Shown here in pieces: positions 1 through 64,000 of a DNA stretch of 64,000 nucleotides. The first letter of the stretch is position 1. Every line of letters starts with the position of its first letter. The stretch is taken from assembly GCA_003151515.1 (NCBI GenBank), contig PLXS01000027.1, forward strand, positions 1 to 64,000, written 5' to 3'. A model generated the notes under the pieces. That model was given only the letters and a program-made list of their open reading frames with translations, was not told where the DNA came from and ran no database searches. Source of the DNA: Opitutaceae bacterium (GTDB lineage: Bacteria > Verrucomicrobiota > Verrucomicrobiia > Opitutales > Opitutaceae). The position numbers were made by a program, and so were the translations under genes.

Positions 1-1
1 A

Positions 2-142
2 TCACGAACCCGGCACTCTCAAGAACATGACTATCCCCGCCTTTATCATGAAGAAATGTTCCTGAAACAGCGTGACGCGGAACACCTCGGCGTCGTACGC
101 AGCCACGATACGCTCACGCAGGTCCAGTGATAGGGTCTTCAT
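2..142 (-). pseudogene. IS630-family transposase N-terminal remnant
   Basis: Reverse-strand ATG at 142 reads MKTLSLDLRERIVAAYDAEVFRVTLFQEHFFMIKAGIVMFLRVPGS*. MKTLSLDLRERIVAAYDA resembles the conserved IS630-type transposase N-terminus; the rest does not continue the helix-turn-helix, so this looks decayed. Confidence 0.5.
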
Positions 143-153
143 GGACTCCAAGT

Positions 154-181
154 CTGCAGCCTTCCTAGAAAAAGGCTACAG
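154..181. terminator. Imperfect inverted repeat downstream of the xdh stop (possible terminator or IS end)
   Basis: CTGCAGCCTT (154-163) and AAGGCTACAG (172-181) pair over 9 of 10 positions, just past the xdh stop at 198 in the minus direction. No clean T-tract. Confidence 0.35.
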
Positions 182-197
182 TTTTATTTAAAATGCT

Positions 198-3100
198 CTA
201 GTCCCCGCGGGCCCTGATTGCAGCGTAGATCGCCTCGCAGGTGGCCGGCGACGCGAGGGCAACCTCCCCGCCTGCCCTGCCGAACGCGGCCACGGCGTCG
301 CGGATCGCCTCGCGAACGGAGAACGCCAGCATGAGGGGGGGCTCGCCCGATGCCTTGCTCCCGTCGATGGCGGCCTCGTGGCCGGCCCTGGGCAGGAGGG
401 TCACGTTCATCTCCAAAGGCGCGTCGCTTAGCGCCGGGATCTGGTAGGTGCTGGCGCTGTGTGTCAGCAGCCGGCCCTTCTTGTCCCAGAGGAGCTCCTC
501 GCGGGTCAGCCAGCCGATGCCCTGGACCAGGCCGCCCTCGATCTGGCCGCGGTCCACGCCCGGGTTGAGCGAGTTCCCGACGTCGTGGACGACGTCCACG
601 CGGATCACCCGGTGCATCCCGCTGTATCCGTCGACCTCCACCTCGGCGACCGCCGCCCCGCACGCGAAGTACTTGAACGGGTGCCCCGACGACGTCGACC
701 AGTCCCAGTGGATCCCGGGTGTCGCGTAGAAGCCGGTCGCCTCGAGGCTGATCCTCCCTTCGTGAGCGGCCCGGCAGACCTCCGCCATGCCGACCCGCGC
801 CCTCGTTCCGCGCGCCAGCGCCTCGCCGTCAGCGAAGACGACCCCGGACGCGGCGACGGCCCTCTTCGCCTTCCTTGACAGGAGATCGGCCGCGACCGGG
901 GCCAGCCGCCCGCGCAGGGTCACGCACGCGTTCTTGACGGCCTCGCCGTTCAGGTCGGCGCCCGACGAGGCGGCCGTCGCCGAGGTGTTGGGCACCTTGT
1001 CCGTGGCCGTGGGCATCATCCGGATGCGCCCGGCGGGCAGGCCAAGCTCGCGCATGGCGACGCCAAGGATCTTCGTGTGCAGGCCCTGGCCCATCTCGGT
1101 GCCGCCGTGGTTCACCTGCGCCGTCCCGTCGCTGTAGAGCAGGACCAGGGCGCCGGCCTGGTTGTAGCGGGTGAGCGTGAAGGATATGCCGAACTTGACC
1201 GGGGTGACGGCGAGCCCGCGCTTGACCCGCGCGTGGCCCCTGTTCCAGCGCTCCACGGCCCTCCTCCTCGCCGAGAAGCCCGCCTCCCTCTGGACCCGGC
1301 CCCATATGGAGCGCAGGCGGTTGTCGCCGATCTGCTGCAGGAAGTGGGTCGTGTTCGTCCTGCCCCCGCCCCGGTAGAGGTTGCGCCCCCGAACGACCTC
1401 GGGCGGCAGCCCAAGGCGACGGGCGACGCGGTCGACGATCTCCTCCATGACGAGCATGCCCTGCGGTCCGCCGAAGCCCCTGAAGGCGGTGTTCGAGGAG
1501 ACGTTTGTCGAGGCGATCAGGCCCGTCACCCGAAGGGCCGGGATGTAGTAGGCGTTGTCGATGTGGAAGAGGGCCCGATCGAGGACCGGCTGCGAGAGGT
1601 CGAGGGACCATCCCCCGTCGGAGTAGAGGTCCACCTCAGCGCCGAGGAGCATCCCCCTGCCGTCGTAGCCGACCCGGAACCTCGAGTAGAAGGGGTGGCG
1701 CTTGCCCGTGATTATCATGTCCATGTCGCGGTCGAGCTGGATGCGCACGGGCCTTCCGGTCTTCAGCGCGGCCAGGGCGACCATGGCGGCGAACGCGTTT
1801 CCCTGGGTCTCCTTGCCGCCGAAGCCCCCGCCCATCCTGGGCGACTGCACCACGACCTTGCTCCTCGGCTCGCCGATCACCTCCGCCACGATCGTCTGGA
1901 TCTCCGTCGGGTGCTGCGTGGAGGAGCTGACGAAGACCGAGCCCGACTCGACAGGCTCGGCCCAGGCCGCCTGGGTCTCCAGGTAGAAGTGCTCCTGGCC
2001 GCCAAACTCGAACTCGCCCTCGAGGACGTGGGGCGCCTTGGCGACCGCGGCCTTGGCGTCGCCCCTGGCGATCGTGTGCGGCGGCGTGTGGAAACTGCCC
2101 TTCGCGATCGCGGCCTTGATCCCGAGTATGGGCTCCATGGGCTCGTATTCCACCTCCACCTTGGCGGCGGCGGCCCTGCACTGGCCTGGCGACGCGCCCA
2201 CCACCAGGGCGACGACCTGCCCGTGGTACTTGACGTACGCCGAGGCGAAGAGCTCCTCGTCGTGCATCGTGCCGACGTTGTTGTCCCCGGGGATGTCCTC
2301 GGCCAGGAGGACCGCCGCCACGCCCGGCATGGCCCTGGCCGCGGCCGCGTCGCGCCTGATTATCCGGGCGCGGGCGTGGGGCGAGCACACGGGCCAGACG
2401 TCGAGCATCGGGCGGCGCTGAGCCGTGTCGTCCGCGTACATCGCCTGCCCGGTCACGTGCCCGACCGCGCTCTCGTGGCGAAGCGCCCGCGAGTCGTCGG
2501 CCGGCGGGTCGGCAAGGCCCATTGCGAAGCGCCGCTCACCGTCCTGCGCCTCGCTAGTCTCCCCTGCGGCGAACTTCGCCCAGAGGCTCACGATCAGGCC
2601 CCGGCGGTACTCGGCGCCGCCGCGCAGGTCGTCTATGGGCTTGAATTCCCCGGCCAGGACCCGGGCGACCTCGCCGGCGGCCTCCCCGATTCGCCGGCCC
2701 TCCAGGGCCGCCTCCGCGGCGCGGGCCCGCACCGGGGTCGGCGCGACGCCCCCGTAGGCGATCCTCGCCCTGCGAACGACGCCCTTCGCGTCCGTGTCGA
2801 GGGAGAAGGCCGCGGCGACGATGCTTATGTCGAGCTCGCGGCGCTTGGACACCTTGAGGAAGTCCGAGCGGCGCGTGAGGCCCGCGCTCGCGCCGAAGCG
2901 CGGCAGCACGATCTCGAGGATCACCTCCCCCGGGGCGAGGAGGGTCTTTCGGTAGGCGGTGAAGAACTCCGAAAGGGGCACCCTCCTTCGCCCCGCCGCG
3001 CAGGCCAGGACGAGCTCGGCGTCCAGGGTCAAAAGGACGGGCGCCGCGTCGCCGATCGGCGACGCCGTCGCGAGGTTGCCGCCCAGCGTGGCGCGGTTGC

Positions 3101-3965
3101 GGATCTGGCGCGCCGCGAAGACGCCGAGCATCTTCGAGAGCGACGGGTATTCCGCTCCCAGCGCCTCGCCGACCGCGGTCAGGGTGGCCGCCCCGCCGAT
3201 CCTCCACTCGGCGTCGGTCGCCGTGATGGCCGTCAGCTCCGGGACCGCCTCGGCCGAGACGAGGCAGGGGAAGGACGCGGCCTTCTTCGTCACGTCGACG
3301 CCGATCTCCGTCGCCCCGGCAACGAGCCTCGCCGCGGGATCCGCGGCGAGGGCCGCGAAGAGCCCGCCGAGCGTCACCGGCCTCACGAAGCGGCAGCCGC
3401 CCGAGCCGTAGTCAAGCGCCTGAGGGGGCTCCAGCGGCGCCTTGAGCCTTTCCCCGAAGGGATCGCCCGGCGCGGCGCCGCCGCGCCCCAGCGCGGAGAG
3501 CGCCGCGTCTCGGATCGGCCGGTAGCCCGTGCACCGGCACAGGTTGCCGCAGAGCTGGTCGCTCATCTCGCGGGTGTCGGCGCAGTCGGAGCGGTAGTAT
3601 CCCTCGAAGAGCGACATGACGAACCCGGGCGTGCAGTAGCCGCACTGCGACCCGTAGTGGTCGACCATGGCCTCCTGCACGGGGTGCAGCGGGCCGCCCT
3701 CCCCGCACAGGCCCTCCACCGTGACCACCTCGCGGCCCGCGAACATCGGAAGCAGGGCGATGCAGCTGTTGACCCCCCGGTAGGTCGGCTTCCCGCGGGC
3801 GTCCCTGTCGACTATCGCCACCGTGCACGCCCCGCAGTCGCCCTCCGCGCATCCCTGCTTGCCGCCCGTGAGGCCGCTCGACCTCAGGAAGTCCAGGAGC
3901 GTGGTCGTCGTGGGCCTGTCGTCGACTCGCACCGTCCTGCCGTTGAGCTTGAATTCAAATCCCAT
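198..3965 (-). CDS. xdh: Xanthine dehydrogenase, single chain (2Fe-2S + FAD + molybdopterin domains)
   Basis: MGFEFKLNGRTVRVDD...GCAEGDCGACTV...CGYCTPGF...CRCTGYRPI (2x[2Fe-2S]), FAD domain, then molybdopterin domain with GGGFGGKE and GTEMGQGLHTK. About 1255 aa. Confidence 0.93.
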   Translation of the reverse strand: MGFEFKLNGRTVRVDDRPTTTTLLDFLRSSGLTGGKQGCAEGDCGACTVAIVDRDARGKPTYRGVNSCIALLPMFAGREVVTVEGLCGEGGPLHPVQEAMVDHYGSQCGYCTPGFVMSLFEGYYRSDCADTREMSDQLCGNLCRCTGYRPIRDAALSALGRGGAAPGDPFGERLKAPLEPPQALDYGSGGCRFVRPVTLGGLFAALAADPAARLVAGATEIGVDVTKKAASFPCLVSAEAVPELTAITATDAEWRIGGAATLTAVGEALGAEYPSLSKMLGVFAARQIRNRATLGGNLATASPIGDAAPVLLTLDAELVLACAAGRRRVPLSEFFTAYRKTLLAPGEVILEIVLPRFGASAGLTRRSDFLKVSKRRELDISIVAAAFSLDTDAKGVVRRARIAYGGVAPTPVRARAAEAALEGRRIGEAAGEVARVLAGEFKPIDDLRGGAEYRRGLIVSLWAKFAAGETSEAQDGERRFAMGLADPPADDSRALRHESAVGHVTGQAMYADDTAQRRPMLDVWPVCSPHARARIIRRDAAAARAMPGVAAVLLAEDIPGDNNVGTMHDEELFASAYVKYHGQVVALVVGASPGQCRAAAAKVEVEYEPMEPILGIKAAIAKGSFHTPPHTIARGDAKAAVAKAPHVLEGEFEFGGQEHFYLETQAAWAEPVESGSVFVSSSTQHPTEIQTIVAEVIGEPRSKVVVQSPRMGGGFGGKETQGNAFAAMVALAALKTGRPVRIQLDRDMDMIITGKRHPFYSRFRVGYDGRGMLLGAEVDLYSDGGWSLDLSQPVLDRALFHIDNAYYIPALRVTGLIASTNVSSNTAFRGFGGPQGMLVMEEIVDRVARRLGLPPEVVRGRNLYRGGGRTNTTHFLQQIGDNRLRSIWGRVQREAGFSARRRAVERWNRGHARVKRGLAVTPVKFGISFTLTRYNQAGALVLLYSDGTAQVNHGGTEMGQGLHTKILGVAMRELGLPAGRIRMMPTATDKVPNTSATAASSGADLNGEAVKNACVTLRGRLAPVAADLLSRKAKRAVAASGVVFADGEALARGTRARVGMAEVCRAAHEGRISLEATGFYATPGIHWDWSTSSGHPFKYFACGAAVAEVEVDGYSGMHRVIRVDVVHDVGNSLNPGVDRGQIEGGLVQGIGWLTREELLWDKKGRLLTHSASTYQIPALSDAPLEMNVTLLPRAGHEAAIDGSKASGEPPLMLAFSVREAIRDAVAAFGRAGGEVALASPATCEAIYAAIRARGD

Positions 3966-3970
3966 GGGCC

Positions 3971-5230
3971 TTAGGCGGCGAGGCTCGCCATGGTGTGGGC
4001 CAGGACCTCGGCTCCCGACGCGACGTGACCGGGCGACGCGTACTCCTCCGGCCGGTGGCTCCACCCGTTGAGGCAGGGGATGAAGACCATGGTGGTCGGG
4101 CACACCCGCGCCATGAAGAGCGAGTCGTGGTAGGCGCGGCTCACCATCCGCAGCGAAGCGAGGCCGAGGCGCGCGCAGGCCCGCTCCACCGCCTCGATCG
4201 TCTTCGGGTCGCCCTCGGCGGGCGGGTCCGCGTTGATCTCCTCGAAGTCCATGCGCACGCCCCGGCGTCTGCACGCGGCGGCGGCCGCCCTGCGGATCCT
4301 GGCGTAGGCCCTCTTGCGGGTGTCGAGCCTTGTGTCCCTAAGGTCGATCTCGAGGTAGGCCCTGAAGGGGACGCTGTTCACGGCTCCCGGCTCGATCCGA
4401 AACACCCCTACCGTGCCCACGGTGTCCGGGCTTGCGCTCGTGCAGGCCGCCCTCTCGACGGCGAGCGCCACCTGGGCCCCGGCCGCGAGGGCGTCGTGCC
4501 TCGCGGGCATGAGCACCGCGCCGGCGTGGCCTCCCTCGCCTTGGAGGGTCACCCTGTAGCTGCTCGGGCCCGCGATTCGCTCCACGATCCCGATCGGGAT
4601 CCCCCTGGCCTCGAGGACGGGCCCCTGCTCGATGTGCAGCTCGATGAAGGAGTGGTAGTGGCCCGAGGGCAGCCGCACGGATTCCAGGGGACCCGCGCAC
4701 CCGGCCGCCGCTCGCAGTTCGTCGAGCGTGCGCCCGTCGCGGTCGCGCAGCGCGGCCGCCTTCTCGACCGACAGGGTCCCCGCCATCAGGCGGCTGCCCA
4801 CGCAGCCAAGGCCGAAGCGGGTCGGCTCCTCCGCGGTGAACATGACGACCTCCAGCGAGCGCCTCGGCCTGAAGCCGGCGCGCTTCAGGGCGGCCAGGGC
4901 CTCGAAGGCCCCCAGGACCCCAACGACCCCGTCGTATCTCCCCGCGTTGGGGATGGCGTCGGTGTGGGAGCCCGAGGCCACGGCCGCAAGGCCTGGCTCG
5001 CCGCCCTCCCACCGGGCGAATATGTTGCCGACCGCGTCCTCGCGCACCGCGAGGCCCGCGTCGCGCGCCGCCTTGCGCACGTATTCGCGGCCGCGCTGGT
5101 CCGCCTCCGAGAAGAGGACGCGGGTGACGACCGGCGCCGGGGCCTCGGAGATGAGGGCCAGCTCGTCAATGCGGCGCTGCAGCCCGGCTGCGTCCACCGT
5201 GATCGCAAGGTCTTCCGGTGATGCGCTCAT
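3971..5230 (-). CDS. M20-family amidohydrolase, likely ureidoglycolate amidohydrolase (hydantoinase/carbamoylase family)
   Basis: SGSHTDAIPNAGRYDGVVGVLGAFEAL, FTAEEPTRFGLGCVGS and HIEQGPVLE motifs. The ATGA overlap with allE and operon context suggest ureidoglycolate as substrate. Confidence 0.8.
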   Translation of the reverse strand: MSASPEDLAITVDAAGLQRRIDELALISEAPAPVVTRVLFSEADQRGREYVRKAARDAGLAVREDAVGNIFARWEGGEPGLAAVASGSHTDAIPNAGRYDGVVGVLGAFEALAALKRAGFRPRRSLEVVMFTAEEPTRFGLGCVGSRLMAGTLSVEKAAALRDRDGRTLDELRAAAGCAGPLESVRLPSGHYHSFIELHIEQGPVLEARGIPIGIVERIAGPSSYRVTLQGEGGHAGAVLMPARHDALAAGAQVALAVERAACTSASPDTVGTVGVFRIEPGAVNSVPFRAYLEIDLRDTRLDTRKRAYARIRRAAAAACRRRGVRMDFEEINADPPAEGDPKTIEAVERACARLGLASLRMVSRAYHDSLFMARVCPTTMVFIPCLNGWSHRPEEYASPGHVASGAEVLAHTMASLAA

Positions 5231-5970
5231 AGGGGCTGGCGGTTCACGTCCTTGTAGTAGAGGTAGCGCGCGGGCGCCTTGCCCATCGCCACGAACCACT
5301 GCGCGCAGTAGGGCGCCATCCAGACCGCGTCCCCGGCGCGCACCGGGTACCACGAATCCTCGAGGCGGTAGACGCCCTCGCCGGAGAGCATGACGAGGCC
5401 GTGCTCCATGATGTGGATCTCGACGAAGGGAAGGTGGCCTCCCGGCTGGTAGGCGAAGACGTTCACGGCCATGTCGAAGGCCGGCTCGTCCGGCAGGAGG
5501 ACCTGCAGGTTCGCCGCCGGGTCCCCGAGGAACGGCGTCCCCTTGACCCGCGATTGGTCGCCAAGCAGCGGCCGCGGCGCTCGGACGCCGGGCAGCGGGG
5601 CGTATTTCTTCTGGAAGAGCGTGACCCTGGTCCCCTTCTTCGGCGACTTGAGCGACCAGCCCGAGCCGGCGGGGCAGTAGAAGTATCCGCCGGGCCTGAG
5701 CCGGCGCGACTTGGCGCCCACCGCCACGGTCGCCCCCCCGTCCATCACATACCCGAAGGTCTGGGACTCGCCGGCGTCGATCCGCGCGGACCCGCCTGTC
5801 TCGAACGTGAGGAGCGTCTGCGCGACGCGGGCGCCCATGGCCGGGCTCACCAGCACGACCGCCGTCGCCCCCGCGATCCCGGGCAGCGAGCTGTTCACGT
5901 GGTTGTCGGGCGTGATGAGCGCGTGGCGGGCCGCGACGCGCGCCCGTGTGTGGCCGAATAGTTCAGGCAT
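5227..5970 (-). CDS. allE: (S)-ureidoglycine aminohydrolase (bicupin)
   Basis: HALITPDNHVNSSLPG...VEIHIMEHGLVMLSGEGVYRLEDSWYPVRAGDAVWMAPYCAQWF; AllE/UGlyAH signature. Confidence 0.9.
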   Translation of the reverse strand: MPELFGHTRARVAARHALITPDNHVNSSLPGIAGATAVVLVSPAMGARVAQTLLTFETGGSARIDAGESQTFGYVMDGGATVAVGAKSRRLRPGGYFYCPAGSGWSLKSPKKGTRVTLFQKKYAPLPGVRAPRPLLGDQSRVKGTPFLGDPAANLQVLLPDEPAFDMAVNVFAYQPGGHLPFVEIHIMEHGLVMLSGEGVYRLEDSWYPVRAGDAVWMAPYCAQWFVAMGKAPARYLYYKDVNRQPL

Positions 5971-5997
5971 GGGTGTGGTTGCTTTGGATTTCTGCTC

Positions 5998-7359
5998 CTA
6001 GGAAGGCCTTATAAAGTGACCGCATGCGGGCCCGGGTGCAACCCGGCCCTGCGCGAAGGCCGTGCGCCCGCGCACGACCGTGCGCACAACTCTCGCGCGC
6101 GAGGTGCGGCCGTCGTATGGGCCCTGGCGGTGCCGGTACAGGAGTTCCTCGTTCGAAACCCTGCGCTCGCCCCGCAGGTCGAGGATCGTCAGGTCCGCGT
6201 CGAGGCCCTCGGCCAGCCGGCCCTTCGACTTGTCGATCCTGAACCTGCGGGCGACGTTGCCGGAGAGAAGGGCCGAGAGATGCGCCAGGGCGACCTCGGC
6301 CGGTCGCCGGGCGAGGGCCTCCGTGATCAGGAGCTCGAAGCAGTGCTGGCAGCCGGAGACCCCGCCCCAGATCGCGAAGAAGTCCTCTGAGCGCTTCATC
6401 GCCGGGGGCGCCGGCGAGTGGTCCGATCCGACCGTGTCCACGGAGCCGGACTCAAGCTCGCGCCAGAGCCCGAGCCTCTGGCTCTCCGAGCGAAGCGGCG
6501 GGAAACACTTGGCCGGGGCTCCCAGGCGCACGACATCCTCCTCCCCGAGGAGCAGGTAGTGGGGGCAGGTCTCGATCGACACGTCCACGCCACGCCGGCG
6601 CGCCTCCAGGGCCGCCGCAACGCCCTCGGGGCTGCTCACGTGCACGATGTGCAGGGCGCACCCGGTCTCGCCCGCTATGTCCGTCGCCGTGCGTATGGCC
6701 AGGAGTTCGAGCTCCACCGGGCGGGACCTGAGCCACGTGCGCACGTCCGAGCCCTTCGAGCGCTGCTCGGCCGCCCTGACCCGTGCGAGCGCCTCGTCCT
6801 CCGCGTGCACGGCGACGATCATTCCCAGGGCCGCCGCGCGGGTCATCCCCGCGCGCAGCGTCCGGGCGTCGGCCGACGGGAACTCGTCGACGCCGCTGTT
6901 GCACATGAACGCCTTGAACCCGACGGCGCCTCCGTCGCGCATGGGCTCAAGCTGGTGCGCGTTGCCGGGCACGAGGCCCCCCCAAAGGCCGAAGTCGGTG
7001 CGCGAGGCCCGCTCGGCCGCCGCGCGCTTGAGCTGCAGGCTCGCCAGGTCGGTCACCGGAGGGAGCGAGTTGAGCGGCATGTCGAAGAAGGCAGTCCCCC
7101 CGCCCGCCGCGAGCGCGCCCGATCCGGTCTCGATCCCCTCCCACTCCGTCCTCCCCGGCTCGTTGAAATGAACGTGCGAGTCGATGATGCCCGCGATCAC
7201 GTGCAGCCCCGAGGCGTCGATGACCTCCGAGGCCTCGTCCCCGATGCCGGCCGCGATCCTCACTATCCTGCCGGCAGCGGCCGCGATGTCCGCGCGGACG
7301 GCCCCGGCGGGCGTGATCACGGTGCCTCCTCGCACCAGCAGGTCGATGCGCTCGCTCAT
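5998..7359 (-). CDS. allB: Allantoinase
   Basis: MSERIDLLVRGGTVITPAG...IDSHVHFNEPGRTEWEG...VGSDHSPAPPAMK; cyclic amidohydrolase metal motifs. Confidence 0.92.
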   Translation of the reverse strand: MSERIDLLVRGGTVITPAGAVRADIAAAAGRIVRIAAGIGDEASEVIDASGLHVIAGIIDSHVHFNEPGRTEWEGIETGSGALAAGGGTAFFDMPLNSLPPVTDLASLQLKRAAAERASRTDFGLWGGLVPGNAHQLEPMRDGGAVGFKAFMCNSGVDEFPSADARTLRAGMTRAAALGMIVAVHAEDEALARVRAAEQRSKGSDVRTWLRSRPVELELLAIRTATDIAGETGCALHIVHVSSPEGVAAALEARRRGVDVSIETCPHYLLLGEEDVVRLGAPAKCFPPLRSESQRLGLWRELESGSVDTVGSDHSPAPPAMKRSEDFFAIWGGVSGCQHCFELLITEALARRPAEVALAHLSALLSGNVARRFRIDKSKGRLAEGLDADLTILDLRGERRVSNEELLYRHRQGPYDGRTSRARVVRTVVRGRTAFAQGRVAPGPACGHFIRPS

Positions 7360-8606
7360 CGCTCGCTGCGGACCGCCATACGCCCGAGGAAATCCACGAC
7401 GATGCGCAGGGCCGCGGCAAGGTCGCGCCGGTGCACGAACTCGTCGGGATGGTGGCTCAGGCCGCCCCTGCAGCGCACGAAGAGCATCGCGACCGGGGCA
7501 AGGCGCGAGACGACCACGGCGTCGTGGCCAGCGCCGCTGGCGAGCGCCGGGCAGGAACCCTGGACCGAGCGCACGCTTCGCGCCAGGAGGCCCGTGAGCT
7601 CCCCGGAGCACGCCACGGCGGCGTTGTCCTGAGTCACCTCGAAGGAGGCCGCGAGGCCCCGCGAGGCCGCGACAGCGCGGGCGGCGGCGCGCAGCCTCCC
7701 CAGCGCAGCCCGGCGCGCCCCGTCGTCCGGGTGCCTGACGTCGAGCGACACCTCCGCCCGCGCGGCAATCACGTTCGCCGCGCCGGGGAAGGCCGAGATC
7801 CTGCCCACCGTGGCGACAAGGGGCGGGCTCTTGCGGGCGAGCGCCTCGGCGACGAGGGCAAATTGGGCGGCGCCCGCGAGCGCATCCCTTCTCATCCGCA
7901 TGGGCGTCGTTCCCGCGTGGCCGGCCCTGCCCCGGAAGACCACGCGCGCGCGTGTCTGGCCCGCGATGGCCGACACGACGCCGGCGGCGAGCCCCCTTGA
8001 CTCAAGGACGGGCCCCTGCTCGATGTGCACCTCGAGGTAGCCAAGAAGGTTGCCGGCCGGATGCGCCGGCCCCGCGCGCCTGAACGGCCTGCCGAGACCG
8101 CGCGAGATCGCCTCGGCGACCGAAACGCCGTCGGGGTCGCGCAGCGCCAGGTCCGAGCGGCCGAGCAGGCCCGCGTAGGCCTTGCTGCCCAGGTAGGCGC
8201 TCGAGAACCGCACGCCCTCCTCCTCGGAGAAGCCCAGCACCTCGACCCCGTACGGCAGCCCGACGCCGCGGGACTTCAGGATTTCCAGGGCGGCTATCGG
8301 GAGCAGCACCCCGAGGACCCCGTCGAACCTCCCCGCGTCGCGCACCGTGTCAAGGTGCGAGCCGATGAGGAGCGTCCTGGCTCCCCGGCGGGGCGCCCCA
8401 AGCCTCCCTATCAGGTTGCCGGCTCCGTCCTCGGTGACGGACATGCCGGCCGACCGCATCCAGCCGCCGACGAGCGCGTTGGCCCTGCGCATCGCCGGCG
8501 ACAGAAACGTCCTCGTGGTCGCCCCCGGCTCGTCGGAAACGCGCGCAAGCCCCTCGATGCGGCGGGCAAGCCGCGCGGTGGCCTTGGCAAGGGTGAGTCT
8601 GGGCAT
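7356..8606 (-). CDS. allC: Allantoate amidohydrolase (M20 family)
   Basis: IGSHLDTVRDAGRFDGVLGVL, FSEEEGVRF, HIEQGPVLESRG, AGHAGTTPM; 4-bp ATGA overlap with allB. Confidence 0.85.
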   Translation of the reverse strand: MPRLTLAKATARLARRIEGLARVSDEPGATTRTFLSPAMRRANALVGGWMRSAGMSVTEDGAGNLIGRLGAPRRGARTLLIGSHLDTVRDAGRFDGVLGVLLPIAALEILKSRGVGLPYGVEVLGFSEEEGVRFSSAYLGSKAYAGLLGRSDLALRDPDGVSVAEAISRGLGRPFRRAGPAHPAGNLLGYLEVHIEQGPVLESRGLAAGVVSAIAGQTRARVVFRGRAGHAGTTPMRMRRDALAGAAQFALVAEALARKSPPLVATVGRISAFPGAANVIAARAEVSLDVRHPDDGARRAALGRLRAAARAVAASRGLAASFEVTQDNAAVACSGELTGLLARSVRSVQGSCPALASGAGHDAVVVSRLAPVAMLFVRCRGGLSHHPDEFVHRRDLAAALRIVVDFLGRMAVRSER

Positions 8607-8615
8607 GCGCCGCGT

Positions 8616-8969
8616 TCAGCTTCCCCTGTACGTGCTGTACGCCCAGGGCGTCACCAGGAGCGGCACATGGTAGGGCGCCGATGGGTCCGCGATGCCGAAG
8701 CGCACCGGCACAATGTCCAGGAAGGGAACCTTGGCGGGCGCCGCGCCCCTCGCCGCAAAGTACTCCCCGACGTGGAACTCGAGCTGGTAGGTCCCGGCGG
8801 CCATCTCGGACGGCCTGAAAAGCGGGGCGTCGGCCCTCCCGTCGGTGTTCGTCACGACGGCCTTGAGCAGCGCCGGGTTCGGGGCGAGCCTGCGCAGCTC
8901 GATGCGCATCCCCTCGGCCGGCCGGCCGGCCGTCAGGTCCAGGACGTGTGTGCTCAGTTTTCCGGGCAT
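8616..8969 (-). CDS. uraH: 5-hydroxyisourate hydrolase (transthyretin-like)
   Basis: [21 protein letters not shown]...[19 protein letters not shown]-terminal YRGS signature. Confidence 0.95.
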
Positions 8970-8970
8970 G

Positions 8971-9489
8971 TCATTCTTCCTTTTGGATCGCCTCGCCTAG
9001 CCGAAGCCTCGCGATCTTGGCGATTTCAACGAGCGCAGTCGAGAGTTCCGCTTCGGGGCCGTTGCCCAGCCTCGCGCGCATGGACGCGAGGATCGCGTCC
9101 TTGGCGTTCAGCCTGGCGCAGATGACAAACGGGAACCCGAACCTGTCCCGGTAGGCGCCGTTAAGGCGCTGCATCTCCGCGGCCTCGGCGCCCGCCAAGC
9201 GGTCCAGCCCCGCCGCGGACTGCTCCCGGGCCGAGGAGTCGGTCAGCTCGCCCGCCTTGGCGAGCCTTCCCGCAAGGTCCGGGTGCGCGCGCACGAGCTC
9301 GACCTGGCGGGCGCGGTTTGCCCCCATCATCGTGGCGCAGAGCGCCGCATGGAGGGCGTCGACGTCCGCAAAGGGCCCCCGGGCGTGGGTCTGCGCCGCC
9401 ACCCACGGGGAATGCTCGAAGAGGTGCCCGAGGGCCGCGACAAAGGCGTCCCGGTCGCATGCGTTGATCGCGGCTAGGGAGAGAGGCAT
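8971..9489 (-). CDS. uraD: OHCU decarboxylase
   Basis: [17 protein letters not shown]...[13 protein letters not shown]...[14 protein letters not shown]. Confidence 0.95.
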
Positions 9490-9499
9490 CCGCGGGCCC

Positions 9500-11095
9500 C
9501 TACGCCAGCAGCTCGTAGGCCGGAAGCGTCAGGAATTCGTCGATCACGGGGTTCCTGACCATCTGCGCGAAGAGGTGCGCGGCCGTGCGGAAGTGGCCGT
9601 TGCCGTAGCGCTCCTCGCCGACCTCGGTCTTTATCTGCTCGATCACCTCGCCCAGCAGCATCTCATAGAGCGAGGACGTTATGGGCCTGCCGTCGTCAAG
9701 CTTGGCGCCCCGGTGCATCCACTGCCAGAGCTGCGCGCGGGAGATCTCCGCCGTCGCGGCGTCCTCCATCAGGTTGTAGAGCGGGACGCACCCCGTGCCT
9801 CCGAACCACGCCTCGAGGTACTGGATGCCGACGCTGAAATTCGTGCGTATCCCGGCCTCCGTGATGGTCCCCGCGGGCGCGGCGAGCAGCTCGGCCGCGG
9901 TCACGTTGACGTCGGCGCGCTGGCGCTGGACCTGGTTCGGCCCCGGCATGTGCTTGTCGAAGGCCTTGAGCGCCACCGGCACGAGGCCGGGGTGCGCAAC
10001 CCAGGTGCCGTCGTGGCCGTCCGTGGCCTCGCGCTCCTTGTCCGCCAGCACCTTGGCGATCGCCGCCTCGTTGGCCTCCGGGTTGTTCTTGATCGGGATC
10101 TGCGCCGCCATTCCCCCCATCGCGTGGGCCCCCCGGCGGTGGCACACCTTGATGACATGCAGGCAGTAGGCCCTCATGAAGGGCGCGGTCATCGTGACCT
10201 GGCTTCGGTCCGGGAAGAGGTACCCGCTCCTCCTGTTGAGCTTCTTGATGCAGCTGAATATGTAGTCCCAGCGGCCGCAGTTGAGCCCCGAGGCGTGCTC
10301 GCGCATCTCGTAGAGAATCTCCTCGGCCTCGAACGTCGCCAGGATCGTCTCGATGAGGGCCGTCGCCCGAATCGTTCCCCTGCTTATCCCGAGGGCGTCC
10401 TGCGCCTGGATGAACACGTCGTTCCAGAGGCGCGCCTCGAGGTGGCCCTCCATCTTCGGCAGGTAGAAATACGGGCCGGAGCCGCGCGAGATCAGCTCGC
10501 GCGCGTTGTGGAAGAAGTAGAGCCCGAAGTCGAACAGGCTCCCCGAGACCGGTTTGCCGCCAAGCCAGACGTGCTTCTCGTGCAGGTGCCAGCCGCGCGG
10601 CCGCACGAGCAGCGCCGCCGTCCTGTCGTTGAGCCTGTAGGACTTCCGCTCGGGGCTTTCGAACGTGATCGTCCTGCGAACGGCGTCGCGAAGGTTGATG
10701 TGGCCGTCGATGAGGTTCTCCCATGTCGGCGACGAGGCGTCCTCGAAGTCGGCCATGAAGACCTTGGCGCCGGAGTTGAGCGCGTTGATGACCATCTTGC
10801 GGTCGACCGGGCCCGTTATCTCGGTGCGCCTGTCGAGCAGGTCCGCCGGCGCAGGGGCGACCCTCCAGGAGCCCTCCCGCACAGGGAGCGTCGACGGAAG
10901 GAAATCCGGCATGACCCCGCTGTCCAGCTCCGCCTGCCGCAGCACCCGGCGCGCGAGCAGCTCCTGGCGCCTGGGCTCGAACGCGCGGAAGAGCCCGGCG
11001 ATGAACTCGCAGGCCTGCGGGGTGAGGATTTCCTGAAACTGCGCGGTCACCGGCCCTCGTATCTCCAGGCCGGCGATGGTGGTCATTGTCTTCAT
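9500..11095 (-). CDS. aceB: Malate synthase A
   Basis: [30 protein letters not shown]...[40 protein letters not shown]...[12 protein letters not shown]. Confidence 0.95.
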
Positions 11096-11171
11096 TCTTC
11101 GGGGATGAGGTCGCAGAGTTAACTTCCTCATTGTGTTGTGTCACCTCCATAGTAACGTGCGCCCCCTGTTC

Positions 11172-11190
11172 CCGGGCGATGGTCGCCCGG
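11172..11190. promoter_or_regulatory. 8-bp-arm inverted repeat immediately upstream of guaD
   Basis: CCGGGCGA-TGG-TCGCCCGG perfect arms, ending 12 nt before the guaD ATG at 11202, in the aceB/guaD divergent intergenic region. Confidence 0.4.
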
Positions 11191-11201
11191 CTCCAGTTTC
11201 C

Positions 11202-11672
11202 ATGAACCACGAGCAATTCATGCGCGACGCGATCCGCCTCTCCGAGGAGGGCGTGCGCGCGGGCCGCGGCGGGCCCTTCGGCTGCGTCATTGTGCGCGAC
11301 GGCAGGGTCGTCGGGCGGGGCAACAACCAGGTGACGTCCGCCTGCGACCCCACCGCGCACGCCGAGGTGGTCGCGATCCGCGACGCCTGCCGCGCCCTGA
11401 AGACGTTCCAGCTGCCCGACTGCACGCTCTACGCCAGCTGCGAGCCGTGCCCGATGTGCCTGTCGGCGGTATACTGGGCGCGGATCCCCACCGTGTACTT
11501 CGGGGCCACGAGGGACGACGCCGCCGCCGTGGGGTTCGACGACGAGCTGATCTACAGGGAGATTTCCCTGCCGCGCGACCGGCGCCAGGTCTCCATGCGA
11601 GGCCTTTTGAGGGACGAGGCCCTGGCGAGCTTCGGCGTCTGGTCCGGGAAGACCGACAAGGTCCCCTATTAG
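11202..11672 (+). CDS. guaD: Guanine deaminase / nucleoside deaminase (CMP/dCMP deaminase fold)
   Basis: GPFGCVIVRDGRVVGRGNN...PTAHAEVVAIRDAC...CTLYASCEPCPMCLSAVYWA zinc motifs (HAE, PCxxC). Confidence 0.88.
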   Translation: MNHEQFMRDAIRLSEEGVRAGRGGPFGCVIVRDGRVVGRGNNQVTSACDPTAHAEVVAIRDACRALKTFQLPDCTLYASCEPCPMCLSAVYWARIPTVYFGATRDDAAAVGFDDELIYREISLPRDRRQVSMRGLLRDEALASFGVWSGKTDKVPY

Positions 11673-11740
11673 GCGCGCCGGCGCAGGGTAAGAAAAACGG
11701 GTTGGCATGACCGGGTTATCCCGGCATCACGCGTGGAAGC

Positions 11741-13316
11741 GTGAAGACTCCCAACACCCCCCTGCGGATGCCGCGGTGGCTTGCGTCACTGTCCGGCGCC
11801 TTCCTTCTTTGCGCCATCCCCGCGCCCGGCGCGGACGACGCGCCCGCGCAGGCCGCGTCCCCGACGCCGGCCGCCGAGCCTGCAGGGCCGTCCGTTGAGA
11901 ACTCGCTCGTCAAGGTGTTCAGCGTCATGCGCTACCCCGACGCCTACAGGCCGTGGACCAAGCAGGCCCCGAGCGACGCCACGGCCAGCGGGGTCGTCAT
12001 CGAGGGAAAGCGCATCCTGACGAACGCGCACGTCGTGCTGTATGCGAGCCAGATTCAGGTCCAGGCGAACCAGGCCGGCGACAAGATCTCGGCCACGGTC
12101 GAGGTGGTCGCGCCCGGCATCGACCTCGCCGTGCTCAAGCTCGACGACGAGTCGTTCTTCGACTCCCACCCGCCGCTGCACAGGGCGAGCACGCTGCCCG
12201 ACGTGAAGGACCCCGTCCTGGTCTACGGCTACCCGACCGGCGGGACGACGCTTTCGATCACGAAGGGCATCGTCTCCCGGATCGAGTTCACCAACTACTC
12301 CTACCCCGTGTCGGGCCTGCGCATCCAGATCGACGCGGCCATCAACCCCGGCGACAGCGGCGGCCCGGCGGTGGCCGGCAGCAGCATGATCGGGCTTGCC
12401 TTCAGCCACCTTGGGGGCGCGGAGAACATCGGCTACATCATCCCGTGCGAGGAGATCGAGCTCTTCCTAAAGGGGGCGCCAAGGGCGCCTACGAGGGCAA
12501 GCCGACGTTCTTCGACGAGCTGCAGACCCTCGAGAACCCGGCGCTTCGCTCGTACCTGAGGCTGGACAAGTCCGTCCACGGGATCGTCGTGCACAAGGTC
12601 GACAGCGACGCCGCCGACTACCCGCTCAGGAAGTGGGACGTCATCACCAAGATAGGCGACGTCGACATCGACGACCAGGGGATGATCAGGCAGGGCGAGG
12701 GCCTGCGCCTCAAGTTCCAGTACCTGATCCAGAGGATTGCCAAGGGCGAGAAGGTGCCGCTCACGGTCTTCAGGGACAACAGGGCGATCCAGGTCGAGGT
12801 GCCGGTGCCCACGGACCGGCCGCTCCTCATACCCAATCTCGAGGGCGAATACCCCCCTACTTCGTCTACGGGCCCATTGTTTTCTCCAAGGCCTCGTCGC
12901 AATTCGTCGCCGGCTTCTCGAACAACGTCGCGCACCTGCACGGACTCATGTTCCACGCCAGCCCGCTCGTGGCGCGCCGTGTCGACAAGCCGGCCTTCCC
13001 CAGCGAGGAGCTTGTCGTCGTGTCGTCGCCTTTCTTCCCCCACAAGTTGTCCAAGGGCTATGACAGCCCCTACCCCAGGGTCGTCGAGTCGGTGAACGGC
13101 GTGAAGATCGAGAACCTGCGCCAGCTGGTCGAGGTCCTGCGGGACGCCCAGACGGAGTTCTTGACCTTCGAGTTCGACGGGCTGGGCGCCGAGACGCTCA
13201 TCTTCCCGCGCAAGGAGATGGTCGCCGCGACCGACGAGATCCTGACGGACAACGGCGTGCGCTCGCAGGCGTCCCCGGAGCTCCTCTTGGTCTGGCAGGC
13301 CAAGCCGGCGCGGTAG
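11741..13316 (+). pseudogene. Secreted trypsin-like (Deg/HtrA-type) serine protease with PDZ-like region, broken by two -1 frameshifts
   Basis: Frame 1 (GTG 11741): KRILTNAHVVLYA...GIDLAVLKL...INPGDSGGPAV...EEIELFLK. It continues in frame 2 from about 12470 (GAKGAYEGKPTFFDELQTLENPALRSYLRL) and in frame 3 from about 12850 (YFVYGPIVFSK...LLLVWQAKPAR). Breaks lie at G5 and C6 runs. Confidence 0.85.
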
Positions 13317-13353
13317 CTTGCCAAAGCGGCCAAACTGCCCAACGTGCCCTTCC

Positions 13354-14010
13354 ATGGACTTCCATAACCTTAACCCCGGCCTGAAGGAAACGGCTCCCCG
13401 CCTCGACGACGAGGAGGAGGAGGAAGAGGAGGCCGAGGAGACCCTGGCCCCGAGGAAGGACTCCTCCGTGTCCCTGCTGATCCAGCGGCGGTTCCTCGGC
13501 CAGAGGAAGCTGTTCCTCTGGGGTCCCATAACCGACGAGACGGCCAAGGACATAAGCGAGAAGCTGCTGTACCTCGAGTCCAGAGACCCGGGCAAGGAGA
13601 TCACCTTCTTCATGAACACGCCGGGCGGCTCGATCACCGCGGGCATGGCCGTGTACGACACGATGAAGCTCATCACCTCGCCCATCACCGTGATCGTCAC
13701 CGGCATGGCGGCGTCGATGGGGTCGATCCTCCTATGCGCCGCGGCCAAGGGGCGCAGGTTCATCTATCCGCACGGGCGCGTGCTCATCCACCAGCCCCTG
13801 ATCTCCGGGCGCTTCATAGGCCCCGCCACGGACATCAACATCCAGGCCCAGGAGATGGAGAAGCTGCGCGCCGAGTTGAACCAGATCCTGGCCGACGCCT
13901 CCGGGCAGCTGATCGAGAAGATCTCCAAGGACAGCGACCGCGACTTCTACCTGAATGCCAAGGAGGCGGTGGCCTACGGGCTCGCCGACAAGATCGTCGA
14001 AACGCTCTAG
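13354..14010 (+). CDS. clpP: ATP-dependent Clp protease proteolytic subunit (ClpP family), acidic N-terminus
   Basis: ITFFMNTPGGSITAGMAVYDTM...GMAASMGSILLCAA...PHGRVLIHQPL...DRDFYLNAKEAVAYGLADKI. Confidence 0.93.
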   Translation: MDFHNLNPGLKETAPRLDDEEEEEEEAEETLAPRKDSSVSLLIQRRFLGQRKLFLWGPITDETAKDISEKLLYLESRDPGKEITFFMNTPGGSITAGMAVYDTMKLITSPITVIVTGMAASMGSILLCAAAKGRRFIYPHGRVLIHQPLISGRFIGPATDINIQAQEMEKLRAELNQILADASGQLIEKISKDSDRDFYLNAKEAVAYGLADKIVETL

Positions 14011-15683
14011 GGGCCGCCGTCCGGCTGGCGCGCGCCGCCGATGCGCCTCTGGGCGTTTCGGGTGAGCTCCTCCTCCCACTCGGCGGCCTGGGCCGTGTCG
14101 CCGGACGCAAGGGCGACCTGGCGCGCCTCGGCCATCCAGGAGGAAAGCGCGCCCGCGGGCAGACCGTCGGACTCGAAGAGCTTGCGGTAGACGCCGATCG
14201 CCTCGCCGGTCCTTCCGCACGCGGCCAGGAGCACCGCGGCCTCGCGCTCCACCTCCCAGGTCTCGGCCGAGGCCGGCATGGAGTCCACGGCGTCTCGCAC
14301 CATCCAGGTCGCCGCCTCCCGGTTGCCCGACGCCGCGAGCCTCTGCGCCACTGCGAGCGCAAGGGCCAGGCTGGGCACCTTCTTCAACCCGGCGCGGCCC
14401 TCCGCGATCGCGTCGGCGGGGCGCCCCTGGGCGTCGTCGAGGTTCATGCGCCTGATGACGGCGTAGCCCGCGAGGCCCGGCGGCAGCGCGGAGATCCGCC
14501 CAAGCTGCTCCGACAGCCCGACGGAGAACGGCCTGTAGAGAGGGTCGCCGATGACGATCGACTGCCAGCTGAGGACCGGCAGCGCGTAATAGGCGGCGTC
14601 GACCAGGTCCTCGCCCCGGACGAGCGCGTCCAGCATGAGGTCCGGCCTGTGGAGGTCCTCGAGGTACGGCTCGTAGACGTTGCCGACCGTCGCGGTGACG
14701 CCGCGGGAGACGAGGGGCCCGCACCAGCCCTCGGTCGCGGACCGCAGGGTCTGCGCCGAGTAGCTGTGGATGTGCACGGCGACCGCGCCCGGCGGGAAGC
14801 GCAATCCGGGCAGGGTGAACGGCCCGTTGAGGTCCTGCGTGTACCAGCCGAAATAGAGCACGGGGGCGTCGATGCGGGACGACTCGGGAAACGTCCCGGG
14901 CCCCCGGCCGACCGTCGTGTCGAAGCCCAGGGCGCGGATCTCCTCCGCGACCGACCCGAGCCACCGGTTTGCCCTGTCGTGCGGCCCGGCAATGTCCACG
15001 TAGGCGCGCCCGAGCAGCCCCGTGCGCTCGGCCTCCACGGCGAGGTCCACGAGGCCGTTGGCCTCGGCGGCCGTGGGGCCATCGAGCCTCGAGACCTTGA
15101 CCACCCTCGCCAGCTCGACGGCGCTGGGCCTCGGGTCCAGGAAAAGGGGGTTGGGGACGCTCGCGTTTATCGGATAGTCGGTCTGGGCCAGCAGGCTCAG
15201 CTCCGAGTCCACGGCGCCCTGGTTCGTGCGGAACTCGGGATGCGCCGTGTACGGCATGACGTCGGCGTAAAGCGCGGGGTCGTGGGCCACCTTCAGCGGG
15301 ACGCCCCTGCAGACGACGAGGGCCGCGATCCTGTGGCCGAAGATCGCGTATTTGCGCCGGCCGACCTCGTCCACGAGGTTCATCCCTATGGCGTCGATCC
15401 AGCCCCTGCGCACGAGCTCGTCCTCTAGGGGCTGCCAGATGGTCGCGACAAACTCCCTCCAGGTGATCGTCTCCTCGGTGCTCATCCTGAGCGCGATCAG
15501 GTTGGCGGCCGGCACCGAGCGGACCTGCGCATAGTGCCTCGCGATGGCGAGCGAGTCCGGGTCGTAGCTGTTCGCCAGGATGACGACGCTGTCCGAGAGG
15601 CCCGCGCCGCGGACCCCCGCCGCCGCGGCGAGCGCGAACGCCGCCGCGGCCATCCGAAGGGTGAACCCCGGCTTGAATGTCAT
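14007..15683 (-). CDS. TIGR03790-type protein of unknown function, secreted
   Basis: Signal peptide-like N-terminus, then SVVILANSYDPDSLAIARHYAQVRSVPAANLIALRMSTEETITWREFVATIWQPLEDEL, resembling the TIGR03790 family. Confidence 0.65.
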   Translation of the reverse strand: MTFKPGFTLRMAAAAFALAAAAGVRGAGLSDSVVILANSYDPDSLAIARHYAQVRSVPAANLIALRMSTEETITWREFVATIWQPLEDELVRRGWIDAIGMNLVDEVGRRKYAIFGHRIAALVVCRGVPLKVAHDPALYADVMPYTAHPEFRTNQGAVDSELSLLAQTDYPINASVPNPLFLDPRPSAVELARVVKVSRLDGPTAAEANGLVDLAVEAERTGLLGRAYVDIAGPHDRANRWLGSVAEEIRALGFDTTVGRGPGTFPESSRIDAPVLYFGWYTQDLNGPFTLPGLRFPPGAVAVHIHSYSAQTLRSATEGWCGPLVSRGVTATVGNVYEPYLEDLHRPDLMLDALVRGEDLVDAAYYALPVLSWQSIVIGDPLYRPFSVGLSEQLGRISALPPGLAGYAVIRRMNLDDAQGRPADAIAEGRAGLKKVPSLALALAVAQRLAASGNREAATWMVRDAVDSMPASAETWEVEREAAVLLAACGRTGEAIGVYRKLFESDGLPAGALSSWMAEARQVALASGDTAQAAEWEEELTRNAQRRIGGARQPDGGP

Positions 15684-15741
15684 TTCGAGGGCCAATTGCT
15701 ACTGCTTGCATAGCGGCGGTCGAATCCTTTTGCATCAACCA

Positions 15742-16167
15742 ATGAACTGGGTTGCATGGGCGCTCCTCTCGGCGGTTTTCGCGGGGATAACCGCGGTGCT
15801 GGCCAAGGTCGGCGTCGCGAACGTTGACTCGAACCTCGCGACCGCCATCCGCACGACGGTCATCCTGGTGATCACCTGGGCGATCGCGTACGCGGCGTCG
15901 CCGTCGGGCGGCCTATCCATGCCCGGCAGGAAGACGCTCCTGTTCCTGGCGCTCTCGGGCCTGGCGACCGGGCTCTCCTGGCTCTGCTACTTCCGGGCGC
16001 TCCAGCTGGGCGAGGCGTCGCGGGTCGCGCCGATCGACAAGCTGAGCGTCGTCTTCGCGATCGTCCTCGCGGGCCTCTTCCTCAGGGAGCGCCTGACCTG
16101 GCATCAGGCCGTCGGGGGGGCCCTGATCGTCGCCGGCTCGCTCGTGATCGCATGGAAGCCGCGCTAG
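15742..16167 (+). CDS. EamA/DMT-family transporter, single-domain (about 141 aa)
   Basis: WALLSAVFAGITAVLAKVGVANVDSNLATAIRT...APIDKLSVVFAIVLAGLFLRERLTW. Confidence 0.88.
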   Translation: MNWVAWALLSAVFAGITAVLAKVGVANVDSNLATAIRTTVILVITWAIAYAASPSGGLSMPGRKTLLFLALSGLATGLSWLCYFRALQLGEASRVAPIDKLSVVFAIVLAGLFLRERLTWHQAVGGALIVAGSLVIAWKPR

Positions 16168-16171
16168 CCGC

Positions 16172-17983
16172 CTAATCCGCGAACCGCCACGCGGGCCTGA
16201 AGTCGCGCGGGGGCGCCTTCCCCTCCAGGCGCGCGCGAACCATCTCGATCGGCATGGGGCCGCCCTCGAGTATGGCGTCGTGGAACTGCCGGTTGGTCAT
16301 GCCCCCGGCCCTGACGAGCTCGCCGTGGAGCGAGCGCAGCTGCAGCGCCCCGAGCATGTATCCCGCCTGGTACATGGGCGGGAATGTCCCGTTGAACGAC
16401 CTGCGCACCTCGGCGGTCGCGCTCGCGCGCTCGTGCCCCACCCGCTCGACAAGGAAGTCGATGCACTGCTGCGGGGTCCAATTTCCCAAGTGGAAGTTGA
16501 GCGAGAAGAGGATGCGCGCGCAGCGGTGCGTCCGCCAGAAGAGCATGCCCATGCGGTCCTGCGGGGAGCGCGGGAATCCGAGGTCCCAGAACTGGAACTC
16601 CCACCAGACGGCCCAGCCCTCGACCCAGAACGGCGTCGTGAAGAGCTGCCGGTGCGGGTTCGAGCGCGCCGCATAGTAGTACTGCATGTGGTGGCCGGGC
16701 ACCAGCTCGTGGAACACCGTCGCCCGCGCGAAGTGTACGTTGTTGGCCTTCAGGCTCTGGATCTTCGCGTCGTAGTCCATCGTGTCCGTCGGGAACGCGA
16801 CAAGGATGTCGGGGCCCCCGAGGAAGAACGGGGCGACCTTCTGGCGCTCCGGGCTCATCATCTCGATCCGCCAGAAGTCGGCGGCGAGCGGGGGGATCGT
16901 GACAAGGTCCCTCTCCTGGACGAACCGGACGGCCTCCAGCGCCAGGTCCCGCACGAGCCCGGGCTGTCCGCCCGGGGCGACGTGGTCCCCCTTCACCTTC
17001 TCCATTGCGCCCTTCCAGTCGTCGCCGAAGCCCATCTCCCTGGAGGCTTTCTTGAGCTCGCTGTCGCACCACGCGAACTCGCGGTTCGCGATCGCGATCA
17101 GTTCCTCCGGAGAGTACGCTATCATCTCGTGGGCCAGCTCCGCCTCCAGGCCCGCTCGCCCGATGGGATCGCCGAAGATCGGCTCGTCCTTGCCGGCCTC
17201 GATGCCGAGGACCTTCTCCCTGACGAAGGCGACGTACGCGTCGAGCGCCGCGTCAAGGCGGTCGTGGGCCTCCCGGACCCACCAGCCAAACGAGGGGTCG
17301 TACCCGTTGTAGAACTTGTACCAGTCCTCGAGCGTCTCGCGCAGCTCCGCAATGGCGGCCACGGCCCGGTAGGCCACGACCGGCGAGACCCGGATGGGCG
17401 CCGGCGCGCCGGACTCCTTCTTGCCCTCCTCCTTTAGGCCGGCCTGCAGCCCGTCCCTGGCCGACCTCACCTGCCCGATGATGCGCTCGAGCGCCGCCGC
17501 GGCGCCCTGCGGGTCGACCGGCTCCATGAGCCTTCGCGACTCCTGCAGCCGGGCGATGTCGGAGGCGAACGGGACCAGGGGAGACATCTCCCTGCCGCGC
17601 GCCTCCTCCCGGTCGAGCAGCCGCTGCTCGTAGTCAATCTGCCTGCCAAGCAGAAGCCAGTCTATCCTGCCCTCCGTGCCCAGGCTCTCGTAGGGCATCT
17701 GCCCGAGGCGACTGCGCCACGCTGCGTAGAACTCGCGCAGGCGGCGCAGCTGCAGCTCGGAGCCCGGTACGCTGTAGAAGCGGGTGAGCTCGTCGCGGTC
17801 GGCGACGAACCGCTCGACGAGCTCCCGCAGCTCGCTTGAGCGCGCGTGCGTCATGCCCGAGATCTCCGGCGGCACGTAGTCCCCCGTGTCCCGGGCCGCC
17901 GCCGGAGAGGGCGGCGGGGGGGCGGCCTGGAGCGTCGCGCAAAGAAGGAGCAGGGCCGGGGCCGGGCCGAGGGGGCGTCTCAT
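16172..17983 (-). CDS. DUF885 family secreted protein (putative M2/M32-like metallopeptidase fold)
   Basis: Signal peptide; ATVFHELVPGHHMQYYYAARSNPHRQLF...FWVEGWAVWWE; DUF885 HExxxxHH-type motif. Confidence 0.85.
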   Translation of the reverse strand: MRRPLGPAPALLLLCATLQAAPPPPSPAAARDTGDYVPPEISGMTHARSSELRELVERFVADRDELTRFYSVPGSELQLRRLREFYAAWRSRLGQMPYESLGTEGRIDWLLLGRQIDYEQRLLDREEARGREMSPLVPFASDIARLQESRRLMEPVDPQGAAAALERIIGQVRSARDGLQAGLKEEGKKESGAPAPIRVSPVVAYRAVAAIAELRETLEDWYKFYNGYDPSFGWWVREAHDRLDAALDAYVAFVREKVLGIEAGKDEPIFGDPIGRAGLEAELAHEMIAYSPEELIAIANREFAWCDSELKKASREMGFGDDWKGAMEKVKGDHVAPGGQPGLVRDLALEAVRFVQERDLVTIPPLAADFWRIEMMSPERQKVAPFFLGGPDILVAFPTDTMDYDAKIQSLKANNVHFARATVFHELVPGHHMQYYYAARSNPHRQLFTTPFWVEGWAVWWEFQFWDLGFPRSPQDRMGMLFWRTHRCARILFSLNFHLGNWTPQQCIDFLVERVGHERASATAEVRRSFNGTFPPMYQAGYMLGALQLRSLHGELVRAGGMTNRQFHDAILEGGPMPIEMVRARLEGKAPPRDFRPAWRFAD

Positions 17984-18030
17984 TGGCCAAGCCAAGACTC
18001 GAGCGGCGCCGCGGTCAAACCCTCGCCAAG

Positions 18031-19902
18031 TCAGAGCCTCCACTCGGCCGACCCGAAGACGCCGCGGCCCAGCGCCGGGTACCCGTTGACCGGCTGGTAC
18101 CTCCTGTCCAGGAGGTTCTCGACCCGCGCCTTCAGGGAGAGGCGCGCCGTCGCCTTCCATTCGCCGTAGACCCTGGCGACGGCGTAGCCCGGGTCGTTGA
18201 CCGTCAGGAAGCTGTAGGCGTCGACATCCTGCATGCCGGCGACCGCCTGGAGCCCCGCGCCGGCGCTCAGGCCGTGCCCGAAGTCGCGCCAGACGTCCGC
18301 GCTCGCGCTGTTTCGGGGTCGGCGCAGGAGCCTCGTCGCGTCCGTAAGGTCGTCGGCCTCCAGGTACGTGTATGCAGCGCGCAGCTTGAGCCCGGGCGCG
18401 AGCTCGAGCTTGGCCTCGAGCTCCACGCCCTGCGCGAGGGCCCTGCCCACGTTCTGCGTGGTGCCCGGCGTGACGGCGAAGTCGTACACGATCAGATCGC
18501 GCGTGCGCGTCTGGAACCAGGTGGCGCTCAGGGTCCCCTTCTTCGCGGGAAGGTACCAGTCAAGCCCCGCGTCGCCGCCGCCCGAGCGCTCCGGGCGAAG
18601 GGCCGGGTTTCCCACGTAGCCCGTCGCGACGCCGTAGAGCTCGAGGAAGCTCGGCGCGTTGAACCCCGTGCCGTAGCTTGCGCGAAGCTTCAGGGACCTG
18701 CCGGGGCTAAGCCACGCCGCCGTCATCCGGCCGGTGACCGACGAGCCGAAGGTGTCGAAGTCGTCGTAGCGCAGGCCCCCGGTCAGGTATGCCCAGGGCG
18801 CGGGATGCCACTGGTCCTCGGCGAAAGCCGCGAAGAGGGTCTGGTGCTGGTCGATTCCGCCGTAGCCGTCGTCCCGGGTCGACTCGGACTCGGCCGTGAT
18901 TCCGGCCGTCACCTTGTTATCTCCGAGCCCGTCCCGCGTGGCCTGCGCGTCCAGGATTCCCCTCTGGTTGCGAACGGTGGTCGTTTCGACGAACACCCCG
19001 GGCGACTCGTCAAAGGAGACGTAGCGCCGGTCCTGCCCGCCCACCGTGACGCGCGCCGTCCAATCCGGGGCCGGCCTCAGGTCGGCAAACACGGTGGCCA
19101 GCCAGTTGGCCTCGTTCTCGTGCGCGTAGGGGTCGTTGGTGTAGAGGTCGCCAGGATCGCCGTAGCGGCCCCCGAAGCCCCTCACGGTGGCCCCGACGTC
19201 CAGAACGCCCGACAGGTCCCTGTCGAGACGAAGGACCAGATCCGAGCCCTCGAAGGCGTTGTTGGGGCGCCCGTTCTGCGTGCGCGAGCTTGCTGCCGAA
19301 AGGGACCACGACCAGTCGCCGCGCTGGCCCTGGGTGTCGAAGGCGCCCGACAGCGAGCCGAAGCTGCCGGCCTCGACCGACACGTCGGCGGTCGGTTCGC
19401 CGGCCCCCTTCTGCGCCTGGATGGAGACCACGCCTCCGACGGCCTCGCTCCCGTAGAGTGTGCTCTGGGGCCCGCGAGCCACCTCGACCGAGTCGGTGGC
19501 GCCGAGGCGGGCGCCCCCGAGGAACACCGCGTAGTCGGTGTTCGCGTCGTTCAGGCGGATGCCGTCGACAAGGAAGAGCGTCTGGTCGGAATCCGATCCG
19601 CGCGTGAACACCGAGACGTCGGATCCGGCGGCCCCGTTGGCGAGCGCGGTCACGCCCGGGATGGCGCCAAGCGCGGCCGCCGGGGTGGCCGCCTGCTCGC
19701 GGGCGAGGTCGGCCGCGGTCTCAACGTCGACCGCGCTTCCCAGCGTCGTCGCGTCCTCCGGGGTCCGCGTCGCGACGACGATCACGGGCACGAGCTGGCC
19801 GGCCTGCTCGTCCTGCGCGGGCAGCGCCAGCGGAAGCCAGGCCGGCGCGAGGGCTGCCAGCAGTCGAAGTGCAGGGCGCGCCTGCGCGGATGTCTTGTTC
19901 AT
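18031..19902 (-). CDS. btuB: TonB-dependent receptor, BtuB-like vitamin B12 transporter
   Basis: Signal peptide; PVIVVATRTPED...VFTRGSDSDQTLFLVDGIRLNDANTDYAVFLG...VEVARGPQSTLYGSEAVGGVVSIQ...C-terminal LDRRYQPVNGYPALGRGVFGSAEWRL; preceded by a cobalamin riboswitch. Confidence 0.9.
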   Translation of the reverse strand: MNKTSAQARPALRLLAALAPAWLPLALPAQDEQAGQLVPVIVVATRTPEDATTLGSAVDVETAADLAREQAATPAAALGAIPGVTALANGAAGSDVSVFTRGSDSDQTLFLVDGIRLNDANTDYAVFLGGARLGATDSVEVARGPQSTLYGSEAVGGVVSIQAQKGAGEPTADVSVEAGSFGSLSGAFDTQGQRGDWSWSLSAASSRTQNGRPNNAFEGSDLVLRLDRDLSGVLDVGATVRGFGGRYGDPGDLYTNDPYAHENEANWLATVFADLRPAPDWTARVTVGGQDRRYVSFDESPGVFVETTTVRNQRGILDAQATRDGLGDNKVTAGITAESESTRDDGYGGIDQHQTLFAAFAEDQWHPAPWAYLTGGLRYDDFDTFGSSVTGRMTAAWLSPGRSLKLRASYGTGFNAPSFLELYGVATGYVGNPALRPERSGGGDAGLDWYLPAKKGTLSATWFQTRTRDLIVYDFAVTPGTTQNVGRALAQGVELEAKLELAPGLKLRAAYTYLEADDLTDATRLLRRPRNSASADVWRDFGHGLSAGAGLQAVAGMQDVDAYSFLTVNDPGYAVARVYGEWKATARLSLKARVENLLDRRYQPVNGYPALGRGVFGSAEWRL

Positions 19903-19964
19903 GGGATTGCATGCTTCACTGATGCGATGAAGGTGCCGCTTTCGGCGCGCGCAACCGCGCCGGG

Positions 19965-20190
19965 CGGATGTTCGCCCCATGGGCCAGGTATTCGGACTCC
20001 GCATGTGTCGCCTGCCCCGGCCCATTCGGGCCGGACGGCTTTTCCTCGCCCCTCGCCTTCACCGGGTTGGTCCCCGATTGGCTTTGCCCGCGCCCCTGAC
20101 GGGGTGCGGTGGTGGGTCTGTGATGCGTTACCGCAGCGCAACTGTGGCCGGTTCCAACGGCCTTCCCTGAATCCCCGGGGAATCGGCAAA
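19965..20190 (-). ncRNA. Cobalamin (B12) riboswitch upstream of btuB
   Basis: Minus strand reads GATTCAGGGAA-GGCCGTTGGAACCGGCC-ACAGTTGCGCTGCGGTAACGC ... GGCGACACATGCGGAGTCCGAATACCTGGCCC, matching the GGGAA / B12-box / ACCTG-CC hallmarks. Boundaries approximate. Confidence 0.85.
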
Positions 20191-20238
20191 GAACAGTGGA
20201 CGGAGGTTGTGATACCCGCGAAAGAGAGCAATAACAAT

Positions 20239-20268
20239 CATATCAATAAATTCGAATTTATTGATATG
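20239..20268. promoter_or_regulatory. Perfect 30-bp palindrome in the metH promoter region (candidate operator)
   Basis: CATATCAATAAATTC|GAATTTATTGATATG, fully self-complementary, AT-rich in GC-rich DNA, about 74 bp upstream of the metH ATG. Confidence 0.8.
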
Positions 20269-20341
20269 TTCTTGCCACAAGGGCCCGAATTCGCTGTCTT
20301 TTGCGCGTCCGACAAACTCATCATTCACCCCCCCCACTACC

Positions 20342-21412
20342 ATGGCCACGCCACGAGAATCCGGCTCATTCGCAGCCCTGAGGCGCCTGTTCGACTCAAG
20401 GATCGCCGTCCTGGACGGCGCCATGGGGACGATGATCCAGGCCCGCTGCCTTGGCGAGCGCGACTTCCGCGGCAGCCGCTTCGCGGGCCATCCCAAGGAC
20501 CTCAAGGGCAACAACGACCTTCTGTCCATCAGCCGCCCGGACGTCATCGAGGCCATCCACGCCGAGTACTTCGCGGCCGGTGCGGACATCGTGGAGGCGA
20601 ACACGTTCAACTCGACCTCGATCTCGCAGTCCGACTACGGGACGGAGGGCCTGGTCGCGGAGCTGAACGCGGCCGCGGTGGCCGCGGCGCGCCGCGCCGC
20701 GGCGAAGGCCCAGGACATCGAGCCCGGGCGCCCGCGCTTCGTCGCCGGGGCGATGGGCCCGCTCAGCCGCACCCTCTCGATGTCGCCCGACGTGAACAGG
20801 CCCGACTTCCGGGCGGTCACATGGGACCAGGTCGTCTCGGCATACCTGGAGCAGGCGCGCGCCCTGGCCGCGGCGGGAGTGGACGCGATTCTCGTGGAGA
20901 CGATCTTCGACACGCTCAACGCCAAGGCGGCGCTGTTCGCCCTGGAGACCCTCTTCGACGAGACGGGCACCCGCCTTCCCGTGATGGCGTCGGTGACCAT
21001 CACCGACGCGTCCGGAAGGACCCTCTCCGGCCAGACGATCGGCGCCTTCTACGCGAGCATCGCGCACGCGAACCCCTTCTCCGTCGGCATCAACTGCGCC
21101 CTGGGCGGACGCCAGATGAGGCCCTACGTCGAGGAGCTGGCCTCGATCGCGTCGTGCTACGTCACCTGCTACCCCAACGCGGGGCTGCCGAATGCCTTCG
21201 GCGGCTATGACGAGAGCCCGGCGGACATGGCGGCGGTCCTGGGCGAGTTCGCATCCAACGGCTGGCTCAACATGGTCGGCGGCTGCTGCGGCTCGACCCC
21301 GGCGCACATCGCCGCGATCGCCGCGGCCGTGCGGGGGATCCCCGCCCGCAGGCCGCCGGCCCAGGACCCGTCGATGCGCCTGAGCGGGCTCGAGCGGCTG
21401 GTCGTCGCCTGA
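20342..21412 (+). CDS. metH: Methionine synthase, homocysteine S-methyltransferase module (split MetH, N-terminal half)
   Basis: [25 protein letters not shown]...[42 protein letters not shown]...[14 protein letters not shown]. Confidence 0.93.
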
Positions 21413-21429
21413 GGCCGGGCGGTCCAACG

Positions 21430-24117
21430 ATGTCCAACGCGCCAAGGCCGGCCGCCTCGCAGTTCATCATCATCGGCGAGCGCACGAACATAACGGGCTC
21501 GCCGAAGTTCGCGCGCGCCGTCAAGGCGGGCGACTGGGACGCGTGCGTCGCGATCGCGCGCCAGCAGGTCGAGAGCGGGGCCCACGTGATCGACGTCAAC
21601 GTCGACGAGGCGCTCATCGACGGGGAGGCGACGATGGTGCGGTTCCTGAACCTGATCGCGTCGGAGCCCGAGATTTCGCGCGTGCCGGTGATGGTCGACT
21701 CGTCGAAGTGGAGCGTCCTCGAGGCCGGCCTCAAGTGCCTCCAGGGAAAGAGCATCGTCAACTCGATCTCGCTCAAGGACGGCGAGGAGGAGTTCCTTCG
21801 GCGCGCCCGCCTCGTGAGGCGGTACGGCGCGGCGGCCGTCGTCATGGCGTTCGACGAGAAGGGGCAGGCGTCGACCCGCGACGCCAAGGTGCAGATCTGC
21901 ACGCGCGCCTATGGCCTCCTTACGGGGGCTGGGTTCCCCGCCCAGGACATCATCTTCGACCCGAACATCCTGACGATCGCGACGGGGATCGAGGAGCACA
22001 ACCACTACGCGGTCGACTTCTTCGAGGCCACCAGGCTCATCAAGGCCACCCTGCCCCACGCCAAGGTCTCGGGCGGGGTCTCGAACGTCTCGTTCGCCTT
22101 CAGGGGCAACAATCCCGTGCGGGAGGCGATCCATGCGGTCTTCCTCTTCCACGCGATCGAGGCCGGCCTCGACATGGCGATCGTCAACGCGGGCATGCTG
22201 GCGGTCTACGAGGAGATACCGAAGGACCTGCTGGAGAGGGTCGAGGACGTCGTGCTGGACAGGCGCCCCGACGCGACGGAGCGGCTGGTCGCCTTCGCCG
22301 ATGAGCTCAAGGCCCTCCAGGGAGGCGGATCGAAGATGGAGGCCCGCGAAGACCTCGCGTGGCGAAGCGACCCGGTCGAGCAGCGCCTCTCCCACGCCCT
22401 CGTCAAGGGGATCGACGCCTACGTCGAGGCGGACGCCGAGGAGGCGCGCAAGGACACGGCCAGGTACCCGCGCCCGCTCAACATCATCGAGGGGCCTCTC
22501 ATGGACGGCATGCGCGTCGTCGGCGACCTCTTCGGCGCCGGAAAGATGTTCCTTCCCCAGGTGGTCAAGTCGGCGCGGGTGATGAAGAGGGCCGTGGCCT
22601 ACCTGACGCCTTTCATGGAGGAGGAGAAGAGGAGGCTCGTCGCCTCCGGGGGCACCGCGCGCAGCCATGGCCGCATCGTCCTCGCGACGGTGAAGGGCGA
22701 CGTCCACGACATCGGAAAGAACATCGTTGGCGTGGTCCTCGCCTGCAACAACTACGAGGTCGTGGACCTGGGCGTCCTCGTGCCCTGCGAGAGGATACTG
22801 GCCGCGGCGGCCGAGGCAAAGGCCGACGTGATCGGCCTCTCGGGCCTCATTACCCCCTCGCTTGACGAGATGGTTCACGTCGCCCGGGAGATGAGGCGCA
22901 CCGGCCTCGATGTGCCGCTGCTGATCGGCGGGGCCACGACGAGCGCAGCGCACACGGCGGTCAGGATCGCCCCGGAGTACCCCCCGGGCGTGGTCCATGT
23001 CCTCGACGCCTCCAGGGTCGTCAACGTCGTCGGCGGGCTCCTCTCGCCGCAGGCCAAGACGGAGTTCATGGCCGACGTCGCCGCCAAGCAAGCGAAGCAG
23101 CGCGAGGACTTCGCGGCGCGAAGGGCCCGCAAGCCCCTCCTTCCCCTCGCCGTCGCCCGGGAGCGCCGCCCGAGGACCGACTGGGCGTCGGCGGACATCC
23201 CGCGCCCCGGGTTCACGGGGGCCAGGACGTTCAGGGACGTCGCGCTGTCCGACGTCGTGCCCTACATAGACTGGGGCCCGTTCTTCAGCGCATGGGAGCT
23301 CCATGGCCGCTTCCCCGAGATCCTCACGGACCCCGTGGTCGGGGAGGAGGCGACCAAGCTGCACGCCGACGCCCAGAGGCTCCTGGCTAGGGTTGTGCGC
23401 GAGGGTCTCTACACGGCGAACGCCGTGATCGGCTTCTGGCCCTGCAACTCGTGCGGCGACGACATCGAGGTGTACGCCGACGAGGGGCGCTCGTCCACCC
23501 TGGCCACGCTCTGCATGCTGCGCCAGCAGCTGGAGAAGCCCGACGGCCAGCCCAACCTTTGCCTCTCCGACTTTGTGGCGCCCAGGGAAAGCGGCCGCCT
23601 GGACTATGTCGGCGGCTTCGCCGTCACCTCCGGCCACGGCGTCGACAAGCTCGCCGCCTCCTTCAGGGCGGCCGGCGACGACTACAGCGCCATCATGAGC
23701 CAGGCGCTGGGAGACAGGCTGGCCGAGGCCATGGCGGAGCTTTTCCACAAGAGGGCGCGCGACGCCTGGGGCTTCGGCGCCGCCGAGGGCCTCTCGGTCG
23801 CGGACCTGATCCGCGAGAGGTACCGCGGGATCCGCCCGGCGCCCGGCTACCCGGCATGCCCTGACCACACCGAGAAGCGCGTCCTCTTCCGCATCCTGGG
23901 CGCCGAGGCCTCGACCGGCATCACGCTGACTGAGAGCTGCGCGATGGCGCCCGCGAGCAGCGTAAGCGGAATGTACTTCGCGCACCCCGATGCCAAGTAC
24001 TTTGGCGTCGGAAAGCTCGGGCGCGACCAGATCGAGGACTACGCGCTGCGAAAGGCCTGGACGATTGCCGAGGCCGAGAAGTGGCTCGGGCCCTACCTTG
24101 AATACGAGGCGGGCTGA
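21430..24117 (+). CDS. metH: Methionine synthase, pterin-binding + B12-binding + reactivation modules (split MetH, C-terminal half)
   Basis: [19 protein letters not shown]...[26 protein letters not shown] (DxHxxG B12 motif)...[17 protein letters not shown]...[30 protein letters not shown]. Confidence 0.95.
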
Positions 24118-24162
24118 TCGCGGCCGGAACCTTGTCTGGCGCCGGGCGTCTTATCCCCCAAG

Positions 24163-24792
24163 ATGGCATCCCATCGCATCCTCGCGCGCGGCGTGTCGGC
24201 GCTGGCCGCCCTGCTGCTCGCCTTTTCCGCCGCCGCCGCCATGGCCGGCTTCAGCGCGGCCCTCTCCCCCGGGGAGAGGACCCTGGCCGGGTTGGCCAAG
24301 CTAACGGCTGCGCAGGCCGCGGCCCTTGATTCGCTCGTCGAGCGGGACGCCGCGATCGCCCGGGAGGGCGCCGTGACCGGCTTCGCCTCGGGCTTCACGG
24401 CGCGGCGAACGCCGCGGGAGCGGGCGGCCGCAGGCATCGACCTGCTGAGCGACGCGGAGCGCGCCTCCCTGGACGCCCTGGCCGCGCGGCAGATCGCGTA
24501 CGGCCCCGCCCCCATGGCGCCGTTCACCTATGCGCCGAGCGCGGGGCCCGCGCCGGACGGCCTGCTTGTCTCGGCCCCCCTGCGGCCCGAGGTGCACGGC
24601 GACGTCTCGCTCACCTTCGGCGGCGGGCGCGGATCGAGCTTCTACGGCACCTCGGCCGACGTCTTCGTGACGGACCCCTCCGGGAGGTTCACCCTGGGGG
24701 TCGGCGTGAGCGAGTTCCGGGGCAAGGGGCTGATCGGCCCCTTCGGCCCGTTCCTGCTCGACCCCTACGACCCGTTCCTCGCCGGCTGGTAG
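24163..24792 (+). CDS. Secreted hypothetical protein with an internal approximately 33-aa duplication
   Basis: Signal peptide; LSPGERTLAGLAKLTAAQAAALDSLVERDAAIA and RTPRERAAAGIDLLSDAERASLDALAARQIAYG align. Confidence 0.7.
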   Translation: MASHRILARGVSALAALLLAFSAAAAMAGFSAALSPGERTLAGLAKLTAAQAAALDSLVERDAAIAREGAVTGFASGFTARRTPRERAAAGIDLLSDAERASLDALAARQIAYGPAPMAPFTYAPSAGPAPDGLLVSAPLRPEVHGDVSLTFGGGRGSSFYGTSADVFVTDPSGRFTLGVGVSEFRGKGLIGPFGPFLLDPYDPFLAGW

Positions 24793-24799
24793 GCCGGGG

Positions 24800-26707
24800 C
24801 TATTTCTCGGCGGCGAACGCCGCGTAGCTGTGCGGCGGCAGCGTCACCCTGAAATGGGACCTCTTCGGGGGCGCCGGCCAGTCGTGGCGGCGGCCCGCCG
24901 CCTTCGGGGCATCGGGCACGTAGGAGGCGATGACCTCGCCGGTCACGAGGTTGCGCAGCCTGGAGTACTCGCCGTCCACCGTGACCCTGACCTCGTTCTG
25001 CGTGGGCAGGAATGACTCGGCCACGAACGTGCCGTTGTCGTAGGCAAAGAGCGCGACCTGGCTCGGGCCGTCGATCCTAACGGGGAAGTCCCTCATGATG
25101 ACATCCCTGATCCTCGTCGTCACGTCGACAGGCAGCGCGTAGAGGTTGCGGAAGTTGTCCGGCACCGTCCAGACGTAGAGCGTCCCCTTGGCGTACCTGT
25201 CCATCAGCATGAGGGGGTAGCCGTTGCCGTTCTCGATTGCGCTCACGAGGCCCCAGGCGTCGTTAGTGAGGAAGCGCACCTGCGCGAAGAGTATGGGCTG
25301 CCTCTGCTCGCCGGCCCCCACGTCGGCGTGCTCGCCCGAGCCGAAGCCCGTCGAATAGTCGGTCGCCAGCACCTTGCCGTCGGTCACCTCGGCCTCGCAG
25401 ATGTCCTCGATCCCGCTGCCCTTGAGCGCCCGCAGCAGGCCCGATGTGATGACGACGCTCTTTCCGTGCTCAAGCTGCCCCTTGATCCGCTCCACGATCA
25501 TGGGGTCGAACTTCGCCGATTCGGTGAGCAGGACAAGTCCGGCCTCCGTCGGGAACCGGGGATGAAGGTCGATCGGTATGCCGATCATCCCGAAGTAGTT
25601 GTGGATGAAGTCCTCGCCGCTCGACTAGAACGGCTTGTAGCAGGCGATTCCGACCGGGTTGCCGAGCTTCCCGACGAGCTGGTCGGCCTGCCGAAGCGAC
25701 GCCCCGGCGATCGCGGCCCAGGACGGCGCGGCGGGCCCCCCTGAGGCCGGGCGGTAGGACGCCGCCACGGCCTCGTAGTTGAGGCTCGTCGGGCGGCCCT
25801 GCCAGCTCTCCCTGCGGCCCGGGCTCGCCGCCTCCAGCAAGTCGTTCCAGTTGAAGAGCGTGATCTCGCGCGCCTTGGCGAACATCGTGTCCCAGAGCTG
25901 CTCAGCGTACCGCTCGACGTAGCGCACGTTGTAAGTGTCGACCCAGCCCCCGCCGTTGCCGCCCGGCTTGATGTTCTCGAAGTAACGGATGATCTGGTAG
26001 CTCTCGTACTGCTGCAGGAACTGGTCGGTCGTAACGGGGTCGCGGGTCTCGGTCCCCGTGTAGATCCCGTCGAAGATCCCCGGCTCCTTGTCCAGGTCGA
26101 ACCCGAGCCCCTGGAAGTGCTCGTACCAGTTGGGGAATTTGATCACCACCTTGATCCGGGGGTTCACGTCCTTCGCGGCCTTGACGACCAGCTGCGCGCC
26201 CGCCTCGTCCATGAGCGCCAGCCGGAAGTCGGTCCACGACCGGGCCCCCTTCGCCGCGATGTCGGAGTCGAACTTGGTCGTGACGAAGAAGAAGTCGTCC
26301 AGGATGAACTCGTCGAAGTGGCGCGCCGCGAGCTGCGCGACATTCCTCACGAAGTCGCGGTCCGCGCCGTTCGTGTAGCAGAACGACTGGAATTGCCCGG
26401 TCGCGCTCATGTCATAGTACGCGGTGCCGGCCGCGACCTGGACGCCGCGGTCGGTGAAGAACTTCTTCACCTGCTCCAGGAGCTGGTCCGAGGCGAGCTC
26501 CCGGGTGCGCTGCACCTCGATGTAGACCTTGTCCACCCTGACCTGGCTGTTGATCGCCTCCCATTGGGTGCGTAGCACCTCCGGGTCCGAGAAGGTGTTC
26601 ACCGTCGACACCGTGATGTAGACGGCGACGCCGAAGTTCTGGTAGTTGCCCGCGCCTGCTCGGGAGGCGGCGAGCGCGCAGGCCAGGATGCAGAGGAGCT
26701 TTTTCAT
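24800..26707 (-). pseudogene. Secreted protein of unknown function (possible TIM-barrel/glycosidase-like), interrupted by a single in-frame TAG
   Basis: ORF complement(25625..26707) MKKLLCILACALAASRAGAGNYQNFGVAVYITVSTV...GIACYKPF* continues in the same frame as SSGEDFIHNYFGMIGIPIDLHPRFPTEAGLVLLTESAKF... to 24800; the TAG is at 25627-25625. Confidence 0.8.
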
Positions 26708-26821
26708 TCGGGGTGTTGGGGCGTTCACCGTAGACCCGCTGCGCCCGGTTGGGCAACCCGGCAAATGGGTCTTCAAGGAGCGTTTGCCATGGCCGCCCGG
26801 TGTCTGGCAGCCTCGGCGCCC

Positions 26822-27715
26822 ATGCTCCTTAGGTACCTGCTGCTCATCCTGGGCGTGTTCGCTTGCTCGACCTCGGCGGTGTTCATCAGGCTGAGCTCGA
26901 CGAACCCCGTCGTCCTCACGGCCGCGCGCCTCGTGGTCGCCATCGTGATGCTCTCGCCCGTGCTCTGGCTCGAGCTGCGCAGGCACCGGGGCTCCTTCAC
27001 CTGGGCGCACATGCGCCGCACGCACCTTCCCGCCGTCGTCATCGCGGCCCACCTCATGGCCTGGACAATCGGCGCCCGGCTGACGCCCGTGGCCCAGTCG
27101 ACCCTGATCGTCAACCTTGTCCCCGTCGCCCTGCCCTTCTTCCTGCACTGGATCGCCAAGGAGCGCGTGAACAGGGCGGAGGTTGCCGGAACCTTGGTCG
27201 CCGTCCTGGGCCTGGTCACGCTGTCGGCCAAGGACGCGCTCACGGGCGGGGGCAGCCTGGTCGGCAACGCCATGTGCGTCCTCTCGATGCTCCTCTTCGC
27301 CCTCTACGTCGCCCTCGCCCGCCGCAACCGGGACTTCCCCTCGATGTGGCTGTACATGATCCCGGTCTACGGGCAGGCCGCCCTCCTCTGCCTCGTGGCC
27401 GCGCTCCCGTGGGTCGGATCGTTCCAGTTCGGGTCCGTTCGCGAATGTTCGCTCGTGCTCGCGCTCGCCGCCGTGCCCACCGTGTGCGGGCACTCGCTTC
27501 TGAACGCCGCGATCCGTGGGATCCGGGGGCAGGTCGTGAGCCTCGTGAACGTGAGCCAGTTCATCTTCGCGGCGGTCATGGGCTACCTCCTGTTCGGCGA
27601 GGCGCCGCCCGTGGTCTTCTACGCCGCAAGCGCGATCGTGGTGGCCGGGCTGGCCATCGTTGTCTGGGCCACGCCCCCCGAGCAGCGGGAGCCGGCCGCG
27701 GTCGGCGAGGCCTGA
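26822..27715 (+). CDS. EamA/DMT-family transporter (two EamA repeats)
   Basis: MLLRYLLLILGVFACSTSAVFIRLSSTNPVVLTAARL...VSLVNVSQFIFAAVMGYLLFGEAPP. Confidence 0.9.
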   Translation: MLLRYLLLILGVFACSTSAVFIRLSSTNPVVLTAARLVVAIVMLSPVLWLELRRHRGSFTWAHMRRTHLPAVVIAAHLMAWTIGARLTPVAQSTLIVNLVPVALPFFLHWIAKERVNRAEVAGTLVAVLGLVTLSAKDALTGGGSLVGNAMCVLSMLLFALYVALARRNRDFPSMWLYMIPVYGQAALLCLVAALPWVGSFQFGSVRECSLVLALAAVPTVCGHSLLNAAIRGIRGQVVSLVNVSQFIFAAVMGYLLFGEAPPVVFYAASAIVVAGLAIVVWATPPEQREPAAVGEA

Positions 27716-27764
27716 GGGGGCCGGCGCCGCGCGGGGCGCGGGCCGCGAAGACCCCTGAGGCCTT

Positions 27765-27998
27765 TCACTTGCGCCCGTGCGCGGCGTAGAGGGCGGACGG
27801 GGAAAACTCCCTCTCAAGCTCCCGGCGGACCTCGCCACGCATCCTTGCCTGTATCCACAGGCGCCGCCACCAGGACGCTATACGAAGCTCCGCCGCATGG
27901 CGGGACCCCACCTCGGCCTGGATGCGGGCCTTGGCCGCCCCATGGGCCCCGGTGGCCCTAAGCCTCCTCATGCCATCCGCGACAATCCTAGCCTTCAT
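27765..27998 (-). CDS. Small basic hypothetical protein
   Basis: MKARIVADGMRRLRATGAHGAAKARIQAEVGSRHAAELRIASWWRRLWIQARMRGEVRRELEREFSPSALYAAHGRK. Confidence 0.5.
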   Translation of the reverse strand: MKARIVADGMRRLRATGAHGAAKARIQAEVGSRHAAELRIASWWRRLWIQARMRGEVRRELEREFSPSALYAAHGRK

Positions 27999-28060
27999 GT
28001 CCGCGGCGGGTTGGCCTAAACCTGGCAATCTGCTGTTGCACAACGTTTGATTAAAACGGG

Positions 28061-28366
28061 TTATGGGGATTCCGGGACGATCGCGCTGGCCATCGGGGCG
28101 ACCTCGAACCTGAAGCCAATCCCCGCCTTGACCACGGGGTCCCCAGCACAGATCGGCCCGGGATCCAAGCCATCCTTGAGCCGCAGCACGCAGAGCCCGT
28201 AGGGACCGGCCGCATCGAGGACGGGCCCGACGATCACCACCATCCCGTCGGCTACCAGCCTTCGCCAGTAGACCGAGTGCTCCTCCATGAGCGCGCGCTC
28301 CCTGGGCGACATGTCGGCGATGAAGGTCACCCGCGGCGGCATCAGCCTGACGACATGGTATTTCAT
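28061..28366 (-). CDS. YCII-related domain protein
   Basis: MKYHVVRLMPPRVTFIADMSPRERALMEEHSVYWRRLVADGMVVIVGPVLD...YGLCVLRL. Confidence 0.75.
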   Translation of the reverse strand: MKYHVVRLMPPRVTFIADMSPRERALMEEHSVYWRRLVADGMVVIVGPVLDAAGPYGLCVLRLKDGLDPGPICAGDPVVKAGIGFRFEVAPMASAIVPESP

Positions 28367-28436
28367 CGGGAAGGGGGCGCGGCGAGCGCAGGCGCTCCAA
28401 CCGGTGGCGTGTAGGATCTCATTTCCTCTCCCGCGC

Positions 28437-29000
28437 TCAGATTGCCCCACTCCCGGGACTTGCCTGGCCCCGGGGATTGTCCCGGCTCCACAGCGACAGC
28501 ACCAAGCCTATGATGATCAGCGCAAGGAATCCGTACGGGACGGGGGATATCCCGGCATTCTCACCTCCCTGCCCCGCCGCCGCAATGGGCAGGAAATGAA
28601 GAACCAACCTTCTGGCCAAGTGCTCCAGCAGCAGCAACGCAAACATGAGGGGTATCAGGGTGCGATACCGGGCGAGCACCAGCAGACACACCAGGCATAT
28701 CATGAGATGGGACGCCCCCCAAAGCGCGAAGAGGGAAATCACGGACTGCGTGCCCGCAGGCGTGAAGGTGCTCATGGGGATCCCGTCACCCAACCTCGCC
28801 ATGGCGGAGCCGTTGAAAATGGCGTCCAGGCCGATGCCCACCTTCAGGAGGACGACCAGCGCGAAGAACCATGGCGCGAGCCTGTTTTCGCGGGACGACG
28901 CGTTGTCGGCGCGCTGGGGGAAAAGCCTCCTGAAAACGGAGGTTACCCCGGTGGCGGGCCCGGGCGCCGGGCCCGCAGGCCGGTTTGGCTCTTCCTTCAT
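28437..29000 (-). CDS. Hypothetical multi-pass membrane protein
   Basis: MKEEPNRPAGP...LAPWFFALVVLLKVGIGLDAIFNG...; several hydrophobic helices. Confidence 0.6.
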   Translation of the reverse strand: MKEEPNRPAGPAPGPATGVTSVFRRLFPQRADNASSRENRLAPWFFALVVLLKVGIGLDAIFNGSAMARLGDGIPMSTFTPAGTQSVISLFALWGASHLMICLVCLLVLARYRTLIPLMFALLLLEHLARRLVLHFLPIAAAGQGGENAGISPVPYGFLALIIIGLVLSLWSRDNPRGQASPGSGAI

Positions 29001-29419
29001 CGCTTGGAAGGCAGGTGGGCGATGCATTCGAGCTCGACCCGGGCGCCAAGCGCCAGGCCGCTCGCGCCAAGCGCGCTTCGGGCGGGAAGGTTCGTGCGGA
29101 AGAACTCCCGGTAGACTTCATTGAAGGCCTTCCAATCGGCGATGTCCGCGAGGAAGATGGTGCATTTGACCACCGACTCGAGCGAGGCTCCGTGGCGCTC
29201 CAGTATCCCCCGCACGTTCTCGAGCGCCCGGCGGGACTCCGGCACGATCCCCCCCGGGGCGAGGGTCAGGGTGCCCGGAAGGTTGCCGATCTGCCCGGAC
29301 ACGTAGAGCACGTCGCCCAACTGGACGGCTTCCGAGAACGGAAGGGGCGCTCCCCCCCCTGTCGTCATTGGAAAGTATTTGGGGCCGTCGCCTGCTTCGC
29401 GAGGGTTGCTGGAGGGCAT
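28997..29419 (-). CDS. RidA/YjgF family protein
   Basis: LGDVLYVSGQIGNLPGTLTLAPGGIVPESRRALENVRGILERHGASLESVVKCTIFLADIADWKAFNEVYREFF...ARVELECIA. Confidence 0.92.
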   Translation of the reverse strand: MPSSNPREAGDGPKYFPMTTGGGAPLPFSEAVQLGDVLYVSGQIGNLPGTLTLAPGGIVPESRRALENVRGILERHGASLESVVKCTIFLADIADWKAFNEVYREFFRTNLPARSALGASGLALGARVELECIAHLPSKR

Positions 29420-29522
29420 GGTGCTTTGGGCGGTGTTTCCCGAAGGCTAGAATGACCTTCTAAGGGATCGCCCCCGTCCGCAAGGCGGGTTTTCTCGGGC
29501 AGGCATCGGGCCTGTTGGCCAG

Positions 29523-29798
29523 TCAGGCGCCATCCGCATTGGTTTCGGCCGGTGCCGGGCGCGCAAAGGCGATCCGGCAGAAGAAGTCCGTGCCAAATAT
29601 CAGGATGAAGGCCACGCAGAGATGGAAAACGGCCCAGGGCAGATAGTGCCATTCGTGGCCCACCGGACCGCCAAGCTTGAAGTCGGCCCGTGCGATCAAG
29701 ACGTAAAGGAGATCGCTCATGCATAGAACCAACTCATAGACGCCGATGCCTTTGACGATGGCTCTGAAGACGGAGAACTCTGTTTCGGTGACCTTCAT
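29523..29798 (-). CDS. Small hypothetical membrane protein
   Basis: MKVTETEFSVFRAIVKGIGVYELVLCMSDLLYVLIARADFKLGG...; two hydrophobic segments. Confidence 0.5.
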   Translation of the reverse strand: MKVTETEFSVFRAIVKGIGVYELVLCMSDLLYVLIARADFKLGGPVGHEWHYLPWAVFHLCVAFILIFGTDFFCRIAFARPAPAETNADGA

Positions 29799-29845
29799 GA
29801 TTCCTTGGGGGTTCGGCCGACGATTGGATGATCTGCCCTAGCGAA

Positions 29846-29862
29846 GGCGCGACTCCCGCGCC
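29846..29862. repeat. REP-like GC-rich hairpin (copy A)
   Basis: GGCGCG-ACTCC-CGCGCC; near-identical to copy B at 32011-32027. Confidence 0.5.
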
Positions 29863-29929
29863 GCAATGGACGTGAACGGGGAAAGCGCCGCGTCATGCGA
29901 CCGGGCGGACTCCGCTGCCCCGCCGCTCC

Positions 29930-30175
29930 TTATGGATGCCGTCCGCCAAGAAGACGAGCCGGCAGAAACAGGATGCCGCGCACCAGGGCCAGCAGCGCCT
30001 CCATAGCGATGGCCATCACCCGAAACGGGATCGAGAGCAGCCAGAGTATCGGCCAGACAACGAGGAGAAGGAGGGCGAGCGGCCAGCAGAGCACCAGCAG
30101 AATGACCCAGAGGAGGAAGGTAATGATAGTGCGCATGGGGAATTGGACGCCGGCTGCCTGTAGAACACGGCTCAT
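29930..30175 (-). CDS. Small hydrophobic membrane protein
   Basis: MSRVLQAAGVQFPMRTIITFLLWVILLVLCWPLALLLLVVWPILWLLSIPFRVMAIAME...; stop-start overlap with the upstream MOSC gene. Confidence 0.55.
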   Translation of the reverse strand: MSRVLQAAGVQFPMRTIITFLLWVILLVLCWPLALLLLVVWPILWLLSIPFRVMAIAMEALLALVRGILFLPARLLGGRHP

Positions 30176-30687
30176 GCCGAAAGGTTACAACGCGGGCCGC
30201 GCTCCGGATCAGCCGACTCGCCCGGTAGAACCTCAACGAGGGCATCACCCACCCGGATTTCACCCTCGGATAGGATCTGGGCTCGCAAACCGCCCTTATG
30301 CAGCAGTCCATGAAGGATTTCGGGAGACGTCTTCTTGGCCAGGTAATCGCACGGCTCACAGAGCCGTATGCCGCGGATCAGGACGGGGCCGACCCGGAAG
30401 TCGCGCCCCACAAGCGCATTCAGGTCTACGCCAACAGTCACAAGGTTGCGGCGCGCATCCCGTGCAGTGAAGGCGATCCCCGAGGTCGCGGCGAACAAGT
30501 CAACATGCTCCCTCTGTATCAGCGTGACCTCATAGTCGGGCTTCTGGGGATGGGGGGAGAAGGTCCCAATGCCGTTGAAATACCGGTCGCCCTCCAAGCC
30601 GCGCCCCGGGATCGCGCGGACACACTGCTGCGGCACCACCGGGTCGCCCGGGGCCGCCGCGATAAGGATGTCGGTCACCTTCGCCAC
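30172..30687 (-). CDS. MOSC domain protein
   Basis: GRGLEGDRYFNGIGTFS...ARRNLVTVGVDLNALVGRDFRVGPVLIRGIRLCEPCDYLAK. Confidence 0.9.
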   Translation of the reverse strand: MAKVTDILIAAAPGDPVVPQQCVRAIPGRGLEGDRYFNGIGTFSPHPQKPDYEVTLIQREHVDLFAATSGIAFTARDARRNLVTVGVDLNALVGRDFRVGPVLIRGIRLCEPCDYLAKKTSPEILHGLLHKGGLRAQILSEGEIRVGDALVEVLPGESADPERGPRCNLSA

Positions 30688-30788
30688 GCTCGCCTACCGG
30701 CGGGACGACCCCAGCAGGCAAAGCCGCGGCTGGCGCACCGCGGGCGCCGCGACCGGTCCAAGCGCGAGGTGCGGGGATTGCCTCGGCC

Positions 30789-31292
30789 TCATCTCTTCAA
30801 TTCCGCGGCTATGGCGGCCTTCAGCTCCCCGAAATCCTTCTCGTCAAATCCGACGCTCGCAAACTTGATGGTGCCGTCCCTCCCGACCACGTAGCATCTT
30901 GGAATAAACTTGGTGGCATACTGCGCGTAGATCTTCCGCTTGGGATCCGCAACGATAGCGAAGGTGAACCCCTTCGACGCCTTGAACTCGGCCAACTCCT
31001 GATTCTGGTGCTCCCGGCCAACGGCGAAGACCACAAGACCGTCGGATTTGTGCGCGAGCCAGATGTCGCGCTCCACGAGCGGCATCTCGGCCATGCAGGG
31101 CCCGCACCATGTCGCGAAGAAATCCAACAGGACAACCTTGCCCCTAAGGCCCTCGAGTGAGACGGCGGCCCCGTCGGTGCTGGTTGCATGAAACCCCGGG
31201 GCGACGTTTCCCACCCGCGCCACATCGCCTTCGAAGGCGTGGGTGATGGGCGCGCTGAGGGCGACGAGAGCCAGGGCGATGAATGGTTTCAT
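30789..31292 (-). CDS. TlpA/ResA-like thioredoxin-fold protein
   Basis: VVLLDFFATWCGPCMAEMPLVERDIW; WCGPC active site; signal peptide. Confidence 0.9.
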   Translation of the reverse strand: MKPFIALALVALSAPITHAFEGDVARVGNVAPGFHATSTDGAAVSLEGLRGKVVLLDFFATWCGPCMAEMPLVERDIWLAHKSDGLVVFAVGREHQNQELAEFKASKGFTFAIVADPKRKIYAQYATKFIPRCYVVGRDGTIKFASVGFDEKDFGELKAAIAAELKR

Positions 31293-31325
31293 GGGTGTTT
31301 TGCGGGGGGTTTAGACAACGCGTGC

Positions 31326-31973
31326 CTACGGGTGCGGCGCCGCCTTCCCCGCGAGAGGCGTCACCGAGGAAAGCGTCTGATTTGACGATTGGTTCGGCGC
31401 CAAAAGGGCCATTCGTCGGGTCAAATCCCTGTGCAGGCGCGCGTCGAACGGCAACATAGAATGGAGTAGAGCTGGAATGCAGACATTGTCACCAAAAGGC
31501 AAAATGGCGCTCGATGGGGGTCGAACCATGCCATCGAAAGGGGTCCAATAGGATGTCGTTGGCAATCCCTCTATGAAACGAGCGCCCCGGTCCAGTTTTC
31601 TCAAGAATTCACTTCCCTTGCGCATATCGCGAACACCACGACTGGGATAGAAATAGGCGCTGTAGGTTCCCCTGTGCGGTCCAGCAATAGAGAAAAACGC
31701 CCTAGCTCTCCCAATGCCGTCACCACTCTGGAGGTAATGACGAGCGACTAATGCACCCATACTAAATCCAACCACGACGAGGTCCCGCGTCGCAGGCACG
31801 GCATCACGAACAAATGCCGCCAAATGCGCAGACAATCTTTCGAGTCCGCCACGCCCGTCGTTCGGACGGAGGGGTGACAGGTGGCACGTATGGCCAGCCT
31901 GCGATAAACAACCCGCCAACCTTCGCATGATGGATGGCCCGTTTAGAAAGCCAGGAACAAGAAGAACGTCCAT
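31326..31973 (-). CDS. Alpha/beta hydrolase (lipase-like)
   Basis: MDVLLVPGFLNGPSIMRRL...DLVVVGFSMGALVARHYLQ (GxSxG). Confidence 0.75.
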   Translation of the reverse strand: MDVLLVPGFLNGPSIMRRLAGCLSQAGHTCHLSPLRPNDGRGGLERLSAHLAAFVRDAVPATRDLVVVGFSMGALVARHYLQSGDGIGRARAFFSIAGPHRGTYSAYFYPSRGVRDMRKGSEFLRKLDRGARFIEGLPTTSYWTPFDGMVRPPSSAILPFGDNVCIPALLHSMLPFDARLHRDLTRRMALLAPNQSSNQTLSSVTPLAGKAAPHP

Positions 31974-32010
31974 AAGACCGCCGAGCGTTGAGGTCATCCG
32001 CACCAACGGA

Positions 32011-32027
32011 GGCGCGGCTCCCGCGCC
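32011..32027. repeat. REP-like GC-rich hairpin (copy B)
   Basis: GGCGCG-GCTCC-CGCGCC with similar 3' flank (CGCA...CGTGA) to copy A. Confidence 0.5.
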
Positions 32028-32170
32028 GCAGGAGGCGTGATGGACGGGGGCGTCGGCTCCGACGATCGGTTCGGCATTCGCCACCCTTGCGATGTAAAGG
32101 TAAGCACTTCGCTAGATTACTCGGAGCTAGGCAGGCTCAGCTTGTGCGTCAACGCGAGTACGTCGCAGCA

Positions 32171-32872
32171 TCAAAGGCTAATATCTCGTTCCTTTTCAGG
32201 AGTTCTCTGTTGGGAGGGTTCATTCGTAAGTTTCTCCCACCAATCTGGGTCCATCGAATAAAAGGCCGAATTAGGTGAGGCACCTTTCGAACGATTCAAT
32301 TCAATCGCGCGGGAAAGACTCAACACAATGGGCTGCATCTTAACAAAGATCGCCTGTAGATCAGGCACCTCTAGCATCTGTGCGCGATTGAACGCCTCTT
32401 TCAGGGGAGTGCCGTTAATCGCGCCCTGCTCTAAAATGAACGCGATGTCTTTCAAATCCTCCTTATCGTTTCGCATCATCTTCGTCAAAACTAGATCAGC
32501 AGTAGATGGGCGATAAAGGCGCAGGAACTTGTAGTGCTCAGACGGAATCTTGACGACCTTCTCGAGCCAATCTGCGGTAAGCGCCACTTGCCGATCGGTA
32601 AACAGATGGGACACGTACAAACCAGAGGGCTCCAGTTGTTTGTTCGTCTTGTCAATCGCATCCCAAAATTGTGAATCGGCCTTAATTCTCGACATCTCGA
32701 TGGACGGAAGGATGGCATCCACGTCCTGGGTCGCGCCGAACCTTAGACCCTCATCTCCAAAACCCAGTGCCAGGGCGGCCCTCCCGAAGAGGACGATGCG
32801 GGTCTCCTTCTCCAGGAATGAATCTAAGGTCTTAAGGATGTGCTGCGGATTATTTACTGGCAATGCAGCCAC
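32171..32872 (-). CDS. Nucleotidyltransferase-fold protein (AbiEii/DUF6036-like)
   Basis: LDSFLEKETRIVLFGRAALALGFGDEGLRFGATQDVDAILPSI resembles the NTase G[GSR]xAxAL...T.DVD signature. Likely GTG start at 32872, overlapping the upstream gene. Confidence 0.6.
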   Translation of the reverse strand: MAALPVNNPQHILKTLDSFLEKETRIVLFGRAALALGFGDEGLRFGATQDVDAILPSIEMSRIKADSQFWDAIDKTNKQLEPSGLYVSHLFTDRQVALTADWLEKVVKIPSEHYKFLRLYRPSTADLVLTKMMRNDKEDLKDIAFILEQGAINGTPLKEAFNRAQMLEVPDLQAIFVKMQPIVLSLSRAIELNRSKGASPNSAFYSMDPDWWEKLTNEPSQQRTPEKERDISL

Positions 32873-33369
32873 TGCACATTCCCTCCTCCGTTCCGCGTGA
32901 CGCCAGTTTGAGACACAAATCTGCTCCAATTCGGGAGCACTCCATCGGCAACCGCTTCCTGCTTCCCAAGCAGAATCTCCAAGCGCACCCAATAGCTCCT
33001 GTTCTCCACGTCGTGGGTATGGCCAGCCGTTGCGATATAGGACAATACCCTTCCGACCCTCTCGCGCCTGGCAACCCGCGCCAATTTCTCGACATCGCAT
33101 CGACTCGTCAATTGTGCGGCGCACCTAATCGCGATCGGTTCATATTCATTCTCACCGAGAAGCAGCAAAGCCACCAATTCCTCATTCAAGATCGCTTCAA
33201 ATCCCGGATCGCGTTCAGCGGGCGGAAACAATGACGCGTAATGGCGGCATCCTCGCGCAACAGCCAGTCGTATGAAATCGCCAACGGTGTTGAAGCCCAG
33301 ACGGTTAGCTCTTCGAAGCAAGGCGGAGGAATTCCGGATCTCCCCAAGTTCTTTTGCGAGCGTTGCCAT
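32854..33369 (-). CDS. Hypothetical partner protein of the NTase gene
   Basis: MATLAKELGEIRNSSALLRRANRLGFNTVGDFIRLAVARGCRHYASLFPP...NVQWLHCQ*; 3' end overlaps the predicted NTase start by 19 nt. Confidence 0.55.
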   Translation of the reverse strand: MATLAKELGEIRNSSALLRRANRLGFNTVGDFIRLAVARGCRHYASLFPPAERDPGFEAILNEELVALLLLGENEYEPIAIRCAAQLTSRCDVEKLARVARRERVGRVLSYIATAGHTHDVENRSYWVRLEILLGKQEAVADGVLPNWSRFVSQTGVTRNGGGNVQWLHCQ

Positions 33370-33696
33370 ATTACGGAATGAGCACGTGCAACCGAAAAGC
33401 TACTATTCAGATCGAGAACTGCAAGAGGTTCCCCAACGTCATCCGAGTCGAACGTTGCTCATGCCACTTCTAGCGGCACGGCCATTCATACGATCTTCTA
33501 TAGATCATTGCCTTATGGAGTTTATGGTCGCACTTAAGAGGCAGACGACAATTGGGATTCGGGTGACCTCAACTTGTGACCGGAAACCAGCCACGGTATA
33601 TTCTGAGCGCCATTATGCTCCCACCTTGAAAACCGAGCGCGCGATGAATCGGGCTGCCGCGGGACCTATATCGCAAAGTCCCGGGGGACAGGGGCC

Positions 33697-34398
33697 CTAC
33701 CCCGCCGACATGACGGCCGTCGCAAAGGCCAGCACGAGTGGGGGCACTTCACCCCTCAGCGCGGCGCGTTCCGGCTGAAACAGCACCCCGGCGAAGAACG
33801 GGTGCGATGCAAGCTCGGCGCCCCTGATCTCGCCGGCGTCATCCTTTGCGGTGAACCTGAGGCCGGCCTTCTCGAGCAAGGCCTGGTGCTCGCGGTTGAG
33901 CCCGTAATTGCACCGGTATCCCTCGGTCGCCACCGAGCCCCCGTAGGCTTTCGCGAGCAGGCTTCCCTCCTCGAATCGCACCGTGCCCGTCTTCTCAACC
34001 AGAGAGCACCTCAGCTTCGTGACCACCAACGAGCGTCCGGCAGGGTTTGTCTCGGCATGGTCGGCATCCGGCATTCCGGCCGCGGTGCGCGCAATCTCTA
34101 TGAGCGCGTGCTGGAAGCCGCCGCAGGTGCCAAGGAAAGGTCGGCCCGCGGTGCGCGCGAAGCGGACGGCGTCGATCGCGCCGGCCGTGTTCTCATAGGG
34201 GCTGGCCGGGACAAGCCACACGCCCGAGAAACGGGCGAGGTCGCCCGCCGCATCCGATATCGCCCGGGTCGCGACCCATTCCCACTCAAGGCCGGCGCCC
34301 AGGCGGTCGCGGCAGAGCCCCAGGGCGACCGGTATCGCCCGGTGGGCCGTGACCTTCGCGTCGTGGTCTCCGACAAGCGCAATCAGCCTGCGGCCCAT
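33697..34398 (-). CDS. Class I glutamine amidotransferase-like protein (CTP synthase C-terminal type)
   Basis: RFARTAGRPFLGTCGGFQHALIEIAR...HPFFAGVLFQPE; overlaps the lnt 3' end. Confidence 0.75.
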   Translation of the reverse strand: MGRRLIALVGDHDAKVTAHRAIPVALGLCRDRLGAGLEWEWVATRAISDAAGDLARFSGVWLVPASPYENTAGAIDAVRFARTAGRPFLGTCGGFQHALIEIARTAAGMPDADHAETNPAGRSLVVTKLRCSLVEKTGTVRFEEGSLLAKAYGGSVATEGYRCNYGLNREHQALLEKAGLRFTAKDDAGEIRGAELASHPFFAGVLFQPERAALRGEVPPLVLAFATAVMSAG

Positions 34399-36048
34399 GG
34401 CGCCGCCCCCCTGCGCGAGGCCGCAGCGCCCCCGCCCACGGCGAGGATGCCCGCCCCCAGGAGGAGCAGACACGCGCTGACCGCGACAAACCAGTCGCCG
34501 TGCTCGACGTAGTAGCTGTAGCGCCCCACCCAGCGGCGGTCACGGGTTACGTCGGCTGTCTGGACGCCCCTGAAGTAGACGCTCCCGGAATCGTTAACCA
34601 TGACCTTGCGCATGGCGCCGAACTCGTCGATCCACCCGCTCCATCCCCCGTTGCCGCAACGCAGCACCGGGCGGCGATTCTCGACCGCGCGCAGGACGGA
34701 GTGGGCCGCGTGCTGGTAGGCCGCGGCCCCCTCGCCGTACCAGGCGTCGTTCGTGACGACGACCAGCGCGTCGGCGCCCTCGCGCACCTCCTCCCGCGAA
34801 AGCGCCGGGAAGAGGTCCTCGTAGCAGATGAGGACGCCCAAGGCGGCGGCGCCCCCGTTCAGTGTGACGACCAGCGGAGAGCTGTCGGTCCCCGCCGTGA
34901 AGTCGTCGCCGAGCGGCACGAACTTCCCGATCCATCCGAATATGGGCCGCAGCGGGATGTACTCGCCGAACTGCACCAGGCGGCGCTTCGAGTAATGGGC
35001 GGCCTGGACGCCGACCTGCGGGTCGACGACAAAGGCCGAGTTGAAGGCGCTCACGCGCCCGGGGCCTGCCTGCTCAACGGAGTCGGCGCCGACGAGCATC
35101 GGGGCCTTCAGGCGCGCGGAAAGCTGCTCGACGAACCTCCTCATCGACGGGTCGGCGTTGAGCGGGAACGGGGTCGTCGACTCGGGCCAGAGGACCAGGT
35201 CGGGATGCAGGTCGCGCGCCGAGAGCGTCGTGGTCCAGAGCGTCTGCATGATCTGCGTCTCCTTGGACGGGTCCCACTTGACGAGCGCGGGGATGTACGG
35301 CTGCACGAACGCCACCCTTGCGAAGGGCTCGGAATAGCGGCTGCGGTTGGTCGTCTCCTGGATGTGGACCGACAGGCACACGAGGATGAGGAAGAGACCG
35401 AGGAGGAGCTCGGGGCTCCGCCTTCGCAGTCCGACCTCGCCCTCGAGGAAGAGCCGGTGCACGAAGGCGGCGACCCCGATGTTGGCCGCGACAATGACAA
35501 AGGAGATGCCGGAGGCACCCGTGTATGCCGCGATCTGGAGCATGCTCGTCATCTCCCACTGGGTCGCGGCAAGCGGCATCCACGGGAAGCCCCCCAGGAG
35601 CCAGGTGCGGGTCCACTCGTCGACGACCCAGGCGCCCGCGAGGCCGAGCATCGCGAGCAGGCGCACCGGCGTCTGCCGGCCCAGCATGCGCGGCAGCGCC
35701 CACCAGGCCGCGAGGTACCAGACGCCCGTCCAGGCCCCGACCAGCGGCCCGACGACGAACAGGCCCACCCAGGTGACCGGGTGCAGCCAGCCCAGGTTGA
35801 TCGTCCAGGCGACGGCCTGGGCGGCGAAGAGCGTCCAGGCATAGACCTTCAGGCGCGGGCGCAGGTAGGCCCAGAAGAGGCCCGGCGCCAGGCAGGCGTA
35901 CGCCGCCTCCGGCGAATGCAGCGGCGGGAAGGCCGCGACCTGAAGGAAGGCGGCCATGGCGCCCACGATCACCGGGGCGGCCCAGGCGGAGTGCCGGTCC
36001 CAGAACGTGGGGACGGGTTCGTACGGGTCGGCGCTCAACAGTCGGCCC

Positions 36049-36056
<8 letters not shown>
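34383..36056 (-). CDS. lnt: Apolipoprotein N-acyltransferase
   Basis: Multi-TM N-terminus; [43 protein letters not shown]...[25 protein letters not shown]. Confidence 0.93.
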
Positions 36057-39024
<2,968 letters not shown>

Positions 39025-39094
39025 TAAGACGACGACATTAGACCGTTGGCCGGCATTGGCAAACGACAAATGCCCGAGCGGGTCCCCGGGGGCG

Positions 39095-40021
<927 letters not shown>

Positions 40022-40099
40022 GTTTCCCCGATTTGAGCCCTAATGGCGCCCGGATGGCGAGCGCTTAAGCATGGCCGCCAAGCCCTTCCGAAAGGGGGC

Positions 40100-41662
40100 T
40101 CACCCCCTAGGGGTGATCTCGAGGACGGCGACGGACTTGGGAGGGAGCGTCGCCGTCAGCACGTCGCCCGCCGCCGAGAAGTCCGTGAACGGCGACGGCC
40201 TGACGGCGCCCGGATCATCGAAGGTGTTGTGCGCCTGCATGGTCGGTGCGGTGAGCACGGTTCCGCCGACCGTGCCCAGGCGGGCGCCGGTGACCGCGCA
40301 CACGACGCGCACCGGCCGGTCCGGGTCGGTGTTGACGAGCGACAGGTGGATGCGGCCGCCGGCGCGGGAGGCCGACGCGCTGACGAGCGGGACCGGCGCC
40401 GGCTCGTCCACGTAGCGCGGGGTGACCAGGTCGACGGCGAGCCTCGCCGCCCCCTGGTGCACCTTGAGCATGTCAAAGACGTGGTAGGTCGGCGTGAGCA
40501 CCATCCTTGGGCCGTCCGTCAAGATCATCGCCTGGAGCACGTTCACCATCTGGGCTATGTTTCCCATGACCACCCGTCCGGCGTGCTCCTGGAATATGTG
40601 CAGCGTCAGGGCCGCCACGACGGCGTCGCGCATGGTGTTCTGCTGCTGCAGGAACCCTGGGTTGGTGCCGGGGGTCGAGTCGTGCCACACGCCCCACTCG
40701 TCGACCAGGAGGCCGACCTTCCTTGCGGGGTCGTAGCGGTCCATGATCGCCTCGTGGCCCCTTATGATGGGCTCCATGCGCATCGCCTGCGCGAGCGTGG
40801 CCTTCCAGTCGGCCTGCGAGAACTCGGTGGCGGAGCCCTTGTCGTTCCAGCCGTTCTTGAGCGTGTAGTAGTGAAGCGAGAGCCCGTTCATCCTCTTGCC
40901 CGCGATCGCCATGACCTTGTCGGTCCAGGCGTAGTCGTCGGAGTTCGGGCCGCAGGCCACCCGGTAGAGTAAGTTGCCCGGATAGTTCTTGAGGAACACG
41001 TTGGAGCGCCTGAAGTTGTCCGCGTAGAACTCGGGGGTCATGTCTCCGCCGCAGCCCCAGGCCTCGTTGCCCACCGCGAAGTACCTGACCTTCCAGGGCT
41101 GCTCGCGTCCGTTCCTGCGCCTCAGGTTCGCCAGGGGCGAATCCGCGTCGGAGGTCATGTACTCGACCCATTCCATCATCTCCTGCACCGAGCCGCTGCC
41201 CAGGTTGCCCGTGATGTAGGGCTCGCATCCGACCTGCTCGCACAGATCCATGAACTCGTGGGTGCCGAAGCTGTTGTCCTCCACCACCCCGCCCCAGTTC
41301 GTGTTAATCATCTTGGGGCGGCCAGCGGGGGGCCCGATGCCGTTGCGCCAGTGGTACTCGTCGGCGAAGCACCCGCCCGGCCACCGAAGCACCGGGACGC
41401 GGATCTCCCGCAGCGCCGCGACCACGTCGCTGCGGATACCCCTCACGTTGGGGATGGGCGAGTCCTCCCCCACCCAGATGCCGCCGTAGATGCAGGTGCC
41501 GAGGTGCTCGGAGAACTGGCCGTAGATGTTGCGGTTGATGGCGGGGCCGGGCTCGTCCGCGTGCAGTGTGAGGGTGGCCGTGAGGACCTGCGCCCTCAGG
41601 CCCGCGGCCATGGCCGCGAGAGCGATGACGATGCAGATGGCCGGCAGTTTCGGGGTTTTCAT
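40100..41662 (-). CDS. GH51 alpha-L-arabinofuranosidase, secreted
   Basis: [23 protein letters not shown]...[23 protein letters not shown]...[18 protein letters not shown]...[11 protein letters not shown]. Confidence 0.92.
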
Positions 41663-42801
41663 AAGGGGAGTCGGGCGCCCTGCTCGTAGCGGCCTATCCA
41701 GGCCCTGTGCCAGGGCCCGAAGTCGCCGGCCTCGATGTGGGCTCGCGCCTGGCTCATGAGGTCGAGGAAGAAGTGGAGGTTGTGGATGGTCAGGAGCGTG
41801 CCGCCCAGCATCTCGCCGGCGATGAAGAGATGGCGCATGTAAGCCCGGGAGAAGTTCCGGCAGGTGTAGTTGTCCTGGCCCTCGACGATAGGCCTCGAGT
41901 CGGAGCGGAACCTCTCGTTGCGCAGGTTGATCGTCCCGTCGGGCGTGAAGGCGAGGCCGTTTCGGGCGACGCGGGTCGGAAGGACGCAGTCGAACATGTC
42001 GACGCCCAGCGCGATCATCTTTAGAATCTGCGGCGGGGTGCCGAGGCCCATGGTGTACCTGGGCCTGTCCGCGGGCAGGAAGGGCGCCACTGCGCCGACC
42101 TGCCTGAACATTTCCTCTTCCGGCTCGCCGACGCTCACCCCGCCGATGGCGTAGCCCGGAAAGTCCAGCGCGGCGAGCGCCTCCGCGGCCTCCCTCCTCA
42201 GGTCGTCGTAGGTCGAGCCCTGGACTATCGCGAAGACGTGGTGGCCCGAGGCGAGGAAGCCGCTCTCCTCGGCTATCTCGCGGCAGCGGCGCGCCCAGCG
42301 CAGGCTGCGCTCGCAGGCCAGGGCGCACGCGCCGCGCTCGACGGGCCACGGCGGGCACTCGTCGATCACCATCGCGATGTCGGAGCCCAGGTCCGACTGG
42401 ATGGCCATCACCTCCTTCGGCCCGAGGAATAGCCTCGCCCCGTCGAGGTGCGATTGGAATGCCACGCCGTCCGCCTGCACGTCGCGCAGCTTGGCGAGGC
42501 TGAAGACCTGGAAGCCGCCGCTGTCGGTCAGGATGGGCCCGTCCCAGCCCATGAAGCGGTGAAGGCCGCCCATCTCGCGGATGAGCCCGCTTCCCGGCCG
42601 CAGGTTGAGGTGATACGTGTTCCCGAGGATCACCTGGGCGCCGACCGCGCGCAGGTGCTCCGGCGTGACGGCCTTGACCGTGCCCTGCGTGCCGACGGGC
42701 ATGAATACGGGCGTCTCGACGGCGCCGTGCAGGGTCGACAGGCGCCCTCGACGGGCGCCCGTTGCGGCGTCCTTAGCAAGCAATTGAAAGTGACTTGCCA
42801 T
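41659..42801 (-). CDS. tgt: tRNA-guanine transglycosylase (queuine tRNA-ribosyltransferase)
   Basis: [39 protein letters not shown]...[13 protein letters not shown]...[12 protein letters not shown]...[15 protein letters not shown]. Confidence 0.97.
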
Positions 42802-42828
42802 ATTCGTCCAATGACCCTACCCGCACCC

Positions 42829-42855
42829 TTGACCCCCTTGTCAATCGCGGGTCAA
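42829..42855. promoter_or_regulatory. Inverted repeat TTGACCC-N13-GGGTCAA in the tgt/trpG divergent intergenic region
   Basis: 7-bp perfect arms at 42829-42835 and 42849-42855, directly upstream of the GTG start at 42866. Confidence 0.4.
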
Positions 42856-42865
42856 TTGTAAGACC

Positions 42866-43432
42866 GTGCTGCTGGTCATAGATAACTTCGATTCCTTCAC
42901 TTACAACCTCGTCCAGTACTATGGAAAGCTGGGCGTGGAGCAGAGGATCTATCGTAACAACGAGATAACGGCCAAGGAGGCCCTGGCGCTGAACCCGGAC
43001 CGCGTGCTTTTGTCGCCCGGGCCATGCACGCCGAGCGACGCGGGAGTCACGCTGGACATCATAGGCGCCTTCGCCGGCAGAAAGCCGATCTTCGGAGTCT
43101 GCCTCGGCCACCAGGCCATAGGCCAGTACTTCGGCGGCAGGGTTGTGCGCGCCGGCAGGCTGATGCACGGGAAGACCTCGCCCATCCGGCACCGCGACTC
43201 CGACATCTTCAAGGGCATGCCCCAAGGCTTCCAGGGCACGAGGTACCATTCGCTCCTGGTCGAGCGCTCGTCCTTCCCCGCGGACTTGGAGATCACGGCC
43301 GAGACCGCCGAGGGCGAGGTCATGGGCCTTCGACACCGCACGCTCCCGATCTGGGGCGTGCAGTTTCACCCGGAATCCATCGCGACCGAGGGGGGAATCC
43401 GGATCCTGGAGAACTTCCTCGGTCTCAACTGA
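42866..43432 (+). CDS. trpG: Anthranilate/aminodeoxychorismate synthase component II (glutamine amidotransferase)
   Basis: [23 protein letters not shown]...[14 protein letters not shown]...[17 protein letters not shown]...[15 protein letters not shown]. Confidence 0.93.
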
Positions 43433-43448
43433 ACAAACCCCCGCGACC

Positions 43449-43907
43449 ATGCGCTGCCCCAAATGCACCTCGATTGAGGACAAGGTTATCGACTCCCGCA
43501 TAAGCAAGGAGGGGAACACGATCCGGCGCCGCCGGGAGTGCCTGGAGTGCGGGCACAGGTTCACGACCACCGAGACCCTGGTGCTCGACGGGATGGTCGT
43601 CATCAAGAGGGACGGCCGGCGCGAGGAGTTCGACCGCGAGAAGCTGGTGCACGCCGTGCGCGCCGCCTGCCACAAGCGCCCGGTCGACATCGAGCAGATA
43701 ACCATGCTCGTGGAGGACGTGATCGACGCCATCGAGGCGCGCTTCGAGAACGAGATCCCGTCGCAGGCCATCGGCGAGGCCGTGATGCAGCGCCTGCGCA
43801 CGGTCGACCAGGTCGCCTACGTGCGCTATGCGAGCGTTTACAAGGAATTCCGCGACGTCTCCGAGTTCATGACCGAGATCAGCGCGCTTGGTAAGAGCAA
43901 GAAATGA
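43449..43907 (+). CDS. nrdR: Transcriptional repressor NrdR
   Basis: MRCPKCTSIEDKVIDSRISKEGNTIRRRRECLECGHRFTTTE; zinc ribbon + ATP-cone. Confidence 0.98.
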   Translation: MRCPKCTSIEDKVIDSRISKEGNTIRRRRECLECGHRFTTTETLVLDGMVVIKRDGRREEFDREKLVHAVRAACHKRPVDIEQITMLVEDVIDAIEARFENEIPSQAIGEAVMQRLRTVDQVAYVRYASVYKEFRDVSEFMTEISALGKSKK

Positions 43908-44404
43908 CGATGGACCGCGACGAGCTTCGTCGCCTGCACTTCATCAACGCGCTCTTTGCCCACGTCACCGGGCAGGACCTCTACCTCGCGCACCAGATCA
44001 AGTCGGCGATAACCTTCAGCCTAGCCGAGCTGCAAGAGCATGCCGCAGCGAACCCCATCCCCGTGCCGAGCGCGGCGGCGTTCAACGCGGCGGCCGCGCG
44101 GCTCCTGGAGCGCCTCTACTCGAACCTGCCGCGCCACGGCTTCTTCCACTGGGACGCCTCCCGGACGCTGCACTCGGGCACCCCCCTCTTCGCCCGGGCG
44201 GAAATTATGGCGGGCCTGAAGCAGCTGGCCCCGTACAGGGAGTCGACGCTGCTCGTGACGAACCTGCGCCCCGCGGTCCTTCCCCCCGAGAGGCGCGAGA
44301 CCCCCCGGCGCCTGCGGGAATACGACGAGCTGCTCGCCTTTCTTCGCCAGCTGACGGCGGCGCGCTCCCCCTCGGGCACGGACCTGACTCTCTTGTTCTT
44401 GTGA
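43904..44404 (+). CDS. Hypothetical protein
   Basis: ATGA overlap with nrdR; MTMDRDELRRLHFINALFAHVTGQDLYLAHQIKSAITFSLAELQ.... Confidence 0.65.
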   Translation: MTMDRDELRRLHFINALFAHVTGQDLYLAHQIKSAITFSLAELQEHAAANPIPVPSAAAFNAAAARLLERLYSNLPRHGFFHWDASRTLHSGTPLFARAEIMAGLKQLAPYRESTLLVTNLRPAVLPPERRETPRRLREYDELLAFLRQLTAARSPSGTDLTLLFL

Positions 44405-44450
44405 GTCCCGGCCAAACGGGCTACTTAGCGGGGCGGCCCGAGTCCCCTTC

Positions 44451-44792
44451 ATGAGCAAGACACTCTTTGAGCGCATCATCGACCGGGAGATCCCCGCGAA
44501 GATAGAGCACGAGGATGAGCGCTGCATCGTCATCCACGACATCCAGCCGCAGGCCCCCGTCCACCTGCTCATCATCCCGAAGAGGCTTATCCGGCGCCTG
44601 GACGAGGCCACGGCCGCGGAGGAGACCGACCTCGGGCACCTCCTGCTGGTCGCCGGCGAGATGGCGAGGAAGCTCAAGCTCGCGAATGGCTTCCGCCTCG
44701 TGGTCAACAACGGCGCGGACGCCTGCGAGAGCGTCCCGCACCTGCACGTCCACCTCCTGGCGAAACGCCAGATGGGATGGCCGCCGGGCTAG
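44451..44792 (+). CDS. HIT family protein (HinT-like)
   Basis: MSKTLFERIIDREIPAKIEHEDERCIVIHDIQPQAPVHLLIIPKRLI...ESVPHLHVHLLAKRQMGWPPG (HxHxH). Confidence 0.96.
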   Translation: MSKTLFERIIDREIPAKIEHEDERCIVIHDIQPQAPVHLLIIPKRLIRRLDEATAAEETDLGHLLLVAGEMARKLKLANGFRLVVNNGADACESVPHLHVHLLAKRQMGWPPG

Positions 44793-44798
44793 GCTAGG

Positions 44799-45752
44799 CT
44801 AGCGCGCCTCGCCCGCCCCGTCGCCCGGACGCGCGCCCGGGGCCGGGGGGATCGGGGACGGGCGCAGCCCCCCGAGGTACTGCAGCTCCTGGACAAGGTC
44901 GTCCACCCTCGTCAGGAGCGTCGCCCCGTCCCTTATGAGCTGGTTGCATCCCGAACTCGACGACTGGTCGATCCTTCCCGGAACGGCGAAGACGAGCCGG
45001 CCCTGCTCCCCCGCGAAGCGCGCGGTCGCCATCGCCCCGCCCCGCAGCTCGCACTCCACGACGACCACCGCCTCGCAGATGCCCGAGATGATGCGGCTGC
45101 GCTTCTCGAAGGAGTCCCTGTCGGCGGGCCGGCCGAAGGGCGACTCCGTGAGCACGGCCCCCTCCTGGGCGATCCTGCGGTAAAGGCCCAGGTTCTCGGG
45201 CGGGAAGATGATGTCTATCCCCGTGCCCAGGACGGCGACGGTCCTGCCGCCTGCGGAGAGGGCTCCCTCGTGGGCGGCCGTGTCGATCCCCCGCGCCAGC
45301 CCGCTCACGACGCAGAAGCCGCGCTGCGCAAGCTCCGCGCCGAGCTTCTTGGCGACGGACTGGCCGTAAAGTGTCGCCCTCCTGCTTCCGACGACGCCGA
45401 CGCAGGGCTGCCCGAACCCGTAGGCGCCCCTCCTGTACAGGCCGACGGGCGGATCGTGGATCTCGCGCAGGAGCGACGGATAGCCGGCGTCGCCGCGGCC
45501 GATGAACGCGACCGCGCCGGCCACCATCCTTGCCTCCTCCTTCTCGGGGTCGAAGTGATCCCGCCAGCCGATGACCGCAAAGGCGGCCTGGACCGGGCCC
45601 AAGACCGACTCGATCCGGCGGCGGTCCGCCGTAAGGGCCGCCCGGGCGTCGCCGCCGAAGCCCTCCAGGAGCCTGTTGAGCGCGATAGGGCCCAGGCCCG
45701 GCAACGCGTTCAGGGCGAGAAGCGCCTGGCGCTCGGTCAGCTCGCCGGGCAT
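44799..45752 (-). CDS. dprA: DNA processing protein DprA
   Basis: VGVVGSRRATLYGQSVAKKLGAELAQRGFCVVSGLARGIDTAAHEGAL...GGRTVAVLGTGIDIIFPPEN...FAVPGRIDQSSSSGCNQLIRDGA. Confidence 0.96.
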   Translation of the reverse strand: MPGELTERQALLALNALPGLGPIALNRLLEGFGGDARAALTADRRRIESVLGPVQAAFAVIGWRDHFDPEKEEARMVAGAVAFIGRGDAGYPSLLREIHDPPVGLYRRGAYGFGQPCVGVVGSRRATLYGQSVAKKLGAELAQRGFCVVSGLARGIDTAAHEGALSAGGRTVAVLGTGIDIIFPPENLGLYRRIAQEGAVLTESPFGRPADRDSFEKRSRIISGICEAVVVVECELRGGAMATARFAGEQGRLVFAVPGRIDQSSSSGCNQLIRDGATLLTRVDDLVQELQYLGGLRPSPIPPAPGARPGDGAGEAR

Positions 45753-47251
45753 GCGGACGGTCCCCGGAGCGCCGCGCCCAGGAAGTCGTGCAGGTCGAGG
45801 ATCCGCACGGGCGCTTGGCCTCGGTTTCGGGCGAGGAGGTCTGCGGCGGCTCCGTGCCACACGGCCGCCCTGCAGGCCGCCAGAAGGGGCTCCTGCGGCG
45901 TCTGCGCCAGCAGCCCGCCGGCGAGGCCGGTCAGGACGTCGCCGCTTCCGCCGCGGGAGAGAACGGGGCCCCCCTCGAACACATGGTAGACGGCTCCTCC
46001 CGCGCAGATCCGCGTGACCGGCCCCTTCTGGACGATCGCCGAGCGCAGCTCGCCGCTTAGCCCCCGAAGGTCGGCCCCGTTCGCGATGCGGGCGAATTCG
46101 CCGGCATGGGGCGTCAAGATACGCGCTGCTCTGCCGGCCCTGACGATGTCCGGCTGGAGGGCGTCAGCGTCGATGACAAGCGGCACCTGCGAGGCGACCG
46201 CGATCTCGAGAGCCAGGGAAAGCGTCTCGGGGTCGCGCCCCAGCCCCGGCCCGAATGCGAGCGCGCTCGCGCGCTCAAGGCCCGCGATGATCCGCCCGAG
46301 TCCCTCGCGCGCCAGCCCGCCCCCCGGCGTCTCCGGCAGCCCGACCCACATCGCCTCGGGCGCGCGGGCCGCGAACGCCGTCGAAAACCGCTCCGGAACG
46401 AACGCTGTCACCAGCCCCACGCCGCTCCTCAGGGCCGAGAGGACGGCCATGAGGGCCGCGCCCGGCAGGCCCGCCGATCCGCCGACAATGGCCAGATGTC
46501 CCTGGCTGCGCTTGTCCGAGCCGGCCGCCCTGAGGCGGGCGAGGGGGTCGAGTACCGAGCGAAGGAGAACCCTGTCGGGCTCGTCGCCAAGCGCCCGCCG
46601 GTCAAAGAATCCCAGGTCCAGGAAGCGCGGGCGCCCCGCGTTCGCACACCCCAGGAGCTGGACCTTGACCGAGCCGGTCGCGTACGTGAAGTCCGCGCGG
46701 AACGCCCCCGGCTCGCCCAGGCCGCTCGGCAGGTCCACCGCGGCGCGCATCCGGATGTCCGCCGCGGCGCCGGCCGCGATCGCCGCAACCGCCTGCGCCG
46801 GCAGGGGCGCCCTGTACTGCAGCCCGAATATCCCGTCCAGGCAGAGGTCATACCGGCGCGCGAGCGCTCCCTCGCGCACCGTCTGCACGCGGCCCCTGCC
46901 CGATTCGCAAAGGCCGCGCCATGCCCGGGCCGCGAGCGGCCGCAGACCGCGCGGGCCAAACGCGAAGAGAACGTCGGCGGCCGCGCCCGGGCGCATGCCC
47001 AGAATTTCGCGGGCCGCAATCAGGGCGTCGCCCGCGTTGTTGCCCTTGCCAGCAAGGACGAGGAGCCGCCCGCTTTCGGGCATGCCGCCGGCCTCGCAAA
47101 GGTCCCCGAGCGCGGCCTCGGCCACCATGCGGCCCGCCCGCTGCATGGCCTTCCATTCTTTTCTCTCGTCGCCTCCAAGCAGGTTCGCCTCGAGGGCCGC
47201 CGCGTCCGATGCGGAGAGCACCGGAACGCTGGGGATAGGGGTCTTCGTCAT
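45737..47251 (-). CDS. nnrD: Bifunctional NAD(P)H-hydrate epimerase / ADP-dependent dehydratase
   Basis: VLAGKGNNAGDALIAAREI...DLPSGLG; C-terminal GHLAIVGGSAGLPGAALMAVLSALRSGVGLVTAF...LTPHAGEFARI...SRGGSGDVLTGLAGGLLAQ. Confidence 0.93.
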   Translation of the reverse strand: MTKTPIPSVPVLSASDAAALEANLLGGDERKEWKAMQRAGRMVAEAALGDLCEAGGMPESGRLLVLAGKGNNAGDALIAAREILGMRPGAAADVLFAFGPRGLRPLAARAWRGLCESGRGRVQTVREGALARRYDLCLDGIFGLQYRAPLPAQAVAAIAAGAAADIRMRAAVDLPSGLGEPGAFRADFTYATGSVKVQLLGCANAGRPRFLDLGFFDRRALGDEPDRVLLRSVLDPLARLRAAGSDKRSQGHLAIVGGSAGLPGAALMAVLSALRSGVGLVTAFVPERFSTAFAARAPEAMWVGLPETPGGGLAREGLGRIIAGLERASALAFGPGLGRDPETLSLALEIAVASQVPLVIDADALQPDIVRAGRAARILTPHAGEFARIANGADLRGLSGELRSAIVQKGPVTRICAGGAVYHVFEGGPVLSRGGSGDVLTGLAGGLLAQTPQEPLLAACRAAVWHGAAADLLARNRGQAPVRILDLHDFLGAALRGPSACPAS

Positions 47252-47264
47252 CGCCGGTTGACTC

Positions 47265-47792
47265 CTATTTGCCGGTGTCTCCGGTGAGCGGCGTCGTGGC
47301 GCCGCCGAAGGACTGGTGAACCCCCTCGAGGAAGGCCCTCTGGTTCTCCTTGCTGACCTCGTCGAGCCACTGCTGGCGCTGCTTGGCGGTCTCCGTGAAC
47401 TCGAGCGGTGAATCCTCCACGACCCCGTGGGCGAGGACCGGGCGCGTGAGGCTGGGGATCGTGCGGAAGAAGTAGGTGTCCCCGAAACGGCGGACTTCGT
47501 AGCACTCGGAGAAGCTCTTCGTCTCCGGGCTCCAGAGCGCGACCTCGGTGGTGTCGCCGCTCCAGACGGCGAAGCGGTCCCACGCGGCAAAGACGGCCTC
47601 GATGGTGGATATCCGGACCGGCTCGGCCGGCTTGGACGGCGCCGCAGCCGGAGCCGGGGCCGGCTGGGCCGCCTCATTGGCCTTCCTGGGCAGCGCCAGG
47701 ACGAAGAGCGCCCCAAGCACGAAGCCCAGCGTCACCCAGGACGGGACCTGGGAGGGTTTGCTTGAAACAGGAGGCGGGGATTCCTCGTCCAT
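47265..47792 (-). CDS. Hypothetical membrane-anchored protein
   Basis: MDEESPPPVSSKPSQVPSWVTLGFVLGALFVLALPRKANEAAQPAPAPAAAP...; one N-terminal TM, then AP-rich linker. Confidence 0.65.
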   Translation of the reverse strand: MDEESPPPVSSKPSQVPSWVTLGFVLGALFVLALPRKANEAAQPAPAPAAAPSKPAEPVRISTIEAVFAAWDRFAVWSGDTTEVALWSPETKSFSECYEVRRFGDTYFFRTIPSLTRPVLAHGVVEDSPLEFTETAKQRQQWLDEVSKENQRAFLEGVHQSFGGATTPLTGDTGK

Positions 47793-47815
47793 GGCGGTTT
47801 TTCCGGGGTCGTTTT

Positions 47816-48223
47816 CTAGGCGCGCACGAGCGCCGCCACGGCCAGGGCAACCGTGTCGGTGTGAGAGAGCGTCAGCAGGACGTGGGTGGCACCGGCCTCC
47901 CGAAGGAGCGCCTCGCCCTTGGAATCCAGCCTCACCAGGGGCTGGTTGCGCTCCCCGTGGTAGACCGAGACCGACCGCCACCCGAGCTCCGAGCCGATGC
48001 CGGTGGTGAAGCACTTGGAGACGGCCTCCTTGGCCGCGAACCGGGCCGCGAGGTGCTTGTGCGGATGCGCCATCCTGAAGCAGTACTCCCTCTCCTCCCG
48101 CGTGAAGACGCGCTCGAGGAATCGCTCGCCCTGGCGCTCCAGGACACCGCGGATCCTCGCGACCTCGATCACGTCGGCCCCGAGCCCCAGGAGGGCGCCG
48201 CCCGGTGGCAGGTGGATGCTCAT
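47816..48223 (-). CDS. acpS: Holo-[acyl-carrier-protein] synthase
   Basis: GLGADVIEVARIRGVLERQGERFLERVFTREEREYCFRM...AARFAAKEAVSKCFTTGIGSELGWRSVSV. Confidence 0.96.
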   Translation of the reverse strand: MSIHLPPGGALLGLGADVIEVARIRGVLERQGERFLERVFTREEREYCFRMAHPHKHLAARFAAKEAVSKCFTTGIGSELGWRSVSVYHGERNQPLVRLDSKGEALLREAGATHVLLTLSHTDTVALAVAALVRA

Positions 48224-48963
48224 GGGTTCATGCGCGCCTTCATCTCGCGCACCGCCTCCTCGATGCCCGTGAACAGCGCGCGGCTCAAGATGCTGTGTCC
48301 GATGTTGAGCTCGTGCAGGTGCGGGAGCGTCCTCACCTGCGCTATGTTGACGTAGTTGATTCCGTGGCCCGCGTTCACCTTGATGCCCAGGCCATGGGCC
48401 CTCTCGGCCCCCGCCCTCAGGCGCTCGAACTCACCCGCACCCGCGGGGCCCCAGAACGCGTTCGCGTACGCCCCCGTGTGGAGCTCGACGACGGGTGCCC
48501 CCAGCTCGGCGGACAGCTCGACCTGCTCGGGGTCCGGGTCGATGAAGAGGCTGGCCTCGATCCCCGCTCCCCTCATGGCTGCGACGCACGCCTTGACGCG
48601 CTCCCGGCCTCCCACGACGTCGAGGCCGCCCTCGGTCGTGACCTCCGCCCGGTTCTCGGGCACCACGCAGACGGCCTCGGGCCGCAGCCTCAGGGCGAAG
48701 TCGACCATCGCCTGGGTGCAGGCCATCTCGAGGTTGAGCCTGGCGCGAACCGACTCCCGCAGGCGCCACACGTCCCTCTCCTGGATGTGCCTGCGGTCCT
48801 CGCGCAGGTGCACGGTTATGCCGTCGGCGCCCGCCAGGCGGGCCCGCTCAGCGAGCGCGACCGGGTCGGGCTCGACGCCGCCGCCCGGGTTCCCCTCGGC
48901 GTCCCTGTAGCGCGCCTGCCGCAGAGTTGCGCCGTGGTCGATGTTCACCCCGAGGAGGATCAT
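48220..48963 (-). CDS. pdxJ: Pyridoxine 5'-phosphate synthase
   Basis: MILLGVNIDHGATLRQARYRDAEGNPGGGVEPDPVALAERARLAGADGITVHLREDRRHIQERDV. Confidence 0.98.
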   Translation of the reverse strand: MILLGVNIDHGATLRQARYRDAEGNPGGGVEPDPVALAERARLAGADGITVHLREDRRHIQERDVWRLRESVRARLNLEMACTQAMVDFALRLRPEAVCVVPENRAEVTTEGGLDVVGGRERVKACVAAMRGAGIEASLFIDPDPEQVELSAELGAPVVELHTGAYANAFWGPAGAGEFERLRAGAERAHGLGIKVNAGHGINYVNIAQVRTLPHLHELNIGHSILSRALFTGIEEAVREMKARMNP

Positions 48964-49012
48964 CCTCCTATCGAAACAAAGTTCGGCCTCACGGCCAATC
49001 TTCAAAAGATGC

Positions 49013-49450
49013 CTATGCGCCCAGGCTCTTCCTGTACACCGCCTGGGTCTTCGACGGCGCGTATCCGATCGACGGGTAGAAGGCGTGGCTCTCCGTGCGC
49101 CTGACATTGCTGCGCACGACGACGTACCCGGCCGAGGCCTCCCGGGCCCATGCCTCGGCCCGGGCCATCAGGGCCCGTCCGACGCCGCACCGGCGCATCG
49201 CGGGGGAGACGACAAGGCCCATGACCTCGACGCGCTGGCCCGACTCCAGGACCTCGCAGCTGTGCGCCTGCAGCCAGCCGCAGACGCGCCCGCCGGCCTC
49301 GGCCACGTACACGCGCTGGTCGGCCGCGCCGAGAAGGCGAACGAGCGACGCGCGCACCGTCTCGGCGCCCCTCGGGTAGCCCAGCTCGCCGCTCAGCCCC
49401 GCGATCGGCGCCGCGTCGTCAGCCGTGGCCTCCCGGACCGAGAACTCCAT
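49013..49450 (-). CDS. GNAT family N-acetyltransferase
   Basis: VEVMGLVVSPAMRRCGVGRALMARAEAWAREASAGYVVVRSNVRRTESHAFYPSIGY. Confidence 0.93.
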   Translation of the reverse strand: MEFSVREATADDAAPIAGLSGELGYPRGAETVRASLVRLLGAADQRVYVAEAGGRVCGWLQAHSCEVLESGQRVEVMGLVVSPAMRRCGVGRALMARAEAWAREASAGYVVVRSNVRRTESHAFYPSIGYAPSKTQAVYRKSLGA

Positions 49451-50748
49451 CAGGGCCTGTCGGCCATCAACACGTAGTCCCTCTTGACGGGGCCCACGTA
49501 GATCTGCCTTGGCCTGTAGATGCGCCCCTTGGGGTTCGCCGCGACCTCGCGCCAGTTGGCGATCCAGCCCGGCGTGCGCCCGATGGCGAAGATGACCGTG
49601 AACATGCTGACCGGGATCCCGAGGGCGCGCATGATGATGCCGCTGTAGAAGTCGACGTTCGGGTAGAGCTTGCGCGAGAGGAAGTAGTCGTCCTTCAGGG
49701 CGGCCTCCTCGAGCTTCTTGGCTATGGCGAGCAGGGGATCCTTGATCCCCAGCTTGTTGAGCAGGTCCTCGCACGCCTCCCCGACGATCCTGGCGCGCGG
49801 GTCAAAGTTGCGGTAGACCGCGTGCCCGAAGCCCATGAGCCTGCCGGCCTTGGACCCCTGCTTCGCGGCGGCGATGAAGCGTGTGCCGTCGTCGCCCTCG
49901 TCGTAGATCGACTGGAGCATCTGGAGCACGGCGCTGTTCGCGCCGCCGTGGAGGGGGCCCGACAGGGCGCATATCCCCGCCGAGACGGCCGTGAAGAGGT
50001 TGGCCGCGCTCGAGCCGACCGTCCTCACCGTCGCCGTCGAGCAGTTCTGCTCGTGGTCGGCGTGGAGCAGCAGGAGCATGTTGAGGGCGCGCGCGACCTC
50101 GGGCTCCGCCACGTAGTCCTTGTAGGGCTCCGTGAACATCATGTGCAGGAAGTTGTCGCAGAAGGGCAGGTCCTGCTTGGGGAACACGTAGGGGAGGCCC
50201 TTCTGGTAGCGGTAGATCATGGCCGCTATCGTGCGCACCTTCGAGATCGTGATCGCCGCCGCGAGCTCGAAGCTAGCGAGGTCCTTCTCGAAGTTGTTGG
50301 TCGCGAGGTCCGGGTAGTGCGCGGCGAGCGAGGCTACGATCGAGGAGAGCATCGCCATCGGGGGCGCCTTCGTCGGGTAGCCCTCGAAGATGCGCTGCAT
50401 CTGCGTCTCGATGGCGGCGTGCTGGCGCAGCAGCATGCCGAAGGCCTTGCGCTTCTCTGCGTTGGGCAGCTCCCCGTAGATGATCAGGTAGGCCGTCTCG
50501 ACGAAGTCGCTCTTGTGGGCTAGCTGCTCGATGGGGATACCGCGGTGGCGTAGGATGCCGTTGTCGCCGTCCAGGTAGGTTATCGCGCTCTCGCAGGAGC
50601 CCGTGTTGCCGTAGCCCTGGTCGTAGCAGATGTAGCCCGTTTCAGCCCGGAGCTTGCGCACGTCCACGGCCTTCTCGCCCTCCGTCCCAACCATGACGGG
50701 AAGGGGGTAATCTTTGTCTCCCAGGCGGATTGAGGCAGTGGGGGCCAT
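49450..50748 (-). CDS. gltA: Citrate synthase
   Basis: [38 protein letters not shown]...[18 protein letters not shown]...[14 protein letters not shown]. Confidence 0.98.
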
Positions 50749-50800
50749 GGCCTTACCAACCAAGCTAGATTCGGGCCGCTTGCAAAGAAAAGAACGGGAG

Positions 50801-50821
50801 GGCCGCCAGAAATTGGCGGCC
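50801..50821 (-). terminator. Rho-independent-type terminator hairpin after hisH
   Basis: Minus strand TAA-GGCCGCCA-ATTTC-TGGCGGCC-CTCCCGTTCTTTTCTTTG; 8-bp perfect stem directly after the hisH stop, weak downstream T-tract. Confidence 0.65.
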
Positions 50822-51469
50822 TTATCCCCTGATTAGCTGGGCTGCTGCTGACGCCGCGAAGTTGCGATACACCTGCAGGCCCCGGGCCTGGCTCTTCTCG
50901 GGGTGAAACTGCGTCGCGAAGGCGCGCCCCCGTGCGATCGCCGCCACAAACGGCGGCCCGTAGTCGCACTCCGCGAGGACGAGGCTCCTGTCCTCGGGGA
51001 CGCAGTGGTAGCTGTGGACGAAGTAGAAGGACTCCCCCTCGGGCGCCAGGCCCTCCTGGAGTGCGGTTCCCCTCTGGGTGAACCTGACCGTGTTCCAGCC
51101 CATGTGGGGCACCTTTAGGGGCGGGGCGAGCCGGAAGCGCACCACCCTGCCCGGGAAGATTCCAAGGCCGCGCACCCCGCCCTCCTCGGACTCGTCGAAG
51201 AGCGCCTGCATGCCCAGGCACACCCCGAGGAAGGGCCGGTCGAGCGCGATCCAGCGGCGCACCGTCGCGTCCATGCCCGACGAGCGAAGCGAGAGGACGC
51301 AGTCGCGCAGGGCGCCGACGCCCGGAAGGACGAGCCCCTCGGCGCGGCTCGAGTCGAGCTCGCCGGGCGTTCGCACGACCAAGGGCCGGGCTCCTGCTGC
51401 CTCGAGCGCCTTCGTGACGCTTCGCAGGTTGCAGATGCCCGTGTCGATGACGGCTATCGGCGCGCTCAT
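50822..51469 (-). CDS. hisH: Imidazole glycerol phosphate synthase subunit HisH
   Basis: [22 protein letters not shown]...[12 protein letters not shown]...[19 protein letters not shown]...[20 protein letters not shown]. Confidence 0.97.
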
Positions 51470-51480
51470 CGGAGCGGGGA

Positions 51481-52086
51481 TCAAAGGCTGCCCTTGGTGC
51501 TCGGAAGGAGGTTGGCCGCCCGCGGCTCGAGCTGGGTGGCGGCGTCGACGGCCCGTGCCAGGCACTTGAAGATGGCCTCCGCGATGTGGTGGGGCTCCTC
51601 GCCGTACACGAGCTGGACGTGGATGTTCGCCCCGAGCGCGTTGCTGAACGCCCGGCAGAACTCCTTGACGAGAACGAGGTTGAAGTCCCGCACGAACATG
51701 GACTGGCCCTCGACGTTGTAGACCAGCATGGGGCGCCCCCCGACGTCGACGGCGATCCGCGCGAGCGATTCGTCCATCGGCAGAACAAAAAAGCCGTACC
51801 TGCGGATGCCGACCTTCTCCCCCAGGGCCTTCTTGAACGCCTGGCCGAGGACGAGCCCGACATCCTCCACCGTGTGGTGGTAGTCGACGTCGACGTCGCC
51901 CTTCGCCTTCACGGTCAGGTCGAAGAGCCCGTGCTTTGCGAAGAGCGTCAGCATGTGGTCGAAGAACGCGACGCCGGTCGCGATCTTGGACACGCCGGTC
52001 CCGTCGATCGCGAGCGTGATCGTTATGTCCGTCTCGGCCGTCTTGCGGGAGACGGTCGCTACGCGCTTGGAGGTGCCTTTAGCCAT
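51481..52086 (-). CDS. hisB: Imidazoleglycerol-phosphate dehydratase
   Basis: [52 protein letters not shown]. Confidence 0.97.
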
Positions 52087-53174
52087 GCGTCGAGGGTTTC
52101 GTCGAGGACGAGCATCTCGTCATCGCTGCCGACGGTGATCCGCAGGAAGGAGGCGGTCAAGGCGTCGCTCGGGAAGTGGCGCACCAGAACCCTGCGCGAG
52201 TACAGGAAGTCGCAGGCCGCCTTTGCGACCGCCGGGCCGGTGCGGCCGAGGGAGTCGACGGGCTCCGTGCAGATGAAGTTGGACTGCGAGGGGAACGTGA
52301 ACCATCCCCTGGACGTGCTCCATGAGCTCGCATAGAAGTCCCTGGTTCCCTTTATCTTATCAATGATGCCGGCGTAGTAGCCGGGGTCCGACAGCGCCGC
52401 GAGCGCGGCCGCCTGCGAGAGCCTGCTCACGTTGTAGCTGTCGCGAACCCGGTCGAGGAGCGCTATCACGCCCGGGTCGGCGAGGGCATAGCCCACCCTG
52501 ATCCCGGCGAGAGCGTACGCCTTGGAGAATGTCCTTAAGACGACCAGGTTCGGATGCCCGGCGAGGAGACCGGCTGCGTTCTCGCGCGCAAAGGGGGCGT
52601 AGGCCTCGTCCACGACAAGGATGCCGTCGAACGCCCTCAGGGCTCCTGCGATTTCGGCGTTCGCAAAGCCGACGCCGGTCGGGGCGTTCGGCGACGTCAG
52701 GAAGAAGATCCTGGCACCGCATCCGGCCATCTTCTCGACGGGAAGGCGCATGGAGCGGTCCAGGGCGATCGGCGCCGCCCCCGCATTCTGGATGCCCACG
52801 AGCACCGGGTACAGGGAGTACGAGGGAAGCGTGAAGCCGGCCGCCGAGGCCCCGCCGCAGAAGCAGCGCACGAGCAGGTTTAGAAGGTCGTCTGAGCCGT
52901 TGCCGATGCAGACCTGGGCGGCGTCGACGCCGTGCAGCTTGGCGAGCGCCACCCGCAACGCCCGGCTCATCGGGTCCGGGTACAGGCGCAGGGCGGAGCC
53001 GTCGGTGCCGACCTCGGCTAGGACGGCCTGCGCCACCCTGGGGCTCGGGGGGTAAGGGCACTCGTTCGTGTTGAGCTTCACCCATCCCGGCTCCGAGGGC
53101 TGCAGCCCGGGGGTGTACGCACGGAGCTTCGCCACGTGGGCGAGCGCAAGGCGCCCGGGATCCGCGGCGCTCAT
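52059..53174 (-). CDS. hisC: Histidinol-phosphate aminotransferase
   Basis: [16 protein letters not shown]...[18 protein letters not shown]...[12 protein letters not shown]...[19 protein letters not shown]. Confidence 0.96.
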
Positions 53175-54481
53175 CGCCTGCCCGCCCGGGGGACCCGGAT
53201 CGCGACCGAGCGGCCGTGGGCGTCCAGCCTCTCCATTGACGCAAACGCCGCCACCGTGGGCTGCGCGCGGCGCACGCTCGCCCGCCCGTAGCGGATCACG
53301 CTCGTTCGCCGCAGGAAGTCGGCGACCCGCAGGCCGCTCGAGAAGCGGCCGGCGCCGGCCGTCGGCAGGACGTGGCTCGGGCCCGCGACGAAGTCGCCGA
53401 GGGCCGTGGGGGTCGAGTTTCCGATCATGATCGCGCCCGCCGTGCGGACCGCGCGAACGAGGCCCGCCGCCCACTCGGGGCGAACGAGCAGCTCCAGGTG
53501 CTCGGGGGCGACCCGGTTCGCCACCTGAGCCGCCTGCGCGAGGCCCGCGACCTTGACGACGAGGAAGCCGGATTCCAGGACGCGGCGCGCCTTCCGCGAG
53601 CGCGAGAGTGATCCGAGCTGCGAGGCGACCTCGGCCAGGACGGCGTCGATCATCGCGCGCGACGTCGCGACGAGGTAAACCTTCTCGCGGCCCGAGCCGT
53701 GCTCAGCCTGCGCCAGGAGGTCGGCGGCCGCGAAGTCCGCGCGCGCGGACTGGTCGGCGATGACCATCACCTCGCTCGGCCCTGGAAGGAGGTCGACGCC
53801 AACGGTGCCGAACACCTGGCGCTTCGCCTCGCACACGAACGCGTTGCCGGGGCCGAAGATCTTGTCCACGGCGCGGATCGTCCTCGTGCCGTAGGCCATG
53901 GCGCCGATCGCGTGGACTCCCCCGATCCGGTAGACCTCGCGAACGCCCGCCAGGTGGAGCGCGGCCAGGAGGTCGGGGGCCACGGCCCCTGAGGGCCCGC
54001 TCGGCGTGAAGGCCGCGACCTCGGGACAGCCTGCGATGCCGGCAAGCGTCGCCGTCATGAGGACCGTCGAGACGAGCGGCACCTGCCCGCCCGGCACGTA
54101 CAGGCCGACGCGGCCGATCGGGTCGAACTTCTCGCCGACCCGCGCCCCGTGGCCGTTGCTCCCCGTCCAGCCCTCGGGAACGGACCTCCTGTTGAAGTCG
54201 GCGATGGCGTCGCGCGCGGCGGCTAGGGCCCTGCGGCGGGCCGCCGGCAGGCTCCTCGCCGCCGCGGCCATCTCGCGCGGGTCGACGCGGAACTGTGCGG
54301 GCTCAAGCGTGGCCCCGTCGAAGCGCCGAGCGTACCGGGACAGCGCGGCGTCGCCGTTCCTGCGCACGTCGGAAAGGATCCTTGATACCGCGCCCGCGAT
54401 GCGCGCGGGGGCCGCCGCCGCCCGGCTGAACGCGGACAGCTCCCTGTCGAATCCCCTCGACCCGAATGTGAGCGAGCGCAC
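53171..54481 (-). CDS. hisD: Histidinol dehydrogenase
   Basis: GRVGLYVPGGQVPLVSTVLMTATLAGIAGCPEVAAFTPSGPSG...KIFGPGNAFVCEAKRQVFGTVGVDLLPGPSEVMVIAD; GTG start. Confidence 0.97.
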   Translation of the reverse strand: MRSLTFGSRGFDRELSAFSRAAAAPARIAGAVSRILSDVRRNGDAALSRYARRFDGATLEPAQFRVDPREMAAAARSLPAARRRALAAARDAIADFNRRSVPEGWTGSNGHGARVGEKFDPIGRVGLYVPGGQVPLVSTVLMTATLAGIAGCPEVAAFTPSGPSGAVAPDLLAALHLAGVREVYRIGGVHAIGAMAYGTRTIRAVDKIFGPGNAFVCEAKRQVFGTVGVDLLPGPSEVMVIADQSARADFAAADLLAQAEHGSGREKVYLVATSRAMIDAVLAEVASQLGSLSRSRKARRVLESGFLVVKVAGLAQAAQVANRVAPEHLELLVRPEWAAGLVRAVRTAGAIMIGNSTPTALGDFVAGPSHVLPTAGAGRFSSGLRVADFLRRTSVIRYGRASVRRAQPTVAAFASMERLDAHGRSVAIRVPRAGRR

Positions 54482-54484
54482 GGT

Positions 54485-55267
54485 CTAGTTCTTGGCTGGG
54501 GCGGGCGCCGCCTTGGGCTTCCCGGGCCGGATGACGCTCGGGGCGTCGAACAGGCCCGGGGCGACGGGCTCGTTGAGCGTTATCCTGGCGAACGTCACGG
54601 TCGAGACCAAGTCGCGCCCCGAGGGCGTCTTGGTCACGCTGACTATCGTCTTCGCGAAGCGCACGCCGTCGACCACGATCTCGCCGCTCTCCCGGATCGT
54701 CTCCGGACCGCGCACGGTCATGACGAGGCGCCCGGTGTCCCTGTCGAAGTAGCGCTCGTAGACAATCCCCGGGCCGTGGGTGAAGTCCACGCGCTCGCAG
54801 GCGACCCCGTCCACGGTGGCCGGCCCCTTGTCCTCGACCGCGGCCGGCCCCTTCAGGCCGTGGTAGAAGTAGAGATTCTCCAGGGTGTTTGCCCTCAAAG
54901 TCTTCGTGTCACCAGCCGAGAGCCACTTGAGCTCGAACTTCGAGGGGTCGGCGTTTTCCTCCAGGTAGTCCCACGCGTCGTAACCGTCGAGAACCGTGGT
55001 GAGGGACGTCTTCTCCGTCCGCACGACGAGGCGCTGCCTCAGGGGCTTCTCGAAGACGACGTCCAGGGCGCCGCGCGCGGTTCCGCCCTCGGGGTGGTCG
55101 GGGTCGACGCGCTCGAGCGTCCCAACGCAATGGACCGTGCTGATGGCGTCCAGCGTCGAGTCGGGCCCGAGGTAGGACCTCGCGAGCCCGACGACGGCGG
55201 GCTCGCCGAGGGCGGCGCCGGCCGACAGCGCGAGGGCGCAGGCGACGATTGCGGACGGCTTGGGCAT
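54485..55267 (-). CDS. Secreted hypothetical protein (possible LolA/LppX-like lipoprotein-binding fold)
   Basis: Signal peptide; LDAISTVHCVGTLERVDPDHPEGGTARGALDVVFEKPLRQRLVVRTEKTSLTTVLDGYDAWDYLEEN...; beta-rich pattern, family assignment uncertain. Confidence 0.6.
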   Translation of the reverse strand: MPKPSAIVACALALSAGAALGEPAVVGLARSYLGPDSTLDAISTVHCVGTLERVDPDHPEGGTARGALDVVFEKPLRQRLVVRTEKTSLTTVLDGYDAWDYLEENADPSKFELKWLSAGDTKTLRANTLENLYFYHGLKGPAAVEDKGPATVDGVACERVDFTHGPGIVYERYFDRDTGRLVMTVRGPETIRESGEIVVDGVRFAKTIVSVTKTPSGRDLVSTVTFARITLNEPVAPGLFDAPSVIRPGKPKAAPAPAKN

Positions 55268-55309
55268 CCCCCCTATGACATCCAAATCACGCCCGGGGTC
55301 GAAGTAATT

Positions 55310-56848
55310 TCACTCCCACTCGATCGTCGCGGGCGGCTTGGAGCTGACGTCGAACACGACCCTCGAGACCCCCCTCACCTCGTTGGTGATTCGCCCCGAG
55401 ATCTTCTGGAGGAGATCGTAGGGAAGGCGGGTCCAGTCGGCGGTCATGGCGTCGATGCTCTCCACCACCCTGATGGCGATCACGTGCGCGTAGTTGCGCT
55501 CGTCGCCGACCACTCCGACGGACTTGACCGGGAGGAAGACGCAGAACGACTGCCACACCTTGTAGTACCAGCCGCTCTTCACCATCTCCTCCTGGAGGAT
55601 GGCGTCGGCCGACCTGAGGACCTCGAGGTGGGCCGGCACGATGGGGCCCACGACGCGCACACCCAGGCCCGGGCCTGGGAACGGCTGGCGCCACACCACC
55701 TCCTTGGGAAGGCCGAGGGCGGAGCCCACCTCGCGGACCTCGTCCTTGAAGAGCTCCCTCAAGGGCTCGATGAGCTTGAGGCGCATGCGCGCGGGCAGGC
55801 CCCCGACGTTGTGGTGGCTCTTGATCAGAGCCGCCGGGTTGTCCCCTATCGCCACGCTCTCTATGACGTCGGGATAGAGGGTCCCCTGGGCGAGGAAGTC
55901 GGCGTGGCCCACCTTCTTGAGCGAGCGCTCGAACACCTCGATGAACGTGTTGCCGATGATCTTGCGCTTCCTCTCCGGGTCGTCGACCCCGCGAAGCCTC
56001 CTGAGGAACAGCACCGAAGCGTCGACGACCCTCAGGTCGATCCTGAAGTGCCTGCGGTAGAGCGACTCGACGGCCGCCCTCTCCCCCTTGCGCAGGAGCC
56101 CGTTGTCGACGAAGACGCACGTGAGCTGGCGCCCGACGGCCTTGTGGAGCAGGGCCGCGGCGACGGAGGAGTCCACGCCGCCGGATAGCCCCAGGATGAC
56201 GCGCGAATCCCCGACAGCCGAGCGGATCTCCCGGGTCGCCTGCCGGATGAAATCCCTGGTCGTCCAATCCTGGCGTGCGCGGCAGATGCCGACGAGGAAG
56301 TTGCGGATGATGTCGGTGCCGTGCTCGGTGTGGAACACCTCCGGGTGGAACTGGATCGCGTAGAAGTGGCGCGCGCGGTCCTCGAGCACGGCGTAGGGCG
56401 AGTTCTCGGTCTCCCCGATCGGCCTGAAGCCGGGGGGCACCCGGGTCAGCTTGTCGCCGTGGGAATTCCAAACCCGAAGCCTCCTGGGCAGTCCGGCGAA
56501 GAGCGGCCCGCGGCGGCTCACGTGAAGCCTGCCGTGGCCGTACTCCCGGTTCCTGCCTTTGACGACCCTGCCGCCCAGCAGGTGGCCCATGAGGTGCAAG
56601 CCGTAGCAGATGCCCAGCACGGGCACGCCCAGCTTGAATATGCCGCAGTCCGGCATCGGCGCCCGCGGCGCGAAGACCGAGTTCGGGCCGCCCGACAGGA
56701 TGATCCCGATCACGCCGTCATCGCGCAGCTTCTCCGGCGGCGTCGAGTAATGGTAGATCTTGGAGAAAACCTGGCACTCCCGAATCCGGCGCGCGATGAC
56801 CTGGGTGTACTGCGAGCCGAAATCGAGTACGGCTATGGTTTGCGGCAT
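55310..56848 (-). CDS. guaA: GMP synthase (glutamine-hydrolysing)
   Basis: [20 protein letters not shown]...[11 protein letters not shown]...[24 protein letters not shown]...[12 protein letters not shown]...[10 protein letters not shown]. Confidence 0.98.
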
Positions 56849-56901
56849 GTTCGGATCAGGAAAAGGGGAAAGGAGAAGCCCGCGATGCGGCGCACCGCAA
56901 G

Positions 56902-57129
56902 TTAGAACCGCAGCCTCGCGTTCTCGTAGCCGCACCTGGGGCATTTCTGCAGCTCCGTCCCCTCGGGGGCCGTGTAGAGCCGGTCGCAGCGGATGCAGTG
57001 GAAGGTGGTCTTGCGCCTCTCCCGGTCATAGAGGCGGTGGTCCCTGCGGTCGTAGTAGAGCCACAGCGAGAGGAAGGTTGCGGCGACGAGGACGCAGTAG
57101 AGGGCTGAGGCGGCTGAGAGCTCGATCAT
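56902..57129 (-). CDS. Small membrane protein with C-terminal zinc ribbon (CxxC...CxxC)
   Basis: [75 protein letters not shown]. Confidence 0.7.
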
Positions 57130-57142
57130 CGGGGGACCGAAA

Positions 57143-57175
57143 CAAAAAACGCGCCGAAGGTAAGCTTCGACGCGT
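57143..57175 (-). terminator. Strong Rho-independent terminator after rplQ
   Basis: Minus strand ACGCGTCGAAG-CTTAC-CTTCGGCGCGTTTTTTGTTTC: 11-bp stem with one G-T wobble, followed by a T run. Confidence 0.9.
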
Positions 57176-57207
57176 CTTGCGGTTGGGTCTTACCGGAGCC
57201 GGCCCCT

Positions 57208-57741
57208 CTAGGCCTTCGCCTCGCCCTCGGGGGCGGCGGGGGCCTCCGGGGTGGGCACCTTCTCCGGGGCCGACGGCTCGGCCGCCTGCTCGGCGGGCTT
57301 CTTCCTCTTGCCCCTGGCGCCGGACCTCCTGCCCTTTGACTTCTTGTAGCCGGGGTCCTCGGCCTTGACGAACTCGATTAGCGCCATCTCGGCGGCGTCG
57401 CCTAGGCGCTGGGGCCCGAGCTTGTAGATGCGGGTGTAGCCGCCGGCACGGTCCGCGAACACCTTGTACTTCTCGTTGAAGAGCAGCGTCACGGCGTCCT
57501 CGTCGCGCACGTCGCGCAGCGCGAGGCGGCGCAGGTGGACGGCGTCCTTCTTCTCCTCCTTCGCCGCCGCGTGCTTCGCCTTCGTGATCACCTTCTCGAT
57601 GAACGGGCGAAGGGCCTTGGCCTTGGCGAGCGTCGTCTCGATCCGGTCGTGCGTGATGAGAGCCGCGGCGAGATTTGACATCATCGACCCGCGGTGCTCG
57701 CGGGTCACGCCGAGGGAGGCGTGGTGCTTGTTGTGGCGCAT
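57208..57741 (-). CDS. rplQ: 50S ribosomal protein L17 with extended C-terminal tail
   Basis: MRHNKHHASLGVTREHRGSMMSNLAAALITHDRIETTLAKAKALRPFIEKVITKAK; approximately 50-aa K/R then A/P/E-rich tail. Confidence 0.97.
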   Translation of the reverse strand: MRHNKHHASLGVTREHRGSMMSNLAAALITHDRIETTLAKAKALRPFIEKVITKAKHAAAKEEKKDAVHLRRLALRDVRDEDAVTLLFNEKYKVFADRAGGYTRIYKLGPQRLGDAAEMALIEFVKAEDPGYKKSKGRRSGARGKRKKPAEQAAEPSAPEKVPTPEAPAAPEGEAKA

Positions 57742-57744
57742 GAA

Positions 57745-58746
57745 TCAGGCTTCCTTCTTGGCGTCCAGGAGCCGCTCGTCGAACTTCATGCCGAGCGACA
57801 GGCCCAGCGCCTCGAGCTTCTCCTTGATCTCGTTCAGGGACTTCTTGCCGAAGTTGCGGTACTTGAGCATCTCCTGCTCCGTCTTCATCGCGAGCTCGCC
57901 GACCGTGGTGATGTTGGCGTTGTTGAGGCAGTTGGCGGCACGCACGGAAAGCTCGATCTCGTTGACCGACATGTTGAGGAGCTTGCGCAGCTTGTTCTGC
58001 TCCTCGCTGACCTCGCTCTGCTGGCTCTCGAACTCGTAGGCCTCCTCGCTCACGCGGTCGAAGACGTCGAGGTGGTGCTTGAGGATGGAGGCGGCCTGCT
58101 TCAGGGCGTCGTCCGGCGTGATGCGTCCGTCCGTCCAGACCTCGAGGATCAACTTGTCGTAGTCCGTGATCTGGCCGACGCGGGTGTTCTCGACGCTGTA
58201 TTTGACCAGGCGCACGGGCGAGAAGAGGGAGTCGATCGCGATGACGCCGATCGCCTGCTCCTCCTTCTTGTTCTGCTCGCCCGGGCAGTAGCCGCGGCCG
58301 GTCTTGATCTCGATCTCGGCCTCGAAGTTGCGCTTCGTGTCGAGCGTGCAGATCACCTGGTCGGGGTTGATGATCTGGATGTTCGCGTCGGCCTGGATGT
58401 CGGCCGCCGTCACGGCCCCAGCCTTCGAGGCCTTGATCGTGAGGGAGATGGTCTCGCGCTTGTGTGAGACAATGAGGACCTTCTTGAGGTTCAGGACGAT
58501 CTCCGTCACGTCCTCCACCACCCCATCGATGCTCTGGAACTCGTGGTTAACGCCGTCGATCTTGATCGACGAGATCGCGGCGCCCTCGATGGAGCTGAGG
58601 AGCACGCGGCGGAGCGAGTTGCCGACCGTGTGGCCGTAGCCCGCTTCGAAGGGCTCGGCGATGAATTTGGCGTAGGTTGGCGTGGCGCCGTCCTCAACCT
58701 TGGTGAGCTTTGACGGGAGTTCGAATTTTCCGAGGCGTTTTGGCAT
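57745..58746 (-). CDS. rpoA: DNA-directed RNA polymerase subunit alpha
   Basis: FEAGYGHTVGNSLRRVLLSSIEGAAISSIKIDGVNHEFQSIDGVVEDVTEIVLNLK...C-terminal LSVRAANCLNNANITTVGELAMKTEQEMLKYRNFGKKSLNEIKEKL. Confidence 0.98.
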   Translation of the reverse strand: MPKRLGKFELPSKLTKVEDGATPTYAKFIAEPFEAGYGHTVGNSLRRVLLSSIEGAAISSIKIDGVNHEFQSIDGVVEDVTEIVLNLKKVLIVSHKRETISLTIKASKAGAVTAADIQADANIQIINPDQVICTLDTKRNFEAEIEIKTGRGYCPGEQNKKEEQAIGVIAIDSLFSPVRLVKYSVENTRVGQITDYDKLILEVWTDGRITPDDALKQAASILKHHLDVFDRVSEEAYEFESQQSEVSEEQNKLRKLLNMSVNEIELSVRAANCLNNANITTVGELAMKTEQEMLKYRNFGKKSLNEIKEKLEALGLSLGMKFDERLLDAKKEA

Positions 58747-58789
58747 GGCGGGAACTCTTTTTTCTGTGTTTGCGAGTTGGAGATGCTGC

Positions 58790-59401
58790 TTAGAATCGCG
58801 AGTAGAACTCGACGATCAGCTGTTCATTGATGTTCTGGTCCATCTCCTCGCGGGTGGGGAGGCGGACGACGGCGGCCTTGAACTGCTCGGCGTTGAGGGA
58901 GAGCCAGCCCGGGATGGTGCGGATCCTGTTCTCCTCGAGGTTGCGTGTCGCCATCTGGCGGGAGGCCGGGGCGTTGCGCACGTCGATCTCGTCGCCGGGC
59001 TGCACGTTGTAGCTGGCGATGTCGACCTTGCGGCCGTTGACGCGGATGTGGCCGTGGTTGACGAACTGGCGGGCCGCCGCGCGGCTCTTGGCGAGGCCGA
59101 GCAGGTAGATCACGCTGTCGAGCCTCGTCTCGAGGAGCTGCAGGAACCTCTCGCCCGTCACGCCGCGCTCGCGCTTGGCGATCTCGAAGACGCGCCGGAA
59201 CTGCCTCTCGAGGAGGCCGTACACGTAGCGCAGCTTCTGCTTCTCGTTGAGGCCCACGGAGTATTCCGACGACTTGCGGCGCGACTTGGGGCCGTGCTGC
59301 CCCGGAGGATAATTGCGGCGCTCGAGCGCCTTGGCGGAGCCGATCAGGAGCTGACCGAAGCGTCTGCTGATGCGGGTGGAGGGACCGGTGTAGCGAGCCA
59401 T
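58790..59401 (-). CDS. rpsD: 30S ribosomal protein S4
   Basis: MARYTGPSTRISRRFGQLLIG...RLDSVIYLLGLAKSRAAARQFVNHGHIRVNGRKVDIASYNVQPGDEIDV. Confidence 0.98.
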   Translation of the reverse strand: MARYTGPSTRISRRFGQLLIGSAKALERRNYPPGQHGPKSRRKSSEYSVGLNEKQKLRYVYGLLERQFRRVFEIAKRERGVTGERFLQLLETRLDSVIYLLGLAKSRAAARQFVNHGHIRVNGRKVDIASYNVQPGDEIDVRNAPASRQMATRNLEENRIRTIPGWLSLNAEQFKAAVVRLPTREEMDQNINEQLIVEFYSRF

Positions 59402-59436
59402 TTGCTTTGGGAGATGGGGGTTGGGCCGGGTTGGCC

Positions 59437-60057
59437 TTAGACGCGGCGGCGCTTGCGCGGCCTGCAGCCGTTGTGCGGGATCGGCGTGACGTCGACTATG
59501 GAGGTGATCTCGAGGCCGATCGCCTGGAGGGCGCGCACGGCGCTGTCGCGGCCGAGGCCGGGCCCGGAGACTCGGATGACGACATCCTTGAGGCCGTGCG
59601 CCATGGCGTTGCGCGCGGCGTCCTGGGCGACGATTTGGGCGGCGTAGGCCGTCGACTTGCGCGAGCCGCGGAAGTTGCACTTGCCGGCGCTCGACCAGGC
59701 TATCACCTGCCCCTTGGGGTCGGTGATGGAGACGATCGTGTTGTTGAAGGAGGCGAGCACGTTGGCGAAGCCCGAGGTGACGTTCTTCGAGCCCTTGGCC
59801 TTGCGGATCTTGACCGCGCCCAGCTCCTCCTTGAGGAGGTCCTCGGCGGTCGGCTGCTTGGCGACGCCGCCGATGAGTTCGACCGGCTTGCCGTCGGCGG
59901 CGGGGGCGGGAGCGTGGCCGGCTGCGGGGGCGGTTGCCGGCGCGGGTGCTTGGCCGGCCGCGGGGGCCGCGGCCTCCGGGGCGTCCGCGGGCTTGGCGCC
60001 CTTGGGCGCGCCCTTCGGGGCCTTTTCCTTCTTCGGTGCTGGTTTTTCTTCGGCCAT
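59437..60057 (-). CDS. rpsK: 30S ribosomal protein S11 with long A/P/K-rich N-terminal extension
   Basis: [82 protein letters not shown]...[12 protein letters not shown]. Confidence 0.97.
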
Positions 60058-60069
60058 TGGGAAAGCGGG

Positions 60070-60447
60070 TTACTCCTTGGTCTTGGTGACGCCGATGGTC
60101 TTGCGGGGCCCCTTGCGGGTGCGCGCGTTCGTGCTCGTTCTCTGGCCACGGACCGGCAGGCCCTTGCGGTGGCGCACGCCCCTGTAGCAGTTGATCGCCT
60201 GCAGACGCTTCAGGTTGCTGGCGATGTCGCGGCGCAGGTCGCCCTCGACGACCCACTTGTGCTCGGTGATGACGTGCAGGATCTTGTTGAGCTGCTCCTC
60301 CGTGAGGTCCTGCGCCCTCATGGCGGGGTTCAGGCCGGCCTCGCGGACGACCACGTCGGCGCGCGTCGGGCCCACGCCGTAGATGTAACGCAGCGAGTAC
60401 GCGACTTTCTTCTTCGCGGGGATTTCTACACCGAGGAGTCGAGGCAT
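60070..60447 (-). CDS. rpsM: 30S ribosomal protein S13
   Basis: [41 protein letters not shown]...[33 protein letters not shown]. Confidence 0.98.
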
Positions 60448-60496
60448 TGTGTGTGGTTTATGGAGAGTTGTGGTTGATGAAAATCGGTCGGGGTCC

Positions 60497-61282
60497 CTAG
60501 GCCGTCCTAGCCGGGACCAGGCCGGGGATCGTGAGGATCTCCGGCCCCTTTTCTGTCGTGAGCACGGTGTGTTCGAAGTGGGCCGAAGGCGAGCGGTCCG
60601 CCGAGACGACCGTCCAGCCGTCGGGGAGCGTGAGGGTGGCGTAGCCCCCGAGGTTGACCATGGGCTCGATCGCGAGCGTCATCCCGGGCCTGATCTTGTC
60701 GCCGCTCCCGCGCTTTCCGAAGTTCGGGATCTCGGGCGGCTCGTGCATCGCGACGCCGACCCCGTGACCGACCATGTCGCGCACGACTGAGAACCCGTTG
60801 CCCTCGACGTGCGCCTGGACGGCGCTCGAAATGTCGCCGATGCGGTTGCCCACCTGGGCCGCGCGCACCCCGATGCCGAGCGCCTCGCGGGTCACCCGCA
60901 GGAGCTTCTCGATCGCCGGCGCCACCGCCGCGACCGGCACCGTCACCGCGTTGTCGCCGATGTAGCCGTTGTATTCGAGGACGATGTCGAGCGAGACGAT
61001 GTCTCCCTCGCGCAGGACGCGCTTGAATGACGGGATGCCGTGGACCACCTCCTCGTTCACCGAGATGCAGGTGTGCGCCGGGTAGCGGCGCGATCCGTGC
61101 TGGTATCCGTAGCAGGCGCTCCGCGCCCCAAGGCGCGCGATCTCCGCGCGGCCCGCCTCTTCCAAGTCCATCGTTGTCACCCCAGGCCGCACCAAGGGCT
61201 TGAGCGAGTCAAGAACCGTGGCGGCGATGGCGCACACCTCGCGCATCCTGGCGATACCCTCCTTGTCCTTGATGGGTATCAT
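60497..61282 (-). CDS. map: Methionine aminopeptidase, type I
   Basis: [42 protein letters not shown]...[16 protein letters not shown]...[18 protein letters not shown]...[11 protein letters not shown]. Confidence 0.98.
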
Positions 61283-61707
61283 GGCGCGGTGCAGGCCTCC
61301 TCCAAGAGGAGGCCCTGGGTGCGGTAGTGCCCGACGACCGGCGCTGGGGCGCCGGTGCCGGCGAGCACCGCGTCGATTGTCTCGTCGCGGGCGTCCAGCC
61401 ACTCGTCGAACACCTTGGCTTGGAGCAGCGTAGCCGGGAACTCCGTGAGGATGAATCCCGCATCAGGTTTGCGCGCGAAGAACCAGCGGCGCAGGTGCGC
61501 CAGCAGGGAGGCTTCATTCCCGGCGGGGTCGCCGCCGGGCCGCGAAATCCCCCGCCGCATGAGGCCGGCGGGAGAGACGTGCTCTAACTGCAAAGAACGT
61601 ACCCGGTTCATCACTTTTTCCGTGCGAGAATCCATCGAACCGAGCAGAAGGAGTTTCGTTTGGGCGGCAGCGCCTGATTGGGAAAAGGGGTCAAATATTG
61701 CGTCCAT
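61279..61707 (-). CDS. Adenylate-kinase-like protein lacking the P-loop and LID (candidate pseudoenzyme) in the adk position
   Basis: KLLLLGSMDSRTEKVMNRVRSLQLEHVSPAGLMRRGI...GFILTEFPATLLQAKVFDEWL...APVVGHYRTQGLLLEE aligns by eye with the Adk pattern LxLLGxPGxGKGTQ...ISTGDxLR...GFxLDGFPRTxxQA...PLIDYYRKKGLLVE; lies between secY and map. Confidence 0.7.
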   Translation of the reverse strand: MDAIFDPFSQSGAAAQTKLLLLGSMDSRTEKVMNRVRSLQLEHVSPAGLMRRGISRPGGDPAGNEASLLAHLRRWFFARKPDAGFILTEFPATLLQAKVFDEWLDARDETIDAVLAGTGAPAPVVGHYRTQGLLLEEACTAP

Positions 61708-61740
61708 CTTAACCCTTGTAAAGCCAATTTGGGGATGTGT

Positions 61741-63246
61741 TTACCTCCCCCAACGACGTATGGCCCAGGCGACTATCCCGAAGATGAAAAGCGACCCCAC
61801 GGCGGCGCAGAGCTTGCCGACGGCCTGCAGGTCGAGGGCCTCCCCGACCGCGCCGGCCTGGGGGTTGCTGCTGCGGGCCCGGATCCGGCCCTTCTTCAGG
61901 AAACCGTCGTAGTGGCGCTGGAGCAGGAAGGTCTCGATCTGGCGCATGGTGTCCAGGATGACGCCCACCGTGATCAGCATCCCCGTGCCACCGAAGAAGT
62001 AAGCAATCCTCACCGGAACGTTGAGCTCGAAGAGGAGCACGTCGGGCATGACCGCGATGATCGTCAGGAAGATGGCGCCGGCCAAGGTCAGGCGCGTCAT
62101 GATGAAGTCCAGGAACTGGGCCGTCGGCTCGCCCGGGCGCACGCCCGGGATGTAGCCGCCGTACTTCTTCAGGTCGTCGGCTATCTGGATCGGCTTGAAC
62201 ATGACCGACACCCAGAAGTAGCTGAAGAAGAGGATCAGCACCGCGTTGCCCATGTAGTAGATCGCGTGGCCCCGCACGAGGAAGGCCGCGAACTCGGAGA
62301 GCACGCGGATGTTGAAGACCGCCCCGAGCTGCTGCATGACCTGCTGCGGGAAGAGCAGGATGGCGCTCGCGAAGATGACCGGCATGACGCCCGAGTAGTT
62401 GACCTTGAGCGGGAGGAAGGAGCTCTGGCCGCCCATCACCTTGTTGCCAACGACGCGCTTCGCGTACTGCACGGGTATCTTCCTCTGGCCCTGGACGACC
62501 ATGATGATGCCCATGGTGACCACGAAGAAGAGGACGATCATGACGGCCGCCAGCGGCAGGCCGTGGCCGGAGTTCGTGCCGACCGGCCCGAAGAAGAACT
62601 GGTAGGTCTGCGCGGCCGCCCCGGGCAGCGTCGCCAGGATGCCGACCGTGATCAGGAGCGAGACGCCGTTGCCTATGCCGCGCTGGGTGATCTGCTCGCC
62701 GAGCCACATCATGAGCATCGTGCCCGCCGTCAGGTAGATGACCGAGGTCACGAGGAAGCCCGGCTTGCTGAGCAAAACGATGTTGCCGTAGACCGCTACG
62801 TCGTAGCCGGAGAAGAGCTTCGAGGGGTTCTCGAGGGCGAGGAGCGTCAGGGTGCCCTGCACGAGGCAGATGAACACCGTCGCGTATCGCGTGTACTGGT
62901 TGAGCTTCTGGCGGCCGACGTCGCCCTCCTGCTGCAGGCGGCTAAGCGTCGGGACCACGGCGGTCATCAGCTGGAAGATGATGGACGCGCTGATGTACGG
63001 CATGATGCCGAGCGAGCCGACCGCGCCCTTGAGGAGCGCGCCGCCCGTGAACATGTTGTAGAGGCCCACGACGGCGCCGCCCACCCCCCCGCCCTGCTGC
63101 AGGAAGAAATTCTGCAGCGGAAGGGGGTCGATTCCGGGCAGCGGTATCGCCGCCGCCACGCGCGCCACGAATAGCAGGGCGAGCGTGTAGAATATCCGCG
63201 AGCGAAGCTCGGGGATCTTGAGCGAGTTCGTGAATGCGGAGAACAT
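61741..63246 (-). CDS. secY: Preprotein translocase subunit SecY
   Basis: AAIPLPGIDPLPLQNFF...LGIMPYISASIIFQLMTAVVPTLSRLQQEGDVGRQKLNQYTRYAT...GGYIPGVRPGEPTAQFLDFIMTRLTLAGAIFL. Confidence 0.98.
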   Translation of the reverse strand: MFSAFTNSLKIPELRSRIFYTLALLFVARVAAAIPLPGIDPLPLQNFFLQQGGGVGGAVVGLYNMFTGGALLKGAVGSLGIMPYISASIIFQLMTAVVPTLSRLQQEGDVGRQKLNQYTRYATVFICLVQGTLTLLALENPSKLFSGYDVAVYGNIVLLSKPGFLVTSVIYLTAGTMLMMWLGEQITQRGIGNGVSLLITVGILATLPGAAAQTYQFFFGPVGTNSGHGLPLAAVMIVLFFVVTMGIIMVVQGQRKIPVQYAKRVVGNKVMGGQSSFLPLKVNYSGVMPVIFASAILLFPQQVMQQLGAVFNIRVLSEFAAFLVRGHAIYYMGNAVLILFFSYFWVSVMFKPIQIADDLKKYGGYIPGVRPGEPTAQFLDFIMTRLTLAGAIFLTIIAVMPDVLLFELNVPVRIAYFFGGTGMLITVGVILDTMRQIETFLLQRHYDGFLKKGRIRARSSNPQAGAVGEALDLQAVGKLCAAVGSLFIFGIVAWAIRRWGR

Positions 63247-63257
63247 GCGAGTGGGCC

Positions 63258-63704
63258 TCAGCCGACGATCGCCTGGCCCCCGGCCTTCTCGATCTTCGCC
63301 TTGGCGGATTCAGAGAACTTGGCTGCAGTAACCTTGAGGGCGCGGGTCACCTCGCCGTCGCCCAGGACCTTGACCGACTTCTCGCCGGAGCGGATGAGGC
63401 CCGCCTTCGCGAGGATCTCCGCGTTTACCTCGGTCACCCCCTCCTCGAGGCCGGCCAGGTCGCGCAGGTTGATGACGGCGATCTCGGTGCGGAACTCGTA
63501 GTTGTTGAATCCCCGGTGCGGGAGCTTGCGGTAGAGCGGCATCTGGCCGCCCTCGAATCCGGGGCGGATGCTGCTCCCGGAGCGGGCGGTCTGACCCTTG
63601 CCGCCGCGGCCGCTTGTCTTGCCGTGGCCGCCGCCCTCGCCGCAGCCGACGCGCTTCCTGCGGTGCACCGCACCGGGTACGTTCTTAAGTTCGTGGAGTT
63701 TCAT
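63258..63704 (-). CDS. rplO: 50S ribosomal protein L15
   Basis: MKLHELKNVPGAVHRRKRVGCGEGGGHGKTSGRGGKGQTARSGSSIRPGFEGGQMPLYRKLPHRGFNN. Confidence 0.98.
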   Translation of the reverse strand: MKLHELKNVPGAVHRRKRVGCGEGGGHGKTSGRGGKGQTARSGSSIRPGFEGGQMPLYRKLPHRGFNNYEFRTEIAVINLRDLAGLEEGVTEVNAEILAKAGLIRSGEKSVKVLGDGEVTRALKVTAAKFSESAKAKIEKAGGQAIVG

Positions 63705-63778
63705 GGTGTGTTCCTTGGAGGCGCCCCACCCGCGCTGTCGGCGGGATGGAACTCGGATTCTTGAGAAATTGTGACGCT

Positions 63779-64000
63779 CTAGGCCCGGCGTATCTTGGCG
63801 AAGTCCTCGGCCAGCCTGAGCTGGAGTAGGGCCTTCACGGTCGCGTTCACGACCGCGATGTGGTTCTTCGAGCCCATCGACTTGGTGAGGACATTCTTAA
63901 CGCCCGCGGCCTCGAGCACCGCGCGCACGCCGCCGCCGGCGATCAAGCCTGTGCCGGGCGATGCCGGCTTGAGCAGCACCTTGCCGCCGTCGAACTCCCC
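63779..64000 (-). CDS. rpsE: 30S ribosomal protein S5 (C-terminal part; continues past window end)
   Basis: [61 protein letters not shown]; open at 64000. Confidence 0.96.

Follow-up and report, generated by a model that had tools for sequence, protein, structure and literature searches.

Overlapping genes between attI-like and attC sites in an uncultured Opitutaceae bacterium: a probable toxin-antitoxin pair of a new type

Nucleotidyltransferases of the AbiEii type carry four motifs, hG[G/S], RxxxDhD, K..R and +DxxD (motifs I to IV; PMC3985639), and in MenT1 the corresponding stretch reads T39-x-D41-x-D43, T39 being the phosphoacceptor (PMC11375011). In HEPN-MNT pairs, neutralisation through nucleotide transfer is established (PMC7641770, PMC11586414). 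Toxin-antitoxin (TA) cassettes stabilise chromosomal integrons (PMC11023631), and integron-borne anti-phage cassettes have been described (Darracq 2025, Kieffer 2025 and Getz 2025, as referenced in PMC12444791). In the open-access literature searched, no paper was found on the nucleotidyltransferase family DUF6036, and none was centred on the integrons of uncultured Opitutaceae.

The window, a stretch of 64,000 nucleotides, comes from an uncultured bacterium placed by its named relatives in the Opitutaceae (Verrucomicrobiota). A sequence-only reading had drawn attention to two minus-strand ORFs overlapping by 19 nt in a lower-GC island of acquired DNA. Both ORFs, named A and B, are present (Table 1), and the stretch from 31976 to 33452 has a GC content of 53.9%, compared to 67.8% for the window; the acquired DNA can now be described, with high confidence, as an integron gene cassette. 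On the minus strand the order is GATase-like gene, attI-like site, A-B, attC1, hydrolase gene, attC2 and thioredoxin-like gene. From the overlap we infer that A and B are probably translationally coupled. Purifying selection acts on A as well as on B (dN/dS of 0.09-0.17 in the comparisons with unsaturated synonymous sites), which, together with their co-conservation in independent genomes, argues against a chance overlap of ORFs. No sigma-70 promoter was recognisable upstream of A, which counts against a TA reading.

Table 1. Positions in the window of the gene pair and of the neighbouring array features
Feature	Position	Strand	Description
GATase-like gene	33697-34398		related to CTP synthase glutaminase domain
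attI-like site (TGGCCGTGCCGCTAGAAGTGGCATGAGCAACGTTCGAC)	33447-33484	minus	degenerate; aligned with the L089 attI and the L177/L178 sites
gene A, 171 aa	32854-33369	minus	first of the pair; no known family; proposed antitoxin
A/B overlap, 19 nt	32854-32872	minus	end of A at 32854, GTG of B at 32872
gene B, 233 aa, GTG start at 32872	32171-32872	minus	DUF6036 nucleotidyltransferase; proposed toxin
attC1	31980-32075	minus	closes the A-B cassette; 84.5 bits, E=3.5e-22 in own genome
alpha/beta hydrolase (lipase-like)	31326-31973	minus	second cassette; Abhydrolase_6 E=4e-6
attC2	31308-31398	minus	closes the hydrolase cassette; 61.5 bits, E=6.6e-15

B, in which an AbiEii/DUF6036-like nucleotidyltransferase signature had been noticed, does match DUF6036 (PF19502; E=3.3e-8, 33.9 bits, above the Pfam cut-off of 23.6), its motif stretch being FGRAALALG...TQDVDAILP, and 17 of 18 B homologues match the same family at E<=0.1. 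PF08843 (AbiEii/DUF1814) was matched neither by B at E<=1 nor by any of the homologues. An alignment of 34 B sequences shows no exception at G30, D50 and D52 and either T or S at position 48 throughout, and D126, K131, R134, D136, D139 and D142 do not vary in any sequence that covers the respective position; the catalytic residues of B are intact, and the earlier proviso that an active site might be lacking falls away. These residues (G30, D50xD52, K131, R134 and D136xxD139) resemble AbiEii motifs I to IV and the MenT1 stretch, with a spacing different from that of the AbiEii motifs and without the motif II arginine, the -4 position being occupied by G46 in this clade, and its absence counts against a TA reading. 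T48 occupies the position of the MenT1 phosphoacceptor T39. The AlphaFold model of B (pLDDT 89.3) was compared to PDB structures using Foldseek, and the top matches include the nucleotidyltransferases TUT4, MenT1 and PolX, none of them significant (E 0.1-0.6). These non-significant matches and the absence of a PF08843 match also count against the TA reading.

No family was found for A in Pfam, NCBIfam, PADLOC or PHROGs, nor for any of 22 A members in Pfam. Its AlphaFold model is confident (pLDDT 92.8, pTM 0.89) and predicts an all-alpha protein whose C-terminus forms a beta hairpin, yet a Foldseek search returned noise only (best E 1.3 in PDB and 0.31 in BFVD), in line with the initial remark that the partner has no recognisable fold. 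The further remark that it resembles neither AbiEi nor HEPN proteins agrees with motif, Pfam and fold comparisons, all of which were negative: the HEPN Rx4-6H motif is absent from A, H43 being lost in distant members, no HEPN family or HEPN fold was matched, and the comparison with the winged helix-turn-helix (wHTH) AbiEi gave no Pfam family among the 22 members and no fold match. R39, R82, W127, R150 and W167 are invariant in A and E63 is nearly so; such conserved residues count against an antitoxin role, as they are unusual for a fast-evolving antitoxin. A is mostly basic and B mostly acidic, which would suit the formation of a complex. A weak lead to a PIN protein from the comparison with PDB sequences (1v8p, E=0.03) was dropped, as there was no common catalytic pattern and no fold support.

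The distribution of the pair was then considered in 252 Opitutaceae genomes. Matches to A came from 25 of them (threshold 1e-3; several of the A-only matches are fragments) and matches to B from 18 (threshold 1e-10). All 18 genomes with B contain A as well, so that the co-conservation on which the sequence-only reading had made its proposal depend is indeed seen. Three genomes (G019, G180 and G004) have an intact or nearly intact A but no intact B, and in G186 a second copy of A is of this kind. Across Verrucomicrobiota, almost all intact loci have B directly 3' of A, most often with an overlap of 4 nt (ATGA), and the 19-nt overlap recurs in four sister loci (L020, L021, L023 and L089). In genome G284 the gene order is swapped (B-A) and the 4-nt overlap retained; this genome has two such copies (L068 and L083), in one of which B is internally deleted.

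The pair occurs as integron cassettes in this genus and beside nrdAB in Didemnitutus and Lacunisphaera. According to rough counts, made with a simple ORF picker and some identifications by eye, about 7 of the 17 loci outside the genus lie within surface-polysaccharide clusters, next to epimerases, DegT aminotransferases, sugar nucleotidyltransferases and flippases, and about 6 of the 17 have other TA genes within five ORFs of A-B. The TA genes found near A-B in polysaccharide clusters include MNT-HepT in L164 and AbiEii in L026. The latter belongs to a second nucleotidyltransferase pair (L026:4785-5761), composed of an AbiEii PF08843 protein and a 100-aa partner without Pfam family, which lies about 2.3 kb away from A-B and belongs to an Opitutaceae genome of 7.3 Mb. 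The association with defence islands, suggested earlier as a check, was sought among the neighbours and no tie to recognised islands was seen; the PADLOC matches were mostly to generic helicase-type models. Neither A nor B was found in plasmid searches, and a viral-contig search with B gave no match.

A-B, computed to lie between attI-like and attC sites, is a near-obligate overlapping pair across Verrucomicrobiota in which a DUF6036 nucleotidyltransferase with intact catalytic residues follows A. On balance it is probably a TA-type module with B as the toxin, and would then represent a type of toxin-antitoxin pair not described before. An antitoxin role of A and an AbiEii/MenT-like toxin role of B are favoured by the gene order and because B is never found without A, intact A being sometimes alone. 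The resemblance of B to AbiEii and MenT1 in its motifs, the basic A and acidic B, and the TA genes near A-B in loci outside the genus also speak for the TA reading. B would transfer a nucleotide to cellular RNA and thereby stop growth, the likeliest target being the tRNA acceptor end, as for MenT. A would be made first from the common message and would bind and restrain B, and it might also promote phosphorylation of T48, at the position of MenT1 T39.

An alternative that we consider unlikely is that B serves the cell as a nucleotidyltransferase, for instance in the metabolism of surface polysaccharides or of RNA, with A as its obligate subunit. The loci in polysaccharide clusters, which count against the TA reading, and the conserved charged residues of A would both be accounted for, but no polysaccharide genes surround A-B as an integron cassette or beside nrdAB, it is distributed patchily (in 18-25 of the 252 genomes), and polysaccharide clusters are exchange hotspots that here also contain TA genes (L164, L026). 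The reverse polarity, in which A is the toxin and B an antitoxin that adds nucleotides to it, as MntA does on HepT (HEPN-MNT, type VII), seems to us rather unlikely, since a toxic A predicts the opposite of what is found, namely B never without A and intact A alone. Its appeal lies in the compact nucleotidyltransferase within an overlapping pair, in the alpha-helical A with invariant charged residues and in the established HEPN-MNT mechanism, which we count in its favour, but A has neither the Rx4-6H motif nor a HEPN Pfam or fold match, and B, unlike minimal MNT proteins, carries K..R.D..D motifs and continues into an additional helical region at its C-terminus.

The sequence 3' of B is organised like an integron attC site, GCCGAAC...GGAGCCGACG...hairpin...GCGGATGACC...GCTCGGC, with GCCGAAC as R'' and GCTCGGC as R' and with degenerate L arms. 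The ATG of the hydrolase gene lies 6 nt past the attC1 core, and the 3' end of this ORF overlaps attC2, whose 3' arm is degenerate. An attC covariance model was built from eight sites, including attC1 and attC2 of the window, which are themselves degenerate. It matched in 9 of the 13 genomes of the genus, with up to 45 matches per genome, frequently arranged in arrays with a single gene between neighbouring sites, and gave no match in the other four, which are also without IntI and without A-B. Folding asymmetry in favour of the bottom strand is a feature of integron attC sites. The bottom strand of clean attC sites folds strongly (z=-3.8 and -4.3); for the clean site of the own genome at C18:820-917 (GCCGAAC...GTTAGGC), z was -3.84 and no shuffle was as good. 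The attC1 and attC2 sites alone fold weakly.

An IntI integrase (TIGR02249) was detected in 6 of the 13 genomes of the genus, with 240-259 bits, just below the curated cut-off of 265. For the integrase on contig L089 of a sister genome, TIGR02249 is the best NCBIfam match (259.6 bits, E=4e-77, cut-off 265), XerC scoring 90 bits, and the order at this locus is divergent integrase, attI (...TGAACCGCTATCTTCGGTATAAACAACGTTAGAC), HicAB-like cassette, attC and A-B. The REP-like hairpins noted at first are real hairpins but belong to integron attC sites and not to REP elements, an identity rejected with the attC model: that they are ordinary REP-type repeats and A-B a plain horizontally acquired operon is very improbable, as multiple copies with a common hairpin and the weak folding of attC1 and attC2 would fit it, but not an IntI adjoining attI and attC in L089, dense arrays with one ORF between sites, the complete absence of sites from genomes lacking IntI and A-B, or the R''/R' and L''/L' arms, extrahelical bases and strong bottom-strand folding of the clean sites.

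The degenerate attI-like site recurs at the same chromosomal locus in two sister species (L177 and L178), 3' of their GATase orthologue, and is followed in L178 by a BrnT-like cassette. Out of 500 shuffles, 2, 1 and 69 aligned as well as the attI-like site of the window to L089, L178 and L177, respectively, so that the alignment is weak against L177. Orthologues of the GATase-like gene are present only in the attC-bearing genomes of the genus, and the gene marks an integron insertion locus. No integrase was found with TIGR02249 in the window's own assembly (92% complete); the search gave weak tyrosine-recombinase matches of up to 79 bits, and an own-genome IntI is not claimed. In our reading, the window array is an integron that has decayed or become separated from its integrase, and the attI-like site makes A-B its first cassette.

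TA-like cassettes recur in the genus, a BrnT-like one in L178 (G003:C193) and a HicAB-like one in L089, both beside attI and both identified by eye from the translations. In the own genome, HicB/HicA-like genes and a further ORF are flanked by two attC sites at the end of a contig (G000:C18:1-917, L104), which suggests that the assembly breaks at integron repeats. Further matches of the attC model in this genome, some of them weak, are at G000 C41:174820-177917, C10:54451 and C23:7413. A cassette gene with its own attC in a sister locus (L021:6151-6771) resembles a retropepsin-type aspartic protease and has no NCBIfam match.

Within an integron, A-B would penalise the loss of the cassette, and stabilisation, as known for TA cassettes (PMC11023631), would be a natural role for it. 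The pair may additionally act against phages, which is speculation, as no link to defence islands was seen; the basis for it is the published integron work cited in PMC12444791. A more far-reaching proposal, which we regard as doubtful, is that A is the founding member of an antitoxin family of its own, with a fold absent from the PDB, and restrains a DUF6036 nucleotidyltransferase toxin by directing its phosphorylation at T/S48, the pair being a phylum-wide stress or anti-phage module of Verrucomicrobiota that integrons took up as a cassette in a single genus of the Opitutaceae. With these observations, the uncharacterised family DUF6036 gains a conserved partner, itself without any family, and an integron platform (IntI, attI and attC arrays) with TA-like cassettes among its cargo is documented in uncultured Opitutaceae. 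If B is a toxin, AbiEii/MenT biology would be extended to another nucleotidyltransferase family with an unrelated antitoxin.

Among the described systems, AbiE/MenAT shares with A-B a two-gene operon with the partner first, and with B a pol-beta nucleotidyltransferase with hG, T/S-x-DhD, lysine and +..D..D motifs and a likely hydroxyl phosphoacceptor before DxD. However, B belongs to DUF6036 and not to PF08843, its motifs III and IV are merged (K131-x-x-R134-x-D136-x-x-D139), and A has neither similarity to the wHTH AbiEi nor a matching fold. HEPN-MNT (HepT-MntA, type VII) is likewise an overlapping pair with a pol-beta nucleotidyltransferase, but A lacks both the motif and the fold of HEPN proteins, B is larger and the genetic asymmetry is opposite. 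The integron-borne anti-phage cassettes referenced in PMC12444791 resemble A-B as cassette modules of unknown function with a defence-like protein, whereas A-B is absent from the PADLOC models. The Vibrio superintegron TA cassettes belong to another host phylum than A-B, which is from Verrucomicrobiota, and to other families than its putative toxin and antitoxin, but as in Vibrio a TA-like module is carried in an attC-closed cassette, and HicAB-like and BrnT cassettes are present in this genus as well.
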